Shown here: positions 1 to 64,000 of the stretch, in pieces
Layout of the letters: every line of letters begins with the position of its first letter
Position numbering within the stretch: position 1 is the stretch's first letter
Source: Pseudohongiella nitratireducens
GTDB taxonomy: Bacteria; Pseudomonadota; Gammaproteobacteria; Pseudomonadales; Pseudohongiellaceae
Direction of reading: 5' to 3'
Length of the DNA stretch: 64,000 bases
Assembly (NCBI RefSeq): GCF_001642735.1
Contig: NZ_LWHM01000005.1
Location: 1-64,000 of the forward strand
Position numbers and translations under genes: made by a program
The notes under the pieces: generated by a model
Databases searched by the model: none
Told to the model about the DNA's origin: nothing
What the model saw: only the letters and a program-made list of their open reading frames with translations

Positions 1-790
1 GTCCTCGTTTTATCGGGTGCTCAAAGAAAAAGGACAGCTACACCACAGAGGCAAGGCACATGCGCCGCAACGTAAAACGGCACTGAGCACACATATTGCC
101 AGAGCGCCGTGCCAGGTGTGGGTTTGGGATATAACCTATCTCGCCTCCCAGGTCCGTGGTCAGTTTTTCTACTTGTACATGTTCATGGACGTGTACAGCC
201 GGAAAATCGTTGGCTACGAGGTGTATGAGGTGGAATGCGGTGAGCATGCGGCAGCACTATTGCAGCGCTCACTTTTAAGTGAGCAGTGCTTTAACACGCC
301 GCTGGTTCTGCACTCCGACAATGGTTCGCCAATGAAGTCTCAGACACTGAAAATAAAACTGGAAGAGCTAGGCGTGATGCCATCGTACAGCCGGCCGCGA
401 GTGAGCAACGACAATGCTTATGCAGAGTCGGTGTTCCGAACATTGAAATACCGACCACAGTGGCCGTCAAACGGGTTTGTGGATCTGACAGCAGCCAGGC
501 AATGGGTTGAACGGTTTATCTACTGGTACAACCATGAACACAAGCACAGCAAGATCCGGTTTGTGACACCGCAGCAGCGGCACAGTGGTCAGGATCAGAC
601 GATACTGAACAATCGTAAAGAGATCCTGGAGCGAGCAAAACTGAATACGCCGTCACGTTGGGGTAGTCGACCAACCAGGAACTGTACGCCGGTCGGAGCA
701 GTGTGTTTGAATCCGGAAAGAGACGATCAGATTATCAGTGCGGAGAAACAGGCCGCGTGAAGAAAAAGGTGTCAACTATCTTGAAAAACA
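1..790 (+). mobile_element. IS3-family insertion sequence, 3' part
   Basis: The left end lies outside the window. The element contains the integrase-core transposase frame and probably ends at about 790. There the sequence leaves IS-like DNA with a terminal CA (IS3-type elements usually end in CA) and enters the coding sequence of a LysR-type regulator. The terminal stretch 770-790 should be the right inverted repeat, but the partner repeat is not visible, so the exact end is inferred. Insertion at this point splits the regulator gene read on the other strand. Confidence 0.8.
2..760 (+). CDS. IS3-family transposase OrfB (DDE integrase core), 5'-partial
   Basis: The frame is open to the left edge, so the first residues are missing and the GTG at 17 is not the true start. 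The protein is an rve-type integrase core. The first catalytic Asp is in WDITYL, the second in HSDNGSP, and the Glu in NAYAESVFRTLKYRP, with the usual spacing. It also has the C-terminal YNHEHKHSKI..VTPQQRH block typical of IS3 OrfB. It would act with an upstream OrfA by programmed frameshift in the IS3 family, but that part is outside the window. The visible reading frame is intact, so the element may still be active. Confidence 0.93.
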   Translation, partial: SSFYRVLKEKGQLHHRGKAHAPQRKTALSTHIARAPCQVWVWDITYLASQVRGQFFYLYMFMDVYSRKIVGYEVYEVECGEHAAALLQRSLLSEQCFNTPLVLHSDNGSPMKSQTLKIKLEELGVMPSYSRPRVSNDNAYAESVFRTLKYRPQWPSNGFVDLTAARQWVERFIYWYNHEHKHSKIRFVTPQQRHSGQDQTILNNRKEILERAKLNTPSRWGSRPTRNCTPVGAVCLNPERDDQIISAEKQAA

Positions 791-948
791 CCGCGGTGCA
801 GCAAGGCAATGTCATACTGTTGTTCCAGCTTCTGAATCTGCTGGCTGATGGCCGATGTACTGAGGTTCAGTTGTTTGCTGGCGCCTGACATGGATCCGCA
901 ATCCACGGTGATGACAAACGCTTCCATGCTTCGATACAGCGGGTTCAT
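772..948 (-). pseudogene. LysR-type regulator, N-terminal fragment cut by the IS3 element
   Basis: Reading leftward from the ATG at 948 gives a classic LysR winged-helix start: MNPLYRSMEAFVITVDCGSM, then SGASKQLNLSTSAISQQIQK and LEQQYDIALLHR. After that Arg the frame enters IS sequence at about 790 and stops at 772-774. Only about 53 residues of the roughly 300 expected remain, enough for the DNA-binding domain but not for the effector domain. The rest of the gene, if retained, would lie left of the IS outside the window. The family assignment is firm; the target of the regulator is unknown. Confidence 0.85.
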
Positions 949-1013
949 GCTTGCTACCTGTGAGTGAAATCAGTAACGCCAATGTGGAGTAATAGTATAC
1001 AAGGCATTGTAAC

Positions 1014-1026
1014 GAAAATGATTCTC
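1014..1026. promoter_or_regulatory. Possible Fur box upstream of the LysR remnant
   Basis: The sequence GAAAATGATTCTC is a 6-1-6 near-palindrome like the core of gammaproteobacterial Fur boxes. Extended to 1032 it matches about 14 of the 19 consensus positions by eye. It lies about 66 bp upstream of the LysR fragment start and downstream of the convergent ferritin-like gene. Iron control of the disrupted regulator is an inference. Confidence 0.4.
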
Positions 1027-1050
1027 AATAGCGACTGGTCTTGTTTTGTA

Positions 1051-1497
1051 TCATTGCCTCTTCTTTGCTCGGTCCAACTCTTCTCTTGCCTCTTTGATAC
1101 TTTTCAAACAATCAGGTCGTAAAGATGGATACTCTTTATCCATAACAGACATTTCAGCAGCACTCACAAGCTGTTCAAGCTGAGACTCTTCCGTCAGCCT
1201 TTGTTCAATAATTTCAACAGTTTGATCTGCAGAAAACGCGGCCTCCAGCCTCTGCAAAAAGTGCTGGCCCGTTTGCCGGTCAGGATCGGGGGCTGAGGGC
1301 AAATCATCACTGGCCCGGATTGCCTTTTCTGCGGATTGCGCCAGAACCTGCCGTTTTTCTGCAATCTGCACAAACAGCTCTTTAACGGTGTCATCACTGA
1401 CAAACTCGGCAGCGTCTCGATAATCGTCGGCACTGGCCATAAGCGCAACGTGTAAGTCGTCCAGTGCAACCTGTAAATCACTACGCAGTACACTCAT
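1051..1497 (-). CDS. PA2169/DUF2383-type four-helix-bundle protein
   Basis: This is a 148-residue all-alpha protein. Its N-terminal half (LHVALMASADDYRDAAEFVS..LFVQIAEKRQVLAQ) follows the PA2169/DUF2383 pattern, a ferritin-like four-helix bundle of unproven function usually linked to stress. No clear metal-binding EXXH pair is seen. The start is set at the ATG at 1497, which has AAGGA about 8 nt upstream; an ATG at 1503 is too close to that ribosome site, and longer starts lack one. The gene lies 54 bp downstream of the lipid kinase on the same strand and could be co-transcribed with it. Confidence 0.7.
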   Translation of the reverse strand: MSVLRSDLQVALDDLHVALMASADDYRDAAEFVSDDTVKELFVQIAEKRQVLAQSAEKAIRASDDLPSAPDPDRQTGQHFLQRLEAAFSADQTVEIIEQRLTEESQLEQLVSAAEMSVMDKEYPSLRPDCLKSIKEAREELDRAKKRQ

Positions 1498-1551
1498 ATT
1501 CATTTTCCTTTTTTCAGGGTCTGTTATCGACCCTGGCAAATTCTACTGCCT

Positions 1552-2460
1552 CTATTCGACCATAGAGATTGGTTTGGGGGCCAGGATTTCGAGTGCTTTG
1601 GGTAGCACACGAAAATGCGCCGGTGTGTTGGTTACCGGTTCGCCATCAGCATGAATTGCCATCACTTTACGCCCGGTAGACACGTTAATGCTCTCGGCCT
1701 GAAGGTTAAACACTCGCGCGTTGTACCGTTGTCGGCCGTCACGTAACAATGGCGCTAACGTCAACAGGTCCCATACCGTCTGCGGGCGCAAACTGTACAA
1801 TGATAATTTGCCATCATTGATGCGTTTCTTTTCATCAATGACATTACCACCACCATAATAGCGTCCGTTACCAATTGCGATTTGGATAGAACGCTGACGA
1901 TGAGGGACACCATCGGCAGTGATAGTGACTTTAAATTGCTTGATTCGGGCTATTGCGGCGAAAAACGCCTTCAGATAGCTAAATACGCCCCACTGCTTTT
2001 TAACGTCGTCGGTTAACTCTTCAGTCACCTTGACGCCCAACCCCAGGTGCGCGACGTTAAAAAAGTAGTTGTCGTTAACCATACCCAGGTCAATCCACTG
2101 ACGCTCACCCGATACGATGGCGTCAAAGGCTTCTTCAAGCCCATTGCAAAGCCCTAATGAACGCGCCAGATCGTTGGCCGTGCCCAGGGGCAATATGGCC
2201 AGCAACAAACCACACTCATGAAGCGTTCCAGCCATCGAACTGATTGTGCCATCGCCGCCGCCGACAATCACCAAATCCAGATGGTCTTTACGCTCCAAAA
2301 CCGCCCGGCGGCTATCTTCGGGGGTATTTGACAGCAATCGCTCAATCGCAATGCCAGCTTGCTCTAATTGTGCAATTCCCTCGTCCAATTGTACGCCGAC
2401 ATCCTGGCGGGCTTTGGGATTAATGATCAGCAGAGCTTGACGTATTTTTGTAGAATTCAT
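1552..2460 (-). CDS. YegS-like lipid kinase (diacylglycerol kinase catalytic domain)
   Basis: This 302-residue soluble protein of the YegS/BmrU/DAGK_cat superfamily phosphorylates a lipid alcohol with ATP. Visible signatures are the N-terminal LLIINPKAR, the nucleotide-binding GGGDGTISSMAG (residues about 66-77) and GTANDLARSL (about 92-101). The C-terminal lid region contains the HADGEP motif. Length fits the family (about 300). The preferred lipid cannot be deduced. The ATG at 2460 is the only start that keeps the conserved first beta strand, and the 96 bp upstream would hold the promoter. Confidence 0.88.
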   Translation of the reverse strand: MNSTKIRQALLIINPKARQDVGVQLDEGIAQLEQAGIAIERLLSNTPEDSRRAVLERKDHLDLVIVGGGDGTISSMAGTLHECGLLLAILPLGTANDLARSLGLCNGLEEAFDAIVSGERQWIDLGMVNDNYFFNVAHLGLGVKVTEELTDDVKKQWGVFSYLKAFFAAIARIKQFKVTITADGVPHRQRSIQIAIGNGRYYGGGNVIDEKKRINDGKLSLYSLRPQTVWDLLTLAPLLRDGRQRYNARVFNLQAESINVSTGRKVMAIHADGEPVTNTPAHFRVLPKALEILAPKPISMVE

Positions 2461-2556
2461 TCGGCCTATACTTTCCCTGTTTGCTCATTGGGCGCTGTGC
2501 GGTCCCGCTGCGAGCACGTCAGAGGGCAAATGTACACTAACACACTCCCAACTCAC

Positions 2557-3348
2557 TCACACCGTGCTTCCATTGAACACCAGTTTCATTAAATCGGGGT
2601 GCTTAAATTCGTAGTTTAACAACTGCTTTACTTTATGATTGCTGATTATCTTGCCAACACTGGCATTCGATTCCCCAAATTCTGGCGGCGTGTTGTCTAT
2701 CAGATTCGCTGCACGAGTATAAAACTCCCTTTTGCCAGGGTGCGTGTCAGCACAACAATTGAAAATCTCGTCCCAAATTTGCTGCTCAACAATTTCCCTG
2801 AGAATCCCAACACAGTCATCTCGATGAATCAGGTTAACGGGCGCATCTGGATTCTGAACGACACGTTTTGATTTAAAAAAATTCCCCGGGTGTCGACGAT
2901 AACCGATGAGCCCGCCAAACCTGACGATAGTGGTTTCAGTGCCACGGCAGTGCTGGAACAAACTCTCAATTTCTAACAACGGGCTTTCTTTGTAATATTC
3001 AGTATCAGACTCAGTCATTATTCTCTTACTGTTTTCATAAACAGAAGTGGAACTCACAAAGATGATTTTCTGGATATTGGAAGCCTCAATCCTGGCGACG
3101 AGATTAGAAAAACCATCAATGTTTTTTGAAGTGATATTAACGATCAGGATATCAGATTGAAGAAAGTCTTTAACGCTGTCGGTCAACGTGTCAATGTTGA
3201 CGATGAATGGCTTGGCGCCAATCGATGCCAGGTCCGTGATGCGATTCTCTGAGGTTGTTGAAGCCTTGACTTCATACCCTGCTTTGATGAAATCCTGGGC
3301 TAATGGCAAGCCAAGCCATCCGGTGCCTAGTATGCTTATGGTGTTCAA
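2557..3348 (-). CDS. YeeZ-like SDR-superfamily NAD(P)-binding oxidoreductase/epimerase
   Basis: This 263-residue Rossmann protein starts with the dinucleotide-binding turn ISILGTGWLGLPLA (residues about 4-17). It continues with the extended-SDR pattern VSSTSVYEN (about 99-107) and RFGGLIG (about 147-153). It resembles the YeeZ group of atypical SDRs, whose substrate is unknown. The start is TTG at 3348, preceded by AAGGA at 6 nt and overlapping the stop of the upstream small gene by 4 nt, so the two are translationally coupled. Local codons are more AT-rich than in the main chromosomal genes, which fits a captured cassette. Confidence 0.75.
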   Translation of the reverse strand: MNTISILGTGWLGLPLAQDFIKAGYEVKASTTSENRITDLASIGAKPFIVNIDTLTDSVKDFLQSDILIVNITSKNIDGFSNLVARIEASNIQKIIFVSSTSVYENSKRIMTESDTEYYKESPLLEIESLFQHCRGTETTIVRFGGLIGYRRHPGNFFKSKRVVQNPDAPVNLIHRDDCVGILREIVEQQIWDEIFNCCADTHPGKREFYTRAANLIDNTPPEFGESNASVGKIISNHKVKQLLNYEFKHPDLMKLVFNGSTV

Positions 3349-3584
3349 TTCATATCCTTAATTTTATGACAAATCTGGTCGAGCCTGTAAGCAGAGAATG
3401 AGAAACCGCCAATACCAGACTTGGGTGCATCCCCTGATTTAAACGGACTCAGTGACATATTGATTCCTTCCGCATTGAATAGTTTGGCAGCTTTCGCTGC
3501 GGGCTCAGGGACAATCGACAGAAGTTGGTTATAGCACGCGACTAGATTTCGATTGACATCAAGTATATGTGTTTCGATAGACAT
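3345..3584 (-). CDS. Small hypothetical protein coupled to the SDR gene
   Basis: I do not recognise this 79-residue protein. It begins MSIETHILDVNRNLVACYNQ, is soluble and mildly hydrophobic, and ends with SFSAYRLDQICHKIKDMN. The ATG at 3584 is favoured because GGGAGG stands just upstream; the longer reading to 3644 runs into the attC-like site. It overlaps the SDR start by 4 nt, so the two form a cassette-like mini-operon. The attC-like element lies 33 bp upstream of its start. Confidence 0.6.
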   Translation of the reverse strand: MSIETHILDVNRNLVACYNQLLSIVPEPAAKAAKLFNAEGINMSLSPFKSGDAPKSGIGGFSFSAYRLDQICHKIKDMN

Positions 3585-3617
3585 TATGCCTCCCTGGGCA
3601 ATGCAATTCCACGTAGC

Positions 3618-3692
3618 GCATAACGCCGCTGTAGGAGTCGGCAACGCAATTGTCGTCCGAGCTCGCAGAGAGACTTGACGGCCTGGTTATGC
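3618..3692 (-). repeat. attC-like integron recombination site, 75 bp
   Basis: Read on the minus strand the site begins with GCATAAC (R'') and ends with GTTATGC (R'), exact inverse complements as in integron attC sites, especially Vibrio-type ones. Inside are arms GAGCTCGG and CCGACTC that pair with one unpaired C. The extra base gives the extrahelical G on the opposite strand that attC hairpins show. Inner GCCG/CGGC pairs lie next to the R boxes. The orientation agrees with cassettes read leftward, away from the integrase remnant. The assignment rests on structure by eye, not on a covariance model. Confidence 0.6.
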
Positions 3693-3702
3693 AGCACCCA
3701 GA

Positions 3703-3918
3703 TGGAAAGTCGGCAGCACTGATGAATTTCTGGGGCTGACCCCGGAAGAGGCTGCGTACATTGAGATGAAACTTGCGCTAAGCCATAACCTGAGGCCGCA
3801 CAGACTCCACAACAAGTTGAGTCAGATCGAATTAGCTAAAATGGTTCACTCCAGCCAGTCACGAATAGCGAGAATGGAAGCTGGCGAGCCTCACGCAGCA
3901 ACCAATTTCTTAACCTGA
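3703..3918 (+). pseudogene. XRE-family HTH antitoxin fragment
   Basis: The frame reads WKVGSTDEFLGLTPEEAAYI, then EMKLALSHNLRP..KLSQIELAKMVHSSQSRIARMEAG. This is the N-terminal half of an XRE/HigA2-type antitoxin up to the recognition helix. There is no start codon (an in-frame stop is at 3676), and the frame ends in foreign sequence at 3916-3918, where it meets the 3' end of higA on the other strand. Both ends are therefore broken and no cognate toxin is visible. Confidence 0.7.
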
Positions 3919-4179
3919 AGCTCACCTCTATGTTGCTCGGCATGCCAAAGTTCGTATTGGGACTGTTGGTTGAGCCAGCTTTCAGCTGACGTATTGAATG
4001 CGATGGAAAGTCGCACAGCCATTTCTGGACTGACTCCGGCGCGACCGTTGAGAATTGCGCTGAGAGTCTTCCTGCTGACGCCGAGCGCCTCAGCCGCATC
4101 CGTCACAGAGATGCTTAACGGCTCAAGGCACAGTTCTTTAATGATCTCATCCTGGATGAGGAGGATTGTGCATTAACAT
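3891..4179 (-). pseudogene. higA: higA antitoxin with a single-base frameshift
   Basis: From the ATG at 4179 (GAGG 8 nt upstream) the frame reads [10 protein letters not shown], then hits TGA. Removing one base at about 4149-4150 restores [14 protein letters not shown] and joins [37 protein letters not shown] and the conserved HigA tail ending at 3891. The rest is complete at about 95 residues. Translation from the in-frame GTG at 4106 could still give a 71-residue protein with the whole HTH, so some DNA binding may survive. Together with the truncated higB it is most likely a dead type II toxin-antitoxin pair. Confidence 0.82.
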
Positions 4180-4188
4180 GATGATACC

Positions 4189-4344
4189 TCAATGATAATC
4201 TTCATAATTGACGGCCTCAGCATCTTCACCGTGAAAAACAAATGTGACTCGCCAGTTCCCGCTTACCATTACTGACCAAGTGCCGGAACGGTTGCCAGTG
4301 AGTTCATGTGGCCGAAGCCCTGGCAGATCCATATCCGGCGGCCA
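4189..4344 (-). pseudogene. higB: higB (RelE-superfamily) toxin, C-terminal remnant
   Basis: The last 47 codons read MDLPGLRPHELTGNRSGTWS, then VMVSGNWRVTFVFHGEDAEA and VNYEDYH. This is the HigB/RelE C-terminal half with the SGNWR..F signature. The stop at 4189 lies 9 bp before higA, the normal toxin-first higBA order. Upstream of 4344 the frame meets a stop, and from about 4400 the DNA belongs to the group II intron. About half of a typical 92-residue HigB is missing, so no active toxin is expected. Confidence 0.75.
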
Positions 4345-4411
4345 TCAGCCGCGTACTGCTGCGACTTGTGTACGCCCAGCATGGGCAGACCCGCGAGGGG
4401 CTGTCTGCGTC

Positions 4412-4669
4412 GAGCTAGATCACTGGATTCGGCGCAAAGTGCGGACGGCCTATTGGCGACAGTGGCGAAGGCCGCGCACCAAAGCAAGAAACTTGATGGC
4501 CCGAGGTGTAAGGGTGCAAGCCGCCGTTGCGTGTGGAACTACCAGCAAAGGGCCATGGCGTAGCTCGAAGACTCCAGGGATTAATCAGGTTCTATCTGAT
4601 GGCTATTTAAAATCCAAAGGGTTGTTCGCGCTGCGTGATGACTGGGTCAAGCTTCATTGTACTAAGTGA
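4412..4669 (+). pseudogene. Group II intron-encoded reverse transcriptase/maturase, C-terminal remnant
   Basis: The frame from about 4412 reads ELDHWIRRKVRTAYWRQWRR, then RNLMARGVRVQAAVACG and GPWRSSKTPGINQVLSDGYL, ending at 4669. This is the maturase (X) and DNA-binding end of bacterial group II intron proteins. The reverse transcriptase domain is absent: sequence left of about 4405 is higB remnant in the other orientation. The stop is followed directly by intron domains V and VI, as in intact introns. Confidence 0.8.
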
Positions 4670-4670
4670 A

Positions 4671-4740
4671 ACGCCCTGTGCGGATCCGCATGCAGGGTGT
4701 TGTGGGGGCTGAGGGTTAGATACCCTCGGCTATCCGATTA
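4671..4740 (+). ncRNA. Group II intron domains V and VI (3' end of a truncated intron)
   Basis: Two base positions after the maturase stop comes a GC-rich hairpin whose arms GCCCTGTGCGGA and TCCGCATGCAGGGTG pair in domain V style. A second hairpin, GCTGAGGGT/ACCCTCGGC, with a short unpaired CCGATTA tail, fits domain VI and the intron 3' end near 4735-4740. Domains I-IV upstream of the ORF are missing, so splicing and mobility should be lost. Confidence 0.65.
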
Positions 4741-4780
4741 GCCGAACTCCATAGCAGTATACCAGCGGAGTCACCAATTA

Positions 4781-5485
4781 TTATGTTCCTGCCACGTCCG
4801 TAGCCATCGCGATAAAAATCACTGTAACACCACTTATTAAGCATACCCCAGACGCTGCACCTAAGGCCCACATTCCGAACAGGCTCAAAAAAAGCGCACC
4901 GCCCAGCCCACCGACAAAGAAGGCAATCAGCACAGACAGCAACAGGCCGAACTTCCAGCTCTTAACTTCACGCCCCTGAAGCCGATTGCCGAGCAACGCT
5001 CCCAGATCGGTGACTATTCCAGTAACATGAGTCGTGCGCAGTGTCAGACCGCGATAACTGCTCGCCATTGCATTTTGTAACCCGCAAGCCGTTGCCGCGA
5101 TCGGGATTGCTGCATTCAAGCCCTTTAATGCTAGAAACATTGTCACGAACAGCAACGCGCCTTCAATCAGCAAGATCGCACCGTAGCGACGCCTCATTCT
5201 GAATAAGGTGTCACGTAGAATAATCCCGGATACCAAGGCACCACTGAAAAAACCGGTCACAATGGAAGTGACCAGTAAAAGATCTTTGAAGTCGACATCG
5301 GATAAAACAATACCAAGATGTGATACGGCACCGCTCATATGGCTTACAGGCACCGCAAAAAAGCTAAGCATAACTACATTCACATAGCCTGCGACCAGGG
5401 AAAGTAGGGCCGCTCCGAAGAACACCCAGATCCGGCTCTGTTGCATGAAGTCATCATGCTTCTGCTCAACCTCAAAAAATGGCAT
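4781..5485 (-). CDS. YoaK/DUF1275-family membrane protein
   Basis: This is a 234-residue inner-membrane protein with about six predicted hydrophobic segments. It has the DUF1275 hallmarks: an early GYVNVVMLSFF segment, SHMSGAVSHLGI (around residue 50), and the central AATACGLQNAMASSYRG and RTTHVTGIVTDLGALLGNRL motifs. Function in this family is unproven. The start is at the ATG at 5485 because AGGA stands 8 nt before it; ten extra residues upstream lack a ribosome site. It sits between the group II intron remnant and an attC-like site, and its leftward orientation fits an integron cassette. Confidence 0.82.
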   Translation of the reverse strand: MPFFEVEQKHDDFMQQSRIWVFFGAALLSLVAGYVNVVMLSFFAVPVSHMSGAVSHLGIVLSDVDFKDLLLVTSIVTGFFSGALVSGIILRDTLFRMRRRYGAILLIEGALLFVTMFLALKGLNAAIPIAATACGLQNAMASSYRGLTLRTTHVTGIVTDLGALLGNRLQGREVKSWKFGLLLSVLIAFFVGGLGGALFLSLFGMWALGAASGVCLISGVTVIFIAMATDVAGT

Positions 5486-5537
5486 TAAAAAATTCCTGTC
5501 GTATAGTGCCAGCAACAGCCCGACTCACGAATAAAAG

Positions 5538-5611
5538 CCCTATCAGATATGGTGGCTAGCGTCCGTATTCACGCGCCAGCGCAGCTGGTCGCGTGCAATT
5601 GATGGTTAGGG
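5538..5611 (-). repeat. attC-like integron recombination site, 74 bp
   Basis: On the minus strand it starts with CCCTAAC and ends with GATAGGG, an imperfect inverse pair. A central stem CACGCG[A]CCAGC / GCTGGCGCGTG is perfect except for one unpaired A. That leaves an extrahelical T on the other strand, as in known attC hairpins. Its length is nearly the same as the site at 3618-3692, and it separates YoaK from the toxin-antitoxin pair exactly where a cassette boundary is expected. Confidence 0.5.
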
Positions 5612-5676
5612 TGGGTTGACAAGCACCCATCTGGAAACCATAATGGAACCGATATGCAACCATATGAGGCTTGAGC

Positions 5677-5919
5677 ATGGCCAATGTTACCTTTAAAAAC
5701 ATACCCGATGACCTATACGAGCAACTGAAGCAGGCCGCCAATGCGCACCATAGAAGCGTAAACAGCGAACTGATTTATTGCTTGGAAAGGACATATAAAC
5801 CAACCCAGTTCTCTGCAGCCGAGCTTGCCAGCAAAGCAGCCGAGCTTCGCAGCCACGTAACAGTAGCAAGACTGGATATTGACGAAATCAATGAGGCCAA
5901 GAACCAGGGCAGAGAATGA
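5677..5919 (+). CDS. Arc/FitA-type ribbon-helix-helix antitoxin
   Basis: This 80-residue protein starts MANVTFKNIPDDLYEQLKQA, the Arc/FitA-like DNA-binding beta strand and first helix, followed by NAHHRSVNSELIYCLERTY. The C-terminal tail (LDIDEINEAKNQGRE) should wrap the PIN toxin. The start is the ATG at 5677 with GAGG 7 nt before; a TTG at 5671 is less likely. Its stop overlaps the toxin start by 4 nt. Such antitoxins normally repress their own promoter, which would lie in 5612-5676. Confidence 0.85.
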   Translation: MANVTFKNIPDDLYEQLKQAANAHHRSVNSELIYCLERTYKPTQFSAAELASKAAELRSHVTVARLDIDEINEAKNQGRE

Positions 5920-6326
5920 TTGTAGCGGACACTAACACCATCGCATATCTGTACCTGCCAACGGCACAAACAGATGATGTAGTCTCGTTGCTGCACCAAG
6001 ATCCTCATTGGGTTGCGCCTTTGCTGTGGCGAAGCGAATTCCGAAACGTACTGGCGTTGTACATTAAAAAGGGCATTATTGATGTAAGCACCGCAATTGC
6101 TATGCAATCACAGGCGGAACAGCAGCTTGCCGATAACGAATACACCGTTAACTCCATAGACGTGCTGGCACTTGCTTCTGACAGCGGCTGCTCAGCTTAT
6201 GACTGCGAATTCATATCGCTGGCAAATTCATTGAGTTTAAAATTGATTACGGGCGATAAAAAACTAATTCAAATTTTCCCACAAGTCGCAATGACTGCCG
6301 GGGATTACTTACGAATTGAACCCTAA
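5916..6326 (+). CDS. PIN-domain ribonuclease toxin (VapC/FitB-like)
   Basis: This 136-residue PIN domain has the catalytic acids in place: Asp5 in MIVADTNTIAYLY, the Glu in LLWRSEFRNVL (about residue 41), an Asp in SAYDCEFISLA and the last Asp in LITGDKKL. Family members cleave RNA in a magnesium-dependent way and are held inactive by the partner antitoxin. It overlaps that gene by 4 nt. No lesion is visible, so this is the one apparently working toxin-antitoxin module of the island. It runs opposite to the other presumed cassettes. Confidence 0.88.
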   Translation: MIVADTNTIAYLYLPTAQTDDVVSLLHQDPHWVAPLLWRSEFRNVLALYIKKGIIDVSTAIAMQSQAEQQLADNEYTVNSIDVLALASDSGCSAYDCEFISLANSLSLKLITGDKKLIQIFPQVAMTAGDYLRIEP

Positions 6327-6327
6327 C
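6321..6327 (-). other. Possible cassette-end recombination box
   Basis: GTTAGGG on the minus strand fits six of the seven positions of the GTTRRRY recombination box and matches the R'' box of the attC-like site at 5538-5611. It marks the right edge of the presumed PIN/Arc cassette, next to the region where attI would lie. A seven-base motif can arise by chance. Confidence 0.3.
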
Positions 6328-6336
6328 AGTCTGTTA

Positions 6337-6355
6337 AGGAGGTCTGCGACCTCCT
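6337..6355 (+). terminator. Rho-independent terminator after the PIN toxin
   Basis: A perfect stem GGAGGTC/GACCTCC with a TGC loop and flanking A/T pair is followed by the T-rich TAATTATTATT. It sits 11 bp after the toxin stop. The remaining 180 bp up to the integrase fragment is AT-rich. I see no further gene there; this is where attI and the integrase promoter would be expected. Confidence 0.6.
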
Positions 6356-6536
6356 AATTATTATTAGCAGGTTACCTCATAATCTTTTATTAGTTAAAGT
6401 GTTTATAGGTAACCGCTTGAAATGTATGTAATAATTAACTCTTCCTGGATGGCTTTGAAATTATTCATGTCAATACCTTCTCAGCAGCCTGCTAAGCTAT
6501 CCATAGACGCCTAGCACCAGGGAGGGTTGCCACGTC

Positions 6537-6812
6537 ATGTCGAAATCACCGTTCCTACAGTCGATCTCAGATCACATGCGCACGCGCGGCTATAGCAAAC
6601 GTACCATTGAAACTTATACTTACTGGATAAAGCATTTCATACTGTTTTGCGATAAACAACATCCTGACAGGTTAAGTGAAACTGATGTAGAGCGTTTTTT
6701 GACGTATTTGGCGGTCAGGCGCCATGTATCACCGGGTACCCAGGATCATGTTTGGGAAATAAGGCAAGCGTCGTTTGGTGACACTGGTTATACGAGCCGC
6801 AAAGCAGGCTGA
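6537..6812 (+). pseudogene. intI: Integron integrase (IntI) N-terminal fragment
   Basis: Residues 1-69 (MSKSPFLQSISDHMRTRGYS, KRTIETYTYWIKHFILFCDK, VERFLTYLAVRRHVSPGTQ) match the SAM-like N-terminal DNA-binding domain of integron integrases. They include the RYS-RT-TYxYWIKxFI pattern that separates IntI from other tyrosine recombinases. After GTQ at about 6743 the homology stops and the frame ends at 6812. The catalytic Arg-His-Arg-Tyr domain and the IntI-specific helix are gone. GGAGG lies 10 nt before the ATG. The gene reads rightward, away from most leftward cassettes, as in integrons. Confidence 0.72.
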
Positions 6813-6880
6813 CATCCGCAAAGAGGTAATGTGTCCCACGCTGCGCGAGGTGTCAGAAGCCCATTGAGTTCGCTTTGGTG

Positions 6881-7231
6881 TCAGTCAGACAGGTAATATT
6901 CCACACTCACTCCCACCCCCGAATTTTCTTCAGGTGGGGGTTGTTGCGGTCTCGATCGGCGATACTGAACTGGCCTTGAGACGCCTGTTTGATCTTGCCC
7001 AGTTGGCTGCCTGAGTCGTCGGCAAATTTCAGGGCGGCGGTGCGGGCTTCCTTGATGGCCTCCTCGATCATGGTGGGTTTGACGTCATTCAGCCAGGCCG
7101 CGAACGGTGACCGTGCGTTCATAGTCCTTAACTGCCAGGGTATAATGACCGGCTACCCATGCCAGACCCAACAGGCCAAGAAACAGGGATGTACCTATTA
7201 TCAAGGCGCTTGAACGTTGCACTGAGCTCAT
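6881..7231 (-). pseudogene. SIMPL-domain (DUF541/YggE-like) gene with internal deletion and frameshift
   Basis: From the ATG at 7231 the frame gives MSSVQRSSALIIGTSLFLGL, a membrane anchor, then YERTVTVRGLAE, the normal SIMPL N-terminus. It stops at 7085. The next frame gives LNDVKPTMIEEAIKEARTAA and SIADRDRNNPHLKKIR, the normal SIMPL C-terminus. The roughly 130 residues between are missing; GGCCTG/GAATGAC sequences at the junction suggest deletion between short repeats. A second frameshift in the G-run near 6915 separates KKIR from VGVSVEYYLSD, which ends at 6881. Confidence 0.8.
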
Positions 7232-7335
7232 CGTGTTTAACCACAACTATGTTGAAAGGATGGTGGCAGTTTAGTCGTGCATTGCTGACTGGCAGCTGAA
7301 CGCGACTGGAAAATTCGCTCAGAGGTGTCGGGCTC

Positions 7336-8364
7336 TTACAACCGATGCTGCCGGGTAAACTCAGTAAACACCTCTGCCACCCGCTCAATATCGGCATCAC
7401 TGATATCCAGATGCGTCACCAGCCGAATATGATCACGACCCAGGCAGTCTGCCATGACACCATGCTTTTCCAGCCAGTCTGACAGGGCCTTGCGCGGCAG
7501 GTTCTCGGCTTCCAGAAAAATCATATTGGTTTGAGGGGGTGTCAGGGAGTAGCCGTTGTCTTTGAGTTGTTCGGCCAGCCAGGCAGCGCGACGATGATCA
7601 TCGGCCAGTCTGTCGATATGGTGTTCCAGGGCGTAGAGGCCGGCTGCTGCCAGTATGCCAGCCTGACGCATGCCACCGCCGGTCACTTTGCGCCAACGCC
7701 TGGCATTGGTAATGAACTCATGGTTGCCCAGCAACACCGAGCCCACAGGAGCGCCCAATCCTTTGGACAGGCAGATAGAAACAGAATCAACCGGACGGGT
7801 GTAATCGGCAAGCCCGCAGCCGGTTTTAACCACGGCATTAAACAGTCTGGCGCCGTCCAGGTGCAGGCCGATGTTGTGGTCCTCACAAAACTCGCTGGCC
7901 TGGCGAATGTAGTCCGGCGATAGCACTTTGCCGTGTACGGTGTTTTCCAGCGCCAGCAAACGGGTCCGGGCAAAGTGAAAGTCGTCCGGTTTGATCAGCG
8001 CTTCAACCTGCTCAAGATCCAGTTCGCCGGAGGCTTGCATCAGCATCGGTTGTGGTTGAATGCCGCCCAGTACGGCTGCGCCGCCGCCTTCGTAGCGATA
8101 GGTGTGCGCATCCTGGCCGACAATGTATTCATCGCCGCGCTGACAGTGTGAGAGCAGAGCCACCAGGTTGGACTGGGTGCCTGAAGGCAGAAAGAGTCCG
8201 GCTGCCTTGCCACTCATCTCTGCCAGCCTGGATTCCAGTTGTATCACCGTCGGGTCTTCCCCCCAGACGTCATCGCCTACGGCTGCCTGGTACATGGCAT
8301 CACGCATGGCTTTGCCAGGGCGGGTGACGGTGTCACTGCGCAGGTCAATTACTGAGTTGCTCAT
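7336..8364 (-). CDS. ltaE: Low-specificity L-threonine aldolase
   Basis: This 342-residue PLP enzyme of the beta-eliminating lyase fold splits L-threonine or L-allo-threonine to glycine and acetaldehyde in the cytosol. Hallmarks are the N-terminal IDLRSDTVTRP, the DDVWGEDPTV loop (about 31-40), LPSGTQSN (59-66), HLDGARLFNA (168-177), and the PLP lysine K201 in CLSKGLGAPVGS. GGGMRQAG follows. Length is typical (about 335-345). It has its own leftward promoter in the 137 bp shared with the divergent FAD oxidoreductase. Confidence 0.95.
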   Translation of the reverse strand: MSNSVIDLRSDTVTRPGKAMRDAMYQAAVGDDVWGEDPTVIQLESRLAEMSGKAAGLFLPSGTQSNLVALLSHCQRGDEYIVGQDAHTYRYEGGGAAVLGGIQPQPMLMQASGELDLEQVEALIKPDDFHFARTRLLALENTVHGKVLSPDYIRQASEFCEDHNIGLHLDGARLFNAVVKTGCGLADYTRPVDSVSICLSKGLGAPVGSVLLGNHEFITNARRWRKVTGGGMRQAGILAAAGLYALEHHIDRLADDHRRAAWLAEQLKDNGYSLTPPQTNMIFLEAENLPRKALSDWLEKHGVMADCLGRDHIRLVTHLDISDADIERVAEVFTEFTRQHRL

Positions 8365-8501
8365 AGTGTTTACACACTCCGATAGGCTAAGATTGATGCT
8401 TTCATGGTATCAGTCCGCTAATCATGTAGGAATGCAATCTGGTAATGCAGTGACGGGATACCATACTGGGAGGTCGTGCCGTAAAGCGATAGCTGGGAAT
8501 A

Positions 8502-9635
8502 ATGACTAACAATAATCACAACAAAAGGCTGCTGTTGCTCGGTGCCGGACATGCGCACATGGTGGCGATTCGGCAGTGGCTGGAGCAGGGGACTGTGTTG
8601 CCCAAAGACACTATCCTGATCAATCCAGAGCCCGAAGCCTGGTATTCGGGCATGATGCCGGGGCTGATAGCGGGTCGGTTTGCTCGCGAAGACTGTCTGA
8701 TTGAACTGGAACCGTTGTGTCAGCAGTTGGGCATACAGTTGCAACTGCGACGAGTCGTGTCACTGGATATCCAGTCGCAATGTGTCTGGTTTCGTGATGG
8801 GGGCAACTTGCCATTCAGCCTGCTATCCATCAATTCCGGCTCTGTCACTCATGCACTGCCCTCGGATGGCTCTATCGCGTTGTTGCCAGTAAAGCCGTTT
8901 GCTGACTTCTACCGTCGCTGGCAGACCTGGCGTCAGGATAATCCTCAGGCAACCGATGTGGCGATTGTCGGTGGCGGGGCTGCTGCTGTTGAAATTGCCC
9001 TGGCGGTTTCTGCGAATTCACAACTACATGGTCTCACAGTTACGGTATATGTTGACCGGGATGTGTTGGCAGGTTTCCCCGCTAATGTTTCAGGTAGAGT
9101 GCAAAAATTACTTGGACGTCGTGGCGTTAAGATCCAGCCACAGGCTCGTGTCGGTTATATTGAAAATGGCATGCTGTATCGTTCCGATAATAACCGTATT
9201 GCCAGTGCTGATGTCGTTATTGCAGCAACCGGATCTGCCGCTTTGTCCTGGTATCATAATTCACAACTGAGCACAGATAGCGATGGTTTCATTCTTGTTG
9301 AACCGACACTTCAGGCAATCAGGCAGAGCAATATTTTTGTCAGTGGTGATGCCTGCAGCCTGGCCAATAATCCGCGCTCAGGTGTTTATGCGGTGAGACA
9401 TGGTGACGTACTGGCCAGGAATATTCCGGCACAACTGCAAGGCAATCCCCTGCAGAATTTTTACCCGCAAACGAAAGCGCTGGCGTTATTGTCCACGGGT
9501 AATGGCGGCGCTGTTGCCCGCTATGGGACCTCTGGTGCCAGTCACCCCTTGCTACGGCCGATACTGGGACTCTGGAAGGATCAGCTGGATAAAAGCTACA
9601 TCCGGGATCATTCTGTCAACGGCGCCTACCGGTAA
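8502..9635 (+). CDS. FAD-dependent NADH-dehydrogenase-like oxidoreductase (SelD N-domain type)
   Basis: This 377-residue two-dinucleotide-fold protein has an N-terminal FAD site in RLLLLGAGHAHMVAIR and the signature EAWYSGMMPGLIAGRF (about 45-60). The second, NAD-binding site is VAIVGGGAAAVEIALA (about 153-168), and the C-terminal FAD contact is IFVSGDACSL. It resembles the oxidoreductase domain fused to selenide-water dikinase in some bacteria, but no kinase domain is attached and no sel gene is nearby. The electron acceptor is unknown. The first ATG at 8502 keeps the conserved start. Confidence 0.8.
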   Translation: MTNNNHNKRLLLLGAGHAHMVAIRQWLEQGTVLPKDTILINPEPEAWYSGMMPGLIAGRFAREDCLIELEPLCQQLGIQLQLRRVVSLDIQSQCVWFRDGGNLPFSLLSINSGSVTHALPSDGSIALLPVKPFADFYRRWQTWRQDNPQATDVAIVGGGAAAVEIALAVSANSQLHGLTVTVYVDRDVLAGFPANVSGRVQKLLGRRGVKIQPQARVGYIENGMLYRSDNNRIASADVVIAATGSAALSWYHNSQLSTDSDGFILVEPTLQAIRQSNIFVSGDACSLANNPRSGVYAVRHGDVLARNIPAQLQGNPLQNFYPQTKALALLSTGNGGAVARYGTSGASHPLLRPILGLWKDQLDKSYIRDHSVNGAYR

Positions 9636-9675
9636 GCGCCAGGCGAATTGCACGATACTGTTACTGCAAATCCAT

Positions 9676-10731
9676 CTACGGCAAACCCATCGCCTTAAGC
9701 GCGCCAGCCAGCCGAGCGGCAGACAAGGCCACTCGTTGCAGTGAAATCTCTTGCATGCGATTGCGGTAATCATCTTCGATGCTGACAGTCACTTCATCCG
9801 TGTTGGCAGGGGTTTCAAGCACCTGGTTCTTGATGGGGGCTGTGTATACATCAGCATGCAGGAACTCCCGGCTCTCCAGCAACCATGTGCCGGGTATGAA
9901 TCCCTGAGCAGACGGTTGCGGATCAAGTTGCTCGAATACAGATAACAGTTGCTCCCAGCTGCTTCCCCGTAATGCCTGGTCCCAAAGTGAATGCAGGTTA
10001 CCCCGCGTTGCCAGCCTGACCATGTTGCCGCCCCTGTCTCCTTCAGGGAAATGTGTTCCGTGATAGGAGGCGCCGGCATGCAATGGCTGGTGAATATCGG
10101 CGCCGAGGTGTAAATACCAGCACAGTGCAATGGCCAACTCAGCCTGCTGTTGCGCATTGGCACTGTCTAGTGGTTGCTTTAGTATTGACTCAGAGGTGAT
10201 CAGAGCTGTCAGCACGTTGTCACTGAGTCTGCTCTCGCGGATGCGGCTGTCGCTCGGACCATTGATGTCTGGCAAGAAGGTACCGTCCAGATAAACGTTA
10301 CCTTGCAGAGGCACATCAGCGCGCACCCAGCGGCCATCGATCCAGTGCCAGTTCGGGTGGTTGAACTGAGCTCTGGCCGCATCCGGAATACCACGTGCTA
10401 TATCTGGCCAGTATCCTGCTCTGGCAAACAGCCAGCGCTGCTGATCTTTATTATCAGCGTCACGCAACCGTTCAGGCATAGCCGATAAAAAGTCTTCTGC
10501 AAAGCGTGGGTGGTGGCGCAAGACTGCAACCCAATAATCCTGCTCCTGCTCCGTTAATTGGTCAAACACCAGCGCCGCTGATCGCTCATGACCCAACGCG
10601 TCCCAGCTATGTGCGGGTGCCGATAACAGAAACGTCAGTGCCATGATGCAGAGGGCGGGTAACGCTTTCAGAAAACATGCCTGGTACTGACAGCGAGCGG
10701 GAGAGGGTCTGGGTGTTAAGTGAGCGAACAT
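9676..10731 (-). CDS. Secreted S1/P1-type nuclease
   Basis: This 351-residue exported zinc nuclease degrades single-stranded RNA and DNA, releasing 5'-nucleotides. A long signal peptide ends at AHS before W43, which becomes the mature N-terminal Trp zinc ligand of this family, followed by H48 in WDALGHERS. Further ligands appear in AGYWPDIAR, WHWIDGRW, WYLHLGADIHQPLHAG, FPEGDRGGN and NLHSLWDQ, so all three zinc sites look intact. The ATG at 10731 has GGAA about 9 nt upstream. Its transcript may start behind or be influenced by the predicted RNA at 10832-10938, whose terminator ends about 100 bp before this start. Confidence 0.92.
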   Translation of the reverse strand: MFAHLTPRPSPARCQYQACFLKALPALCIMALTFLLSAPAHSWDALGHERSAALVFDQLTEQEQDYWVAVLRHHPRFAEDFLSAMPERLRDADNKDQQRWLFARAGYWPDIARGIPDAARAQFNHPNWHWIDGRWVRADVPLQGNVYLDGTFLPDINGPSDSRIRESRLSDNVLTALITSESILKQPLDSANAQQQAELAIALCWYLHLGADIHQPLHAGASYHGTHFPEGDRGGNMVRLATRGNLHSLWDQALRGSSWEQLLSVFEQLDPQPSAQGFIPGTWLLESREFLHADVYTAPIKNQVLETPANTDEVTVSIEDDYRNRMQEISLQRVALSAARLAGALKAMGLP

Positions 10732-10831
10732 AGATAATAAGTTCCGGCAACAGGTATGGCCTGTCGTATTAACAGGTTTACAGGATATGGTATTTCGGCA
10801 ACGTTGTCGGTATTGTGACGAGGGTTTCAGG

Positions 10832-10938
10832 CAAAAAAAAGCCCACGCCGGGGGGCGGCGTGGGCGAGGTCACCCATCAATGGAAAAGGGGAGAGTCAGT
10901 TCCATTTGAGTCTGCTGATGTTGAGATCAGCCACTCAC
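10832..10938 (-). ncRNA. Predicted sigma54-dependent small RNA, about 105 nt
   Basis: The stretch has no plausible ORF but shows a full transcription unit: promoter at 10948-10963 and terminator at 10833-10865. The RNA would fold into three hairpins. The first is GCTGAT/ATCAGC with a six-base loop. The second is AATGGAA/TTCCATT with a loop holding CTCTCCCC. The third is the 10-bp terminator. The exposed CU-rich loop could pair with GGAG-type ribosome sites, a common sRNA mode. Alternatively it is a 5' leader/attenuator of the S1/P1 nuclease gene just downstream. I know no named family that matches. Confidence 0.5.
10833..10865 (-). terminator. Strong Rho-independent terminator
   Basis: On the minus strand GCCCACGCCG pairs perfectly with CGGCGTGGGC around a CCCCC loop and is followed by eight T residues. 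No minus-strand protein gene precedes it, which is why a small RNA or leader is proposed. Confidence 0.85.
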
Positions 10939-10947
10939 TTTAGTAAA

Positions 10948-10963
10948 TGCATTTGCCGTGCCA
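10948..10963 (-). promoter_or_regulatory. Sigma54 (-24/-12) promoter
   Basis: Minus-strand TGGCACGGCAAATGCA matches the TGGCACG-N4-TTGCA consensus with one difference (A for the first T of TTGC). GG and GC are exactly 10 bp apart, as required. The predicted start is near 10938. Such promoters need an enhancer-binding activator; a palindrome upstream at 10998-11013 is a candidate site. Confidence 0.6.
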
Positions 10964-10997
10964 GTTTTTTCTGAGGAAGTAAAAATATATAAATAAC

Positions 10998-11013
10998 TGA
11001 CAACGTGTTGTCA
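10998..11013. promoter_or_regulatory. 16-bp perfect palindrome, candidate activator/operator site
   Basis: TGACAACGTGTTGTCA is a perfect 7-2-7 inverted repeat centred about 67 bp upstream of the predicted sigma54 start and about 217 bp upstream of the VOC gene. It could bind the activator for the sigma54 promoter. The surrounding 10866-11221 holds no protein gene that I can support. Confidence 0.5.
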
Positions 11014-11221
11014 TTAAATGCTGTTTTGAGCGCATGTGGCTGCTATTACCACGTCAATTAAACGCTATCGTTGCAAAATACTCCTGGCTTTTCCGTCGAC
11101 AGGAACCGTTATTGTTAAAATGACATTACAAAAAAGCCAGCCGACGAACATTTCAGCTTAAAAATGGCGCAGATATCACCTTGTTTGCACAGCACTGGTG
11201 CAAATCATTTGGAGGACAGAC

Positions 11222-11674
11222 ATGTCACTGACACCTTTCCATTTAGCCATTCCTGTTCATGACCTCGTGGCCGCCCGAAACTTTTATGGGGGCACCATGG
11301 GACTGGCGGAAGGGCGCAGTTCAGATTGCTGGATTGACTACAATCTGTTCGGGCATCAACTGGTGGTCCACCAGGTTGAGCTGGGTAAGCAGGCAGAAAA
11401 AGGCAATGCGACCCATACCCCAGAGGCAGGGCGCAATGCCGTCGACGGACATGATGTGCCTGTGCCACATTTTGGTGTCGTGTTGGAAATGCAAGCCTGG
11501 CAGCAATTAGCAACAAGGCTAAAGAACGAAGGGGTAAGCTTTGCCATCGAACCTTACATTCGCTTTCAGGGGCAACCCGGCGAGCAGGCGACTCTGTTTT
11601 TTTATGACCCTTCTGGCAATGCCCTGGAGTTCAAAGCGTTCCGGGATATTGAATCTCAATTGTTTGCCAAGTAA
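11222..11674 (+). CDS. VOC-superfamily (glyoxalase/extradiol dioxygenase-like) protein
   Basis: This 150-residue protein has two beta-alpha-beta-beta-beta modules. The first starts [19 protein letters not shown], with the His that usually binds the metal. The second has [11 protein letters not shown] and ends [17 protein letters not shown], giving the second His and the terminal Glu ligand. The substrate cannot be inferred. The ATG at 11222 has GGAGG at 6 nt; an upstream in-frame codon at 11198 has none. It is monocistronic. Confidence 0.82.
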
Positions 11675-11707
11675 CGGCAGGTCCGAACCGGGTCAATAAT
11701 GAAATCC

Positions 11708-11750
11708 GGTGAGCCTTACAGCTGCAGATATAAATCAGGTAAGGCCCACC
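11708..11750 (+). other. Imperfect hairpin downstream of the VOC gene
   Basis: GGTGAGCCTTAC pairs with GTAAGGCCCACC (one A-C mismatch) around a 19-nt loop. There is no T-run, so it is not a standard terminator, though it may stabilise the mRNA 3' end. The rest of 11675-11897 is AT-rich and should hold the promoter of the sensor kinase gene. Confidence 0.35.
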
Positions 11751-11897
11751 AGGTTTCAAGCTCTGCACGGATGAATTATAGAGATCAACTTTGCATAAAT
11801 ATGGGAGAAATTGTGAGGTTCATCTGTTGTGACTTGATTCAAATGTCAAGATAAGCGCTAATTATGCGCTGGCTAAATCTATTGGGGTTAATGCGTT

Positions 11898-13301
11898 GTG
11901 CTACGTCTAGGTATCACTGGTAAGTTGTTCTTTGGTCTGTTGGCTACCAGTTCGCTGGTGGCACTGGCATTGGCTTTTGCAGTGCAGATTAACTTTACCC
12001 GCGGCTTTTTGGGGTATCTGAACGAACAGGAACTGCAACGGGTTGAGCGTCTGGCTCCATTGCTGGCGCAGGCTTATGTTGAAAACGACGAAAACTGGGA
12101 GTTCCTGCAAGGCCGCAACCGGGGCAACTGGTATGACATGATTCGCATGGTTGATGTGAATGTCATGGAAAACGAAGAAGAGCGGCTGGGTCCGGCCGAC
12201 GAAACCCTGATGGGGATTAACTTCCGTCTGAGCCTGGTCGATGAAAACCGGGAACGCATCGTGGGTGCCTCCAGCAGTACCATTCCTGATGCGACATTAA
12301 GACCCATTATTGTTGATGACAGAATCGTCGCCTATGTAGCGTTGCTGCCATTTACCCAGGTCAGTACGGATGCGGCCAGAACCTTCGAGCGTCAGCAGCG
12401 CATCAGTACCTGGATCATTAGCATACTTTCCATCCTTGTCGCGGCAGTTGTGGCTATCATACTGGCACGAACCCTAATGTCGCCGGTTCGGAAAATTGCT
12501 GGAGCAACACGTGAACTTGCAGCCGGGAACTTTGATCAACGCATCAAGGTATCTTCCCGTGACGAGTTGGGTCGTTTGGCCGATGATTTTAATCTTCTGG
12601 CACTTTCGCTAAAACGCAATGAGCAGCTTCGCCGTAACTTCATGGCGGATGTCTCGCATGAGCTTCGAACGCCGTTGTCTGTTCTGAAAGGTGAAATGGA
12701 AGCGATGGAAGATGGTATGCGTGAATTGTCCGTCGATAACATCAGAGCCTTGCAATCTGAAGTCACTTCGCTGAACAAACTGGTCAATGACCTGTATGAC
12801 CTTTCGCTGGCTGATATCGGGGCACTGACTTACCGAAAACACGAGATCAACCTGAAGCAATTATTGGAACAAGTGCTTTCGCAGTATCAGCATCGGGTTG
12901 AGCTGGCTGGATTGATCCTCTTATTTGAAGCCGGCGATGCGGATTACACAGTGCTGGCGGACCCGGACAGATTGAAACAGTTATTTATTAACTTACTGGA
13001 AAACGCTATCCGCTACACGGATGTCAAAGGGCGCATTCTGGTGACAATGAAGCGGGAGAGCGGGGATGTTGTTATCCAGTTGGAAGACTCTGCTCCTGGT
13101 GTGACTGATGAACAGCTGCAGCAGTTATTTGACCGGATGTACCGGGTTGAGTCGTCACGAAGCCGGAATAATGGCGGGGCTGGCCTTGGGCTGGCGATAT
13201 GCCGGAAAATCGTTGAAGGTCATGACGGTGAGATCAGTGCCGGTCATAGCAGCCTGGGCGGGATCTATATGCGAGTGGCGCTTCCTGCTACCTTGAGTTG
13301 A
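11898..13301 (+). CDS. BaeS-like sensor histidine kinase
   Basis: This 467-residue inner-membrane kinase has a first transmembrane helix at about 7-30, a periplasmic sensor segment to about 165 and a second helix at about 168-190. A HAMP linker follows (ILARTLMSPVRKIAGATREL). Then come a HisKA domain with phospho-acceptor H254 in DVSHELRTPLSVL and a HATPase domain with N box LLENAIRYTD and GGAGLGLAICRKIV. The start appears to be GTG at 11898, since the nearby ATG at 11891 is out of frame. The N-terminus MLRLGITGKLFFGLLA is BaeS-like. The stimulus is unknown. The response regulator gene follows after 81 bp. Confidence 0.88.
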   Translation: MLRLGITGKLFFGLLATSSLVALALAFAVQINFTRGFLGYLNEQELQRVERLAPLLAQAYVENDENWEFLQGRNRGNWYDMIRMVDVNVMENEEERLGPADETLMGINFRLSLVDENRERIVGASSSTIPDATLRPIIVDDRIVAYVALLPFTQVSTDAARTFERQQRISTWIISILSILVAAVVAIILARTLMSPVRKIAGATRELAAGNFDQRIKVSSRDELGRLADDFNLLALSLKRNEQLRRNFMADVSHELRTPLSVLKGEMEAMEDGMRELSVDNIRALQSEVTSLNKLVNDLYDLSLADIGALTYRKHEINLKQLLEQVLSQYQHRVELAGLILLFEAGDADYTVLADPDRLKQLFINLLENAIRYTDVKGRILVTMKRESGDVVIQLEDSAPGVTDEQLQQLFDRMYRVESSRSRNNGGAGLGLAICRKIVEGHDGEISAGHSSLGGIYMRVALPATLS

Positions 13302-13382
13302 ATGTAGGCATCTTCGTCTCAAAAAAGACCAATAAACGCTGTCAGAGTCTAATGATAAAACACGTAAACAGGGAAAGGCCTC

Positions 13383-14093
13383 ATGTCAGTTAGCGAACAC
13401 AAAGCCCGGGTTCTGGTTGTAGAAGACGAGCCGCGATTGAACCAACTGGCAGTGGATTATTTAAGCTCGGCAGGCTACTTCGTTGATAGCCTCAAAACCG
13501 GTGATGAAGCCGTCGAACAAATCCGTCGGGATTCACCTGATCTGGTTGTGCTGGATTTAATGTTGCCGGGAAAAGACGGGCTGGATATTTGTCGGGAGGT
13601 GCGTCAGTTTAGTGATGTTGCCATCATTATGGTAACAGCGAGGGTTGAAGAAATTGACCGGCTGCTGGGGCTGGAACTGGGGGCCGATGATTATCTGTGC
13701 AAGCCTTTCAGCCCACGTGAACTTGTTTCACGTGCCAAGGCAATATTGCGTCGCGTGAAAAGGCATAGTGAAGAGACCGATACTGGCAGTACTCAAGCAT
13801 CAAGTGATGCGTTGCAAATTGATGAGAACCGCTACAGTGTTTCATTAATGGGACGTGAGCTGGCGCTGACACCGGTCGAAATGCGGCTGCTTAAGACGCT
13901 GGCAGATCAGCCCGGCCGGGTTTTCTCGCGTGATCAATTACTCGACCATGCCTATATTGATAACCGGGTGGTGACTGATCGTGCGGTCGATAGTCATATC
14001 CGGAATCTGCGCCGCAAGCTGGAGCAGGCATACCCAGACCAGACATTGATCCGTTCCGTGTATGGGGTAGGTTATAAATACGAGCCGAAATGA
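13383..14093 (+). CDS. OmpR/BaeR-type response regulator
   Basis: This 236-residue protein has a receiver domain (about 8-125) and an OmpR-type winged helix (about 140-235). The acidic pocket is E14/D15, the phosphorylated Asp is D58 in VVLDLMLPGKDG, and the conserved Lys is in LCKPFSPREL. The DNA-binding part shows LTPVEMRLLKTLADQPGRVF and the C-terminal VDSHIRNLRRKL..GVGYKY. It is the partner of the sensor kinase just upstream. A bidirectional terminator follows. Confidence 0.92.
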   Translation: MSVSEHKARVLVVEDEPRLNQLAVDYLSSAGYFVDSLKTGDEAVEQIRRDSPDLVVLDLMLPGKDGLDICREVRQFSDVAIIMVTARVEEIDRLLGLELGADDYLCKPFSPRELVSRAKAILRRVKRHSEETDTGSTQASSDALQIDENRYSVSLMGRELALTPVEMRLLKTLADQPGRVFSRDQLLDHAYIDNRVVTDRAVDSHIRNLRRKLEQAYPDQTLIRSVYGVGYKYEPK

Positions 14094-14103
14094 TTCGGCA
14101 TAA

Positions 14104-14131
14104 AAAAGGCCACCTGCAAAGGTGGCCTTTA
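14104..14131 (+). terminator. Bidirectional Rho-independent terminator
   Basis: GGCCACC/GGTGGCC with a TGCAAA loop has A-residues before and T-residues after. It lies between the response regulator and the convergent thiolase gene and can serve both. Confidence 0.85.
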
Positions 14132-14196
14132 ATCAGTTTGCGCATGTTCTGGCTATGGATCCCGCCAGAGCATAACGATGTCCCGTCAGGCGCCGC

Positions 14197-15378
14197 TTAG
14201 AAAACTTCAAACAATCCTGCTGCACCCATGCCGCCACCCACACACATGGTGCTGACAACGTATTTGGCGCCGCGTCGCTTACCTTCGATCAGGGCGTGTG
14301 CGACCATGCGTGCGCCACTCATGCCATAAGGGTGGCCGATGGAAATCGCGCCGCCATTGACGTTCAGCAATTCATCAGGGATGCCCAGTTTATCGCGGCA
14401 GTACAGTACCTGCACGGCAAAGGCTTCGTTCAGTTCCCATAGGCCGATATCGTCCATACTCAGGCCAAAGCGCTTAAGCAGTTTGGGAATGGCATAGATA
14501 GGACCGATACCCATTTCATCCGGTTCACAGCCAGCAACGGCCATGCCACGGTAGGCGCCCAGGGGAGACAGACCCTGCTGTTCGGCCAGTTTGCTATCCA
14601 TCAGCACACTGGCAGAAGCGCCATCAGAAAGCTGACTGGCATTGCCCGCCGTGATGAAGCCGCCTTCGATAACAGGTTTCAGACTGGCCAGCCCTTCGGC
14701 ATTGGTCTCGGGACGGTTACCTTCATCTTTTTCCAGCTTCACGGTTTGCTCAGACTGTTCGCCCGTTTCCTTGTTGACGACGATCTTGACCGACTCCATC
14801 GGTACAATTTCATCATTAAACTTGCCTGCCGCCTGTGCTGCCGCTGTGCGCTGCTGGCTTTGCAGAGCATAGGCGTCCTGGTCTTCACGGCTGATGTTGT
14901 ATCGGTTGGCGACCACCTCAGCTGTTTGCAGCATTGGCATATAGGCATGCTGAGATTTGGCGATAACATTCGCATCGGCAGTGCGGAACTTGTTGCGATG
15001 GTCATTCTGCACCAGGCTGATGGACTCCAGACCTGCGCCAACCACAATGTCCATATTATCAGTAATGATCTGTTTGGCAGCTGTACAGATTGCCATCATG
15101 CCAGAGGCACATTGCCGGTCCATGCTCATGCCGGCAACCGTATTGGGTAATCCGGCCGCAACAGAGGCCAGACGACCAATATTGTATCCGGTCGTGCCTT
15201 GCTGGACTGCACAGCCCATGACCACATCGTCGATTAGTGCTGCATCGATACCCGCGCGAGCGACCGCCTCCCGGATGGCGTGACCGCCCAGAGTGGGGCC
15301 GTCCGTATTATTGAATGCGCCACGATAGGCTTTGCCAATTGGAGTTCTTGCCGTGGAAACAATAACCGCTTCTCTCAT
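14197..15378 (-). CDS. Acetyl-CoA acetyltransferase / 3-ketoacyl-CoA thiolase
   Basis: This 393-residue thiolase has the nucleophilic Cys at C90 in MDRQCASGM, the base His in [14 protein letters not shown] and the second Cys in [23 protein letters not shown] is also present. It either joins two acetyl-CoA units or cleaves 3-ketoacyl-CoA. No fadB or fadJ partner is adjacent, so direction and chain length are open. The length is standard. The gene is transcribed alone, with the AbgT gene 162 bp upstream on the same strand. Confidence 0.93.
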
Positions 15379-15540
15379 GATGAATCCTTTAACTGACCTT
15401 GTTGGTTACAAAACTGAGCGTTTGTTCGGTATGGCAGTGTAACGGATTTGTCTGCCTTTGCCCACACAACTGAACTGATTCAGTTCGGCGCTGGTCGCGC
15501 TCCTTGCTCCAGCCAATACCGTACTTAAACTGACATCAGT

Positions 15541-17127
15541 TTATGGCTGCAGCAACTCATACGTTGTGCCAACGCCTGGCCCCAGTGGTAACCCGGCAGC
15601 GACCCAGATCACGGCCAGAATCATGCCGGTGACCAACATCCAGATACTGTAGGGAATCATGGTGGCTGCCAGTGAGCCGAGTCCGAAATTACGATCCCAG
15701 CGCTGGCAGAATGTCAGAATCAGCGGGAAATAGGGCATCAGTGGCGTAATGATATTGGTTGCGCCATCACCGACCCGGTAAGCCGCCGTTGCCATTTCCG
15801 GACTGATACCCAGCAGCATTAGCATGGGGACCAGAACCGGCGCGAGCAGTGCCCATTTGGCACTGGCGGAACCGATAAAGAGGTTAATAGAGGCGGTGAG
15901 CATAATGATTAGCGTCATCAATATCGGCAACGGCAAATTGGCAGACTGAATGACACCGGCCCCGTTGATGGCGAATATCAGACCGAGGTTCGACCAGTTA
16001 AACATGGCCACGAAGTGGGCGGCTGCGAAAGCCAGCACCAGGTAATATGAAAGGTCTGCCATGGCTTCGGACATCATGCGCACGACATCCCGGTGTGACT
16101 TGACCGAGCCGGATGCACTGCCATAAGCCCAGCCACTGGCCAGAAAGAGAATAAAGAAGCCCGCTACCAGTGACTGATAAAACGGTTGCATGGTGGCGGG
16201 GCCAGCACCCTCATTGATTAATGGTGTGCCTGGTGCGAAACACATGCCGACCCAGGCCAGGATGACCAGCAAGGCTGTAATGCCTGCTCGACGCATGCCC
16301 GCATTCTCTCGTTCATCAATTGTTTCCGGCACCTCTGAGGAGGTCGGCTCAGCCATGGCTGCTGCCGTATCATCGCCGTCAGCGGGTTGGTAACGCCCCA
16401 GTCTGGGTTCGATGACCTTGTCCGTCAGGTACCAGATAACCGGCAAATAGATCAGTGTCATGACGGCAATGAAATACCAGTTACCCGCAATATTCATGAC
16501 CCAACTGCTGTCCAGCGTATCTACTGCAGCCTCGGTGACACCAAACAACAGTGCGTCGAGCTGGCCGGGCAGCAGGTTGGCTGAGAAGCCGCCGGAAACA
16601 CCGGCAAAACCGGCTGCGATACCGGCCACCGGGTGTCTGCCGGCCGCTGCGAAAATCACGCCTGCCAGGGGAATCAATACAACATAGGCAGCATCAGCGG
16701 CCAGGTTGCCAACCATTGCCAGCAGGGCTACGACGGGGGTCAGTAATGCCATTGGGGCCCGTTTCACCGCACGACTCATCACCGCACCAAACAACCCGCT
16801 GCGCTCGGCAACGCCCGCACCCAGCATAACCACCAGTACATAACCCATGGGGTGGAAGTGCGTGAAGGTGGTAGGCATTTCAACCAGCAGGCGCTGGATA
16901 TTTTCTGCCGAGAGCAGGCTGGCTGCTTCAATAATCAACGGAGATCCGTCATCCATTTGCTGGGTCGGGTGTACTGCCTGAACCCCGAAAAATGAGGCCA
17001 GCACGCTAATGGCAACAACGACTAGCATCAACCAGATAAAGATAAAGGCCGGGTCGGGAAGCCGGTTACCGGCACGTTCGATGCGGGCAAGAATACCGGA
17101 CTGTCGGGAGGTTTGGGGATCTGACAT
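15541..17127 (-). CDS. AbgT-family transporter
   Basis: This 528-residue inner-membrane protein has roughly 12 hydrophobic segments. It begins with the family-typical short cytoplasmic start (RIERAGNRLPDPAFIFIWLM). Conserved blocks include MLGAGVAERSGLFGA, GVSGGFSANLLPGQLDALLFG and the C-terminal RVGDGATNIITPLMPYFPLI. Relatives take up p-aminobenzoyl-glutamate (AbgT) or export sulfonamides and related compounds (MtrF). No hydrolase genes (abgA or abgB) lie nearby, so the substrate is uncertain. Confidence 0.92.
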   Translation of the reverse strand: MSDPQTSRQSGILARIERAGNRLPDPAFIFIWLMLVVVAISVLASFFGVQAVHPTQQMDDGSPLIIEAASLLSAENIQRLLVEMPTTFTHFHPMGYVLVVMLGAGVAERSGLFGAVMSRAVKRAPMALLTPVVALLAMVGNLAADAAYVVLIPLAGVIFAAAGRHPVAGIAAGFAGVSGGFSANLLPGQLDALLFGVTEAAVDTLDSSWVMNIAGNWYFIAVMTLIYLPVIWYLTDKVIEPRLGRYQPADGDDTAAAMAEPTSSEVPETIDERENAGMRRAGITALLVILAWVGMCFAPGTPLINEGAGPATMQPFYQSLVAGFFILFLASGWAYGSASGSVKSHRDVVRMMSEAMADLSYYLVLAFAAAHFVAMFNWSNLGLIFAINGAGVIQSANLPLPILMTLIIMLTASINLFIGSASAKWALLAPVLVPMLMLLGISPEMATAAYRVGDGATNIITPLMPYFPLILTFCQRWDRNFGLGSLAATMIPYSIWMLVTGMILAVIWVAAGLPLGPGVGTTYELLQP

Positions 17128-17298
17128 AACCTGGGTTCCATGGCAGTGATTATTATGCCTCTAGCATAATTCAGCACGGCAGTGTGGGCAAACGGCCAGG
17201 ACATGTTTCTCGGGACTGGTGTCAGTCGACGCAATGATGCCATTCGACGCGGTGGCATTCGACTTAAAAGCGGCGCGTGAGATGAGAGCATAGAAGGC

Positions 17299-17331
17299 GT
17301 CCGGCAACCGGAAGCGATCCGGTTGCCGGAC
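17299..17331. other. 14-bp perfect inverted repeat
   Basis: GTCCGGCAACCGGA and TCCGGTTGCCGGAC flank a five-base AGCGA loop between the AbgT gene start and the XRE repressor. With no T-run it is not a terminator. It could be a REP-like element or a structured leader for abgT. Confidence 0.6.
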
Positions 17332-17367
17332 ATCCCGGCCTTGCTTCCTGTTGGCTGGGAGTCAAAT

Positions 17368-17412
17368 GAACCACATGTGGTTCGTTATTAGCAGTATAAA
17401 CCATACATGGTT
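17368..17412. promoter_or_regulatory. Two palindromic operators at the XRE repressor start
   Basis: GAACCACATGTGGTTC at 17368-17383 is a perfect 16-bp palindrome. AACCATACATGGTT at 17399-17412 repeats the AACCA/TGGTT half sites and contains the start codon of the XRE gene. Centres are 30 bp apart, about three helical turns, suggesting cooperative autorepression. The first site may also touch the divergent AbgT promoter. Confidence 0.7.
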
Positions 17413-17769
17413 CACTTGCGCGAAAGATTAGCGATATATGTGCGAACGCAACGGGGCGATACCCCGCAGCGTCGCTTTGCACGCCGTATTGGTGTGGCGC
17501 AGTCGACCATCATGCGCATTGAAAATCAGGAACAGAATGTCACGCTTGATACACTTGAACAGTTATGCAGAGCGTTTCATGTTGATGTGGCTGGACTGTT
17601 TGCTGAAGATATGAAAAAGGGCCCAACCGAGTATGCCGGTCGCCATACCAGCCGGCCCGTCACCCCTGTTCAACAGGTTGTCCATGAGCCGGTTGCTGGC
17701 AAAAAGACGGGTGCGAAGTCTGGCCAGCCCACGAAAGTTGGGCACAAGAAAAAAAGCCAGGACCTGTAA
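17407..17769 (+). CDS. XRE-family transcriptional regulator
   Basis: This 120-residue protein has an N-terminal lambda-repressor-type helix-turn-helix (about 4-65): RERLAIYVRTQRG, FARRIGVAQSTIMRIENQEQ and LEQLCRAFHVDVAGLF. A basic, proline- and lysine-rich tail (about 75-120) has no known domain and may bind DNA non-specifically. The ATG at 17407 lies inside an operator half-site, so autorepression is likely. No clear Shine-Dalgarno sequence is seen, and a leaderless or weakly translated mRNA is possible. It is divergent from the AbgT gene, a plausible target. Confidence 0.82.
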   Translation: MVHLRERLAIYVRTQRGDTPQRRFARRIGVAQSTIMRIENQEQNVTLDTLEQLCRAFHVDVAGLFAEDMKKGPTEYAGRHTSRPVTPVQQVVHEPVAGKKTGAKSGQPTKVGHKKKSQDL

Positions 17770-17822
17770 AACAGGCCTTGCGCTAACTGCCGGATTAAAA
17801 CGGGTCTAATGATAGGCAGATG

Positions 17823-18155
17823 TTAGATAAAGCTGAGCGTGGCCAGCGCATTGGTAATATTCAACAGTAAAAACAAGACTGATACACGGCCGATTGCCTT
17901 GCCGGGGTCCTTGCCCTGATACCCTTTGCTCACTCCCCAAACCAGAAGAAACGTCCAGGCCAGCGTTCCGCCCAGCAGGGTAAGGTATTGCCCCCAGCGC
18001 TCGTCAGCAACGGCGATGCTTCCCAGGATAAAAAACAAGACCGCTACGACCAGATAAAGGGTCCAGTAAGTCACAGCCAGGCCAAATTGACCCTGTATGA
18101 TACGTTTAAAGCCGGATGTGGTTGGGCTGCCTGTTTGCTTTGATGAGTTGTCCAT
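17823..18155 (-). CDS. Small hypothetical membrane protein
   Basis: This 110-residue protein has a short polar N-terminus (MDNSSKQTGSPTTSGFKR) and three or four hydrophobic segments (about 30-50, 56-78 and 90-108) ending LNITNALATLSFI. I do not recognise a family. The ATG at 18155 is chosen because the longer reading to 18320 has an unlikely Arg/Thr-rich extension. It is divergent from yfbR and convergent with the XRE gene. Confidence 0.55.
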   Translation of the reverse strand: MDNSSKQTGSPTTSGFKRIIQGQFGLAVTYWTLYLVVAVLFFILGSIAVADERWGQYLTLLGGTLAWTFLLVWGVSKGYQGKDPGKAIGRVSVLFLLLNITNALATLSFI

Positions 18156-18368
18156 GACTGTCTTAATCCGAAGTCTACAATTGTCGCCAGCGTTAACCAG
18201 TGCCGCCAGCGTTATCCGAGTTGCCTTTCCTGGGTCTGTTAACTGGCCCTGAGTTGGTCCTGAGCTGATACTAAGAGTGGTGAATAATATCACGCCGGAA
18301 CAGCAAATTCGCCAGCGCATAGGGTGAAACGATATACTCGACAGGTTATTTGATCATAAGGAGTGGCA

Positions 18369-18965
18369 ATGCCAACCCAGGTGAAGAGTCATTTCTATGC
18401 TTATATCAGCAAGCTGCGATGGTTGCAGCGCTGGGGCATGAAACGTAATGTCATTAATGAAAATGTGATGGAACACAGCTGGGAGGTGGCTACGATTGCC
18501 CATGCCCTGGCATTGATCAAAAATCGCTATTTCGATGGCAAGGTTGATGTGAATGCAGTCGTGGTTGCAGCGCTATACCATGACTGCAGTGAGGTGATCA
18601 CCGGCGACATGCCGTCACCGGTCAAGTACCATACGCCGGAGTTAACCCGGGCCTACAAAGCCATCGAACATGAGGCTGACAGAGAGCTGTTGAATCTGCT
18701 GCCAGCCGGTTTGCAGGATGATTATCGGCCGGTGCTGGTCGAGGCTGAGATGGACCCGGAGCAGATGTCCTTGATCAAGGCGGCTGATACTATCAGCGCG
18801 TATTTAAAATGTAAGGCCGAAGTACAGGCCGGTAATCAGGAGTTCCGTCAGGCGGAGCTGGATGTCGGCGCCCGTTTGCAGCGTTACGATAGCCCCGAAG
18901 TGACATTCTTTCTGGAAACGTTTGCGCCCAGCTATGGGCTGACGCTGGATGAACTGCTTCGCTAA
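18369..18965 (+). CDS. yfbR: 5'-deoxynucleotidase YfbR
   Basis: This 198-residue HD-domain phosphohydrolase removes phosphate from dAMP, dGMP, dTMP and other 5'-dNMPs. Metal-binding and substrate residues are visible in RNVINENVMEHSWEVA (His of the HD site), LYHDCSEVITGDMPSPVKY (the HD pair and specificity residues) and LIKAADTISAYLKC (C-terminal Asp). Length and order match E. coli YfbR (199 residues). The ATG at 18369 is preceded by AAGGAG; the in-frame GTG at 18363 overlaps that ribosome site and cannot be used. Confidence 0.94.
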   Translation: MPTQVKSHFYAYISKLRWLQRWGMKRNVINENVMEHSWEVATIAHALALIKNRYFDGKVDVNAVVVAALYHDCSEVITGDMPSPVKYHTPELTRAYKAIEHEADRELLNLLPAGLQDDYRPVLVEAEMDPEQMSLIKAADTISAYLKCKAEVQAGNQEFRQAELDVGARLQRYDSPEVTFFLETFAPSYGLTLDELLR

Positions 18966-18998
18966 AGCCACTCGGTTCGATCGACGGAGACAGATTTT

Positions 18999-20243
18999 TT
19001 GCGCGATTACTTGCTGTTTGTCAGACAGAATCTGGCGTTACTGACATTTGGTTTTATGACGATCTTCACCGGCAATCTGGGGCAATCTTTCTTTATTGCC
19101 TGGTTTGGTGCGGGTATCCAGGAGTCACTTGACCTGTCTGCCGGCGTTTACGGCAGCGCCTATTCCTTTGCAACCTTGTGTTCGGCAATCACAGTTATCT
19201 GGGCCGGAGGTCTGATCGACCAGATGCCCCTGCGTCGTTATGTGGTGCTGATCAGTATGGGGCTGGCGCTGGCGTTACTGGTGTTATCACAAACACAGTC
19301 ACTGCCGTTGCTGCTGCTGGGCTTTTTCCTGCTGCGGTTGTTCGGACAGTCACTGCTGCCACACACGGGCAGCACTACCATGAGTCGTTATTTCAAAGAT
19401 GGCCGGGGCAAAGCACTGAGTCTGGCCTCATCAGGTATGCCGATTGGCGAGGTCGTGTTGCCGGTACTCGCTGTGGCCAGTATTGCCTGGGTCGGCTGGC
19501 AATACACCTATCTGGGCCTGTCCCTGTCAGTTTTACTGCTGATGTTGCCGTTGTTCTTATGGCTGCTGGGCAAAAGCCCTCGGCTGGATGAAACATCAAG
19601 TCCGGAGCAAACGGCTGAAGATAAAACGGTTCCCGGTCAACTGAACAAGCCGCCAGGGCGCGGCGCAGTGTTGCGCGATTATCGCTTCTGGTTGGCATTG
19701 CCGGGTCTGATAGCAGGGCCTTTCCTGCTCACCGGGCTGTTTATCCATCAAAACTTTCTGCTGAGCGAAAAAGGCTGGAGCATGAACTGGCTGGCGACCT
19801 GCTTTATAATCTATGGGACGGTGCACTGGGTCAGTTCCCTGATATCGGGCGCTGTTGTTGACCGGCTGCGGGCGCCGCGTATGCTGCCCTGGATTCTGGT
19901 GCCCCTGCTGGCCTGTATGCTGACAGCAGCATTCGTGCCGGGGCAGTGGTCTGCGCCATTAATGATGGCTTTACTGGGTGTGGCGGCGGGGGCCATGCCG
20001 CCAGTGACAGGCTCGTTGTGGCCAGAGATCTATGGGACCGCCCGACTGGGAGCAATCCGTGCCATGAATATGTCGATAATGGTACTGTCGACGGCCATAT
20101 CGCCGGTTTTGTTCGGTTATTTTATAGACCGGTCTGTTAGCGGAGCGCAACTGTATGGTGCCTGTTCGGTCTTTGTCGCCGTTGCACTGGTGCTGATGTG
20201 CCTGTCTTATCCGGCAAACAGTCGCCCGGTAGCTAATTCTTGA
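18999..20243 (+). CDS. Major facilitator superfamily transporter
   Basis: This is a 414-residue permease with 12 predicted membrane helices and a polar middle loop (about 190-230, TSSPEQTAEDKTVPGQLNKP). Motif-A-like residues occur in GGLIDQMPLRRY after helix 2. SGMPIGEVVLP in helix 5 is typical of proton-coupled antiporters or monocarboxylate-type carriers. The substrate is unknown. The start is TTG at 18999 with GGAG about 10 nt upstream. It lies 33 bp after yfbR and 18 bp before ppc, so the three may be one operon. Confidence 0.82.
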   Translation: MRDYLLFVRQNLALLTFGFMTIFTGNLGQSFFIAWFGAGIQESLDLSAGVYGSAYSFATLCSAITVIWAGGLIDQMPLRRYVVLISMGLALALLVLSQTQSLPLLLLGFFLLRLFGQSLLPHTGSTTMSRYFKDGRGKALSLASSGMPIGEVVLPVLAVASIAWVGWQYTYLGLSLSVLLLMLPLFLWLLGKSPRLDETSSPEQTAEDKTVPGQLNKPPGRGAVLRDYRFWLALPGLIAGPFLLTGLFIHQNFLLSEKGWSMNWLATCFIIYGTVHWVSSLISGAVVDRLRAPRMLPWILVPLLACMLTAAFVPGQWSAPLMMALLGVAAGAMPPVTGSLWPEIYGTARLGAIRAMNMSIMVLSTAISPVLFGYFIDRSVSGAQLYGACSVFVAVALVLMCLSYPANSRPVANS

Positions 20244-20261
20244 ATTTCACACAGGTGAAGC

Positions 20262-22847
20262 ATGAGCGAGAAAACTGCAAGATTATTTGAAGAACTAGTG
20301 GATCTGAACTACCAGCTTTACAGTAGTTTGTTTCTGAAGTTACCACTGGATGCCGTGGAACAGACCGGTACATTATTACCGTTGCTGGTAGAAGATTGTG
20401 AGGAAGGGTTGCAGGAAGGCAAAGATCCGACCACGATAATCGATGAATTTTTCGAACAGCACCGGCCAGAGTTTTCTGAAAAAGAGCAGGCACAGTTTCT
20501 GTTTAAAATTGTTCAATATGTAGAGCGCCAGGTCGTACTTATTGATGCACTGGAAGATTCTTCCTACAGCCGTATTCACCAGTTAGACAGTAAAAATGCA
20601 CTGGTAAAACTGGCCGAGCGGGCAGCCGAGGATGGCAGTACCGAGCAACTGGCAAATTTGTTACGCAATTTTGGTGTCAGGGTGGTGCTGACGGCGCACC
20701 CGACGCAGTTTTATCCCGGGCAGGTACTGGCCATTATTTCTGACCTGACAGAGGCGATTGCCGGTTCGCGAATTGGTGAAATACGGGATCTGTTACAACA
20801 ATTAGGTAATACGCCTTTCTTCCAGAAATCCAAACCCTCACCTTATGACGAAGCCGTACTTTTAACCTGGTATCTGGGACATATTTTCTACCCCGCCATT
20901 GGTGAACTGATTGATCCGCTGGCTGAGAAATTTCCGGAGCAGGTCAGCAGTAACAGTCAGTTGGTCAGCATTGGTTTCTGGCCTGGTGGTGACCGCGATG
21001 GTAACCCCTTTGTCACCACCGAGACGACGCTGAAAGTGGCAGCCCGACTCAAAGATGCCATTATGCGTTGCTATCACCAGGACCTTCGTGAGCTGAAGCG
21101 ACGGCTGAGTTTTCGGGATATTTATGAAGAATTGGATAAGCTGGAAAAACGCATCAAAGCAGAGCGTTTCACACACCCAGAGACGGAAGAGTCGGAAGGT
21201 GAAAATGTAACTGTTGCCGATATCTTCAGTTGTCTGGATCTGGTCGAGCAAAAATTGCAGGATCAGTATCAATCCATGTACCTGGAGAAACTGCAGTCTT
21301 TCCGACGCAAGGTCAACCTGTTCGGCTTACACTTTGCCAGTATTGATATCCGGCAGGATAGCCGCATTATCGCATCTACTATTGATGCTATTGCTACTGC
21401 CTATCCTGACAGTCTGCCAGCTGACTTCAAAGATCTGGAAGAAGCCGAGTTGGTTGAAGCGTTGTTTAGCTGTAAAGGTCAGGTAGATCCTGCCCGGTTC
21501 GATGACCCGGTTATACGGGATACCATCGAGTCTGTCGGGGTTATCCGTCAGATCCAGGCCAGCAATGGCGAGCGTGGTGCACACCGGTATATTATCAGCA
21601 ACTGCCGCGGCCCGGTTGATATTGCGAGAGTCGTGGCGCTGTTCCGGCTCGGAGGCTGGGGTGATGATCCGCTGGATGTGGACATCGTGCCACTATTTGA
21701 AACAGTGAATGATTTGCAGGGAGCTGGCGAGTCGATGACACGCCTGTACTCCAACCCTGAGTACAAGCAACATCTGAGTCACCGCCGTGGCCAGCAAACC
21801 GTGATGCTTGGGTTCTCCGATGGCACCAAAGATGGTGGCTATCTGATGGCCAACTGGGCGATTTATACAGCGAAAGAAGACGTGACGCGAGTGTCGCGGG
21901 AGAATCAGGTCGAAGTGATTTTCTTTGACGGTCGTGGTGGCCCACCGGCCCGTGGCGGCGGTGATGCTTATCTGTTTTACGCAGCCCATGGCAAGGCAAT
22001 AGAAAGCAACCAGATCCAGATGACGGTACAGGGACAAACCATCAGTTCCTACTATGGCATCAAGGCCGCCGCCGGTCATAACATGGGGCAATTGTTAACT
22101 GCCGGGCTGGAGAATAATCTGCAGGAACGTCCGGACAGAGAACTGGATGACTTGCAGCGCAACCTGATCAGGGATCTGGCCGAGCGTAGTTATGAAAAGT
22201 ACGAGGCATTTAAACAGCATCCGCTGTTCCTGCCTTACCTGGAAGAGATGAGTACGCTCAATTATTATGCAATGAGTAACATCGGCAGCCGGCCATCCAA
22301 ACGTGGTGGCGATGGCAAACTGCGCTTTGAAGATCTGCGTGCGATTCCGTTTGTTGGTTCATGGAGCCAGCTGAAACAGAATGTGCCCGGTTTCTATGGG
22401 CTGGGGACGGCATTGAAGTCTCTGGAAGAATTGGGGCGACTGGATGCCTGCCTTGAGCTTTACCAGAATTCGCGCTTTTTCAGGGCTCTGATTGCGAACA
22501 GTATGCAAAGCATGAGCAAGACAAACTTCGCCCTGACTCGTTATATGGAGAAGGATCCCCGGTTTGGCGAGTTCTGGCAGGATATTTACCAGGAATATCA
22601 GTTGAGCAAAGAGATGGTGCTGAAAGTGGCAGGGCAGCAGGAGCTGTTGCAGGATAACCCGCGCAGTCGCCTTAGCATTCGTCTGCGAGAGAATGTGGTG
22701 TTGCCGCTGTTAACGATTCAGCAATACGCATTGATGCGCATTCGGGAAAGTCGTGAGGATAATGATGCTGAGCGCCTTGATGTGTACGAAAAGATGGTTG
22801 TTCGTACGCTGTTTGGTAACATCAATGCGTCAAGAAACTCAGCCTAG
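20262..22847 (+). CDS. ppc: Phosphoenolpyruvate carboxylase, divergent type
   Basis: This 861-residue cytosolic enzyme adds bicarbonate to PEP to form oxaloacetate, refilling the TCA cycle. The catalytic His is H146 in VVLTAHPTQFYPG; most gammaproteobacterial enzymes have HPTE here. Other matches are FWPGGDRDGNPFVT, GLHFASIDIRQDSR, GFSDGTKDGGYLMANW and SNIGSRPSKRG. The usual FHGRGG active-site loop reads FFDGRGGPPARGGG, with Asp556 where E. coli has His579. This loop pattern recalls the form found in Bacteroidetes, suggesting an alternative lineage or transfer. It closely follows the MFS gene. Confidence 0.92.
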   Translation: MSEKTARLFEELVDLNYQLYSSLFLKLPLDAVEQTGTLLPLLVEDCEEGLQEGKDPTTIIDEFFEQHRPEFSEKEQAQFLFKIVQYVERQVVLIDALEDSSYSRIHQLDSKNALVKLAERAAEDGSTEQLANLLRNFGVRVVLTAHPTQFYPGQVLAIISDLTEAIAGSRIGEIRDLLQQLGNTPFFQKSKPSPYDEAVLLTWYLGHIFYPAIGELIDPLAEKFPEQVSSNSQLVSIGFWPGGDRDGNPFVTTETTLKVAARLKDAIMRCYHQDLRELKRRLSFRDIYEELDKLEKRIKAERFTHPETEESEGENVTVADIFSCLDLVEQKLQDQYQSMYLEKLQSFRRKVNLFGLHFASIDIRQDSRIIASTIDAIATAYPDSLPADFKDLEEAELVEALFSCKGQVDPARFDDPVIRDTIESVGVIRQIQASNGERGAHRYIISNCRGPVDIARVVALFRLGGWGDDPLDVDIVPLFETVNDLQGAGESMTRLYSNPEYKQHLSHRRGQQTVMLGFSDGTKDGGYLMANWAIYTAKEDVTRVSRENQVEVIFFDGRGGPPARGGGDAYLFYAAHGKAIESNQIQMTVQGQTISSYYGIKAAAGHNMGQLLTAGLENNLQERPDRELDDLQRNLIRDLAERSYEKYEAFKQHPLFLPYLEEMSTLNYYAMSNIGSRPSKRGGDGKLRFEDLRAIPFVGSWSQLKQNVPGFYGLGTALKSLEELGRLDACLELYQNSRFFRALIANSMQSMSKTNFALTRYMEKDPRFGEFWQDIYQEYQLSKEMVLKVAGQQELLQDNPRSRLSIRLRENVVLPLLTIQQYALMRIRESREDNDAERLDVYEKMVVRTLFGNINASRNSA

Positions 22848-22881
22848 AGGCTATTATCTGACTGGGGTCTGGCAACAGGCC

Positions 22882-23544
22882 CTAGTCCTCCATCCACATG
22901 CGCATCAGATTGCTGCGGGATTTCAGCAGGAGTGGTAACAGTTCTGCTGATTCCGGTTTGTTGCGTATGGCGGCGATCGTTCGATCCAGATCAAACAGAA
23001 CCTCGCGTTGTCCCGGGTCACGGATCAGGCTGCGAATCCAGCCCACGATCACCAGTCTCTCTCCTGAACTGACCTCTTTCACCCGGTGGAGCGTGTTGGA
23101 AGGATATAGCAACATACTGCCTGCGCTGAGTTTAAATGGCCGTTCAGCGGCAGGATCGTCGATGATAAGCTCGCCACCTTCATATTCCGCAGGTTCATTC
23201 AGAAACAGTGTAAATGACAGATCCGTTCTGGCGCCGTTCATCATGGCATCGTCGACATGGCTGCCATAAGACATTCCTTTGCCATACCGGCTCAGTATCA
23301 GGCTGACAATATGCCGGGGACGGGCAGCGGCCTGCACCAGTTCGTGTGCCAATAATGCTTTTGAAACCTGCTCAAAGACAGCGTTGAGTGCTGGACTGTT
23401 GCTGGCCTGGCGATTGTTCTTGACCTGACGTGCATGCCAGCCGGCCGTTTTACGGCCATCAGCAAATTCGAGTTCCTGCTGGCTTTTGCTGGTGATTTCC
23501 TGCAGCAGGGCAGGAGAAATGGCGTTACCGATCGGAAGTATCAT
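22882..23544 (-). CDS. PiuC/YbiX-type Fe(II)/2-oxoglutarate dioxygenase
   Basis: This 220-residue prolyl-4-hydroxylase-like double-stranded beta-helix protein has iron ligands H96 and D98 in YGSHVDDAMM and H153 in NTLHRVKEV. R163 in GERLVIVGW should bind 2-oxoglutarate. PiuC/YbiX proteins usually sit beside TonB-dependent siderophore receptors and are Fur-regulated; no receptor is present here, but a Fur box lies 12 bp upstream of the start. Length fits the family (225-230). The substrate is not established. Confidence 0.9.
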   Translation of the reverse strand: MILPIGNAISPALLQEITSKSQQELEFADGRKTAGWHARQVKNNRQASNSPALNAVFEQVSKALLAHELVQAAARPRHIVSLILSRYGKGMSYGSHVDDAMMNGARTDLSFTLFLNEPAEYEGGELIIDDPAAERPFKLSAGSMLLYPSNTLHRVKEVSSGERLVIVGWIRSLIRDPGQREVLFDLDRTIAAIRNKPESAELLPLLLKSRSNLMRMWMED

Positions 23545-23556
23545 AGTGTTTTAATT

Positions 23557-23569
23557 GAGAATGATTCTT
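23557..23569. promoter_or_regulatory. Fur box between the PiuC gene and the divergent lipoprotein gene
   Basis: GAGAATGATTCTT is a 6-1-6 near-perfect palindrome of the Fur type directly upstream of the dioxygenase start. It is in position to repress that gene and possibly the divergent lipoprotein transcript when iron is plentiful. Confidence 0.65.
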
Positions 23570-23690
23570 GATTGTTGTACTCTGTCACCAGTTTAGTGCC
23601 TTGCCGCTCTCAGGGCAATGCTGTTTACTGATCGTGGGCTACAAAGCGTGTAAAATTACGCAAATTTTAAAGCATTTGAGGGAAGTGTTT

Positions 23691-24494
23691 ATGGATTCAA
23701 CAAGCAAGATCTGGCTGGGTCTCGGCGTCGTATGTGCATCAGGGGCTATGGTGTCATGCACCTCAACCCAGGGCGGTGACATGTCTTCCACCATGGATCA
23801 CAGCGCCATGGCAATGACGGCCAGTGAGGGTGGTGAAGGCGGTGAAAGTGCCAGCTCTGCAGACTCAGTGTCCAGTGATGCGGTCTATCTTGGCCAGTTG
23901 AAATTTATTCGTGGACATTTGCTGGTCGGTGTTGAACTGTATCAGGAAGGTGATGCGGAGGCCTCTGAAACGCATATGAAGCATCCGGAGAGTGAAATTT
24001 ACGCCGCCTTGCTTCCTGCATTGGAGGTGCGTAATGCGCCAGAGTTTGCGGGTCAGCTAAGTGCGCTGGCACTGGCCGTTGAAAACAGGCAGCCGGTATC
24101 AACGGTTACGGCCGCCTTTGATGACCTGATGTCAGCCATCGCCAGAGCAGAAGGAGCCGTTGCTCCAGTGACTCCCAGACTGCTTGGTGATGTGATCGTA
24201 GACCTGGTCAGTACTGCTGCTGCTGAATATGATATTGCCGCAGGAGATGACCTGGGCCTTGAAAACGGTCATGAATACCAGGACTCCTTTGGTTTCATGC
24301 GCATTGCCTATGATGTGCTGGCTCAGTTAGAGGCCATGGGAACTGATAGTGGTATTACCAGCTCGATTCGTGAGCGTATGGACACCATCATGCCGGCCTG
24401 GACTGGTTTACAGCCACCCGCACGCTTACACGTTCAGCCATCAGTTATCTACGGTGCAGCCAGTCGTATTGAGCTAAGCGTTTCTGGTCTCTAG
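23691..24494 (+). CDS. Hypothetical lipoprotein, possibly iron-linked
   Basis: This 267-residue protein has a signal peptide and a lipobox-like MVSC at the end (Cys about 22). A Met/Ser/Glu/Gly-rich spacer with MDHSAMAMTAS follows. The mostly helical domain shows LKFIRGHLLVGVELYQEGDA, HMKHPESEIYAALLPAL and YQDSFGFMRIAYDVLAQL. The His- and Glu-containing helices suggest metal binding, but I do not recognise a named family. The ATG at 23691 is chosen for GAGGGAAG upstream. Its divergent placement across a Fur box supports, but does not prove, a role in iron handling. Confidence 0.65.
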   Translation: MDSTSKIWLGLGVVCASGAMVSCTSTQGGDMSSTMDHSAMAMTASEGGEGGESASSADSVSSDAVYLGQLKFIRGHLLVGVELYQEGDAEASETHMKHPESEIYAALLPALEVRNAPEFAGQLSALALAVENRQPVSTVTAAFDDLMSAIARAEGAVAPVTPRLLGDVIVDLVSTAAAEYDIAAGDDLGLENGHEYQDSFGFMRIAYDVLAQLEAMGTDSGITSSIRERMDTIMPAWTGLQPPARLHVQPSVIYGAASRIELSVSGL

Positions 24495-24512
24495 TCAGTC
24501 AGACATTTCTGA

Positions 24513-24564
24513 CCTCACTGCTGTTACGGGTATCGCTTCGCAGTCCCTGTAACAGCTGTTGAGG
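24513..24564 (+). other. Imperfect long hairpin after the lipoprotein gene
   Basis: CCTCACTGCTGTTACGGG pairs with CCCTGTAACAGCTGTTGAGG with a few mismatches around a 14-nt loop, starting 19 bp after the stop. The T-run is weak, so it is a possible but not classic terminator. Beyond it, up to 24747, I see only a presumable promoter for the large secreted protein. Confidence 0.45.
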
Positions 24565-24747
24565 TGCTGCTTTCGTGCTTATCTCGCCCTTCTGTCATGG
24601 GTATTTTCAGCTAGATAAAACTAGTACTTACCTGTTATTACTTCTTTCATTGATTTCGCTTATTCTGGTATACCTTCTATAGTGGGTGAAACCGAAATCG
24701 ATGACCTTTCCCACGATGTATCCACTATTATGCGCTTCAGGAGCACT

Positions 24748-27744
24748 ATGCTGTTTCGGCCCTGGCTGATTAAATTAAGTCTATTCTGGTTGCTTTCAGT
24801 AGTGACAGGTAATGCCTATGCAGCAAGTTATACCTTCCCGGGTGGCCCGTTGCCGGGTGGCTGCTCCTCGTCAGGAGCAACCGTGACCTGCAGCGGTTAC
24901 CTTAATCTTGGTAACAGTGATTCAATTACCGTTAGTTCTCCAACAACCTGGGTGTTTGGTAATGGCGGCTTTAATGGTGCAAGTATTAATGTCGGAGGCT
25001 CTCCTGCTGACTTGACCATTGATATGAGCGGTAGCCTGAACGTAGGTAATAACACGGATGTTGTGGCGAATATTGAAGCGTCAAATATCTACGCCTCTGG
25101 TGGCAACCTGACCTGGGTCGGTGACATTGATGTTACGGGTGCTGCCAACCTCAATGGCAATAACCTCGATTACACCGGAAATATCACCGCCAGCAGCATG
25201 CAGCTAGGCAGTAATGGTGAAGTGAACGGCAACCTGCAGGCGTCAGGAACGCTCACAATCGGCAGTGGTACCGAAGTCACAGGCAATGTGGATGGTGGCA
25301 CGGTCAATATCAATCAAAATGCCACTGTGAACGGCCCGGTTACGGCGACTAACAACGTCAATATGTCACAGGGCAGTACGGTAAATGGCAATATCGAAGC
25401 GACGAACAACCTGAATGCCAGCAGCAATAACGTGACTATCAACGGCAATGTTGAGGTTGGTAATAACGCGAATCTGGGCAATAACATGGACCTTGATGGC
25501 AGTGTCACCAGTGGCGGTGACCTCAATATGAGTGGTAACTGCAACATATCAGGAGATGTGAACGGACATAACATAAATATAGGCAATGGCAGCTATATTG
25601 GCGGTAGTGTTGATTCCGAAGGGCAGGTTTCGAACCAGGGTACCATCAATGGTAACGTTAACTCCGATGGGCCTGTCTATACGGACAATGGCACCATTAA
25701 TGGCTATGTCAACGCACCTAACGAAGAGCAGGTTGGTAACACTGGCAACGTCGGTGGCCCTGTCTGTGATCAGAACTCCAATGAAGGCCCCTGTAGTGGT
25801 GGCGGTGGTGGCGTGGATCATTATCGTATTGAACATAGCGGGCAACTGCTGACCTGTGAAGCTGAAACTGTCATTATCAGAGCCTGTGAAGATGCCGGGT
25901 GTACCACCGAGTCGACGTTGACTGGCGGTGTTACCCTGGTTGCAACATCGGGGTCATCCACTAATTTCAACAGCAGCTTCAGTGCCTCCACGACGGCATC
26001 TGCTGCCGTGGAATTATCGACGCCAGGTTCTTATACGCTTTCTTTATCTACTGTCCCCGAAGCCGCAGCGAATGCAACGCAATGTCAAAGCCCCTCAGGT
26101 TGTACGCTGGAAGTGGTCGACACAGCGTTACGCTGGCAGAGTATTCCTACCCAAACCGCAGGTACCGCATTTACTACCGTTCTGGAAGCCATCAGGACGG
26201 ATACTGATACCGGTGCCTGTGCCACAGCATTGACCGGTGTCAGTGAAATTGATGTCAGTGTGGAATGCCTGGATCCTGGCTCATGTAGTAGTGGCGGCTC
26301 CCTGCTCAGTGTGGCCGGGACCGCTGCCAGTGAGTACCCGACTTATACTGCGGTGACTGCCAGTTTTGGTGGCACGGGCACAGCCTCACTTAATACTGAG
26401 CTGGAAGATGTCGGGCAAATACGTTTGTATGCGAGTGCTCAAGCAAATAATGGCGACACGCTTGCCGGTGTTTCCAATGCATTTGTCGTCCGGCCTGCGT
26501 CTATCAATGTTGCTGTCTCCGGTCCTGGCGGTTACTCAGCTGGCATCTTTGCCAAAACAGGCGAAGACTTTAGTGTTGTGTTGACCGCCAGAAGTAGCAG
26601 CGGTCAGGTAACGCCGAATTTTGGCAACGAGACCTCGCCTGAAACCTTAACGCTGGCGCCCAGTGGTACAGCGGTCGTTCCCAGCGGAGGCTACAGTGGT
26701 GATATCAGCCTGGTTGCGCCTTTCAGTAAAACCGGTGCCGGAGAATTCAGCAGCTCACAAGTGCGTTATAGTGAAGTAGGGACGGCGCGGTTTACTGCCC
26801 GTGTTTCGTCACTGGATTATTTGGGCACAGGTAATGTGTCAACTGTCTCTGCAGACATTGGTCGTTTTATTCCCTGGCAGTTTGAACTGGTGGATGCCTG
26901 GGTCACACCAGCCTGCCAGAACCTGAGTGATCCGTTTACCTATATGAGTCAACCCTTGGAATTGTCGCTGGAAGTACTGGCTGAAAACCGCGGCGGCAAT
27001 ACCACACTGAACTATCCGGATGTCGGCACGGGTGCTACTGTTATGTTAAGTGCCAGGGATGAGGCTGGTGGCTCGGATATCAGTGACCGCTTGGGGGGAG
27101 ACAGTTTTACCCCCGTCTGGGATGAAGGGGAGGCCATTGTTGCCGCACAAGCTTTCCAGGTGGATCGAGATAGCAGTGGTGATCCGGATGGTCCATTTGA
27201 TGTCCGGATTGGTATCATGCTGGATGATAATGAGACAGGTGGCTCTTATACGGTTGTGGCAGATCCGGACTTCAAAGCAGATGAATCTGATTGCACAACG
27301 CCGGACAATTGCAACGCCATTGCGGTAGATGACACCCAGGACGTTCGCTTTGGGCTGGCTGTGGTTCCCGACACTTTCGGTCCTGAAAATGAAGCTTTGC
27401 CGATATTGGTGACGACACAATACTGGCAGGGCAGTTACTTCATTCGTAACGTTGATGATAATTGCACTGAAATCGAACCGGCTGATATCAGCATTTTGAG
27501 CAATGCCAGCTCATTGTCTACGTCGGCAGACGGGGCGACTGCATCACTGATTACCGGTCGTAACTACTACCCTGATCTTTTCTGGACTGCTCCGGATGCA
27601 ACCGGTGCTATCCTGTTTGAACTGGATGTCCCCGCCTGGCTGCAAAATGACGAGACGCCCAGCAACAACCCGCGTGCCTATGCCACCTTTGGCCGTCAGG
27701 ATGGGCACGATCGTATTACTGTCTGGAAAGAAGTTTACAACTAA
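24748..27744 (+). CDS. Very large secreted protein: bactofilin-like solenoid fused to MshQ/DUF6701-type region
   Basis: This 998-residue exported protein has a signal peptide at about 1-26 (ending NAYAAS). Residues about 75-345 are Asn/Gly-rich short repeats (NGNLQASGTLTIGSGTEVTG, then VNGNIEATNNLN and INGNVEVGNNANLG) that read as a right-handed beta-solenoid like bactofilins. A five-Gly linker at about 351 leads to YRIEHSGQLLTCEAETVIIR and RACEDAGCTTE. The C-terminus is IPWQFELVDAWVTPACQ, TTQYWQGSYFIRNVDDNC and YATFGRQDGHDRI, as in MshQ and DUF6701 proteins. Many paired cysteines suggest disulfides. MshQ normally sits in a pilus operon, but none is here. The start at 24748 has AGGAG just upstream; an ATG at 24730 is possible. 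Confidence 0.78.
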   Translation: MLFRPWLIKLSLFWLLSVVTGNAYAASYTFPGGPLPGGCSSSGATVTCSGYLNLGNSDSITVSSPTTWVFGNGGFNGASINVGGSPADLTIDMSGSLNVGNNTDVVANIEASNIYASGGNLTWVGDIDVTGAANLNGNNLDYTGNITASSMQLGSNGEVNGNLQASGTLTIGSGTEVTGNVDGGTVNINQNATVNGPVTATNNVNMSQGSTVNGNIEATNNLNASSNNVTINGNVEVGNNANLGNNMDLDGSVTSGGDLNMSGNCNISGDVNGHNINIGNGSYIGGSVDSEGQVSNQGTINGNVNSDGPVYTDNGTINGYVNAPNEEQVGNTGNVGGPVCDQNSNEGPCSGGGGGVDHYRIEHSGQLLTCEAETVIIRACEDAGCTTESTLTGGVTLVATSGSSTNFNSSFSASTTASAAVELSTPGSYTLSLSTVPEAAANATQCQSPSGCTLEVVDTALRWQSIPTQTAGTAFTTVLEAIRTDTDTGACATALTGVSEIDVSVECLDPGSCSSGGSLLSVAGTAASEYPTYTAVTASFGGTGTASLNTELEDVGQIRLYASAQANNGDTLAGVSNAFVVRPASINVAVSGPGGYSAGIFAKTGEDFSVVLTARSSSGQVTPNFGNETSPETLTLAPSGTAVVPSGGYSGDISLVAPFSKTGAGEFSSSQVRYSEVGTARFTARVSSLDYLGTGNVSTVSADIGRFIPWQFELVDAWVTPACQNLSDPFTYMSQPLELSLEVLAENRGGNTTLNYPDVGTGATVMLSARDEAGGSDISDRLGGDSFTPVWDEGEAIVAAQAFQVDRDSSGDPDGPFDVRIGIMLDDNETGGSYTVVADPDFKADESDCTTPDNCNAIAVDDTQDVRFGLAVVPDTFGPENEALPILVTTQYWQGSYFIRNVDDNCTEIEPADISILSNASSLSTSADGATASLITGRNYYPDLFWTAPDATGAILFELDVPAWLQNDETPSNNPRAYATFGRQDGHDRITVWKEVYN

Positions 27745-27769
27745 GGTGTAAGGTTGGGGCAAGGTTGGA

Positions 27770-28591
27770 ATGGTCGTGTTCGAGTTGATGTTTTTGCTGC
27801 CCCTGCTTGGTGCGGTCACCGGGTTGCTGGCCGGGCTGTTTGGTGTCGGTGGCGGGGCTGTGATGGTCCCGGTTCTGACCTGGCTGTTCTACCGCTTTAA
27901 TCTCAGTGAGCTGTGGGTAGTTCACCTGGCACTGGGTACTTCCATGGCAGCCATCATTCCAACAGCCATTGCCAGCTTGCGCGCACATCATCGGCGCGGA
28001 GGTGTTTACTGGAATGCAGTTCGAGGTTTGGCGCCAGGTATCATACTAGGCTCGTTTGCAGCCACGTTTGTGGCGAGTAACCTCGAGCCGGAGCCACTAT
28101 CGCTGTTTTTCTTTGTCTTTATGTGTGTCATCGCCTGGCGCCTGCTCAGATCAGGGAAACCGGGTGAAACAGGTGACAGGCAGATTAATTTGCCGCGGTT
28201 ATCTCAGCTAAGCCTGGTTGGCTCAGGCATTGGTGCGATTTCGGCACTGGCGGCTATTGGTGGTGGCACATTAACGGTGCCGTATCTGGCTTCTCGTGGC
28301 TTGCCCCTGAAAACAGCCATTGGCAGTTCGGCTGCCGTAGGCTTACCGATTGCAATGGCAGGGACCCTGGGCTATCTGTGGAACGGCTTTCAGCAGGTTG
28401 ATCTGCCTGCCTGGAGCACCGGGTTTGTATACTGGCCGGGTGTGCTGGGGATTGCCGCCACCAGTTTGTTAACGGCACCGTTAGGGGCCAGCCTGGCCCA
28501 CCGGCTCCCTGTTGGCGTGTTGCGTCGGTTGTTTGCCTTACTGGTGGTTCTGCTCGCATTGCAGATGTTACTGATGACACTGGCCGCCTGA
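27770..28591 (+). CDS. TauE/SafE-family permease (sulfite/anion exporter type)
   Basis: This 273-residue membrane protein has about eight helices in two related halves. Each half contains the family signature: LAGLFGVGGGAVMVPVL near the start and SALAAIGGGTLTVPYLASR in the middle. Conserved LALGTSMAAIIPTAIASLRAH and the later IGSSAAVGLPIAMAGTLGY complete the pattern. Members export sulfite, sulfoacetate or related organosulfur anions; the substrate here is not evident. It follows the large secreted protein by 25 bp, but a functional link is doubtful. Confidence 0.88.
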   Translation: MVVFELMFLLPLLGAVTGLLAGLFGVGGGAVMVPVLTWLFYRFNLSELWVVHLALGTSMAAIIPTAIASLRAHHRRGGVYWNAVRGLAPGIILGSFAATFVASNLEPEPLSLFFFVFMCVIAWRLLRSGKPGETGDRQINLPRLSQLSLVGSGIGAISALAAIGGGTLTVPYLASRGLPLKTAIGSSAAVGLPIAMAGTLGYLWNGFQQVDLPAWSTGFVYWPGVLGIAATSLLTAPLGASLAHRLPVGVLRRLFALLVVLLALQMLLMTLAA

Positions 28592-28608
28592 AATTATACG
28601 TCGGGCAG

Positions 28609-29931
28609 TCAGACCTGCAATGGCCGGTAAGTCACACCTGAGACCATGGGCCTGCCAAAGCGCGACAAGGCATAGCCGTCCGGATTGAGTGCGGTTGACT
28701 GACCGTTGATCGTGTCGGTCAATAATTGCGCTGACCCACAGGCCAATGTCCAGCCAAGGCTGCCATGACCGGTGTTCAGATAAAGCCCTTCAATATCGGA
28801 CGGCCCGATAATGGGGGTGCTGTCAGGTGTCATTGGCCGCAAGCCTGTCCAGGCTTTGCCGGTTTGCCAGTTGGTGGCAGTGGGGAACATATCGTTACCC
28901 ACTTTGCGTAATGTATCGATCGCGGATTGTCGCAGTCCCGATGAATAGCCTGACAGCTCGGCAATACCGCCGACACGTATACGGTTATCAAAGCGCGTTA
29001 CCGCGACTTTGAAGGTTTCATCCATGAGTGTGGACTGAGGTGCACCAGCCTCATCGTCAACGTCCAGTGTCAGGGAGTATCCCTTGACCGGATAAGTGGG
29101 CAGGTTGATGCCCAGTGACTTCTTCATCAGCTTACGTGACAGGCTGCCTGCCGCGATGACGACAGCATCCGGCCACATGGTCATGATCTCATTGTCAGGG
29201 CCACGAAACTGGATGGTGTTGACCTTACCATTGGCTACGCTCATCCCTTCGATCTGGTGGCCATAACGCATTTCTACGCCAAGTTTTTCACAGGCGTCAC
29301 TCAGCTTTCTGGTGAACTGATAGCAGTCTCCGGTGCTGTCATTGGTGATTTGCAGGCCACCGCAATACGGTAGTGTGCGCTCACCCCCTGATGCCAGCCC
29401 TGGTTCTGCCTCAACCAGTTCCCGGGCAGAAAGTGAGCGGTAGGGAATGCCGTAATGGTCCAGAATGTCGCAGTCCTGCTGAGCCTGGAGCCACTGTTTT
29501 TGTGAACGAAACAGCTGCAGTGTGCCCAGCTGGCGCTGCTCGTAATTCAAGCCGAGTTCGCTGTCCAATACCTGCATGCGATCCTGGCTGTACAAGGCCA
29601 GTTGTAGCAATCTGGATTTGTTGCGTTTGTAGTCAGCTACAGAACACTGTCGCCACATCTGCCACATCCACTGATATTGCTGCCAATCGAACGTGGGTCG
29701 GAAACGCAGTGGTGCATGACGGGATAATAGCCAGCCCAGTGCTTTGCGAGGTACGCCGGGTGCTGCCCAGGGCGTGGAATAGCCAGTTGAGAGCATGCCA
29801 GCATTGGCGAAGCTGGTTTCCAGTGCGGGCCCTGATTGTCTCTCGATGAGAGTGACTTGATGGCCACTTTTGGCCAGGTGCCAGGCAGTGGTCATGCCAA
29901 TAACACCGCCACCAATAACCAGCGTATGCAT
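28609..29931 (-). CDS. dadA: D-amino acid dehydrogenase DadA
   Basis: This 440-residue FAD flavoprotein of the DAO family oxidises D-amino acids, chiefly D-alanine, to 2-oxo acids at the inner membrane. The FAD-binding N-terminus is LVIGGGVIGMTTAWHLAKSG, followed by ERQSGPALETSFANAGMLST. The C-terminus has WTGLRPMTPDSTPIIGPS and YLNTGHGSLGWTLACGSA. Length matches DadA (432-436). It is divergent from an Lrp-type regulator, the usual control arrangement for dad genes. No alanine racemase is adjacent. Confidence 0.92.
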   Translation of the reverse strand: MHTLVIGGGVIGMTTAWHLAKSGHQVTLIERQSGPALETSFANAGMLSTGYSTPWAAPGVPRKALGWLLSRHAPLRFRPTFDWQQYQWMWQMWRQCSVADYKRNKSRLLQLALYSQDRMQVLDSELGLNYEQRQLGTLQLFRSQKQWLQAQQDCDILDHYGIPYRSLSARELVEAEPGLASGGERTLPYCGGLQITNDSTGDCYQFTRKLSDACEKLGVEMRYGHQIEGMSVANGKVNTIQFRGPDNEIMTMWPDAVVIAAGSLSRKLMKKSLGINLPTYPVKGYSLTLDVDDEAGAPQSTLMDETFKVAVTRFDNRIRVGGIAELSGYSSGLRQSAIDTLRKVGNDMFPTATNWQTGKAWTGLRPMTPDSTPIIGPSDIEGLYLNTGHGSLGWTLACGSAQLLTDTINGQSTALNPDGYALSRFGRPMVSGVTYRPLQV

Positions 29932-30152
29932 TTACAAAATCTCCTTTGTTTGAGTAGCTGTTTAGTTAATGTGGCTATTGTAATTGTTACTGGTAGTCGA
30001 TATTTTTCAGATTATTGTAGTATTATGGTTAATATTTCTGATAAAAATGGATTAGCAGTAATAATTTCTACTGTTTTGCTGAATATTAGAATGCCAGGCA
30101 GATAGTCCAAATCCCCTACCATGAAGGCCCGACCGATACGGCTGGAGATACC
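29932..30152. promoter_or_regulatory. AT-rich dadA/lrp divergent control region
   Basis: This 221-bp interval is far more AT-rich than its neighbours and has several TATT/AATA and GTAATT-like segments in helical phase. That is the kind of DNA Lrp-family octamers wrap. It should hold both promoters. I cannot pick out exact -35/-10 boxes with confidence. Confidence 0.5.
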
Positions 30153-30656
30153 ATGAAAACCAAACGATTGAGTAGCCGAGAGCTGGATAAAATTGATCGA
30201 AATATACTAAAGGTATTGCAAGAGGATGGTCGTATCTCCTATGTGGAACTGGGGGAGCGGGTAGGACTGTCGACGACCCCTTGTCTCGAACGTGTCAGGC
30301 GACTGGAGCGCGAGAAGTTCATACTGGGCTACAGTGCCAGATTGAACCCCCATAAGCTGCAGGCACCTTTGCTGGTGTTTGTGGAAATTAGTCTCTCGTC
30401 AAAATCTGCCAGCATTTTCGAGGATTTTCGTCGTGCTGTCCTGGAGTTACCACAAATTCTGGAATGCCACCTGGTGTCGGGGGATTTTGACTATCTGGTA
30501 AAAGCGCGCATTTCTGAGATGGCATCGTACCGCAAGCTGTTGGGTGATATTTTGCTGAGGTTGCCATCGGTACGCGAGTCCAAGAGTTATATTGTCATGG
30601 AAGAGATCAAGGAAACCTTGCGATTGCCCGTTCTTGACCAGTCTGATCTGGTGTAA
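30153..30656 (+). CDS. Lrp/AsnC-family regulator, probable dadA activator
   Basis: This 167-residue protein has an N-terminal helix-turn-helix (about 10-65: LDKIDRNILKVLQEDGRISY, LGERVGLSTTPCLERVRRLE) and a C-terminal RAM ligand-binding domain (LLVFVEISLSSK, VLELPQILECHLVSGDFDYL). These are the hallmarks of global Lrp and of DadR/BkdR activators in pseudomonads. Lrp-type proteins sense leucine or alanine. Divergence from dadA implies control of D-alanine catabolism. Confidence 0.9.
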   Translation: MKTKRLSSRELDKIDRNILKVLQEDGRISYVELGERVGLSTTPCLERVRRLEREKFILGYSARLNPHKLQAPLLVFVEISLSSKSASIFEDFRRAVLELPQILECHLVSGDFDYLVKARISEMASYRKLLGDILLRLPSVRESKSYIVMEEIKETLRLPVLDQSDLV

Positions 30657-30664
30657 CCCTTACA

Positions 30665-31093
30665 GTGGTCTATCTCACGCTTTTCGCCAGTGCTTTTCTG
30701 GCTGCCACATTGCTGCCGGCAAGTTCTGAAGCATACCTGCTCTATCTCCTGCAGGGAGATCGCAATGCCTTGATGTTGTGGCTGGTTGCCACGCTGGGTA
30801 ATACCGCTGGTGGCATGCTGAATTATTGCCTGGGAGTCTATATCAGTCATTTCTCGGGATGGGCTGACCGTGCCTTTAGTGAAAAACAGCGAGAACGAGC
30901 AGCAGGTCTATTCCGCAAATACGGAGTCTGGACGTTGCTAGGGTCCTGGCTCCCCATCGTCGGGGATCCACTCACATTCGTGGCCGGTCTGGCCGGCACA
31001 CGGTGGCGGTTGGCGTTGTTGCTCATAGCAGTCGGTAAAGGTGCACGCTATGCCGTGTTGATAGCGTTCAGTTACTGGGTGTTAAGCCGCTGA
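30665..31093 (+). CDS. YqaA-like small membrane protein (SNARE-associated/DedA-like)
   Basis: This 142-residue protein has four or five hydrophobic helices and the YqaA pattern: FLAATLLPASSEAYLLYLL, LGNTAGGMLNYCLGVY and FRKYGVWTLLGSWLPIVGDP. The last carries the arginine/glycine-containing re-entrant motif of DedA-type flippases. Relatives may move lipid carriers across the membrane, but the function of YqaA itself is unknown. It starts with GTG at 30665, only 8 bp after the Lrp gene, so the two are probably co-transcribed. Confidence 0.82.
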   Translation: MVYLTLFASAFLAATLLPASSEAYLLYLLQGDRNALMLWLVATLGNTAGGMLNYCLGVYISHFSGWADRAFSEKQRERAAGLFRKYGVWTLLGSWLPIVGDPLTFVAGLAGTRWRLALLLIAVGKGARYAVLIAFSYWVLSR

Positions 31094-31101
31094 TAGAGGC
31101 A

Positions 31102-33108
31102 TCATTTGTGGTTATGAATCACTTCAGTGCTGCAGTAAGTGGTTTCGGTCAGTCGCTTGGTGTAATTGTTTAATATGCGGCTGGCTGCAGTTGGCTTGAT
31201 AACGCCAGTGTTAATTTGCTTGCGGATGAATTCATTCAGGCGACGATCCAGATCATTTGGAAAATACTGGACCTGACTTAACATCTCCTGAGTGCTTAAG
31301 CCTTTGAGAGACTCTTCAATCCAGAAATTGCCAGGTTCATCATCCCGGGCGTAGACGTGAACTTCATCCACGCGTCCCATGAGGTTGTGGGCATCGCCGA
31401 GAATTTCCTGGTAAGCACCGACCAGAAAGATGCCGATATGGTAACGTTCGCCAGACTGGTGTTCATGCAAAGGCAGCCAGTTGGCATTACCCTGACCGCT
31501 AACATAATTCTTGATTTTCCCATCAGAGTCGCAGGTCAGATCAACGACCTGAGCACGGCGTGTGGGTAGTTCATCCAGCCGGTGTAATGGCATGACGGGA
31601 AATACCTGGTCAATTGCCCAGTGGTCGATAATGGAATGAAAGACCGAGAAATCACAGAGATAAAGATCGGTCAATTGCTCTTCCAGGTCCAGTTGCTCTT
31701 GTGGTGGCGGTGACAGTTCCGCTGCCTGGAGCTTGCGTAAAATTTCCCGGCAGGTATGCCAATAGAGTCGGTCTGACTGAGCGACATGCTCCAGACTGAT
31801 GTAGCCCAGCCTCAGCAGTTGATCCACTTCTGAGCGTAACTCTTCAGCATCGTGATAACACTCCAGCAGGATGCCGGGGACATCATGTTTCTCTGCGTCG
31901 GCCAGTGTCGACTGCATCCGCGAGAGTACCGCAGGAATTTCGTCTTCATTCAGCTCATCTGTCAGCGGCGGGCTGTCCGGGCGGTGAACGCCGAGCACCG
32001 GCACTACCAGCATGGAATGGTGGGCGGTCAGTGCACGACCACTTTCCGACAGCAACGTCGGCACGGCAACATCGCGTTCTTCACAAATTTCCTTGACCGC
32101 ATAAACGATGACATTGGCATACTCTCGCAGGCCATAGTTGATGGAAGATTCCGAGTTCTCATAGTCACCACCGTAATTCACCCCGAGTCCGCCACCGACG
32201 TCCAGAAATTTGATCTGACAGCCACGTTTAATCAGGTCGGTATAGATCTGGGTGATTTCTTTAACCGCACTTCGCAACACCTGGATGTCTGATATCTGAC
32301 TGCCCAGATGGAAGTGCAAAAGTTCAAGGCTGTCGGTCTGATCTCGTGCTTTAAGGGTTTGTACCAGTTTGACGACTTCAGGAATGGTCAGACCAAACTT
32401 GGAGCGTGAACCACCCGATTCATACCAGCGCCCTGACCCTTTGGTGTTGAGCTTGACCCGGACACCCAGGCGGGGTGTTTGCTCTTGCTCCGATGCCAGC
32501 AGTAGCAACTGCTCAAACTCACTGTATTTCTCAATGATCGGGATGACCTGTTGACCCAATTGCTGAGCGTTGAGCATCAGCGACAGCATGACGTGGTCTT
32601 TCACGCCGTTACACAAGAGTAATGTGTCATCGCCAATTAATGGCAGGGCTGCCATCAGTTCTGCTTTGGAGCCACATTCCAGGCCAGCGTCAAACTCACG
32701 GCCAGCCTCCAGCACTTCGGCCACCACCTCGTGTAACTGGTTGACCTTGATGGGGTAAATACTTCGGTACTGGTTGGGATATTGTGCTTCGGCAATGGCT
32801 TCACGGAATTTACGGTTCAGGCGTTGTACGCGGGCAGCGATAATATCCTGAAAGCGGACGATCAACGGCAATGCTGAGCCGCTTTCCAGTGCTGCATCTA
32901 CAACACTGTTAATGTCGATGGCCAGATCGGGGTTCTCGGTCGGTGTAACCGTGACATGACCATTGCTATCGATCTGAAAGAAACCGTCAGACCAGACATC
33001 CATGCCATAAGTGTCTCGTGCCTGCTGAATATTTTGTGCTGCCGTGCTGTCTGCCGTCATGGATCTACTGCTCCCCCGGTTCTTAAGTTCGGTTGTCATG
33101 TCAGTCAT
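31102..33108 (-). CDS. speA: Biosynthetic arginine decarboxylase
   Basis: This 668-residue fold III PLP enzyme (alanine-racemase-like barrel plus beta domain) converts arginine to agmatine. The PLP lysine lies in YRSIYPIKVNQLHEVV (about residue 115). Other family blocks are GLECGSKAELMAAL, LLHFHLGSQISDIQ and FLDVGGGLGVNYGG, with the C-terminal catalytic Cys region CDFSVFHSIIDHWAIDQVFP. Length is close to E. coli SpeA (658). It is the second gene of a speB-speA pair; agmatinase lies upstream on the same strand, separated by a tandem repeat. Together they make putrescine. Confidence 0.96.
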   Translation of the reverse strand: MTDMTTELKNRGSSRSMTADSTAAQNIQQARDTYGMDVWSDGFFQIDSNGHVTVTPTENPDLAIDINSVVDAALESGSALPLIVRFQDIIAARVQRLNRKFREAIAEAQYPNQYRSIYPIKVNQLHEVVAEVLEAGREFDAGLECGSKAELMAALPLIGDDTLLLCNGVKDHVMLSLMLNAQQLGQQVIPIIEKYSEFEQLLLLASEQEQTPRLGVRVKLNTKGSGRWYESGGSRSKFGLTIPEVVKLVQTLKARDQTDSLELLHFHLGSQISDIQVLRSAVKEITQIYTDLIKRGCQIKFLDVGGGLGVNYGGDYENSESSINYGLREYANVIVYAVKEICEERDVAVPTLLSESGRALTAHHSMLVVPVLGVHRPDSPPLTDELNEDEIPAVLSRMQSTLADAEKHDVPGILLECYHDAEELRSEVDQLLRLGYISLEHVAQSDRLYWHTCREILRKLQAAELSPPPQEQLDLEEQLTDLYLCDFSVFHSIIDHWAIDQVFPVMPLHRLDELPTRRAQVVDLTCDSDGKIKNYVSGQGNANWLPLHEHQSGERYHIGIFLVGAYQEILGDAHNLMGRVDEVHVYARDDEPGNFWIEESLKGLSTQEMLSQVQYFPNDLDRRLNEFIRKQINTGVIKPTAASRILNNYTKRLTETTYCSTEVIHNHK

Positions 33109-33122
33109 TCTGGGGCCAAGAG

Positions 33123-33215
33123 TGCTTTTTACGCTCAGGGCTATTTTTTACGCTCAGGGCTGTTTTTTACGCTCAGGGCTGTTTTTACGCTCAAGGCTGT
33201 CTTTACGCTCAAGGC
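33123..33215. repeat. Five-copy 18-19 bp tandem repeat between speB and speA
   Basis: The unit TGTTTTTTACGCTCAGGGC occurs five times in direct tandem: three copies of 19 bp and two of 18 bp with CAAGGC endings. A decayed sixth copy runs into the speB stop. The array fills almost the entire gap between the two polyamine genes. It could act as a recoding, attenuation or length-variable switch, or be neutral. Confidence 0.9.
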
Positions 33216-33219
33216 TTGC

Positions 33220-34173
33220 TTAAGCTCTGGGTTTGCGGCAGGCTGCATAGAGCGCCAGCAACTCGATGGCGATCTGGGCACCGGCCAGCGCAGTGACTTC
33301 GGCGTGATCATAAGCGGGAGCGACTTCCACGACATCCATCCCTACCAGATTAATACCGGTCAGGCCGCGAATAATATTCAGTGCCTGAAAACTGCTCAGC
33401 CCGCCAGGAACCGGGGTGCCGGTGCCGGGGGCAAATGCAGGATCCAGGCAGTCGATATCAAATGTCAGATAAACCGGGTGGTTGCCGACACGTTGCTTGA
33501 TCCGGCTGACCAGATCGGCTGCACTGTTTTCGTAGACATCGGCTGCGGAAAGGATCTGGTAGCCCAGCGTGTCATCATTTGTAGTTCGTATGCCTATCTG
33601 TACTGAGTGTTCTGGAAGCACAATGCCTTCTTTTGCGGCCTGGTAAAACATGGTGCCGTGATTGATCCCTTCACCCGAACTGGGCCAGGTATCGGTGTGG
33701 GCATCAAAGTGGATCAGCGCGATAGGACCGTGTTTACGAAAATGTGATCGCAAAGACGGGTAGCTGATAAAGTGATCTCCGCCCAGTAACAGGCAGGCAC
33801 AGTTCGCTGCAAGAATCGGATCTATCCAGCTTTCAATGTGTTTGACGCTGGTGAGTCCACCACCAAGGTGATTTTCACAGTCGCCATAATCGACGACTTT
33901 TAATGCCTGCAAAGGATCCTGTTGCCATGGCCAGGGGCGCTCCCAGGCCAGTGACATGGATGCGTTTCGAATGGCTCGCGGGCCAAGCCGGGCACCAGAG
34001 CGATTGGTAGTGGCGATATCCATCGGGACACCCATTACTGCGACATCCATACCGTCAAGTTGCCTGCCAAGCGGAGTTCGGAAAAAGCTGACTGCGCCAC
34101 CAAAACTGTGCGAATTTACTGCACCGCCACCAGGTTGGCCGGTAATGGCATTATCCCAACTGTCCATCGTCAT
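33220..34173 (-). CDS. speB: Agmatinase (ureohydrolase family)
   Basis: This enzyme of about 317 residues hydrolyses agmatine to putrescine and urea with two Mn ions. Ligands are visible in LLLGGDHFIS, LIHFDAHTDTWP (two Asp and one His) and LTFDIDCLDPAFAPG, with VGMDVVEVAPAYD near the end. The start at ATG 34173 (MTMDSWDNAITGQ) is favoured over 34239 because the longer N-terminus is not family-like; an ATG at 34167 is also possible. It is first in the speB-speA unit. Confidence 0.93.
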   Translation of the reverse strand: MTMDSWDNAITGQPGGGAVNSHSFGGAVSFFRTPLGRQLDGMDVAVMGVPMDIATTNRSGARLGPRAIRNASMSLAWERPWPWQQDPLQALKVVDYGDCENHLGGGLTSVKHIESWIDPILAANCACLLLGGDHFISYPSLRSHFRKHGPIALIHFDAHTDTWPSSGEGINHGTMFYQAAKEGIVLPEHSVQIGIRTTNDDTLGYQILSAADVYENSAADLVSRIKQRVGNHPVYLTFDIDCLDPAFAPGTGTPVPGGLSSFQALNIIRGLTGINLVGMDVVEVAPAYDHAEVTALAGAQIAIELLALYAACRKPRA

Positions 34174-34239
34174 ATTCGTGACCTGTGTTTTGCCCGGAAA
34201 TTTGGCCCTAAAGTAAACTACCGGCGGCTGAAATGCCAA

Positions 34240-34581
34240 GCAAATACAGTCCTTTTTGTCCTTAATCCATGGAATTTAGGAGAATCCTTGACAATTGCGA
34301 TTTCATCGACACTGATTGTTGCAACTTTCCATGAAACATCCCGTATTCACGATAAGCAGCGTGCGATAATCATTGTAGGGTCAATGTCTTGGGGGTAGGC
34401 TGGAATGAATTGTCAAAATACCCGGGCATAAAGCCAGTTTATTAATCCGCTCAACGTTATGAGACGTATTGAGAACGACACTTTGCTAGCTAATCAGCCA
34501 TTTTATCATCAGGAATGCCAACGATTCCTTCAGATAGAAAAGCCGCGCGGTCCAGGGCATGCGCATTTAAGAGGTCAGTCA
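34240..34581 (+). promoter_or_regulatory. Intergenic region upstream of the RND operon
   Basis: This gap lies between the divergent speB and the adaptor gene. A TTGACA hexamer at 34288-34293 has only a weak -10 (ACTGAT) 17 bp downstream, so it is a doubtful promoter. GATAATCATTGTA at about 34368 resembles half a Fur box. I see no supportable gene; the in-frame extension of the adaptor back to 34459 lacks a ribosome site. Confidence 0.3.
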
Positions 34582-35964
34582 ATGTTTTCTATGGTCAGGC
34601 AGTCAGTTCGTTTTAGACGCGTATGCCAATCCTTTTGCACAGCCGGTATGGTGATTGTACTGGCGGCTTGCGGCGGCTCAGAACCTGAAACCGGCAATGC
34701 CGGTGCCCAGGGCCAGAGACCGGGTGGCTTCCCGGGTGGGTTCGGTCCGGGTGGTCAGCAGGAGATGCCTGTTCCTGCTGTTGAAGTGGTTGAGGCTCGC
34801 ATCGGCAGTCTGCCACTGGAAGAGCGCCTGACCGGGCGCGTTATCGCAGAAAACCAGTCTGAGATAATAGCCGAAGTGGGCGGCCCTGTTACTGAGGTCT
34901 TTGTTGATAGCGGTGACGCAGTGCAAGCTGGTGATCCTCTGGTGCAGATTCGTGATACCGAATATCGAGAACGCCTCAATCAAGCTCAGGCGGGACTGCA
35001 GGTTGCAGAAGCGCAGACACGTCAGGCCCAGGCGAATCTGGCTGCACTGCAAAACCAGCTCGAACGAATACAGTCATTGACCGAAAGGCGTCTGGAGACA
35101 GTGTCTGCGCTGGAAGATATCCAGGTTCAAGTGGACGTGGCGCAGGCCAATGTGGAGTTGCGCCGTGCCCAGGAAAACCAGGCACAATCGGTTGTCGAGG
35201 AGCGTCGGCTGGAACTGGCCAATACAACGGTCAGGGCACCAATCAGTGGTATGGTCGGACAACGCAATGTCGAGCGTGGCCAGATCGTTTCTGCCAGTGC
35301 GCCCTTGTTTATCATTGGCGATCTGGATGATGTTCGTATCGAGATGCTGCTAACAGAGCGGATGCTGACCTATATCCGCGAAGGCATGTCAGTGAGTCTT
35401 TATTCCGAAAACTGGCCGGATCTCCGGTTCGACGCATCCGTCTCACGCATTTCGCCTTTTCTCGACGCAAATACCCTGCGTACCCAGGCCTATGTAGAAA
35501 TGGAAAACCCGGACCGCATGCTTAGGCCGGGCATGTTTCTCAATGCCGATATCTATTACGGTGAAACTGAGGATGCGGTGCTGATTCCCAACAGTGCCAT
35601 TTATCGTCATCCGCGAACCGGTGTTGAGGGGGTTTATGTGATGACGCCACCGGGACCAGAAGCGCGCCCGGTTTCCGAGGTGGATGGCGCCCCGGCCATG
35701 CTGCCTGCTGCCCCCGTGCAGTTTGTCCCCGTTGATGTTGTTGCCAGTGGTCGCATGAGCAGTGGTGTCGAAGGTATCCAGCAAGGTGACTGGGTCGTGA
35801 CCATTGGGCAGAACCTGCTGATGGGCAATGTGGCTGAGGCGCGAGCCAGGGTCATGAGCTGGGATCGCATGGAAGAAATGCAACGCAAACAGAATCGCGA
35901 TATTTTTGACATCATTGATGCGGCCCGGGAGCAACGTCAAAACGCTGTCCCGGCTGATAGTTGA
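34582..35964 (+). CDS. RND efflux periplasmic adaptor (membrane fusion lipoprotein)
   Basis: This 460-residue HlyD/AcrA-type adaptor has a signal peptide and lipobox LAAC (Cys about 29). A Gly/Pro/Gln-rich linker (PGGFPGGFGPGG) precedes the lipoyl/hairpin region (VIAENQSEIIAEVGGPVTEV), a coiled coil at about 130-215, and TTVRAPISGMVGQRNVERGQ. The beta-barrel and membrane-proximal domains follow. ATG 34582 has GAGG at 8 nt. It links the inner-membrane pump to an outer-membrane channel. The pump gene follows after 20 bp; no channel gene is present, so a TolC encoded elsewhere is presumed. Confidence 0.92.
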   Translation: MFSMVRQSVRFRRVCQSFCTAGMVIVLAACGGSEPETGNAGAQGQRPGGFPGGFGPGGQQEMPVPAVEVVEARIGSLPLEERLTGRVIAENQSEIIAEVGGPVTEVFVDSGDAVQAGDPLVQIRDTEYRERLNQAQAGLQVAEAQTRQAQANLAALQNQLERIQSLTERRLETVSALEDIQVQVDVAQANVELRRAQENQAQSVVEERRLELANTTVRAPISGMVGQRNVERGQIVSASAPLFIIGDLDDVRIEMLLTERMLTYIREGMSVSLYSENWPDLRFDASVSRISPFLDANTLRTQAYVEMENPDRMLRPGMFLNADIYYGETEDAVLIPNSAIYRHPRTGVEGVYVMTPPGPEARPVSEVDGAPAMLPAAPVQFVPVDVVASGRMSSGVEGIQQGDWVVTIGQNLLMGNVAEARARVMSWDRMEEMQRKQNRDIFDIIDAAREQRQNAVPADS

Positions 35965-35984
35965 TCCCGACAGGAGACTGAGTC

Positions 35985-38900
35985 ATGGCTATTACGAAGC
36001 AATCCATCAGTCGCCCTATTGCGACGACCATGATATTCCTGATCATCATCACGCTTGGGACACTGGGCTTTCGCTTCCTGCCAGTAGACCTGTTGCCTCC
36101 TATTGAGATGCCTGAACTGTCGGTTCAGGTCAGCTATCCCAATGTCGGCCCGGAAGACATTGAATTGCTGATCACCGAGCCACTGGAAAATGCACTGGCT
36201 GTTGTGCCCGATATTGAACGTATGTCTTCGAGATCTCAGGAGGGCAGTGGTTCGGTCAGTCTGCGCTTCTCTCAGGGCGTGGACATCGATGTGATATCCA
36301 ATGATGTGCGTGAGGCGCTGGATCGTTTGCGGAACAGCTTGCCGGAAGATGCCGATCCACCTCGTATCCGTCGCTTTAACCCGGATGACTCACCGATTGT
36401 GATTCTGGGTGTGCAATCTGACATGGACCTGATGGACCTGACCACAATCATGGAGCGGGACCTGAGTCGTCGTTTTGAACAGATTGCCGGTGTTGGTGCC
36501 GTTGATGTCTGGGGCGGAATTGATCGCGAGATTCGTGTTGATGTCAGACGCGACCGCCTGCTGGCCAGCGGGCTGACCATGAATGATATCAGCCAGGCGA
36601 TTGGCCGGGAGGGTAACAACTCTCCCGGTGGCAATGTCCAGCGCGGCATGTCTGAGCTATATATACGCTCGATGGGTGAGTTCAACTCGGTAGATGAAAT
36701 CCAGAATGTCGTCATTCGTTCGGTTGAAGGCGTGCCGGTGCGCGTTGGTGATGTGGCGGATGTCAGTGATGATCGGGCAGATATTGGCCGGTATATCGAA
36801 ATCAATGAGTTGCCCATGATTCGTATGGGGATTCGCAAACAAACCGGTGCCAATACCGTTGCGGTAGCCGAACAGGTTAACCAGGAATTGCAAAGAATCA
36901 ATTCGGAGCGCAATGATCTGGAAATCCTCATGGTGACCGATCAGAGCGAGTTTATTCAGGACTCAATCGATAGCGTTCGAAACTCCGCGCTTTGGGGCGG
37001 CATCCTTGCTGTGATTGTGTTGCTGGCTTTTTTCCGCAATGGCTCTATTACCAGTATTATTTCTGTCTCCATCCCTATTGCCATCATCGCCACGTTCGCA
37101 CTGCTGTATTTTGGTGGTCTGACGCTCAACCAGATGAGTTTTGGGGGACTGGCGCTTGGGGTTGGCCTGATTGTTGATAATGCCATTGTGGTCATTGAGA
37201 ACATCGTCCGGCACCGGCAACAGGGTAAACCGCTGAAAAAGGCCGCCGAGAGAGGAACTCGGCAGGTGACAGGCGCGGTTATCGCTTCAACGCTGACAAC
37301 CTCAGTCATTTTCCTGCCTGTGGTGTTCATGCAGACCCTGACCGGGACCATGTTTCAGGAAATGGCCCTGGTGGTTGTCTTCTCCTTGATGTGTTCATTG
37401 TTTGTCGCGCTGACGCTGGTGCCGATGTTGTCGAGCCGCTTTCTCAGTGTGCCAGCACATGAACCCGCACATGACCAGACAGCAACCTGGAACGAACGTA
37501 TTCTGTATGGACTTGAGCAGCGCTATGAGCGTGTGGTTAGCTGGGCCCTGGCGCACAAGGCGGTGGTCATCGCTGCCACAACCGGGCTGCTCTTGCTGTC
37601 GGTGCTGGGTATACGCATGATTTCCGTTGAACTGGCGCCACAGACTGAGGCTGATACGCTTTCCATCCGCATGCGCATGGACGAAGGCACCAATATCGCC
37701 GTGATCCATAGCTACATGATGGAAATGGATCAGATTGTTCGCAATATTGTGCCCTGGGAAAATGTCGTTAATTACACACGCGATGCGCAAAATGGTGATG
37801 CTGAACTGGAACTGACCCTGATCGATCAGGAAGAGCGCACCATGAATGCCAATGAAATGGCTGATTACATTCGTGCCCGTGTTGAGGATGCCATACCAGG
37901 CATGCGTGTGTATGTTCGCGCGCAATCCGGCATGTGGATCATGCGCCGGATTTTCGGTTCCGGTGGTGAAGATGCCATACAGGTGGAACTGCGAGGTTAC
38001 GATCTGGATGCAGCAGATCAGATAGCCCAGCGCATCAGTGATCGTGTCGAAGTTTTACCCGGCATTGCTGACGTCAATCTGAGTCGCCGGGAAGGGCGGC
38101 CAGAGCAGCAGATTCGCTTTGACAGGGAGAAGCTGGCTTCACTGGGGATTGGCGTCAGCGATGTCAGTCGAGCTATTCAGGCCAGTGTCGGTGGTTCGCG
38201 TGCCGGTGTTTACCGGGACAGGGGTGATGAGTTTGATATTGTCGTTCGCCTGCGGCCTGAGGATCGGTTGAATTCCCAGGATATCGATAACATTTCCATT
38301 CGTGCGGCTAATGGCGAGGTTGTGCCAGTTTCTTCCCTGATTTCCACCACCTTTGGCCGGGGACCAACCGAGATTCGCCGCATTGACGGTCAGCGGGTGA
38401 CATATATCAATGCCAACCTCGAAAGTGGTGTCGCGCTGGGCGATGCTGTAGAGCGTATTCGCGAGAACCTGTCCCAGATGCAGCTTCCTGACGGGTTTTC
38501 TATCGTTTACGGTGGCGAATACGAAGAGCAGATGGAGTCCCAGCGCGACTTTGTCATGGCGATTGTCATGGCGCTGGTGCTGATCTATATGGTGATGGCG
38601 GCCCAGTTCGAACGCTTCCTGGATCCGTTGATCGTAATGGGATCCGTGCCACTGGCTATTGTTGGCGTGGTGCCAACCTTGATCCTCACCGGCACCACCC
38701 TGAACATGCAGAGTTTCATGGGCATGGTGATGCTGATCGGTATCGTGGTCAATAACGCCATTCTGCTGGTGGACTATATCAATATCATGCGCCGCGAAGA
38801 CGGTATGCCGATCGAACAGGCCGTTGTGAAGGCAGGGCGCCTACGCTTGCGACCGATCCTGATGACGACCCTCACCACGGTGCTGGGCCTGATTCCACTG

Positions 38901-39176
38901 GCACTGGGCATTGGTGCCGGAGCAGAAATGCAAGCCTCGCTGGCACGTGTCGTGGTCGGTGGCCTGATGGCGTCGACACTGATCACCCTGGTTTTCATTC
39001 CCGTGTTCTATGTCACAGCCAACCATACCCGTGACTGGATTGGAAACCACCTGGTTCCCGATGCATTCAAACGCGTGTTCCGTAAAGAACCCCCTGCCGA
39101 GGCTGATACAACACCCGACCGTGCCCATGGCGGATCCGATGCGCAACACGGCTTTAGCCAACAGCGCCAGGACTAA
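35985..39176 (+). CDS. RND-family multidrug efflux pump (AcrB/HAE1-type)
   Basis: This 1063-residue proton-driven inner-membrane trimer subunit starts ITKQSISRPIATTMIFLIII. It has 12 helices, two large periplasmic loops, and the helix 4 proton site GLALGVGLIVDNAIVVIENI, where one of the two usual acids is Asn, as in many HAE1-type pumps. A second-half repeat has FMGMVMLIGIVVNNAILLVD, and the C-terminus has RLRPILMTTLTTVLGLIPLA. It works with the adaptor gene just upstream. The substrate range cannot be read. The C-terminal tail beyond about 1035 is variable and polar. A strong terminator follows. Confidence 0.95.
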   Translation: MAITKQSISRPIATTMIFLIIITLGTLGFRFLPVDLLPPIEMPELSVQVSYPNVGPEDIELLITEPLENALAVVPDIERMSSRSQEGSGSVSLRFSQGVDIDVISNDVREALDRLRNSLPEDADPPRIRRFNPDDSPIVILGVQSDMDLMDLTTIMERDLSRRFEQIAGVGAVDVWGGIDREIRVDVRRDRLLASGLTMNDISQAIGREGNNSPGGNVQRGMSELYIRSMGEFNSVDEIQNVVIRSVEGVPVRVGDVADVSDDRADIGRYIEINELPMIRMGIRKQTGANTVAVAEQVNQELQRINSERNDLEILMVTDQSEFIQDSIDSVRNSALWGGILAVIVLLAFFRNGSITSIISVSIPIAIIATFALLYFGGLTLNQMSFGGLALGVGLIVDNAIVVIENIVRHRQQGKPLKKAAERGTRQVTGAVIASTLTTSVIFLPVVFMQTLTGTMFQEMALVVVFSLMCSLFVALTLVPMLSSRFLSVPAHEPAHDQTATWNERILYGLEQRYERVVSWALAHKAVVIAATTGLLLLSVLGIRMISVELAPQTEADTLSIRMRMDEGTNIAVIHSYMMEMDQIVRNIVPWENVVNYTRDAQNGDAELELTLIDQEERTMNANEMADYIRARVEDAIPGMRVYVRAQSGMWIMRRIFGSGGEDAIQVELRGYDLDAADQIAQRISDRVEVLPGIADVNLSRREGRPEQQIRFDREKLASLGIGVSDVSRAIQASVGGSRAGVYRDRGDEFDIVVRLRPEDRLNSQDIDNISIRAANGEVVPVSSLISTTFGRGPTEIRRIDGQRVTYINANLESGVALGDAVERIRENLSQMQLPDGFSIVYGGEYEEQMESQRDFVMAIVMALVLIYMVMAAQFERFLDPLIVMGSVPLAIVGVVPTLILTGTTLNMQSFMGMVMLIGIVVNNAILLVDYINIMRREDGMPIEQAVVKAGRLRLRPILMTTLTTVLGLIPLALGIGAGAEMQASLARVVVGGLMASTLITLVFIPVFYVTANHTRDWIGNHLVPDAFKRVFRKEPPAEADTTPDRAHGGSDAQHGFSQQRQD

Positions 39177-39219
39177 AACGTTGCAACCAGAAAACCTGGA
39201 CGCTTAAGGCAATGACATA

Positions 39220-39255
39220 AAAAGGCCCGGTTCACCAAATGAGCCGGGCCTTTTT
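39220..39255 (+). terminator. Rho-independent terminator of the RND operon
   Basis: GGCCCGGTTC pairs with GAGCCGGGCC (one wobble) around ACCAAAT and is followed by TTTTT. It begins 44 bp after the pump stop. The A-run on the left could also serve leftward transcripts. Confidence 0.9.
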
Positions 39256-39330
39256 AATCGTCAGCCCGCCATGGCATGACACACAGTGCCTAACAACACC
39301 CCATGAGTACCCAAACACAGCACAAGGGAA

Positions 39331-39487
39331 GGGCATCACTCCACATATCGCAGCCAATCAGACCACGTTTTGCCTAGCGCCCCTCATCCGAAAAAGCAGC
39401 CGAACTGCTTGAGCCGTCAGGCGAGTTTTCGGCTGTCGGATGAGGGGCGCTAGGCAGTGGTCGGCTGCGATATGTGGAGTGATGCCC
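39331..39487. repeat. 157-bp long inverted repeat (giant hairpin)
   Basis: The left arm is 39331-39355, 39361-39366 and 39371-39391; the right arm is 39436-39487. They pair over 52 bp with no mismatch, interrupted only by unpaired AATCA and GTTT on the left. The 44-nt centre has further small inverted repeats. There is no ORF. It resembles a non-autonomous MITE or REPIN-like element. Confidence 0.85.
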
Positions 39488-39501
39488 TGACTGCCCCCCC
39501 C

Positions 39502-39540
39502 ACCCGAGCTTTCGACTGCCGAGTGAGGAGTGGTCAGCGG
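39502..39540. repeat. Diverged partial copy of the neighbouring hairpin repeat
   Basis: Sequence here (CGAGCTTTCGACTGCCGAGT onward to GTGGTCAGCGG) repeats the right half of the 157-bp element (CGAGTTTTCGGCTGTCGGAT to GTGGTCGGCTG) with substitutions and a gap. This suggests at least two rounds of insertion or duplication at this site, which abuts the end of the sugar dehydrogenase gene. Confidence 0.55.
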
Positions 39541-39544
39541 GAAC

Positions 39545-40648
39545 TTACTCCGCCGGCAACAGCCGATGAATACCGCCCCCTTCAATGGCCAGGTAGATAT
39601 AACCGTCCGGGCCCTGCTCCACTTCACGCACCCGACCGATGCCAGTCAGTATGTCAGTAGAGCGGATCACGCGATCTTCCCAGACTTCCAGCAAAACCAG
39701 GCGTGTTCCGGCAAGAGCACCAACCAGCAGGTTGTTGCTTAGCTCCGGATAATGGTCACTGTCGACGAACTCGATACCGGCAATGGCAATGGAGGGATTC
39801 CAGTACCAGATTGGCTGTTCCATGCCGGCACCGTGGGAATCCTCGGCCAATGGCTCACCGTTGTAGTTGATGCCGTAACCGACATAAGGCCAGCCATAAT
39901 TGTTAGCAGCGCGGGCAATGTTGATTTCATCGCCACCACGAGGTCCATGCTCACTGTTCCACACCTCTCCGGTTTCCGGGTTGATGGCGATACCCTGCGG
40001 ATTGCGGTGGCCGTATGACCAAACGGCAGGGATGGCATCAGGAATGTGAACAAAAGGGTTGTCTTCCGGGACGCTGCCGTCATCCATGATGCGATAAATT
40101 TTACCGCCGTCACGGCTCAGGTTCTGAACGTTGGTGAAATGGTCGCCACGGTCACCAATGGAGAAGTACAGGTAGCCGTCTGCATCAAACACCATGCGGC
40201 CACCGTAGTGCTGGCCCCGATTGCTGTTTTCCATGGCCCGGTAGATGACTTCCTGATCGGTTAGCCGGTTACCATTCAGTTTAGCCCGCATCACTGATGT
40301 GTTACTGCCTTCCCCGTTGCCTTCCGGGTCAGAAAAAGTCAGATATAACCAGCCATTGCTGGCGTAATCAGGGTGAGCTTCAATATCCAGCAGGCCGCCC
40401 TGGCCATTGACGTGTACTTCAGGGACGCCAGCTAATGGTTCACTGACTTCGCCATCAGAAACGCGGTACAGTTCACCATTGCGGTCGGTCACCAGCATAT
40501 CGCCGTCTGGCAGCCAGGCCATGCCCCATGGCATTTCAATCGCATCTGTGACAACGTCCGTGGTGTAGCTGGGGAATTGCTGGGCCTCTGCGCCCGTAAC
40601 AGCTAAGATGGACAGTGATAAAGCGCTGAACCATTTTTTGGAATTCAT
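39545..40648 (-). CDS. PQQ-type soluble aldose sugar dehydrogenase
   Basis: This 367-residue exported six-bladed beta-propeller protein has a signal peptide at 1-23 (ending AEA). Family motifs are EMPWGMAWLPDGDMLVTDRN, GGLLDIEAHPDY, RGQHYGGRMVFDADGYLYFS with IGDRGD, and SYGHRNPQGIAINPETGEVW followed by SEHGPRGGDEIN. Such enzymes oxidise aldoses in the periplasm using PQQ. No PQQ synthesis gene is nearby, so the cofactor would be imported or encoded elsewhere. ATG 40648 has GGAG about 7 nt upstream. An AT-rich TATACAATA-like promoter lies at 40670-40700. Confidence 0.9.
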   Translation of the reverse strand: MNSKKWFSALSLSILAVTGAEAQQFPSYTTDVVTDAIEMPWGMAWLPDGDMLVTDRNGELYRVSDGEVSEPLAGVPEVHVNGQGGLLDIEAHPDYASNGWLYLTFSDPEGNGEGSNTSVMRAKLNGNRLTDQEVIYRAMENSNRGQHYGGRMVFDADGYLYFSIGDRGDHFTNVQNLSRDGGKIYRIMDDGSVPEDNPFVHIPDAIPAVWSYGHRNPQGIAINPETGEVWNSEHGPRGGDEINIARAANNYGWPYVGYGINYNGEPLAEDSHGAGMEQPIWYWNPSIAIAGIEFVDSDHYPELSNNLLVGALAGTRLVLLEVWEDRVIRSTDILTGIGRVREVEQGPDGYIYLAIEGGGIHRLLPAE

Positions 40649-40897
40649 GACACATCTCCAGTCATTATGCATAGTAAGAATATTGTATAGTATTGTATAG
40701 AAGGTGTCGCCTTTCATCAGCCTGATTGACTGCCGTTTATCGTATCCAGGTGGCAGTTGACGTGATTCTTGTCGCGTTTTGGCTGAACAGGCAGCCTGCG
40801 ACAATTTGTCACGCAGAATAGACTAGGAGTCACAGGCTTCCAGACGGTAAAATCTAACACGTTGTAGAGAAATTATCAGACTTTTTAGGGTATCCAC

Positions 40898-41395
40898 ATG
40901 ATGAAACGAATCTTTTCGGCACTAACAGCGATACTGGCTTTGTCGGCTCTGCTTTCCGGTCAGGCACTGGCTCACACCGCACTGAGTTCTTCAATGCCTG
41001 GCAACCAGTCCACAGTTGTAGCGCCAGATAAACTGGTGTTGAAATTTGGCGATGTTGTTCGTCTGGTGGATGTAAAACTGGTTCATGGGCCTCGCCATGT
41101 CATTGACTTTGGCTTTCAGGCGCCAGAAGTTAGCCATGATGAGTTCGGCTTTGCCTTGCCTGAGCTGATGATGGGGGAGCACACAGTGACCTGGACCGCG
41201 ATAGGCCCTGACGGCCATACTGTCTCTGACTCATTCACCTTTACCAATGCTGCCGAAGGCAGTGAAGAAATGGCCGGTATGACACATGGCGGGCACAGTC
41301 ATAATGGTAGCCACAGTCATGGTGGTGAACAACATAGCCATGGCGGTGAACAGCACGCCCATGGTGCTGAGGATAGTCATCAGCACGAACACTGA
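40898..41395 (+). CDS. copC: CopC-like periplasmic copper-binding protein with His-rich tail
   Basis: This 165-residue protein has a signal peptide ending at ALA, so the mature protein begins with His26 of HTALSSSMPG, the N-terminal copper ligand of CopC/YobA domains. The beta-sandwich ends with GPDGHTVSDSFTF, holding a second ligand His. After about residue 122 a tail of about 40 residues with a dozen or so histidines (GGHSHNGSHSHGGEQHSHGG) adds extra metal-binding capacity. It precedes copD by 35 bp and hands copper to it or buffers periplasmic copper. Confidence 0.9.
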   Translation: MMKRIFSALTAILALSALLSGQALAHTALSSSMPGNQSTVVAPDKLVLKFGDVVRLVDVKLVHGPRHVIDFGFQAPEVSHDEFGFALPELMMGEHTVTWTAIGPDGHTVSDSFTFTNAAEGSEEMAGMTHGGHSHNGSHSHGGEQHSHGGEQHAHGAEDSHQHEH

Positions 41396-41430
41396 TGCCA
41401 TACACAGTTTGATTATCAGACAATCGCAAA

Positions 41431-42369
41431 ATGGCTGTTAACTGGTTACTGGCCGCAGCGCTGGGAAAATGGCTTTTCTACTTGAGCCTGGTCATTTTGC
41501 CCGGCTGGCTGTTTTTGCGATTCATCTCTCGTGACAATGACCAGACCTGGCTGGCAAGAGCAGGCTTACTTTTTCTGGTTATTGCCCTGACAGCCTTGTT
41601 GGCCTCCTCTCTTCTCCTGATCCAGGTTGGTGAAATCAATCAGCGTGGTGTGATGGGCATGTTTGATCCTGTCATGCGCGACATATTGTTGACTACGCCA
41701 AATGGCACCAGTCTGTATTGGCGGCTCGCCGGCTTACTGTTTTGGAGCCTGGCCATAGCAGGTTTGTGGTTGCCCAGGTTGCTGCTGCCCCTGGCCGTTC
41801 TGGGCACTGTGTGTTTAGCGGTGTCTTTCGCGGTGACCGGGCATGTTGCCACACTGGCCGGAATCAGCCAGTTATTTATTGTGCTGCACATTGTGGCGGT
41901 CACCGCCTGGGCAGGCTCTGTCCTGTTACTCTGCTTCCTGCTTCGGCCCGTGCCAGCAGATGAGCTGGCAACAGAGCAATGGCATGATCTTTTTCGGCAA
42001 TATGGTCGCCTGGCAGTGCCGGTACTGGCGGTGATGCTGATCTCAGGTGGCTATCTTTACATTCAACTGCTGGGCTGGTCTGTCATTCCGGATCATGCTT
42101 ATCACTGGCTGATGCTGGGCAAACTGGTACTGGTCGCCATGATGCTGGCTGTGGCTGCCCGCCATAAATTCCGACTGGTACCAGACATTCAACTTGCCCT
42201 GATGAGCCCGGGTGTGGATGAGCCGGGTGTCTCGCTCAGGCAAACGGCATTAAGTCGGATGCGAGCTTCGCTGTTCGTTGAGGGGATGCTGGCTGTGGGA
42301 ATCCTGGCCCTGGTTGCCATCATGACGACATTTGTTGGTCCTCAATCACTGCTGCACCAGATGAATTAA
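41431..42369 (+). CDS. copD: CopD-family copper-resistance/uptake membrane protein
   Basis: This 312-residue inner-membrane protein has about eight helices. Conserved features include LFIVLHIVAVTAWAGSVLLL, with the His characteristic of CopD, the LLTTPNGTSLYWRLAGLLFW segment and GKLVLVAMMLAVAARHKFRL. CopD works with CopC to move copper across the inner membrane. The gene starts with ATG at 41431, 35 bp after copC. Confidence 0.88.
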   Translation: MAVNWLLAAALGKWLFYLSLVILPGWLFLRFISRDNDQTWLARAGLLFLVIALTALLASSLLLIQVGEINQRGVMGMFDPVMRDILLTTPNGTSLYWRLAGLLFWSLAIAGLWLPRLLLPLAVLGTVCLAVSFAVTGHVATLAGISQLFIVLHIVAVTAWAGSVLLLCFLLRPVPADELATEQWHDLFRQYGRLAVPVLAVMLISGGYLYIQLLGWSVIPDHAYHWLMLGKLVLVAMMLAVAARHKFRLVPDIQLALMSPGVDEPGVSLRQTALSRMRASLFVEGMLAVGILALVAIMTTFVGPQSLLHQMN

Positions 42370-42408
42370 TGCCTAATATTTCAAGGCCTTTGCAGGCCAG
42401 ACACTGAA

Positions 42409-42427
42409 CTGTCAAAAAAGTGTGACA
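42409..42427 (+). promoter_or_regulatory. Possible Pho box upstream of the Na/Pi symporter
   Basis: CTGTCAAAAAAGTGTGAC consists of a 6/7 match to the PhoB half-site CTGTCAT, a 4-bp spacer and a weaker 4/7 second half. It lies 68 bp before the coding start, a suitable activator position. Regulation by phosphate fits the gene product. Confidence 0.4.
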
Positions 42428-42494
42428 AACTTGGCGTTGTAAATTAAGGTTGCATTGAATAGACTTCGCCAAAATTCACCAGACGTCACTGCCC

Positions 42495-44162
42495 ATGAAT
42501 CTTTTTGAAATCTCTTATACCGCTATCGGCGGCCTCGCTATTTTCTTCCTGGGGCTCAAATATTTCTCTGAAGCCCTCCAGTCCAGTGGACAAGACGCAA
42601 TAAGGGGAATTCTGGCTCACTTGACCAGAAACCGCGTTATGGCGGTATTGGCAGGCATCGGTATTACCGTGTTTGTGCAATCCAGTTCCATTTCCACCGT
42701 CATGACGGTAGGCCTGGTCAATGCCGGCCTGATGGAGCTGAAGCAGGCCATCGGTGTGATTCTCGGGGCCAACGTCGGTACCACAGTGACCGGCTGGATT
42801 ATCTCCATCAAGGTAGGCAAGTATGGCCTGCTGTTGATTGGCCTGGGCATTTACCCCATGTTTGCTGCCAAACGGCAGTGGTTGGCAACGCTGGGTAAGA
42901 CAGCGGTGGCGCTGGGTCTGGTGTTTACCGGCCTGGAGTTCATGAGTGGTGCCTTTGTCCCCCTTCGTGATAATGCGACCTTCATTTCCTATCTTTACCT
43001 GTTTGATGCCGAGTCGATCTGGTCACTGTTGGCTTGCATCGCATTGGCCTGTGCGCTGACCGTTGTGATTCAAAGCAGCTCGGCCATGCTGGGTATTACT
43101 ATTACGCTGGCATCAACTGGCGTGATTGATTTCAATACGGCCGTAGCACTGATTATTGGTGAGAACATCGGTACGACCATTACCGCGCAGTTGGCCTCGA
43201 TAGGCGCAACGACTTCGGCGGTCAGGGCTGCTCGTGCTCATGCGATCTTTAATATTCTGGGCGCTATCGTCTTTATGGCTCTCTTCCCCTGGTATGTCGA
43301 ATTCATCGACTGGCTGGTGACAACAGGCGCTGCAGATGCCGTGAACGCGGATGGTGAGCGACCCTACATTGCTTTCCATATTGCCATTGCGCATACCATG
43401 TTTAACGTGATCAATGTGGTGATCTGGATTCCGTTGATTGATACGCTGACCAAAACAGTGACATGGCTGGTGCCGCAGAAAGAGAAGAAAGAGCAGCATA
43501 AACTGCGCTATCTGGGTAACCGTTCTACGATGGCACCGGAAGTGGCTCTGCAGCAGGCAGATCTGGAAATGGACAACATGGTGGAAATCACCAAGGAAAT
43601 GTTCCGTGTCTCCCGCGATTATGCCTTGGCTAAAAGCCATGACAAGGAACGTTTTGATCGTATCAATCACCTGGAAGATGTGACAGATAACATTGAAGAG
43701 GAGATGATCAAGTTCATCACCATCCTGTTAACTGGTACCGTCAGCCAGGAGCAGTCATCGCGGGCCTATGGTCTGATGCGCATGGCCGATGAGATTGAGA
43801 GTATCGCCGACTCCCTGCAGGCCTTCAGTATCTATCAGAGCCGCCTGTTCAAACGCAATGAGGATATTGGTGAAGAAGCCTGGCATGACATTATGGTCTT
43901 CTTCAACGAAGTTGAGGCTTACTTCAAGCAATTATCTGATGCCAGAGCCCAGGATCTCGATACAGCGACCATCAAAGAGCGACTCAAGGGCGCCAAATCC
44001 ATCAAGAAGCTGGGCAAACAAATGCGTGATCGCCACCTGGATCGTCTGCGTGAAGGACATTATCAGGCGGCTACGGCACAAATGTTCAGTGATATGTTTA
44101 TGGCGCTACAGCGTGTTAAAAACCACTCTGTGAATTACATTGAAGCTTACGCTGGCCTGTAA
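42495..44162 (+). CDS. Na+/phosphate symporter with C-terminal PhoU-like domain
   Basis: This 555-residue protein has two inverted NptA-type membrane repeats, each with the QSSS motif: VFVQSSSISTVMTVGLVNAG (about 57-76) and VVIQSSSAMLGITITLAS (about 193-210). GANVGTTVTGWI and GENIGTTITAQL follow the respective repeats. After about residue 350 comes a helical PhoU-like region (LEMDNMVEITKEMFRVSRDY onward). It imports phosphate with sodium, and the PhoU-like part probably tunes it. It is single-gene, with a terminator after it. Confidence 0.92.
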   Translation: MNLFEISYTAIGGLAIFFLGLKYFSEALQSSGQDAIRGILAHLTRNRVMAVLAGIGITVFVQSSSISTVMTVGLVNAGLMELKQAIGVILGANVGTTVTGWIISIKVGKYGLLLIGLGIYPMFAAKRQWLATLGKTAVALGLVFTGLEFMSGAFVPLRDNATFISYLYLFDAESIWSLLACIALACALTVVIQSSSAMLGITITLASTGVIDFNTAVALIIGENIGTTITAQLASIGATTSAVRAARAHAIFNILGAIVFMALFPWYVEFIDWLVTTGAADAVNADGERPYIAFHIAIAHTMFNVINVVIWIPLIDTLTKTVTWLVPQKEKKEQHKLRYLGNRSTMAPEVALQQADLEMDNMVEITKEMFRVSRDYALAKSHDKERFDRINHLEDVTDNIEEEMIKFITILLTGTVSQEQSSRAYGLMRMADEIESIADSLQAFSIYQSRLFKRNEDIGEEAWHDIMVFFNEVEAYFKQLSDARAQDLDTATIKERLKGAKSIKKLGKQMRDRHLDRLREGHYQAATAQMFSDMFMALQRVKNHSVNYIEAYAGL

Positions 44163-44188
44163 GCTCTGGTGGTTAGTGAATCAACACA

Positions 44189-44222
44189 ACCCTCTGGCGG
44201 TGCAACCGTCAGGGGGTTTTTA
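44189..44222 (+). terminator. Rho-independent terminator after the Na/Pi symporter
   Basis: CCCTCTGGCGG pairs with CCGTCAGGGGG (two wobbles) around TGCAA and is followed by TTTTT, 27 bp after the stop. Confidence 0.85.
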
Positions 44223-44286
44223 CTATTGGCAGCAAAAGGGTAGTTTGTCGAAGTCTTGCAGAATACTTCCTGCCGAAGGGTCAACT

Positions 44287-45492
44287 TTACTGTTTTGCTG
44301 TGCTGGTGCTTATACGGCCGGCCAGATAAAAGCTCAGCAGCGAGATCACTGAGGCTGTCAGCATCAATGAGAGCATAGGGTAAATGGTGCCGTTATAGAT
44401 CAATGCAACCAGCTGTGCGGCCAGTGCTGACAGTCCCATTTGCATAAAACCGGATAATCCCGATGCCGCTCCGGCCATGTCTGGGAATTCATTGATGGCT
44501 GCGGCCTGGGCATTCGGCAATGAGATACCATTGCCAAAGGTGCAAATTGATATGGGTAAAAACAGTGCCAATGGGTGAACAACACCTATCAGGTGCAGTG
44601 CCAGGGCCGCAGAAATACCAACGATACTGATCTGGCTGCCGACCGCAATCATGCGCCGTCCGTCAACGCGCTTGGTTAACCATCGCGTCAGGTAGTTGCC
44701 GCCCATAAAGGCTGCTGGTATGACAATATAATAATAGCCATACTCATTGGGGGGACGTTCAAAGACAGAGACCATGATCTCCGGTGCGGCAGAGATGAAG
44801 CTGAAAAACACCACAGAGACAAAAGCGACATTCAGGGCATAAGCACAAAAGCCTCGCGACTTGAGCAAGGTCACGAAACTGTGCAGCATACCTGCACTGC
44901 CGGCATCGCGGCTGGCCTGGCTGGCGGTTTCCGGCAGGCTGATCAACAGTGCCAGCATCAGTAGCAGACTGATGCCAGCCATCACATAAAAAATGCTGTG
45001 CCAGTCATAGCGCACCAACAGTTCCCCGCCGACCAGCGGTGAAATCATCGGCATCACTACCATCACCATGACCAGTGTTGCGATAATGCCTGCCGCCTGA
45101 TTGGCGGGATAGACATCACGTACAATGGCACGGGCCAGCACCAGACCCACTGCACCCCCGGCGGCCTGCACAATACGTCCAAAAATCAGCATGCCGATAC
45201 TGTCAGCCATGACGCAGAGCAGTGAACCAAGAAAGGTAATGAAAATCCCGACCAGCATGACCGGGCGTCGGCCGAAACGGTCGGAAAGCGGGCCGTAGAT
45301 CAATGTGGCAACAGCGATGGAGAACATTGACAGGCTGAGCGTCAGTTGTGCCGTACCGTTACTGATTTCAAAGGCATCACGAATGGTCGGGATGGCTGGC
45401 AGCATGATCTGCATGCCAACTGGCCCCAATGCCGAGACCGAGGCCAGCAAAATAATCATACGCCGGGAAAATCCCTTTACTTCTGAGGTCAT
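44287..45492 (-). CDS. Bcr/CflA-family drug efflux MFS transporter
   Basis: This 401-residue, 12-helix permease opens with ALGPVGMQIMLPAIPTIRDA, has motif A as YGPLSDRFGRRPVMLVG, and contains GRIVQAAGGAVGLVLARAIV and the antiporter motif region MPMISPLVGGELLVRYDW. These identify the Bcr/CflA (DHA1) group, proton antiporters for bicyclomycin, sulfonamides, chloramphenicol and similar molecules. The exact substrate is unknown. It is a single gene, convergent with the Na/Pi symporter. Confidence 0.92.
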   Translation of the reverse strand: MTSEVKGFSRRMIILLASVSALGPVGMQIMLPAIPTIRDAFEISNGTAQLTLSLSMFSIAVATLIYGPLSDRFGRRPVMLVGIFITFLGSLLCVMADSIGMLIFGRIVQAAGGAVGLVLARAIVRDVYPANQAAGIIATLVMVMVVMPMISPLVGGELLVRYDWHSIFYVMAGISLLLMLALLISLPETASQASRDAGSAGMLHSFVTLLKSRGFCAYALNVAFVSVVFFSFISAAPEIMVSVFERPPNEYGYYYIVIPAAFMGGNYLTRWLTKRVDGRRMIAVGSQISIVGISAALALHLIGVVHPLALFLPISICTFGNGISLPNAQAAAINEFPDMAGAASGLSGFMQMGLSALAAQLVALIYNGTIYPMLSLMLTASVISLLSFYLAGRISTSTAKQ

Positions 45493-45544
45493 AAATCAAG
45501 TCTCTCAAGCTGGTGCGGACTGGACAATGGGCAGAAAAAGGCGG

Positions 45545-47683
45545 TCAGCGGTTTTCGGGTGAGCCCTGCAGGACGGTATCGCGTTGCTGCTGTTGCGGGT
45601 TGCGTTGCTGGCCGCTGACAACAACACTGGTACCGAGTAGCGCCAGACGTTGTGATTGTTCGATAGGGTAGTCGAGCCGGAAGGCTGCCATTTGTAATTG
45701 TTGGATCAATCGGGCAGCAGGCGCAAGCGTATCATCTGCACTGGGAGCATTGCCAGTATCAGCGCCATTCTCGGCGATCTGTGTGCAGTTGAGCACCAGG
45801 CGCTCCACGGTGCGCAGACAGATGGCATCGGATGGGGATGGTGCCAGCTCCAGTAACAGGCCATTCTCTTGCAGCGAAAAGCGCGGCGAAGCGGACAGCC
45901 ACTGCTGCTGCTCCCGGGCAAAGGCATTATCTGCTCCCGTTAATCTGACGGGCAGAGAAATATCAAGCCGTCGAAACAGGTTCGGGTCCTGTCGATAAAC
46001 CTCGGCGAAAAGCGTCAGTGCCCGGGCTTGTGATTCAGTACTGCCTTGTTGCCACAGCGTTTGTGCCAGCCGGGCCTGGACACGGGAACGTAGCAACACT
46101 TCCTGGCTGGGGAGTTGTCCGATTGCCTGGGCTGCATGCTCCAATAAAGAATCCTGGCGCGACTGCAGGTAACTGACTTCCGTTTGCCAGGCATGGTAAT
46201 AACCCATGTTCAATGCAAACACGCCCTGGTCTGCTGCTGTGTCCAGCAGTCTTCCCGTGACACCCGCGCCCATTAATGTGACCAGGTCAGGTTCGATCCA
46301 CTCAGGGATATGCACATCCAGTGGCGCATAAGGGCGCATCCGGTTAATCAGCGTTTCTTCATTGGCAAACAGTGACGCAGCCAGGCGCTCAGAACGCCAG
46401 GCGCGAAAACGAGCCGCCTGGGCTTCTACCCAGACCCGTAAATTGCCCGGGAAAGGCGTCACAGCCATTTCTTCGAGTAAACGCTGGTATCGCAGGTTGT
46501 GCGCGATACTGTTGATCAGAGCAGCATAAGAGTCTTTCTGAGCTTCGTCAGCCGTGTAGGAGCCGGTTCTGTCGGGCTGGTTCAGTGCTGCCTGGGTGAG
46601 CCGGGCGGCATCATCCTGATAACCTGACATGAGCAGGAAGATGGCGCTGACCAGAAAATGATCGGCACGGTTCATGACAGTTATCAGTGCTTCCTGGTTG
46701 CCACGCCAGACCATCATGTTATCCAGTGCCTGCCGGGCTTCATCGAACCGGCCCTGATTCATGTAAAGGTAGAGCTTGTTAACCCAGGGGTTGCCGACAC
46801 TGGTGGGATCCATAAACTCCGTGGCACGATCCAGGTAGTTTTCTGCATTCTGAAAGCGCAACAGGTTCAGTGACACTTCCGAGGCATTGAGCAGGTGCAC
46901 AGTATCGAGACGCTGCCCTTGGGATTCAGCCAGTTCGCTGTCTTCGTTCATGGCATTTTCGCAGGCCTGCAGAGACTCTGTGGGCCGCAGGTCAGCCAGC
47001 TCAACGGCACATAACGTATTCCAGGCACGACTGCGTTCCCTTGGATTGTTGCTGTTGTTCAGCACCTGTTCTGCGCTGGCGCGTGCCTCATCAAAGCGCT
47101 TCAGCTTGATCAGCGGCCAGCCGCGGAAGGATTCGGTTTCCTGACCAAAAATCTGTTCCAGCTTCTCCAGGTAAGCCAGCGACTGTTCCTGGTTGCCGAT
47201 GAGCTGATGCAGATAGGATAGCTCGGTCAAGGTCAGGTAAAACCATTCCAGATTGCCGGATTCAAGAGCCCGGCCTAACGAGTCATAATTGGTCAGTTGC
47301 TCTGCCTGGTTCAGGTGGTAAAGCGCCCGGGGCAGGTTGCCTTCTATCTGGGACAGGATTTCTGCCATGGCAAACTGGGCGCCCGGTGAGTCGGGTTGCT
47401 CCTGTAGCCACTGCTGCGCCAGTTCCCGTGCCCGCACGTGCTGGTCCAGGGCCAGCGCATCACAAATAGAAAGGGCGGTGGGGTCAGTTATGCCATTGAG
47501 TCCGAAGCAGGTGGTGCGGGGGAGGTTCATCGGCACACTCTCCAGCCCGCTGCTGCCACTGTCCTGGGCGTAAAGCACCGAAGATGGCAACGGGCTCAGT
47601 AAAGGACACAGTGCTGAGAACAGTACGGTGGCTAATACTGAGGATAGTGCTGTGAAGAATGACCGGACCCACATAACAGGCAT
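45545..47683 (-). CDS. Secreted TPR-repeat protein of unknown function
   Basis: This 712-residue protein has an N-terminal signal sequence (ending about VLYAQD) followed by many helical pairs of TPR type. Examples are ARELAQQWLQEQPDSPGAQF, LPRALYHLNQAEQL, QSLAYLEKLEQIFG and FDEARASAEQVLNNSNNP. The C-terminal third is less regular and ends in a Gln-rich tail. It should be a periplasmic scaffold. It is the last gene of the TM2/DUF58/transglutaminase/MoxR cluster; its ATG overlaps the MoxR stop by one base (TGATG), indicating coupled translation. Confidence 0.72.
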   Translation of the reverse strand: MPVMWVRSFFTALSSVLATVLFSALCPLLSPLPSSVLYAQDSGSSGLESVPMNLPRTTCFGLNGITDPTALSICDALALDQHVRARELAQQWLQEQPDSPGAQFAMAEILSQIEGNLPRALYHLNQAEQLTNYDSLGRALESGNLEWFYLTLTELSYLHQLIGNQEQSLAYLEKLEQIFGQETESFRGWPLIKLKRFDEARASAEQVLNNSNNPRERSRAWNTLCAVELADLRPTESLQACENAMNEDSELAESQGQRLDTVHLLNASEVSLNLLRFQNAENYLDRATEFMDPTSVGNPWVNKLYLYMNQGRFDEARQALDNMMVWRGNQEALITVMNRADHFLVSAIFLLMSGYQDDAARLTQAALNQPDRTGSYTADEAQKDSYAALINSIAHNLRYQRLLEEMAVTPFPGNLRVWVEAQAARFRAWRSERLAASLFANEETLINRMRPYAPLDVHIPEWIEPDLVTLMGAGVTGRLLDTAADQGVFALNMGYYHAWQTEVSYLQSRQDSLLEHAAQAIGQLPSQEVLLRSRVQARLAQTLWQQGSTESQARALTLFAEVYRQDPNLFRRLDISLPVRLTGADNAFAREQQQWLSASPRFSLQENGLLLELAPSPSDAICLRTVERLVLNCTQIAENGADTGNAPSADDTLAPAARLIQQLQMAAFRLDYPIEQSQRLALLGTSVVVSGQQRNPQQQQRDTVLQGSPENR

Positions 47684-48729
47684 CAGGCAGCTGGCTTCAT
47701 GGTACTGCGTGCCAGTGCTTCCATGGCCGGTTTCATGCAGTCTTTCAGGACAGCATCAAAACTGCCTGCACCCGGGGCCAGTTCGACCCGGTGACCGAGC
47801 ACGTGCGGCAGCAGGAAGTCGATGTCATCAGCATTGACGTAATCACGGCCACACATCGCTGCGCGGACCTGAAGCGCCGGTAACAATAACACCAGGCTGC
47901 GAGTGGAGTTGCCCTGAATCACCCGATCGTCGTCACGAATCTGTCGGGAAATGTCGACCAGACACTGTTTGACGGAATCGGCGATATAGACTTGTTTATC
48001 AATGATCTGACGCGCCGCCAGGACATGCTGACGGCTGACCTGGATACGCTTCTGCGGTGACCGGCGCGACTGCCAGGTATCGAGCACGGACAGCTCGGCG
48101 TCACGATCAATGTGAGACATGGTTATTTTAAACAGAAAGCGGTCCAGTTGCGGAGTGGGCAATGGATAGGTACCAACCAGGTCAAGCGGGTTCTGGGTGG
48201 CGATCACAAAGAACAGATCATTCAGCGGGTAAGTGCGGTTGTCGACAGTGACCTGCTTTTCACCCATGGCCTCGAGCAATGCGGACTGCACTTTCGGTGA
48301 CGTTCTGTTGATCTCGTCGGCGAGCAGTACGTGTGTGAAAACCGGACCAAAACGAAACTGAAAGGCATTGCTGCCAGCATCAAAAATGGCACTGCCAGTG
48401 ACATCGGCAGGCAGCAGGTCCGGCGTAAACTGGACGCGGCGGAAAGCCGCAATGGGAACCTCATCGGCAGCTTTGTCGCTGTCTGCCCGATCATCAATGA
48501 TGGTTTCACCCAGCGCTTTGGCCAGCGTGGTTTTACCGGAACCCGGAAAATCTTCCAGCAACACATGACCATCTGCCATCAGGGCAATTACCACCAGCTC
48601 GATGACATCATCACGACCAATGACCTGCTGGCCGACCGAGCTGGCCAAACGACGGAGCACATCACAGGCAGCGGCAATTTTCCCGGACTCCTGATCGGGT
48701 GCCTGATGATCAGCGTTTGCTTCTTCCAT
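47683..48729 (-). CDS. MoxR-family AAA+ ATPase
   Basis: This 348-residue ATPase has Walker A in LLEDFPGSGKTTLAKALGE (about 57-75) and Walker B in HVLLADEINRTSPKVQSALL, followed by EAMGEKQVTVD with the MoxR insert. Sensor 1 lies in FVIATQNPLDLVGTYPLP and the arginine finger region in QLDRFLFKI. MoxR proteins act as chaperone-like ATPases for partners encoded alongside, here DUF58 and transglutaminase proteins. GGAG is 7 nt before the ATG. It lies 75 bp after the transglutaminase gene and overlaps the TPR gene. Confidence 0.93.
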   Translation of the reverse strand: MEEANADHQAPDQESGKIAAACDVLRRLASSVGQQVIGRDDVIELVVIALMADGHVLLEDFPGSGKTTLAKALGETIIDDRADSDKAADEVPIAAFRRVQFTPDLLPADVTGSAIFDAGSNAFQFRFGPVFTHVLLADEINRTSPKVQSALLEAMGEKQVTVDNRTYPLNDLFFVIATQNPLDLVGTYPLPTPQLDRFLFKITMSHIDRDAELSVLDTWQSRRSPQKRIQVSRQHVLAARQIIDKQVYIADSVKQCLVDISRQIRDDDRVIQGNSTRSLVLLLPALQVRAAMCGRDYVNADDIDFLLPHVLGHRVELAPGAGSFDAVLKDCMKPAMEALARSTMKPAA

Positions 48730-48804
48730 TGCTTACTCCCACTCCACTTTTCCAAAAATATACGTACTTATTAAAGAATGTCTGCTAAGTCCAGGTGATT
48801 TGAA

Positions 48805-51015
48805 TTACCGGCTATGCAGCCAGGGGGCCGGATGCACCCAGGCCAGCAAACGTCGCCATAACGGGACTGTGAGGGCAATTTCATTGCCCAGCTGTTTACG
48901 CCATGCTTGCCATGATTGCTGCCCCGGTTGCGTGTCATCACCGGCTGTTGTATTCATGATGGCGGCGCCGCCCGGACGACAAGCATAACCGGGGCTGTTG
49001 CTCAGGTGCGCATCAGATAATGTTGCAAATGCTGGTAGCTGGGCCTGATGTCGTCGGGCGAAGGCTTCGCGACTTTCACCGAAGCGACGGTAGATACCCA
49101 CAGCACTTAAGGTGTCCAGTGCTGCCCGGTATTGCAAGCGGTACTGGGCTGATGCAGGTGACCATGTCGCACAATTGGCCCGGTACAGCCGGAGCAGCCA
49201 GGCAGCGAGCAGTAAACAAAGTGCCAGCGTCAGAGCAGGCCTGATTATCATGGCCGGATTCAGCGACCAGCTGCTTTCCTGGGCCGCGACAAAATCTTCG
49301 AAGCTGGCATCGTCACGCAGCATGTCGCCGAGCATTTGCTGCAGTGTGTCCTGCGGTTCTGTGGACATATCGACCAGCGTCTGTGAAGGTGCCGGGTCGA
49401 CAATGACCCAACCCAGTCCTTCCAGATAAATTTCCGGCCAGGCGTGGCCATGGATAGCCTGTACCAGTAATGCTGAGCCGCCGGCCCGATTGCTGGCAGG
49501 TACCGAGTAACCCACACCAACGCGAGCCGGTATGCCCAGGCTGCGATACATGTAAGTGGCCGAGTAGGCAAAGTGAACGCAGTAACCGGTCATGTCACCG
49601 AACAAAAACGATGCTGCGGGGTCGCTGGCATAGGCATGCTCGTTAGCCAGGCTGTAAATGCCATTGTCGTCGAGCCAGGCTTTGACAGCGAGCGCTTTGG
49701 CATACGGGTCATCGGCAAACTCTTCCCGGATATTGGCAATCAGGGATTCCGCTTTTTCCTGGTAGCGCGGGTCATCGGGCAGTTCCAGGTACTTCTGCCA
49801 TTGCGAGACACTCCATTGAGGCGAGCCCGCATTGCGACCGATCAGGTCGGGGAATTCAAATTCCGGTACCATTGATTCGACGGTGTACGTCTGGCGGAAG
49901 CGCATGCTGTTAGGGTTAGGTGTGTTTTCAAAACGCACCGGCGCATCCAGGCCGAAGGGGCTGCGATGCGGTGTTAATAGCCCGATTGTGGTCGTCACGG
50001 AACGACGCTTGTCCAGCGCGGGCACCTCGTCAGTGACTGACGTGCTCTGGACGGGGAAGTCACTGACCAGATCCGGATCCAGCCCGGGTGTCTCTGCGGT
50101 CCACAATAATTGGCCGTTGAATTCTGAATAGGCCGACTCGCGGAAATAATAGGCACCGCTTTGTGGTTCGTAATCATCGCGAAACAGTACGATGGCGACC
50201 GGGGTTTCCTTGTTGTCGGCATTATTATCGCCGTCGCGGAAGGGATTTTCCGGTTGGTTGCTGCGCCCATTTTGACTTTGCCCGGTCAATCCCAGGTCGT
50301 CAGTCAGCGGCGGCGTAGGCATTCCCAGCAGACTGATGTAGACCAGCAGCGACAGGCACAACACAGCGAGTGCGGCCAGGTGGTAGGGAATGCGTTTCAG
50401 GGGCTGTTCGAGCATTAACAGCAAAGTCAGTGTTAACACCGCTGCTACCCCAGTCCCCATAAACAGGTAGCTGGGATCGAGCCCGCGAATCAGGGCGTAA
50501 TCACCAATGAAGTAGGGCCGGTCTATCATGCCATTCTGGTGGGCAGATAATGTCAGCACAAATGCGGCTGCCACATACAGCAGTTCCAGTGCAGCGCCCC
50601 AGCTGAACCGACGGGAAAGCAGCCGAATGGCGCCGACGCAGCTGACCGACAGGAAGAACCAGAAACACAGCTGGCCAAGCTGAAAGCTACCAAGTGCCCC
50701 CAGGGAGTTGGTTGGTGTCGAGGTTTGCACCAGCAGGCTGCTCAGCCACTGCCCGAAAGCAATAAGCAGTGCCGGCAGCAAGAGCAGCAGATAAGTTCGC
50801 AAGCGTAATATGCGTGCTGACGCCGGGAGGCTGTCAAATACCATGACGGCCAGCGCAGCGCCAGTAAATGCAGCGGCCGAGCCGGTCGTAGTGGTCATCG
50901 GCAAGCTCAGCACGGCACTGGCGCCGCCCAGAATGATTGCCCTGAACAGTCGTTTGCTCAATGACAGCCGGGGCTGTGCCTGAGAGTGAGTGTTTGCTGT
51001 CGGTGTCTGCATCAT
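48805..51015 (-). CDS. Membrane-bound transglutaminase-like protein (TgpA/DUF3488 type)
   Basis: This protein of about 736 residues has an N-terminal block of seven or so membrane helices (about 20-255) and a periplasmic transglutaminase-like domain. The Cys-His-Asp triad is intact: C479 in GDMTGYCVHFAYSATYM, H524 in IHGHAWPEIYLEG and D540 in WVIVDPAPS. A last helix (about 615-640) and a DUF4129-like cytoplasmic tail with Arg-rich YRRFGESREAFARR follow. Related TgpA is essential in Pseudomonas. The start may be TTG 51021, or ATG 51015 or 51012. It follows the DUF58 gene almost directly. Confidence 0.88.
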   Translation of the reverse strand: MMQTPTANTHSQAQPRLSLSKRLFRAIILGGASAVLSLPMTTTTGSAAAFTGAALAVMVFDSLPASARILRLRTYLLLLLPALLIAFGQWLSSLLVQTSTPTNSLGALGSFQLGQLCFWFFLSVSCVGAIRLLSRRFSWGAALELLYVAAAFVLTLSAHQNGMIDRPYFIGDYALIRGLDPSYLFMGTGVAAVLTLTLLLMLEQPLKRIPYHLAALAVLCLSLLVYISLLGMPTPPLTDDLGLTGQSQNGRSNQPENPFRDGDNNADNKETPVAIVLFRDDYEPQSGAYYFRESAYSEFNGQLLWTAETPGLDPDLVSDFPVQSTSVTDEVPALDKRRSVTTTIGLLTPHRSPFGLDAPVRFENTPNPNSMRFRQTYTVESMVPEFEFPDLIGRNAGSPQWSVSQWQKYLELPDDPRYQEKAESLIANIREEFADDPYAKALAVKAWLDDNGIYSLANEHAYASDPAASFLFGDMTGYCVHFAYSATYMYRSLGIPARVGVGYSVPASNRAGGSALLVQAIHGHAWPEIYLEGLGWVIVDPAPSQTLVDMSTEPQDTLQQMLGDMLRDDASFEDFVAAQESSWSLNPAMIIRPALTLALCLLLAAWLLRLYRANCATWSPASAQYRLQYRAALDTLSAVGIYRRFGESREAFARRHQAQLPAFATLSDAHLSNSPGYACRPGGAAIMNTTAGDDTQPGQQSWQAWRKQLGNEIALTVPLWRRLLAWVHPAPWLHSR

Positions 51016-51026
51016 AATCAAAGACG

Positions 51027-52325
51027 TTAAACTTTTTTCCAGTAAGGATCAAAAGACTGCCCGCTGTCCCGGTCGATCACAATAACCCGTTCACAGCGTT
51101 TGGCAAACAGGCGGCTGACAGATTGTAGGCTGTCTTTGTCATAGTGCGAGTCGGCTTTATCGGCCATTAACATCGCCTGCCACCAGGGACGCTGGCCGTC
51201 ACTATCAAACGCATCTGTCGCCAGCACCAGTGTGAACGGGCTTTTCTGCCGGTTGATGGTATCCAGGAAAGCCTGGCACCAGGGGCCCTGGTGAGCCGAG
51301 GCGAAGACCACACAGGCATTGCCAGCCCCCTGGTTGGACTCCATGAAGTGATCGAGCCCATAACCGGGTGGCTGCTGAGGTCGTCTGGAGCCCGCAATCA
51401 AGGTTGTTGCCCGGGTGACGGTGTTTGCTGTTTCCTGGCTGCCATCGCAGCCCAATAACCAGTTCTCTCCCAACAGACCGTTTTCTACCGCAAATCTTGC
51501 CACGCCGGCAGCAGCTTCATCGTTTGCGTCGGCAATCAGGTAGGCCAGGGTGCGGTCGGAGTGGAACAGGCTTTTTTCGGGTAAGCGCACATTGAGGTGG
51601 CGGGTCCGTGCATAGACACGCCACATAATATCCCGAACCGAATCACCAGCAGCATAGCGACGTATGTCCATACGGTCACCCACCGGCGTTCCCGTTTGCC
51701 CTGGAATGCCGTCCGCAGCATCCATGGTTCGCAATGCCGGTAACTGTTGCAGTTTGCCCGTACGCGGCAGAATCGTCAGCCGGACCTGTTGCCGTGTCCG
51801 CCAGGTGAACCGGGCCAGCCCCAGAACATCACTGAGCGTGAAGTCGCGCTGTAACGATTCGCCGCGACAGCGCCGGGGCGGGGTGATGAACTCGGTTAAC
51901 CGGCCGGAGTTCTCATCCTGGTGGATGCGGGTTGGCATGTTGTCAGGAGAGACCACCTGCCAGCGTAACTCCATTAACGGCAGCCAGGGCATGGCCGGCA
52001 GCTCAAACCCGGTTGCTGCTGCATAGCCTGCTTCCAGCTCGCGGCCAGGCAAGGGGCGGGCCAGCTCGGCCTGCAGCCGGTGGCGTAACCAGATACCGGT
52101 GCCGAAGACCAGTACCATGGTGATCAATACAATTGTCACTGCGCAGACAGCCAGGGCAAACACCACCAGGTCCATGCGCTGGTAACCAAACAGATGCAGT
52201 GCGGCAAGAGCCAGCAGCAAAACAATGACGCCATTGCCATGCAGAGGAAACCGTCGTGACATACCCCGCCAGCGATCTCCTATGTTTGGCAGGACATTGC
52301 GTAGCGATTGTGTCACGGTGCTCAA
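51027..52325 (-). CDS. DUF58-domain membrane protein
   Basis: This 432-residue protein has two N-terminal helices (about 30-85) and a DUF58/vWA-like domain. Its signature is MDIRRYAAGDSVRDIMWRVY followed by ARTRHLNVRLPEKS. The start is set at TTG 52325: it has AAGGAG at 6 nt, and its TTGA overlaps the TM2 gene's stop. An ATG at 52391 would run 22 residues inside the TM2 gene. DUF58 proteins regularly pair with MoxR ATPases and transglutaminases, as here. The molecular role is not established. Confidence 0.82.
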   Translation of the reverse strand: MSTVTQSLRNVLPNIGDRWRGMSRRFPLHGNGVIVLLLALAALHLFGYQRMDLVVFALAVCAVTIVLITMVLVFGTGIWLRHRLQAELARPLPGRELEAGYAAATGFELPAMPWLPLMELRWQVVSPDNMPTRIHQDENSGRLTEFITPPRRCRGESLQRDFTLSDVLGLARFTWRTRQQVRLTILPRTGKLQQLPALRTMDAADGIPGQTGTPVGDRMDIRRYAAGDSVRDIMWRVYARTRHLNVRLPEKSLFHSDRTLAYLIADANDEAAAGVARFAVENGLLGENWLLGCDGSQETANTVTRATTLIAGSRRPQQPPGYGLDHFMESNQGAGNACVVFASAHQGPWCQAFLDTINRQKSPFTLVLATDAFDSDGQRPWWQAMLMADKADSHYDKDSLQSVSRLFAKRCERVIVIDRDSGQSFDPYWKKV

Positions 52326-52750
52326 GAAAGCTCCTTGGATTTGTCTGCGTTTTGCATCGTCGCGCTGCTCGTGCTGGCGCGTTTCAGGCAATCGGCCATA
52401 ATCTGATTATTGCGACTGTGCACCAAGAGTCGTGCATTCATCAGTTGCGGAATATCCAGCAAAACGGTGGCCAGCATGACCATCCAACCATAGGCGATAA
52501 AATCAGTGTAGAGCAACAGAAACAAGGCGGTCAGCGTCAGGGAAAGGTTCATCAGACCCCGTAGCAGACGGCCGAGATAGAAATGATGCAGGCCAAGCGG
52601 GAAGGCTATATTAAGCCGCACATAGGTGCTGGGCCGCTTCAGCAGTCGGGCTTCCAGCAAGTCATAACGACGACGCTGGGTCGCCGATAATGCCCGGATA
52701 CTGTCGCGAAGTTCATGTTCCTCCAGATTCAGCTCTTTTTCGGAAAACAT
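52322..52750 (-). CDS. TM2-domain-like small membrane protein
   Basis: This 142-residue protein starts with a charged helical segment (NLEEHELRDSIRALSATQRR). Two membrane helices carry the TM2-like turn FPLGLHHFYLGRLLRGLMNL, and a short charged tail follows. TM2 proteins have no settled function. It heads the five-gene leftward operon and is translationally coupled to DUF58 by a 4-nt overlap. The TRAP permease gene ends 42 bp upstream on the same strand, so read-through is possible. Confidence 0.7.
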   Translation of the reverse strand: MFSEKELNLEEHELRDSIRALSATQRRRYDLLEARLLKRPSTYVRLNIAFPLGLHHFYLGRLLRGLMNLSLTLTALFLLLYTDFIAYGWMVMLATVLLDIPQLMNARLLVHSRNNQIMADCLKRASTSSATMQNADKSKELS

Positions 52751-52792
52751 GGATCCTGCTTCCAGGTGAAAACGTAAGGGCTGCGCAGCGCC

Positions 52793-54829
52793 TTACTGGT
52801 GTGTTGTGTCTGGCAGTTTACCTGATTCTTTGCCGGATTCCACACGCTGCCAGATAATCACAGCAGCCAGCAGTACGAAACCGACCAGGTGATAGTAAAT
52901 GGCAAAGGGCGCCCACATCAGAAGCAGTGCACTGACCGCCAGCATGGCTGCGCTGAGCGGGTTGAGTGGACGATCCAGACGCCACTGCAGTAACCCGGCT
53001 GCCGCGTACAGTCCCAGGCAGGACCAGCCGAAGGTGGTGAGTCGTTCCGGCCAGGTGCCGGATATCAGCGGTGAGTAGGCAAACAGAACCGGGATCAAGT
53101 ACAGGCCTTTGGCCACTTTCCAGGATGTCAGGCCCGTTGCCATGGGTTTGGTGCCAGCGATACCGGCGGCAGCAAAGGCTGCCAGACAGACAGGCGGTGT
53201 GACGTTGCTGTCCTGAGACAACCAGAAAATAATCAGGTGGGCGCTGAGCAGCATGCCGGTCAGCAGCTCCGGGCTTAGCAGTTCCTGGCGCAGAATCTGG
53301 CGCATTTCCAGTGGCATTTCGCGCAGTGCGACCAATGGGTTGCCGCCAAACAGATCAATGGTGGTGGTCACACTGGAGGGCAGGTTAGGTGAGCGCAAGG
53401 CAGCCAGCATCTGGTCCTGGGCGATCAGGTCAAACAAGATTGGGGCGGAGAGGGTTGCCAGAACAATGTAAGAGGCGGTCACGGGCAGTCCCATTCCCAG
53501 CACCAGCGAGGCAATGGCGACCAGGGCCAAAGCAATCAACAGGTTACCTCCGGCCCAGTCCACAATCATCAGCGAGAAAGCATTGCCCACACCAGTGGTG
53601 GTAACTACATTGATTATCAGACCTACGGCAACCAGCAACAAAGCGGTTGCAGTCATGGTTTTCACACCATCCACAGTGGCTTCAAAAATATCGTCCCATT
53701 TCATTGGGGTCGCTGAGACCCAGGAAGCCAGAATCACCGCCAGGATAGCCACTGCGGCAGCACGAATCGGGGTGTAGCCCATTACCAGCAAGGCGACCAG
53801 CACACCTAAAGGAATCAGAAAATGCCAGCCCTGTTTGAGGACACTGAGCACACTTTCGCGCTGCTCAATGGTGTCGGCGTGCAGACCCAGGCGTTTGGCT
53901 TCGATGCGCACAAAGAACATCACGGTCAGGTAGTAAAGCAGCGCAGGCAGTACTGACAGGGAGATAATTTGCAGGTACGGGATTTGTGTGTAGCTGGACA
54001 TCACAAATGCCCCGGCGCCCATGATGGGGGGCATTAATGCGCCGCCTGTTGAGGAGGCGGCTACCACGCCAGCAGAAAACTGGGAATTGAAACCGGAGCG
54101 TTTCATCATCGGAATGGTAATGACACCGGTTGAGACTGTGTTGGCCACGGCTGAGCCGGACACAGAACCCATTAAACCTGAGCCCACGACAGCAACAAAA
54201 CCGGCGCCACCGGTAAAGCGACCCGCAAGGCAGCGTGCCAGGCTGACGATAAAATCACCGGCGCCGGAGCGCAACAGGAATGAACCGAACAAGATGAACA
54301 TGAAGACGAATGAGGCGGAAATATTGGCGGTCAGGCCAAACATGCCTTCCTGGCTGAAATAGCTCCGGTACAGCACGGTTTCCAGGCTAAGTCCGGGGAA
54401 CTGGAAAACCCCGGGAATATAGCGGCCCAGGAAAAGAATGTAGCTCATGGCGATGATGATCAGCACCGGCATGAACCAGCCCGTTGTGCGACGGGTGAAC
54501 TCAATAGCCAGCAACACCGCCATAGCGGTAAAAACGTAGTCACTCAGAACAAATTCGGCTTCCCTGGCATAGAGTGCATCCTCAAACAGAATCAGGTAGG
54601 CCGTCACGGCAACACCGGCCAGGGCCAGCACAATATTCAGTACCTGTACCCACAAATCAGGCTTGCGGCCGTTGATGCCGGTTTCATTGGCAGTCAGGGC
54701 ACACAGCGCGACAAAGCCACCAAAGTGAATGGCAGAAAACCACAGTTCAGGGATAGTGGCAAACACGTTGACGTAAATGTGGAACAGGGCGAACGCAAAG
54801 GCCGCCCATTTCAGCCAGGGAGTGTTCAT
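52793..54829 (-). CDS. TRAP transporter fused permease (4TM + 12TM)
   Basis: This 678-residue protein fuses the small DctQ-like part (about 1-170) to the large DctM-like part. TRAP motifs include FGSFLLRSGAGDFIVSLARC, GSVSGSAVANTVSTGVITIP, FNSQFSAGVVAASSTGGALM with PPIMGAGAF, and ASLVLGMGLPVTASYIVLAT. It imports a small organic acid or amino acid using a sodium gradient. The TAXI-type binding protein gene lies 8 bp upstream, confirming the TRAP-TAXI subtype. Confidence 0.94.
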   Translation of the reverse strand: MNTPWLKWAAFAFALFHIYVNVFATIPELWFSAIHFGGFVALCALTANETGINGRKPDLWVQVLNIVLALAGVAVTAYLILFEDALYAREAEFVLSDYVFTAMAVLLAIEFTRRTTGWFMPVLIIIAMSYILFLGRYIPGVFQFPGLSLETVLYRSYFSQEGMFGLTANISASFVFMFILFGSFLLRSGAGDFIVSLARCLAGRFTGGAGFVAVVGSGLMGSVSGSAVANTVSTGVITIPMMKRSGFNSQFSAGVVAASSTGGALMPPIMGAGAFVMSSYTQIPYLQIISLSVLPALLYYLTVMFFVRIEAKRLGLHADTIEQRESVLSVLKQGWHFLIPLGVLVALLVMGYTPIRAAAVAILAVILASWVSATPMKWDDIFEATVDGVKTMTATALLLVAVGLIINVVTTTGVGNAFSLMIVDWAGGNLLIALALVAIASLVLGMGLPVTASYIVLATLSAPILFDLIAQDQMLAALRSPNLPSSVTTTIDLFGGNPLVALREMPLEMRQILRQELLSPELLTGMLLSAHLIIFWLSQDSNVTPPVCLAAFAAAGIAGTKPMATGLTSWKVAKGLYLIPVLFAYSPLISGTWPERLTTFGWSCLGLYAAAGLLQWRLDRPLNPLSAAMLAVSALLLMWAPFAIYYHLVGFVLLAAVIIWQRVESGKESGKLPDTTHQ

Positions 54830-54837
54830 GTCAGGAC

Positions 54838-55896
54838 TCAGTGCATGCTTGTTTGAAGGTTGCTGTTGCTGTCAGAAACCGGGCGGTCGTCACCAGGCAG
54901 AATCAGGTGCGGGGCGATGTCCAGGCCGATTTCACGATAGTAACGGATAGCACCGGGGTGCAGGGGGGCTCCCAGACCACGAACGGCGCGCTCGATTTGC
55001 ATATCCTTGGTGGCGGCATGAATCTCTTGCAGCGCGCCAAGGTTTTCCCAGATGGTTTTGGTGATGTGATAGACCGCTTCTTCGGGCACATCGCTGCGCA
55101 CTGCCAGCACATTAGGGCTGGAGATTGAGCGGACCAGTGCTGGCTGGTTGGGGTAGGTGCCCTCCGGTAATTCATACCAGTCCCAAAGATCATAGCGGGA
55201 ATTGATTTTTGCCAGGTCGTCTTCAGTAAAACTCAGGATGCTGATCTGGTCACCCATTTGCGCATAGGCCTGGGTGATTGCGCTGACCGGGGCACCAGCG
55301 GGGATGTTCATGCCAACGATATTGCCGTCCTGAATGGCGTTGGCAGTACCACCATAGCCCATCCAGGCCAGTGACATCTTTTCCTGATAGTCGACTCCCA
55401 ACTGATCGAGAATATAACGACCGGTCTGTTCTGCACCGGAGTTTCTGGCCCCCAATACGAACCGCTCGCCATCGAGGTTGTTCAGGTCTGACATGGTGCC
55501 GCTTTCTGCCAGCTCTGACATCAGCACAAAATGTTCGACGTTATGCCATACCGCAGCCACCGAGCGCAGTTCGGTTTGCGGGCGACTGATCGGACCTTCA
55601 CCGTTCCAGCCCCAGGCCGCAAACGGTCCCTGCAATAAAGCAAACTGGGCCTGGTTGTCGCGTAACAGTTTGATGTTTTCCAGCGATCCGGCGGAACTGA
55701 TGGCGGAGAGGCTGACGCCTTCACGCGGGGCCAACTGAGACTTGGTAATCGTGGCGATGGCCACGCCGATTGGGTAGTAAGCACCGCCGGTGGTAGCGGT
55801 AGTCAGAATATAGGGACGCTGCTGGGAGAGCTGTTCAGAACAGCCGGCCAGCAGCGCACAAAGTATGAATATTCTTATCAATCGTTGTTTTATCAT
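54838..55896 (-). CDS. TAXI-family TRAP solute-binding lipoprotein
   Basis: This 352-residue periplasmic binding protein has a signal peptide and lipobox LLAGC (Cys about 19), suggesting a tethered form. The TAXI pattern is YILTTATTGGAYYPIGVAIA, ISSAGSLENIKLLRDNQAQF, LVQGPFAAW-like LLQGPFAAWGW and GARNSGAEQTGRYILDQLG. Relatives bind glutamate, glutamine or 2-oxoglutarate, but the ligand cannot be set here. It precedes the fused permease by 8 bp. Confidence 0.93.
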   Translation of the reverse strand: MIKQRLIRIFILCALLAGCSEQLSQQRPYILTTATTGGAYYPIGVAIATITKSQLAPREGVSLSAISSAGSLENIKLLRDNQAQFALLQGPFAAWGWNGEGPISRPQTELRSVAAVWHNVEHFVLMSELAESGTMSDLNNLDGERFVLGARNSGAEQTGRYILDQLGVDYQEKMSLAWMGYGGTANAIQDGNIVGMNIPAGAPVSAITQAYAQMGDQISILSFTEDDLAKINSRYDLWDWYELPEGTYPNQPALVRSISSPNVLAVRSDVPEEAVYHITKTIWENLGALQEIHAATKDMQIERAVRGLGAPLHPGAIRYYREIGLDIAPHLILPGDDRPVSDSNSNLQTSMH

Positions 55897-56041
55897 GGCG
55901 CGATATAATCATATTTGCTGATAAACCTCAATCACTCCGGGATAGATTGAACAGCCCGTCAGACGGGGTGTCTGGCTGGGTGCGGCGCAAATACTGGCTT
56001 TGTTGATATTGGGGGCTTGTCGAAGAGTACGCCCGTTCGAT

Positions 56042-56578
56042 TCAGAACGGCGGTCGCAGCAGGTCACGCATGTCCCGCGTGATTGGAATGGCATAATCAT
56101 AAGAGGCGACAATAACGCTGCTGTTGCTGCGTACCAGTTTGGCAGTAACAAACACGTTATTTCCGGCCACAGCGTAGGTACCTACCAGTACGATAGGAGC
56201 ATTGTGGGTCTGGGAGATCTCGTTAAGTTCGCGGGAAAGCAGAAATTCACCCTCGCTGGCATCGATGTAGACACTCTTGCGTAACAGCATCTCGACAAAG
56301 TCATAACCCTGCAGCGTAAACTGCGACACCAGGTGCTGTGTTGCCATGCGCCCGAAATTGGAGGATTGCTCCAGATGGTTTATGTCAGCAAAAGAGGCTG
56401 CAATCATGCGAGCTCCCGGTTGCAGCTCCTGCCCGGCCATGGTGATCAGGTATCGTGCTGCGTCATGGTGAGAGGCAATGACACGATTATTTGAGGTTTT
56501 CACGCCGCCGCAGGCAGTCAGCGCGATGACTGCCAGCAGCAGGCAGGTTGGCTTCAAGCGTAATGACAGGTGAATCAT
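56042..56578 (-). CDS. FlgO-domain outer-membrane-type lipoprotein
   Basis: This 178-residue lipoprotein has lipobox LTAC (Cys about 23). The FlgO-like domain shows ARMIAASFADINHLEQSSNF, GRMATQHLVSQFTLQGYDFV, EGEFLLSRELNEISQTHNAP and LVGTYAVAGNNVFVTAKLVR. FlgO proteins aid flagellar outer-membrane structures in Vibrio, but no flagellar gene is near. It overlaps the upstream lipoprotein gene by 4 nt, so the two act as a pair. Confidence 0.82.
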   Translation of the reverse strand: MIHLSLRLKPTCLLLAVIALTACGGVKTSNNRVIASHHDAARYLITMAGQELQPGARMIAASFADINHLEQSSNFGRMATQHLVSQFTLQGYDFVEMLLRKSVYIDASEGEFLLSRELNEISQTHNAPIVLVGTYAVAGNNVFVTAKLVRSNSSVIVASYDYAIPITRDMRDLLRPPF

Positions 56579-57279
56579 GGGGCGCTCACCGCATAGTGTG
56601 GTGACGCTGGTGATTGCGAGACGACCGGGAAGGTTCTGCCCTGATTCTGATATTGCTGCATATCGTCGCCGTTAAAGTAATACACATGCGAATTTGCTGC
56701 GACAATATGCTCAGCATCCTGAAGCTGACTGTGAATGATCACTTCTGCGATGCTGCTGTCGGTGTCCCGCCAGAGTGCCGCAAAAACGTCCAGTCCCAGT
56801 GCCAGGGGGATCAGCGCATATTCCTGGTTCGTCCAGTTGCGGACATTGGCGGAAGCGGTAGCGATGGCAATCCAGGCTGATGCCGTGCCGGGCCTGGGTA
56901 ACCAGTCGCGATCCGTTTCACTGTGCTGGATCATCTGCAGATTGTAATCCAGGTAATGCGAGGCAGCTGCGGGTGACAAAGCAACCTGTATGCCAGAGTC
57001 GACCAGCGCGGCAGTGAGCATGCGCCGGTATGCCTGCTCAAACGGGCTGCTTTCCTGTCCAGCCTGGCGTATCGCCACGCTTGCCTGTGGTGGCAGGGCT
57101 TCGGAGAGGCTCTGTACTTCATTGTCTGCCATTAACTGCCAGTGCGCAGCCGAGCGGATATGGTTCTGTTGCACGGCCGGAAAATTAATGGCACGCGGAT
57201 GTGGTGGATAACCACTATTACAGGCGACGAGTGCCAGGCTGGCAGCCAGCAATATTGCGATTTGTTTCATCCCGGTCAT
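56575..57279 (-). CDS. Hypothetical lipoprotein paired with the FlgO-like protein
   Basis: This 234-residue lipoprotein has the signal MTGMKQIAILLAASLALVAC and Cys20 in LVAC. The rest is soluble, with QAYRRMLTAALVDSGIQVAL, YLDYNLQMIQHSETDRDW and NSHVYYFNGDDMQQYQ. I do not recognise the family. The ATG at 57279 has AAGGA at 8 nt, better than the internal Met at 57270. The 4-nt overlap with the FlgO-like gene points to one complex or function at the envelope. Confidence 0.72.
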   Translation of the reverse strand: MTGMKQIAILLAASLALVACNSGYPPHPRAINFPAVQQNHIRSAAHWQLMADNEVQSLSEALPPQASVAIRQAGQESSPFEQAYRRMLTAALVDSGIQVALSPAAASHYLDYNLQMIQHSETDRDWLPRPGTASAWIAIATASANVRNWTNQEYALIPLALGLDVFAALWRDTDSSIAEVIIHSQLQDAEHIVAANSHVYYFNGDDMQQYQNQGRTFPVVSQSPASPHYAVSAP

Positions 57280-57427
57280 GCATTGATTCCTTGCTTGTTA
57301 TTAGAGTTATCGGGCGCAAAGGCAAAGACTTAAGTTGTATGACCCTGATGCAGCTATCACGGGATGCAAAATGCGAGCTTCCGGAGTATGCTGACAGATG
57401 AAAGTCCATGGATGACAAGGATATGGC

Positions 57428-59779
57428 GTGACACTGGAAATAGCGTTGGTGTTGGGGATTCTTCTGGTGGCAATTGTGCTGTTTGCCACCGATGCCTTGC
57501 GCATGGATGTTGTCGCTTTGTTAGTGCTTTGTTCATTGGCGGTGACCGGCCTGGTGACGCCGGAGGAGGCTATTTCCGGCTTTAGCCATCCCGCCGTGGT
57601 CACGATCTGGGCGATGTTCATTCTCAGTGATGGCCTGACACGCGCCGGCATTGCCGATGTGCTTGGGCAACGTGTCATCCGGGTGGCCGGACATAGCGAA
57701 GTTAAACAGGTCGCTACTTTTATGCTGCTTGCCGGTGCCATGTCCGGCTTTATGAATAACATCGGCGTGACGGCATTATTGCTGCCCGTTGTGGTCAGCG
57801 TGGCCCGCCAGACCGGGCTGACGCCCTCACGCCTGCTGATGCCCATGGCATTTGGCTGCCTGCTTGGTGGCGCTCTCACGTTAATCGGTACCCCTCCTAA
57901 CCTGCTGGTGTCTGCCACACTGGAAGAAGCCGGTTATGAAGGTTTCCATTTTTTTGATTTCACACCCGTTGCTGTGCCTGTGCTGCTGGCCGGTACTGCC
58001 TTCGTTGCGCTGGTTGGTCGCCACTGGCTGCCTGCCCGTGACCCGGTTGCCGAAACCGGTCACGCCGCCGGTGACCTGCATGACATGTACAGCCTGCAGG
58101 AACGGGTCTTTGCCGTTGAAGTGCCCGAAGACTCCCTGCTGGTTGGCAAGCGCCTGGGTGAGACCGGGCTGACCGCCGCGGCGGGTCTGATGATTATTGC
58201 CCTGAATCGCAACAATCAGACCCAGGCTCTGCCATCTTCGGTCACCCGGCTGCAGGCTGGAGATGTGCTGCTCGCCCAGGGGCGTCTGGATCGGTTCAAG
58301 CGCCTGCGACAGTGGAGTGAGCTGAGCATTGTGCGCGAAGCGCCGGTCATGCACGATCGGCTGCTGGAAGATGCTGCGCTGTTTGAAGCAGAGCTGGCGG
58401 AAGGCAATCCGCTGGTGGAGAAGCCGCTGAGTCCAGGCGAGTTTCATAAATTGACCGGTGGCTGGCTGCTGGCTGTCCTGCGTGGTGATACGGTGCGTCG
58501 GACGCACCTGTCTGACTATGAGCTGCGAGCCGGTGACAAGTTGCTGATGCAGGGTGATGAGCGTGCCAGAAAAGTCATAGAGTCGCGCTATGAATTCAGT
58601 GAAACCAAAACGCTGGACAAAGAGCATGTGCAAAGCCGCTATCAACTGGATGAACGTCTGTTTGTGCTAAAAGTGCCAGACTCAGCGGAGCTGGCCGGTA
58701 AGCAGGTAGCGGACATCAAGCTGGGTAAGGCTTTCGACCTGCGGCTAATGGCACTATTTCGTGAGGGGGAATTCACCCGGCCATTACCGGCATCACTGGA
58801 ACTTGCCTCTGGCGACCTGTTGCTGGTGCAGGGGCGAGCCCAGGACTTTGATATGTTGCGTGGCCTGCAGCAGGTCCATATTCTGGATGACGCGACCCCT
58901 TATCTGAAGGTGTTTGAACGCGGCAAGCTGGGCATGGTTGAGGCCATCATGCATCCGCATAAGTGGATTGCCAACAAGCGCGTTGCTGACCTGAAACTGC
59001 GTGAAGCCTGGGAAGTTGAAGTCGCGGCACTGTGGCGTGAAGGTCGCCCTTACCGCTCAGGGCTGAAAGACATGATTCTTACCCGGGGTGACGCTTTATT
59101 GCTGGTGGCGCCGATGCAACGGCTGGCGGAACTGAACAAGAACAAAGACCTTATCATCCTGAACCCGGTATCCGCTCCGCAAATCGACAAGCGCCGCGCA
59201 CCGGTTGCCGTCAGCAGCATGTTGCTGGTGGTGTTACTGAGTCTGCTGGGCTGGATGCCAATCTATATTGCCGCCCTGATAGGTGCCACGTTAATGGTGT
59301 TGGGACGATGCCTCAGTATGGAACAGGCCTACAAGGCCATACACTGGCGCTCGATCGTGTTGCTGGTGGGCATGCTGCCACTGGGTGCCGCCATGCAGGG
59401 TAGTGGTACGGCCACTTTTATCTCGGAAAGTTTGTTGCAATGGACCGGGCACTGGAACCCCTGGCTGACCATCGCACTGCTTTACTTCCTGTGCGTGCTG
59501 GGGACGTTAATTATTCCGGTGATTGTGCTGGTTGTACTGATGGCGCCTATTGCTGTTTCTATCAGTCTCGGGATGGGGGTTGATCCGCACGCTGCGGTGA
59601 TGGCCATCGCCCTGGCAGCATCTGCCAGTGTCGCCAGCCCGGTGGCCCATCCCACCAATGTGCTGGTGATGGGTCCGGGTGGTTACCGTTTTATCGACTT
59701 TATGAAACTGGGACTGCCATTAACGGTTTTGGTCTTTCTGGTGGGCGCCATCGTCATGCCCATTGTATGGCCACTGTAA
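57428..59779 (+). CDS. SLC13/DASS-type transporter with four tandem RCK_C domains
   Basis: This 783-residue protein has helices at about 1-200 (FSHPAVVTIWAMFILSDGLT; FMNNIGVTALLLPVVVSVAR; GGALTLIGTPPNLLVSATLE). Then come four TrkA-C-like domains at about 215-560: VFAVEVPEDSLLVGKRLGET, EGNPLVEKPLSPGEFHKLTG, LFVLKVPDSAELAGKQVADI and HPHKWIANKRVADLKLREAW. More helices end with VASPVAHPTNVLVMGPGGY. Divalent-anion symporters of this class usually carry two such domains. The start is GTG 57428 with AAGGA at about 7 nt. The substrate, perhaps sulfate or a carboxylate, is uncertain. Confidence 0.88.
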   Translation: MTLEIALVLGILLVAIVLFATDALRMDVVALLVLCSLAVTGLVTPEEAISGFSHPAVVTIWAMFILSDGLTRAGIADVLGQRVIRVAGHSEVKQVATFMLLAGAMSGFMNNIGVTALLLPVVVSVARQTGLTPSRLLMPMAFGCLLGGALTLIGTPPNLLVSATLEEAGYEGFHFFDFTPVAVPVLLAGTAFVALVGRHWLPARDPVAETGHAAGDLHDMYSLQERVFAVEVPEDSLLVGKRLGETGLTAAAGLMIIALNRNNQTQALPSSVTRLQAGDVLLAQGRLDRFKRLRQWSELSIVREAPVMHDRLLEDAALFEAELAEGNPLVEKPLSPGEFHKLTGGWLLAVLRGDTVRRTHLSDYELRAGDKLLMQGDERARKVIESRYEFSETKTLDKEHVQSRYQLDERLFVLKVPDSAELAGKQVADIKLGKAFDLRLMALFREGEFTRPLPASLELASGDLLLVQGRAQDFDMLRGLQQVHILDDATPYLKVFERGKLGMVEAIMHPHKWIANKRVADLKLREAWEVEVAALWREGRPYRSGLKDMILTRGDALLLVAPMQRLAELNKNKDLIILNPVSAPQIDKRRAPVAVSSMLLVVLLSLLGWMPIYIAALIGATLMVLGRCLSMEQAYKAIHWRSIVLLVGMLPLGAAMQGSGTATFISESLLQWTGHWNPWLTIALLYFLCVLGTLIIPVIVLVVLMAPIAVSISLGMGVDPHAAVMAIALAASASVASPVAHPTNVLVMGPGGYRFIDFMKLGLPLTVLVFLVGAIVMPIVWPL

Positions 59780-59832
59780 TTTTCAGTGCGCTGAATACGT
59801 TTCGCTGTGATTGATGGAAGCCCTGAGGACGA

Positions 59833-60306
59833 TTATTCCAGCATGGGTGAAAAATCAGTCATGGTCATGTATTGGCGAACCACACTATCCAGTATCGGGC
59901 CGTTTCGGTTCGAGGCTTCATTGACTTCATGCCACTCAGGGTCGGCCCCGAATGCCTGCCAGGATGCCTGTGCTGCTGCCATGCTGTCATGCTTGAGAAT
60001 ATAGATGAGCGTGTCGTCCGCCAGTTCCGGATCCAGAGGCACCCAATATGCGACGTTCGTCATGCCGTGTTTTTCAAAAATACGCATGGTGTGATCACGA
60101 AAGCGCGTCAGCAGGTTGTCCAGGTTACCGGGGGTTGATGTGTAAGTACGAAGCTCGTAAACCGGGCCATCGTCCATCTGTGCCTGAGCCAGTCCGGGCA
60201 AAGTGAGGCAGGACAGGCTCAGTAGTGCGATAGTCAGCAAGTGACGCGGCATGTAGCGTTGTAAGTGGCGTAGTAAGTGATTGGGTCGCATGGCAAACGT
60301 CTTCAT
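59833..60306 (-). CDS. Exported NIPSNAP-family protein
   Basis: This 157-residue protein has a signal peptide of about 40 residues ending at AQAQ, then one NIPSNAP/dimeric alpha-beta barrel: PVYELRTYTSTPGNLDNLLT, FRDHTMRIFEKHGMTNVAYW, and WQAFGADPEWHEV. NIPSNAP domains form ferredoxin-like dimers; the function is unclear. ATG 60306 has GGAGGG at 8 nt. The gene stands between two SLC13-type transporters and reads against them. Confidence 0.85.
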   Translation of the reverse strand: MKTFAMRPNHLLRHLQRYMPRHLLTIALLSLSCLTLPGLAQAQMDDGPVYELRTYTSTPGNLDNLLTRFRDHTMRIFEKHGMTNVAYWVPLDPELADDTLIYILKHDSMAAAQASWQAFGADPEWHEVNEASNRNGPILDSVVRQYMTMTDFSPMLE

Positions 60307-60463
60307 TAACAGTCCCTCCAAAGGGCATTTTTATTGTCGTCGTGCTGGCAGATTAGCAAAGCGTTTACAGCAAGGACAAGTGGAATTGAGATTACTCACG
60401 AGATGGTTGTGAGGGGAACAGCCATGGTGTGTAATGGCAGTCAATCAGGTGTAGCAGGACAGG

Positions 60464-62506
60464 ATGTTTGTAGTTATGGCTCAGGATCAATTAATTATCA
60501 TCGCTATACTGGCCTTTAGTATGGGCATGTTCATCTGGGGGCGCTGGCGTCATGACATGGTTGCCGGAGCTTCATTGCTGGCCTGTATCCTGACCGGGCT
60601 GGTGACGCCGGAAGATGCCTTCAGCGGATTTTCCCATCCTGCGGTGATCACCGTCGCCTGCGTGCTGGTGATCAGTTATGGCCTGCAACAAACCGGTGCC
60701 GTTGATGTGCTGACCCAACGTCTGCTGCCTTCCTCTGCGGGCCCCACTCTCAGTATTTTTGCACTGACAGCACTGGCTGCGGTGTTATCAGGCTTCATGA
60801 ACAATGTCGGTGCACTGGCCTTGTTGATGCCTGTTGCCATTCAGATTGCCGTCAATCAGGGCCTGCCACCGGGGCGGGTGCTGATGCCACTGGCTTTTGG
60901 CTCCATTCTCGGTGGCACCATGACACTGATTGGCACCCCGCCCAACCTGATTGTTTCCGGCTTTCGTGACCAGGCCGGGATGGGTGCGTTTGGCATGTTT
61001 GATTTTATGCCGGTCGGCGTGTCCATCACCCTGGCCGGGGTAGTGTTTGTCGGTCTGCTGGGATGGCGCCTGGTGCCGGCAAGAAAGCAGGCGGACACTG
61101 CCAGCTTTGAAACAGGCACCTACCTGACCGAAGTCCGTGTGATGGCTGATAGCAAGGCTGCTGGGATGACCTTGCGGGAAGTCGAAGCCAAGCTGGAAAA
61201 AGAAGATGCGCAGATAGTAGGTATGGTTCGTGGTGAAATGCGGGTGATCGCACCTTACTCCCGGCGCTTGCTGCGTGCCGACGATATTCTGGTGATCGAG
61301 GCCGAGCCGGAATCACTGGGCGCAGCACTGGCTACCGTTGGTCTGAAGCTGGAAGCCGAAGTCATGGCTGAGAATATGCCTGATGAGCCAGTGGAAGCAG
61401 AGGCTGACAAGCCCGCTAATGAAGCTGCTGATAAGGTGACGAAAAAGGCCGCCGGTAAAAGCACCACGCGCATGAACCGGCGCGGACGGCCGGTTGCGGT
61501 CAAACCTGAGCGCACGCCGCCCAGTGTGCTGGCTCGTACGGGTGAGCAAACGGCTAAGAAATCAACTGGCAAGACAGATGGCTCAGGAGATGGCAAAGAC
61601 ACTGACAGTGGCAAAGAGGCGGAGGAGTCAAAAGGGCCAAGCAAACACGATGAACTGGTTATCCAGGAGTTGGTTGTGATGCCTGATTCGCCGATGCTGA
61701 ACCGGACTGCGTCTGATATTGAGTTACGCACCCGTTACGGTATCAATTTGCTTGCAGTGTCACGCCAGGGGCGACGCTCCGTAAAGCGTCTGCGTTCTAC
61801 TCCGGTGCAAGGTGGCGATGTGCTGCTCATGCAAGGTGTGCCTGAAGCGGTATCCGGATTTGCCAATGACTATCGTTGTGTGCCGTTGGCTGAGCGCGAT
61901 ATTCGAGTACCGGTAAAAGGTCAGGCAGTACTGGCTGGCAGTATTTTCCTGATTGCCATTGCGCTGACAGCAACAGGGGTATTGCCGGTCGCGATCTGTT
62001 TTGGCATGGCGGTACTGGCCTATATGGCCTTGAAGATCGTGCCTCCCCGTTCTGTTTATACCGCGATTGACTGGCCGGTGATTGTCCTGCTTGGTGCCTT
62101 GCTGCCAGTGGCAGGAGCCATGGCTTCGACGGGTACAGCCGATGTGCTGGCGCAGGCGATGCTTGACTGGGTGGCACAGGGTAACCCGGTGGTTGCGCTG
62201 GCACTGGTGCTAATCATCACCATGACGCTGTCAGACTTCATGAACAATGCCGCCACTGTGGCTGTCATGTGTCCGCTGGCCATCAGTATTGCCAGCCAGC
62301 TGGGTGTCAATCCTGACGCCTTTCTGATGTCGGTTGCGGTTGGCGGCTCCTGTGCGTTCCTGACGCCGATCGGGCATCAGAACAACACATTGATCCTGGG
62401 CCCCAGTGGATTCAAGTTCGGTGATTACTGGCGGCTGGGCTTGCCGGTGGAAATTGTGGTGGTCGCCATAGGCCTGCCCGTCCTGTTGTGGGCCTGGCCG
62501 CTTTAA
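60464..62506 (+). CDS. SLC13/DASS-type transporter with two RCK_C domains and a charged linker
   Basis: This 680-residue paralogue of the 57428-59779 protein has the same N-terminal layout (FSHPAVITVACVLVISYGLQ; FMNNVGALALLMPVAIQIAV; GGTMTLIGTPPNLIVSGFRD). Two TrkA-C-like domains, at about 225-290 and 400-465, are separated by a low-complexity Lys/Glu/Asp/Ser stretch of about 100 residues (KPANEAADKVTKKAAGKSTT). The C-terminus has LSDFMNNAATVAVMCPLAIS and LTPIGHQNNTLILGPSGF, close to the YfbS-type subgroup. ATG 60464 is used; 60476 is a possible alternative. Confidence 0.88.
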   Translation: MFVVMAQDQLIIIAILAFSMGMFIWGRWRHDMVAGASLLACILTGLVTPEDAFSGFSHPAVITVACVLVISYGLQQTGAVDVLTQRLLPSSAGPTLSIFALTALAAVLSGFMNNVGALALLMPVAIQIAVNQGLPPGRVLMPLAFGSILGGTMTLIGTPPNLIVSGFRDQAGMGAFGMFDFMPVGVSITLAGVVFVGLLGWRLVPARKQADTASFETGTYLTEVRVMADSKAAGMTLREVEAKLEKEDAQIVGMVRGEMRVIAPYSRRLLRADDILVIEAEPESLGAALATVGLKLEAEVMAENMPDEPVEAEADKPANEAADKVTKKAAGKSTTRMNRRGRPVAVKPERTPPSVLARTGEQTAKKSTGKTDGSGDGKDTDSGKEAEESKGPSKHDELVIQELVVMPDSPMLNRTASDIELRTRYGINLLAVSRQGRRSVKRLRSTPVQGGDVLLMQGVPEAVSGFANDYRCVPLAERDIRVPVKGQAVLAGSIFLIAIALTATGVLPVAICFGMAVLAYMALKIVPPRSVYTAIDWPVIVLLGALLPVAGAMASTGTADVLAQAMLDWVAQGNPVVALALVLIITMTLSDFMNNAATVAVMCPLAISIASQLGVNPDAFLMSVAVGGSCAFLTPIGHQNNTLILGPSGFKFGDYWRLGLPVEIVVVAIGLPVLLWAWPL

Positions 62507-62730
62507 CTGTCCTTTGTTGTCTTGTCGTGCGAAGCAGGGACTTCAGATTCGGCGCCACGCATCAACTGCCAGGCACCGCAAAACACCAGTGTGACCAGGC
62601 TGATGGCCAGCACAATGGCCAGACGATAAGGGATAGGGATAACGAGGTCGCCATAAGCTTCAGCGGCCATTGCCAGCGCGTTCACCACGATCAGTGCGAT
62701 GAACAAAGTTAACCAGATGGTTTTCTTCAT
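62503..62730 (-). CDS. Small two-helix membrane protein of unknown function
   Basis: This 75-residue protein has two membrane helices (TIWLTLFIALIVVNALAMAA at about 4-23 and YRLAIVLAISLVTLVFCGAW at about 35-54) and a polar C-terminus (MRGAESEVPASHDKTTKD). No family is recognised. It converges on the SLC13 gene with a 4-nt overlap of stops. It may be co-transcribed with the M16 peptidase upstream. Confidence 0.6.
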   Translation of the reverse strand: MKKTIWLTLFIALIVVNALAMAAEAYGDLVIPIPYRLAIVLAISLVTLVFCGAWQLMRGAESEVPASHDKTTKDS

Positions 62731-62755
62731 CTTGCGGCCTCATTGCAGGCCTTGC

Positions 62756-62794
62756 TGATCATTCCGGTAACACGTTGCCTTACCGGAATGATCA
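62756..62794. other. 15-bp perfect inverted repeat
   Basis: TGATCATTCCGGTAA and TTACCGGAATGATCA flank a nine-base loop between the M16 peptidase stop and the small membrane protein. With no T-run it is not a clear terminator, but it could protect the peptidase mRNA end. Confidence 0.7.
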
Positions 62795-62807
62795 TTGTCA
62801 GCCAGGA

Positions 62808-64000
62808 TTATTCAACAAACACATCATCCACGGTCAGTTCTTTGATGGTGCCCATTTCTGCCAGTGCGTCCAGATCCATGCGGCTGGTATCGCCAACAAT
62901 GGAGATCAACTTGGGGGCGCCGCTGACGTGCTGCTGATGGAACTCGACCATGTCTTCAATGCTGGCGTTCTGCAATTGCAGGAAACGCTCAGGGCGAGGA
63001 TCACCGTTCAGTCCCAGTTCCTGCCAGCCTCGAACAGTGCCGGGTATCTGACGGGCACTGAGTGTCGAGGTACGATACAGGTTGATCAGCGATCCCTGGG
63101 CATCCTGGAAACGCTCACCGGACTGTGGCAGGTTGTCGATCAGGTCGACAAAGGCGGCAGTGGCATCCACGGCTTTGTCATTCTGCGTACCGATCACACC
63201 CAGCATCAGGGTTTCACTTTCCTGGCGTGAGCCTTGAGCGTAACGTGCCGCGGCAGAGTAGGCCAGGGCACGGGCTTCGCGCAGTTCCTGGAAGACCACA
63301 GAGGACATGCCGGAACCAAAGTAGTTGTTGTACAACGATGCCGGTACGACCAGTGATTCGTCATAGCGCTCATCCGGGAATTCCATACGCACTTGCGCCT
63401 GGGCTGTTTCACGGTGAATCAGGTAGATTTCGTTCTCATCAAAGACGCGCGTATAGCGGTGCTGATAAGGCGGAGGTGTGCGCAGGTCCTCACCGGCCAT
63501 ATGATGGTCATTGAGGATATCCGTCAGCTCTTCCACCGACATGGAACCGGTGTAGCTGATAGTGTGTTCATAGTCGGTCAGACCGCTGATCAGGGTCAGC
63601 AGTTCGTCCAGCGCAACGGCCTGAATCTGATCGGAAGTCATTGCCTGCAGCATGGGTGATTCTTCACCGTAGCGGTTATACAGGTACAAGGCACGGCTGA
63701 TGGCCTGCGGATCTTCGCGCTGATCAGCGCGGGCTTGCAGAATACGTGCTTTCAGTTGCTCCAGGGTCTGTTCATCTGATTGCGGATCATTAATCAGTGA
63801 CAGCATCAGTTCCAGGGTCTCTGCAAACTGAGGGTCCATTCCTGAAATCGCAATACTGGTCTGATTTTCTGACGTACTGAAACTGAAGTCGCTGCCCAGT
63901 CGGTACCACTGTTTCTGCAGTTCTTCGGCCGGGTAATCAACGGTGCCAACGCGAGGCATCAGTGAGGATGCCAGGCTGAGCCGGTCGTCCGTTTCCGTGC
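62808..64000 (-). CDS. M16-family zinc peptidase, C-terminal part (runs off the right edge)
   Basis: About 397 C-terminal residues are visible; the frame stays open to the window edge, so Met at 63959 is internal. The segment is the second, non-catalytic M16 half: LMPRVGTVDYPAEELQKQWY, FSFSTSENQTSIAISGMDPQ, FAETLELMLSLINDP, then LYNNYFGSGMSSVVFQELRE and LAYSAAARYAQGSR with the R/Y pair that helps substrate binding. The zinc motif HXXEH should lie in the missing N-terminal half. Relatives are periplasmic or membrane-linked oligopeptidases. Confidence 0.9.
   Translation of the reverse strand, partial: TETDDRLSLASSLMPRVGTVDYPAEELQKQWYRLGSDFSFSTSENQTSIAISGMDPQFAETLELMLSLINDPQSDEQTLEQLKARILQARADQREDPQAISRALYLYNRYGEESPMLQAMTSDQIQAVALDELLTLISGLTDYEHTISYTGSMSVEELTDILNDHHMAGEDLRTPPPYQHRYTRVFDENEIYLIHRETAQAQVRMEFPDERYDESLVVPASLYNNYFGSGMSSVVFQELREARALAYSAAARYAQGSRQESETLMLGVIGTQNDKAVDATAAFVDLIDNLPQSGERFQDAQGSLINLYRTSTLSARQIPGTVRGWQELGLNGDPRPERFLQLQNASIEDMVEFHQQHVSGAPKLISIVGDTSRMDLDALAEMGTIKELTVDDVFVE

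Follow-up and report, generated by a model that had tools for sequence, protein, structure and literature searches.

Several bacterial small RNAs (sRNAs) – CrcZ/CrcY, GlmY and Qrr among them – are sigma54-dependent, and the leaders of nas operons have ANTAR proteins as their antiterminators. The closest parallel to the locus discussed here is NrsZ of Pseudomonas aeruginosa, described in the available parts of two papers as an sRNA under NtrB/C and RpoN control, about 226 nt long and processed, which is encoded in the ntrC–PA5126 intergenic region and activates rhlA (PMC8395346, PMC9308961); its motif is given as ACAGGCAG (PMC9308961). In Enterobacteriaceae, according to the available portion of another study, an sRNA of nitrogen limitation is released from the 3′UTR of the glutamine synthetase mRNA (PMC9731577), and the target RNAs of ANTAR proteins are characterised, in the accessible text on the subject, by hexanucleotide loops with A1 and G4 (PMC3369931).

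The window analysed here – a stretch of 64,000 nucleotides of Pseudohongiella nitratireducens – appears to encode a conserved RNA of about 105 nt, representing a new family of a known regulator kind. A sequence-only reading had proposed an unannotated sigma54-driven sRNA at this place, and all the elements that it listed (a -24/-12 promoter, a palindrome, hairpins and a ten-pair terminator followed by eight T residues) are present where it had put them, but on the minus strand, the strand having gone unstated; nor does any ORF of at least 60 aa overlap the RNA, as that reading had also observed. The features are as follows.

10833–10938, minus strand: sRNA gene, about 105 nt, running from the predicted +1 (near 10938) through the T-tract and supported by fold z and covariance-model matches.
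10907–10937, minus strand: hairpin SL1, with both-sided changes at 8 of 11 pairs within the genus.
10879–10906, minus strand: hairpin SL2, a 7-pair stem, invariant in the genus, with the 14-nt loop CUGACUCUCCCCUU.
10888–10895, minus strand: core of the SL2 loop, CUCUCCCC, present as GACTCTCCCC in 15 of 15 genus sequences; other genera have CUCUCCC or something close to it.
10870–10878, minus strand: linker GAUGGGUGA, invariant in the genus.
10833–10865, minus strand: intrinsic terminator, a 10-pair stem (10865–10841, nine pairs being G–C) followed by T8.
10948–10963, minus strand: near-perfect sigma54-type -24/-12 promoter TGGCACGGCAAATGCA (GG-N10-GC), with a counterpart at 15 of 15 genus loci.
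11186–11202, minus strand: NtrC-type box TGCACCAGTGCTGTGCA (TGCAC-N7-GTGCA, 0 mismatches), whose start is separated from the -24 element downstream by 239 nt.
10998–11013, no strand assigned: palindrome TGACAACGTGTTGTCA, centred at about -67 and found at this promoter only in the window's species.
9676–10731, minus strand: S1/P1 nuclease gene (PF02265, E 5.9e-20), downstream of the RNA on the same strand.
11222–11674, plus strand: VOC/glyoxalase-family gene (PF00903, E 2.5e-06), divergent from the RNA.

Judged from its sequence, the window RNA is like NrsZ in its control, an NtrC/RpoN type predicted here from promoter and box, but it is not a member of that class: it is about 105 nt long, lies elsewhere in the genome – with the VOC and S1/P1 genes, rather than ntrC, as neighbours – and lacks the motif reported in the available part of the NrsZ literature. 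CrcZ/CrcY, GlmY and Qrr have sigma54 control in common with it, yet none of them reaches the Rfam cut-off for the window RNA. The glutamine synthetase 3′UTR sRNA, which we take to be GlnZ, is similar as an sRNA of nitrogen limitation (a role that is predicted here), although, going by what is available of its description, the window RNA differs in having a promoter of its own.

Nor do the databases hold a closer relative. In the region of the RNA, the best Rfam 15 score is 20.8 bits against a gathering cut-off of 50, and no family reaches the cut-off at eight related loci, which bears out the earlier statement that the RNA resembles no known family. Searches of the literature on Pseudohongiella sRNAs and marine nitrogen limitation returned nothing on it, and among the matches listed, mainly from open-access literature, no title or abstract opening names it. 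The sole Rfam match in the whole window lies elsewhere, at 4669–4738 on the plus strand, where a group II intron (RF00029, 47.1 bits) is found beside a short ORF (4244–4669); this is perhaps a remnant, as no long reverse transcriptase is evident by eye among the six ORFs of at least 110 aa overlapping 2000–6900.

Read from 10938 to 10833 on the minus strand, the RNA has a folding energy of -43.9 kcal/mol, compared with a mean of -27.05 for 200 dinucleotide shuffles (z -5.5, none as low); the z of six related RNAs ranges from -3.4 to -6.4, and that of the opposite (plus) strand of 10920–11020 is +0.67. The fold comprises two hairpins, a small third one and then the terminator, and the GGGU of the linker can pair with the GCCC of the terminator arm around the loop GACCUC. 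Terminator-like sites between 9000 and 13000 show no excess in number (four, against a shuffle mean of 4.0), the longest stem among the four being that of the RNA's own terminator. The minimum-energy fold of one relative (L018) is without SL2, and the single-sequence folds of L053, L059 and L061 deviate from the model. The SL1 loop, CUCAAC in the window, reads ACUCCCC, AUUCCCC or ACUUCCCC in relatives, all of them C-rich; its CCCC, kept in 14 relatives, is lost in the window's species (10937–10907).

A DNA search of 95 genomes recovers the element from the window genome, from all 14 others of the same genus and, weakly, from 4 of the remaining 80. The covariance search in relatives that the sequence-only reading had suggested, with a model built from 14 of the 15 genus sequences, gives matches in all 15 genus genomes, with promoter, hairpins and terminator retained in every one and with compensatory changes in the stems. 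Both-sided changes occur within the genus at 11 of 27 pairs, with 97.1% of cells paired, a level that none of 500 shuffles attains, in a model-fitted alignment (A2) of a kind that leans towards structure; from an unfitted MAFFT alignment of 14 of the 15 sequences (A1, omitting L020, which has an inserted C in a loop), RNAalifold predicts 24 pairs, five of them with both-sided changes. Compensation within the genus is seen in SL1 and in the terminator, where it affects 3 of the 9 modelled pairs (4 of 9 with other genera included). Among the invariant parts are the SL2 stem, the linker and the loop GACUCUCCCC, which is found in 15 of 15 genus sequences and ranks among the most conserved parts of the RNA. 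Because SL2 is invariant within the genus, compensatory support for it comes from other genera, in some of whose sequences each of its seven pairs is changed on both sides.

In the wider family, model R1 has matches at E up to 1 in 30 of 137 genomes: 15 of 15 in Pseudohongiella, 10 of 14 in the genus here called g5, the single genome of g7 and 4 of 84 in g4, with none in the 23 genomes of g2, g3, g6 and g8. With 107 genomes lacking a match, the RNA is not family-wide. Two of the g4 matches (L062, E 0.67, and L064, E 0.9) were judged false, as was a second, weak match in the window genome (E 0.22). Each of the remaining 13 other-genus loci is preceded by a sigma54-like promoter and includes a hairpin with CUCUCCC or something close to it, as well as an NtrC-type box with at most three mismatches (at most two in 11 of the 13), figures that stand without a shuffle comparison. 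At two of these loci, L060 and L063, inspection by eye also reveals, further upstream and in tandem with the matched RNA, a second sigma54-like promoter and, following it, another short RNA, which has CUCUCC in a hairpin and CUCCCCC as its terminator loop.

Once 12 other-genus sequences are added, 22 of the 27 pairs show both-sided changes, again in a model-fitted alignment, and covariation with other genera reaches 0.552, compared with 0.158 in shuffled and at most 0.076 in slid alignments. The input to alignment A3 consisted of 12 of the 15 genus sequences (L010, L014 and L017 being omitted) and the 13 other-genus loci; 24 of these 25 sequences passed E 0.01, the exception being L063. Alignment A4 held 12 of the 15 genus sequences, with the same three omitted. 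A pattern of promoter, spacing and terminator arms occurs in 19 of the 137 family genomes, with 0 reversed-control matches among those listed. At the level of the order, model R2 finds 62 of 390 genomes at E up to 0.1, but of the 23 loci outside the family that were inspected most were judged by eye to be bare terminators and a few are leaders beside nas-type genes. With an E limit of 10, model R3, from which the terminator had been removed, recovers four of the 13 other-genus loci (L051 of g7 at 4e-4, L050 at 0.05, L058 at 0.29 and L053 at 1.1), and its chance matches L100 and L101 score E 0.5–0.7. Homology of the window RNA with the g5 RNAs is thus plausible from the sequences, though not proven.

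The regulation that these elements suggest can be followed upstream. A match to TGGCA[CT]N5[AG]TGCA stands at the corresponding place at 15 of 15 genus loci, and the gene for sigma54 itself was found in all 15 genomes, so the sigma54-type promoter proposed earlier is borne out. Upstream of all 15 promoters lies an NtrC-type box, perfect in the window: mismatches summed over the 15 come to 26, while shuffles average 47.6 and in 100 rounds never fall below 41; a control pattern in the same test gives 54 against 51.4. In 10 of the 15 promoters the box carries two or three mismatches, and its distance from the -24 element, -137 to -168 in 14 of them, is greater in the window (-239). A candidate IHF site between box and promoter has a mismatch sum of 22, compared with 26.8 in shuffles (lowest 19). 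Perfect boxes occur at five places in the 3.4-Mb window genome, against one for the reversed control, but some three would be expected by chance on an estimate from ten fixed bases, so this count is near chance. The five places are the window RNA, the interval between glnA and ntrB, a site before glnK–amtB and two others; the glnA–ntrB and glnK–amtB sites are classical NtrC places, and the promoter before glnK–amtB, TGGCACGGCGCATGCA, is nearly identical to that of the RNA. Taken as a sequence signal, the box at 15 of 15 promoters strengthens the predicted link to nitrogen, and the RNA is probably switched on in nitrogen starvation.

What does not survive from the sequence-only reading, which otherwise holds in its overall outline – an unannotated, conserved sRNA gene with a sigma54-type promoter, a terminator and a putative nitrogen link – is the palindrome as activator site. 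The best matches to it in the 14 relatives have 4–5 mismatches, no better than shuffles, and it is the NtrC-type box that is conserved instead; we therefore reject the palindrome as a conserved activator site. Its general form, TGACAAN4TTGTCA, occurs at five places in the genome, against two for the reversed control, and three of the other four lie inside long ORFs. The exact form, TGACAACNNGTTGTCA, turns up at one further place in the genome, some 105 nt ahead of an ORF that we take to be nadA-like (L003), so the palindrome may still be a real regulator site in this species. The sequence there, at 1501–1516 of L003 (G000:C28:137799–137814), is TGACAACTTGTTGTCA, which has TGACAACNNGTTGTCA in common with the window palindrome.

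We regard as probable, taken as a whole, that this is a free-standing gene for a trans-acting sRNA dependent on NtrC and sigma54. Under nitrogen limitation, phosphorylated NtrC would bind the upstream TGCAC-N7-GTGCA box and activate sigma54-RNA polymerase at the -24/-12 promoter, giving an RNA of about 105 nt that would end at the strong intrinsic terminator. This RNA would act in trans, the unpaired C-rich SL2 loop GACUCUCCCC pairing with G-rich ribosome-binding sites – joined, in relatives, by the second C-rich loop in SL1 – and the pairing, in which Hfq bound to the U tail would probably take part, would lower translation.

The SL2 loop is complementary to GGGGAGAGUC, a Shine–Dalgarno-like sequence, and its place among the most conserved parts agrees with the earlier suggestion that it could mask ribosome sites; the other half of that suggestion, a conserved GGGGAGAG target, did not materialise. 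The pattern GGGGAGAGT-N1..14-ATG occurs at 10 places in 6 genomes, against 2 in the reversed control, and none of the 10 recurs across species. GGGGAGA before ATG has 62 places in 3 genomes, against 34 in the reversed control, and 30 of the 62 were inspected. The look for targets that had been recommended therefore yielded no site before start codons conserved across species, and from these start-codon-proximal searches no conserved mRNA target was accepted; since none was found, it is from the anatomy of the RNA that we infer target repression by loop pairing.

Two individual candidates were also set aside. Pairing with ilvC (duplex -16.8 kcal/mol) is good only in the window's species, one of the 13 genomes in which the gene was found; its ribosome site there, CTGGGGAGACTCATG in L139 (G000:C11), pairs with the SL2 loop at 10 of 11 bases. 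For a pntA-like gene, the energy is at or below -11 kcal/mol in 5 of 9 genomes, although two of these share one upstream sequence and the gene is not matched in the window genome. Likewise rejected was a small peptide encoded over SL2, ATGGAACTGACTCTCCCCTTTTCCATTGATGGGTGA (MELTLPFSIDG and a stop, 11 codons), whose third codon is a stop in 2 of 15 genus sequences and undergoes non-synonymous changes in further ones. The RNA structure is thus conserved without conserved coding.

Of the other readings of the locus, the one that the surroundings most invite is a cis-acting leader, or attenuator, of the S1/P1 nuclease gene, in which transcription driven by NtrC and sigma54 would stop at the terminator unless some signal permitted read-through. 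The nuclease gene begins about 100 nt downstream of the terminator and adjoins the RNA at 15 of 15 genus loci, so this part of the alternative raised by the sequence-only reading stands; outside the genus it falters, the next ORF being a different one at the g7 locus L051 (which has VOC- and arfB-type neighbours, and after which about 500 nt of contig follow) and lying on the opposite strand at the g4 loci judged real (L053 and L061). On the upstream side, the VOC gene is present at 14 of the 15 genus loci, the fifteenth (L017) having a short upstream sequence, and an arfB-type gene stands between VOC and RNA in two relatives compared (L016 and L051), the window having no such ORF. A leader would also fit the situation in g5, where 7 of the 10 matching loci are flanked by two genes of the NMT1_2 family (by similarity and Pfam), which we take to be nasS and nrtA, and so occupy the leader position of a nitrate operon; the other three (L057, L060 and L063) have no nrtA-like gene within the available flank. 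The GGGU-N6..8-GCCC pairing of linker and terminator is reminiscent of P2, the overlapping hairpin found in such leaders. As far as the accessible description of the nas operon goes, ANTAR-controlled leaders resemble the window RNA in having hairpins before an intrinsic terminator, the last of which overlaps it (PMC3369931), and the ANTAR-type leaders of the genomes studied here have a sigma54 promoter as well. What the window RNA lacks is the A1/G4 hexaloop: its loop is GACCUC, and the loops of the genus, 6–8 nt long, are all without these letters, whereas the seven nas-type leaders of g5 have AAUGUA or AAUGUG. It also differs from those leaders in not preceding nas-type genes and in occurring where no ANTAR protein is matched, such a protein being found in 10 of the 15 genus genomes, and one of the other five is a single-contig assembly rated 100% complete. 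Given the differing neighbours in other genera, the missing hexaloop and these five genomes, we consider the window RNA most likely to be an sRNA in its own right, and a role as nuclease leader, being less likely, seems to us improbable.

The P2-like module might instead make the RNA a decoy that captures an ANTAR protein (NasR) and thereby adjusts nitrate assimilation when nitrogen is short, much as EutX is an ANTAR-binding sRNA. The related g5 RNAs do sit in nas-type operons, and a NIT-ANTAR protein is encoded near nas-type genes in the window genome, which also has ANTAR-type leaders of its own, beside the NIT-ANTAR and nitrite-reductase-type genes. Nonetheless, the loop of that genome's nrtA-type leader is AAUGGC, as against GACCUC, and five of the 15 genus genomes carry the RNA without any ANTAR match; we consider this reading very improbable indeed. 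Rather less remote, albeit still doubtful, is that the RNA, instead of pairing with mRNAs, sequesters a regulatory protein with affinity for C-rich loops, on the model of CrcZ, which sequesters Hfq. Such a role would account for the two hairpins with similar loops in 14 relatives, for the other genera that replace the stems yet keep the loop sequence, and for the failure to find a conserved mRNA target; on the other hand, the loop is an ordinary anti-Shine–Dalgarno-like sequence, and we know of no bacterial regulator that recognises CUCUCCCC. In the window genome, at L114 (G000:C20:78000–90000), an nrtA-type and a nirB-type unit diverge next to a NIT-ANTAR protein, both of them headed by a sigma54-like promoter and an ANTAR-like leader.

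For the reading as an independent sRNA, the likeness to nas leaders bears on where the RNA came from. As 7 of the 10 g5 RNAs lead nitrate-assimilation genes, sRNA and attenuator may share ancestry; the sequences suggest this perhaps, and the terminator-free model backs it weakly. Tentatively, and as a possibility that we would not yet favour, a single nitrogen-starvation RNA module might exist in two forms within one family, as the terminated leader of nitrate-assimilation genes at those seven g5 loci and, in Pseudohongiella, g4 and perhaps g7, as an sRNA that stands alone and acts in trans. C-rich loops are common to both forms, and the hexaloop letters, present in all seven leaders, are lost in Pseudohongiella, but these letters do not split the forms cleanly, L057, L060 and L061 having A1 and G4 without an nrtA-like neighbour.

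The locus offers a candidate nitrogen-responsive sRNA in a gammaproteobacterial genus that has received little study; its promoter, activator box and pairing loop are defined and open to experiment, and its likeness to nas leaders would allow one to study the route from attenuator to regulatory RNA. If the two forms do belong together, they would represent an attenuator that has turned into a trans-acting regulator, or doubles as one, and relatives alive today would display the steps.
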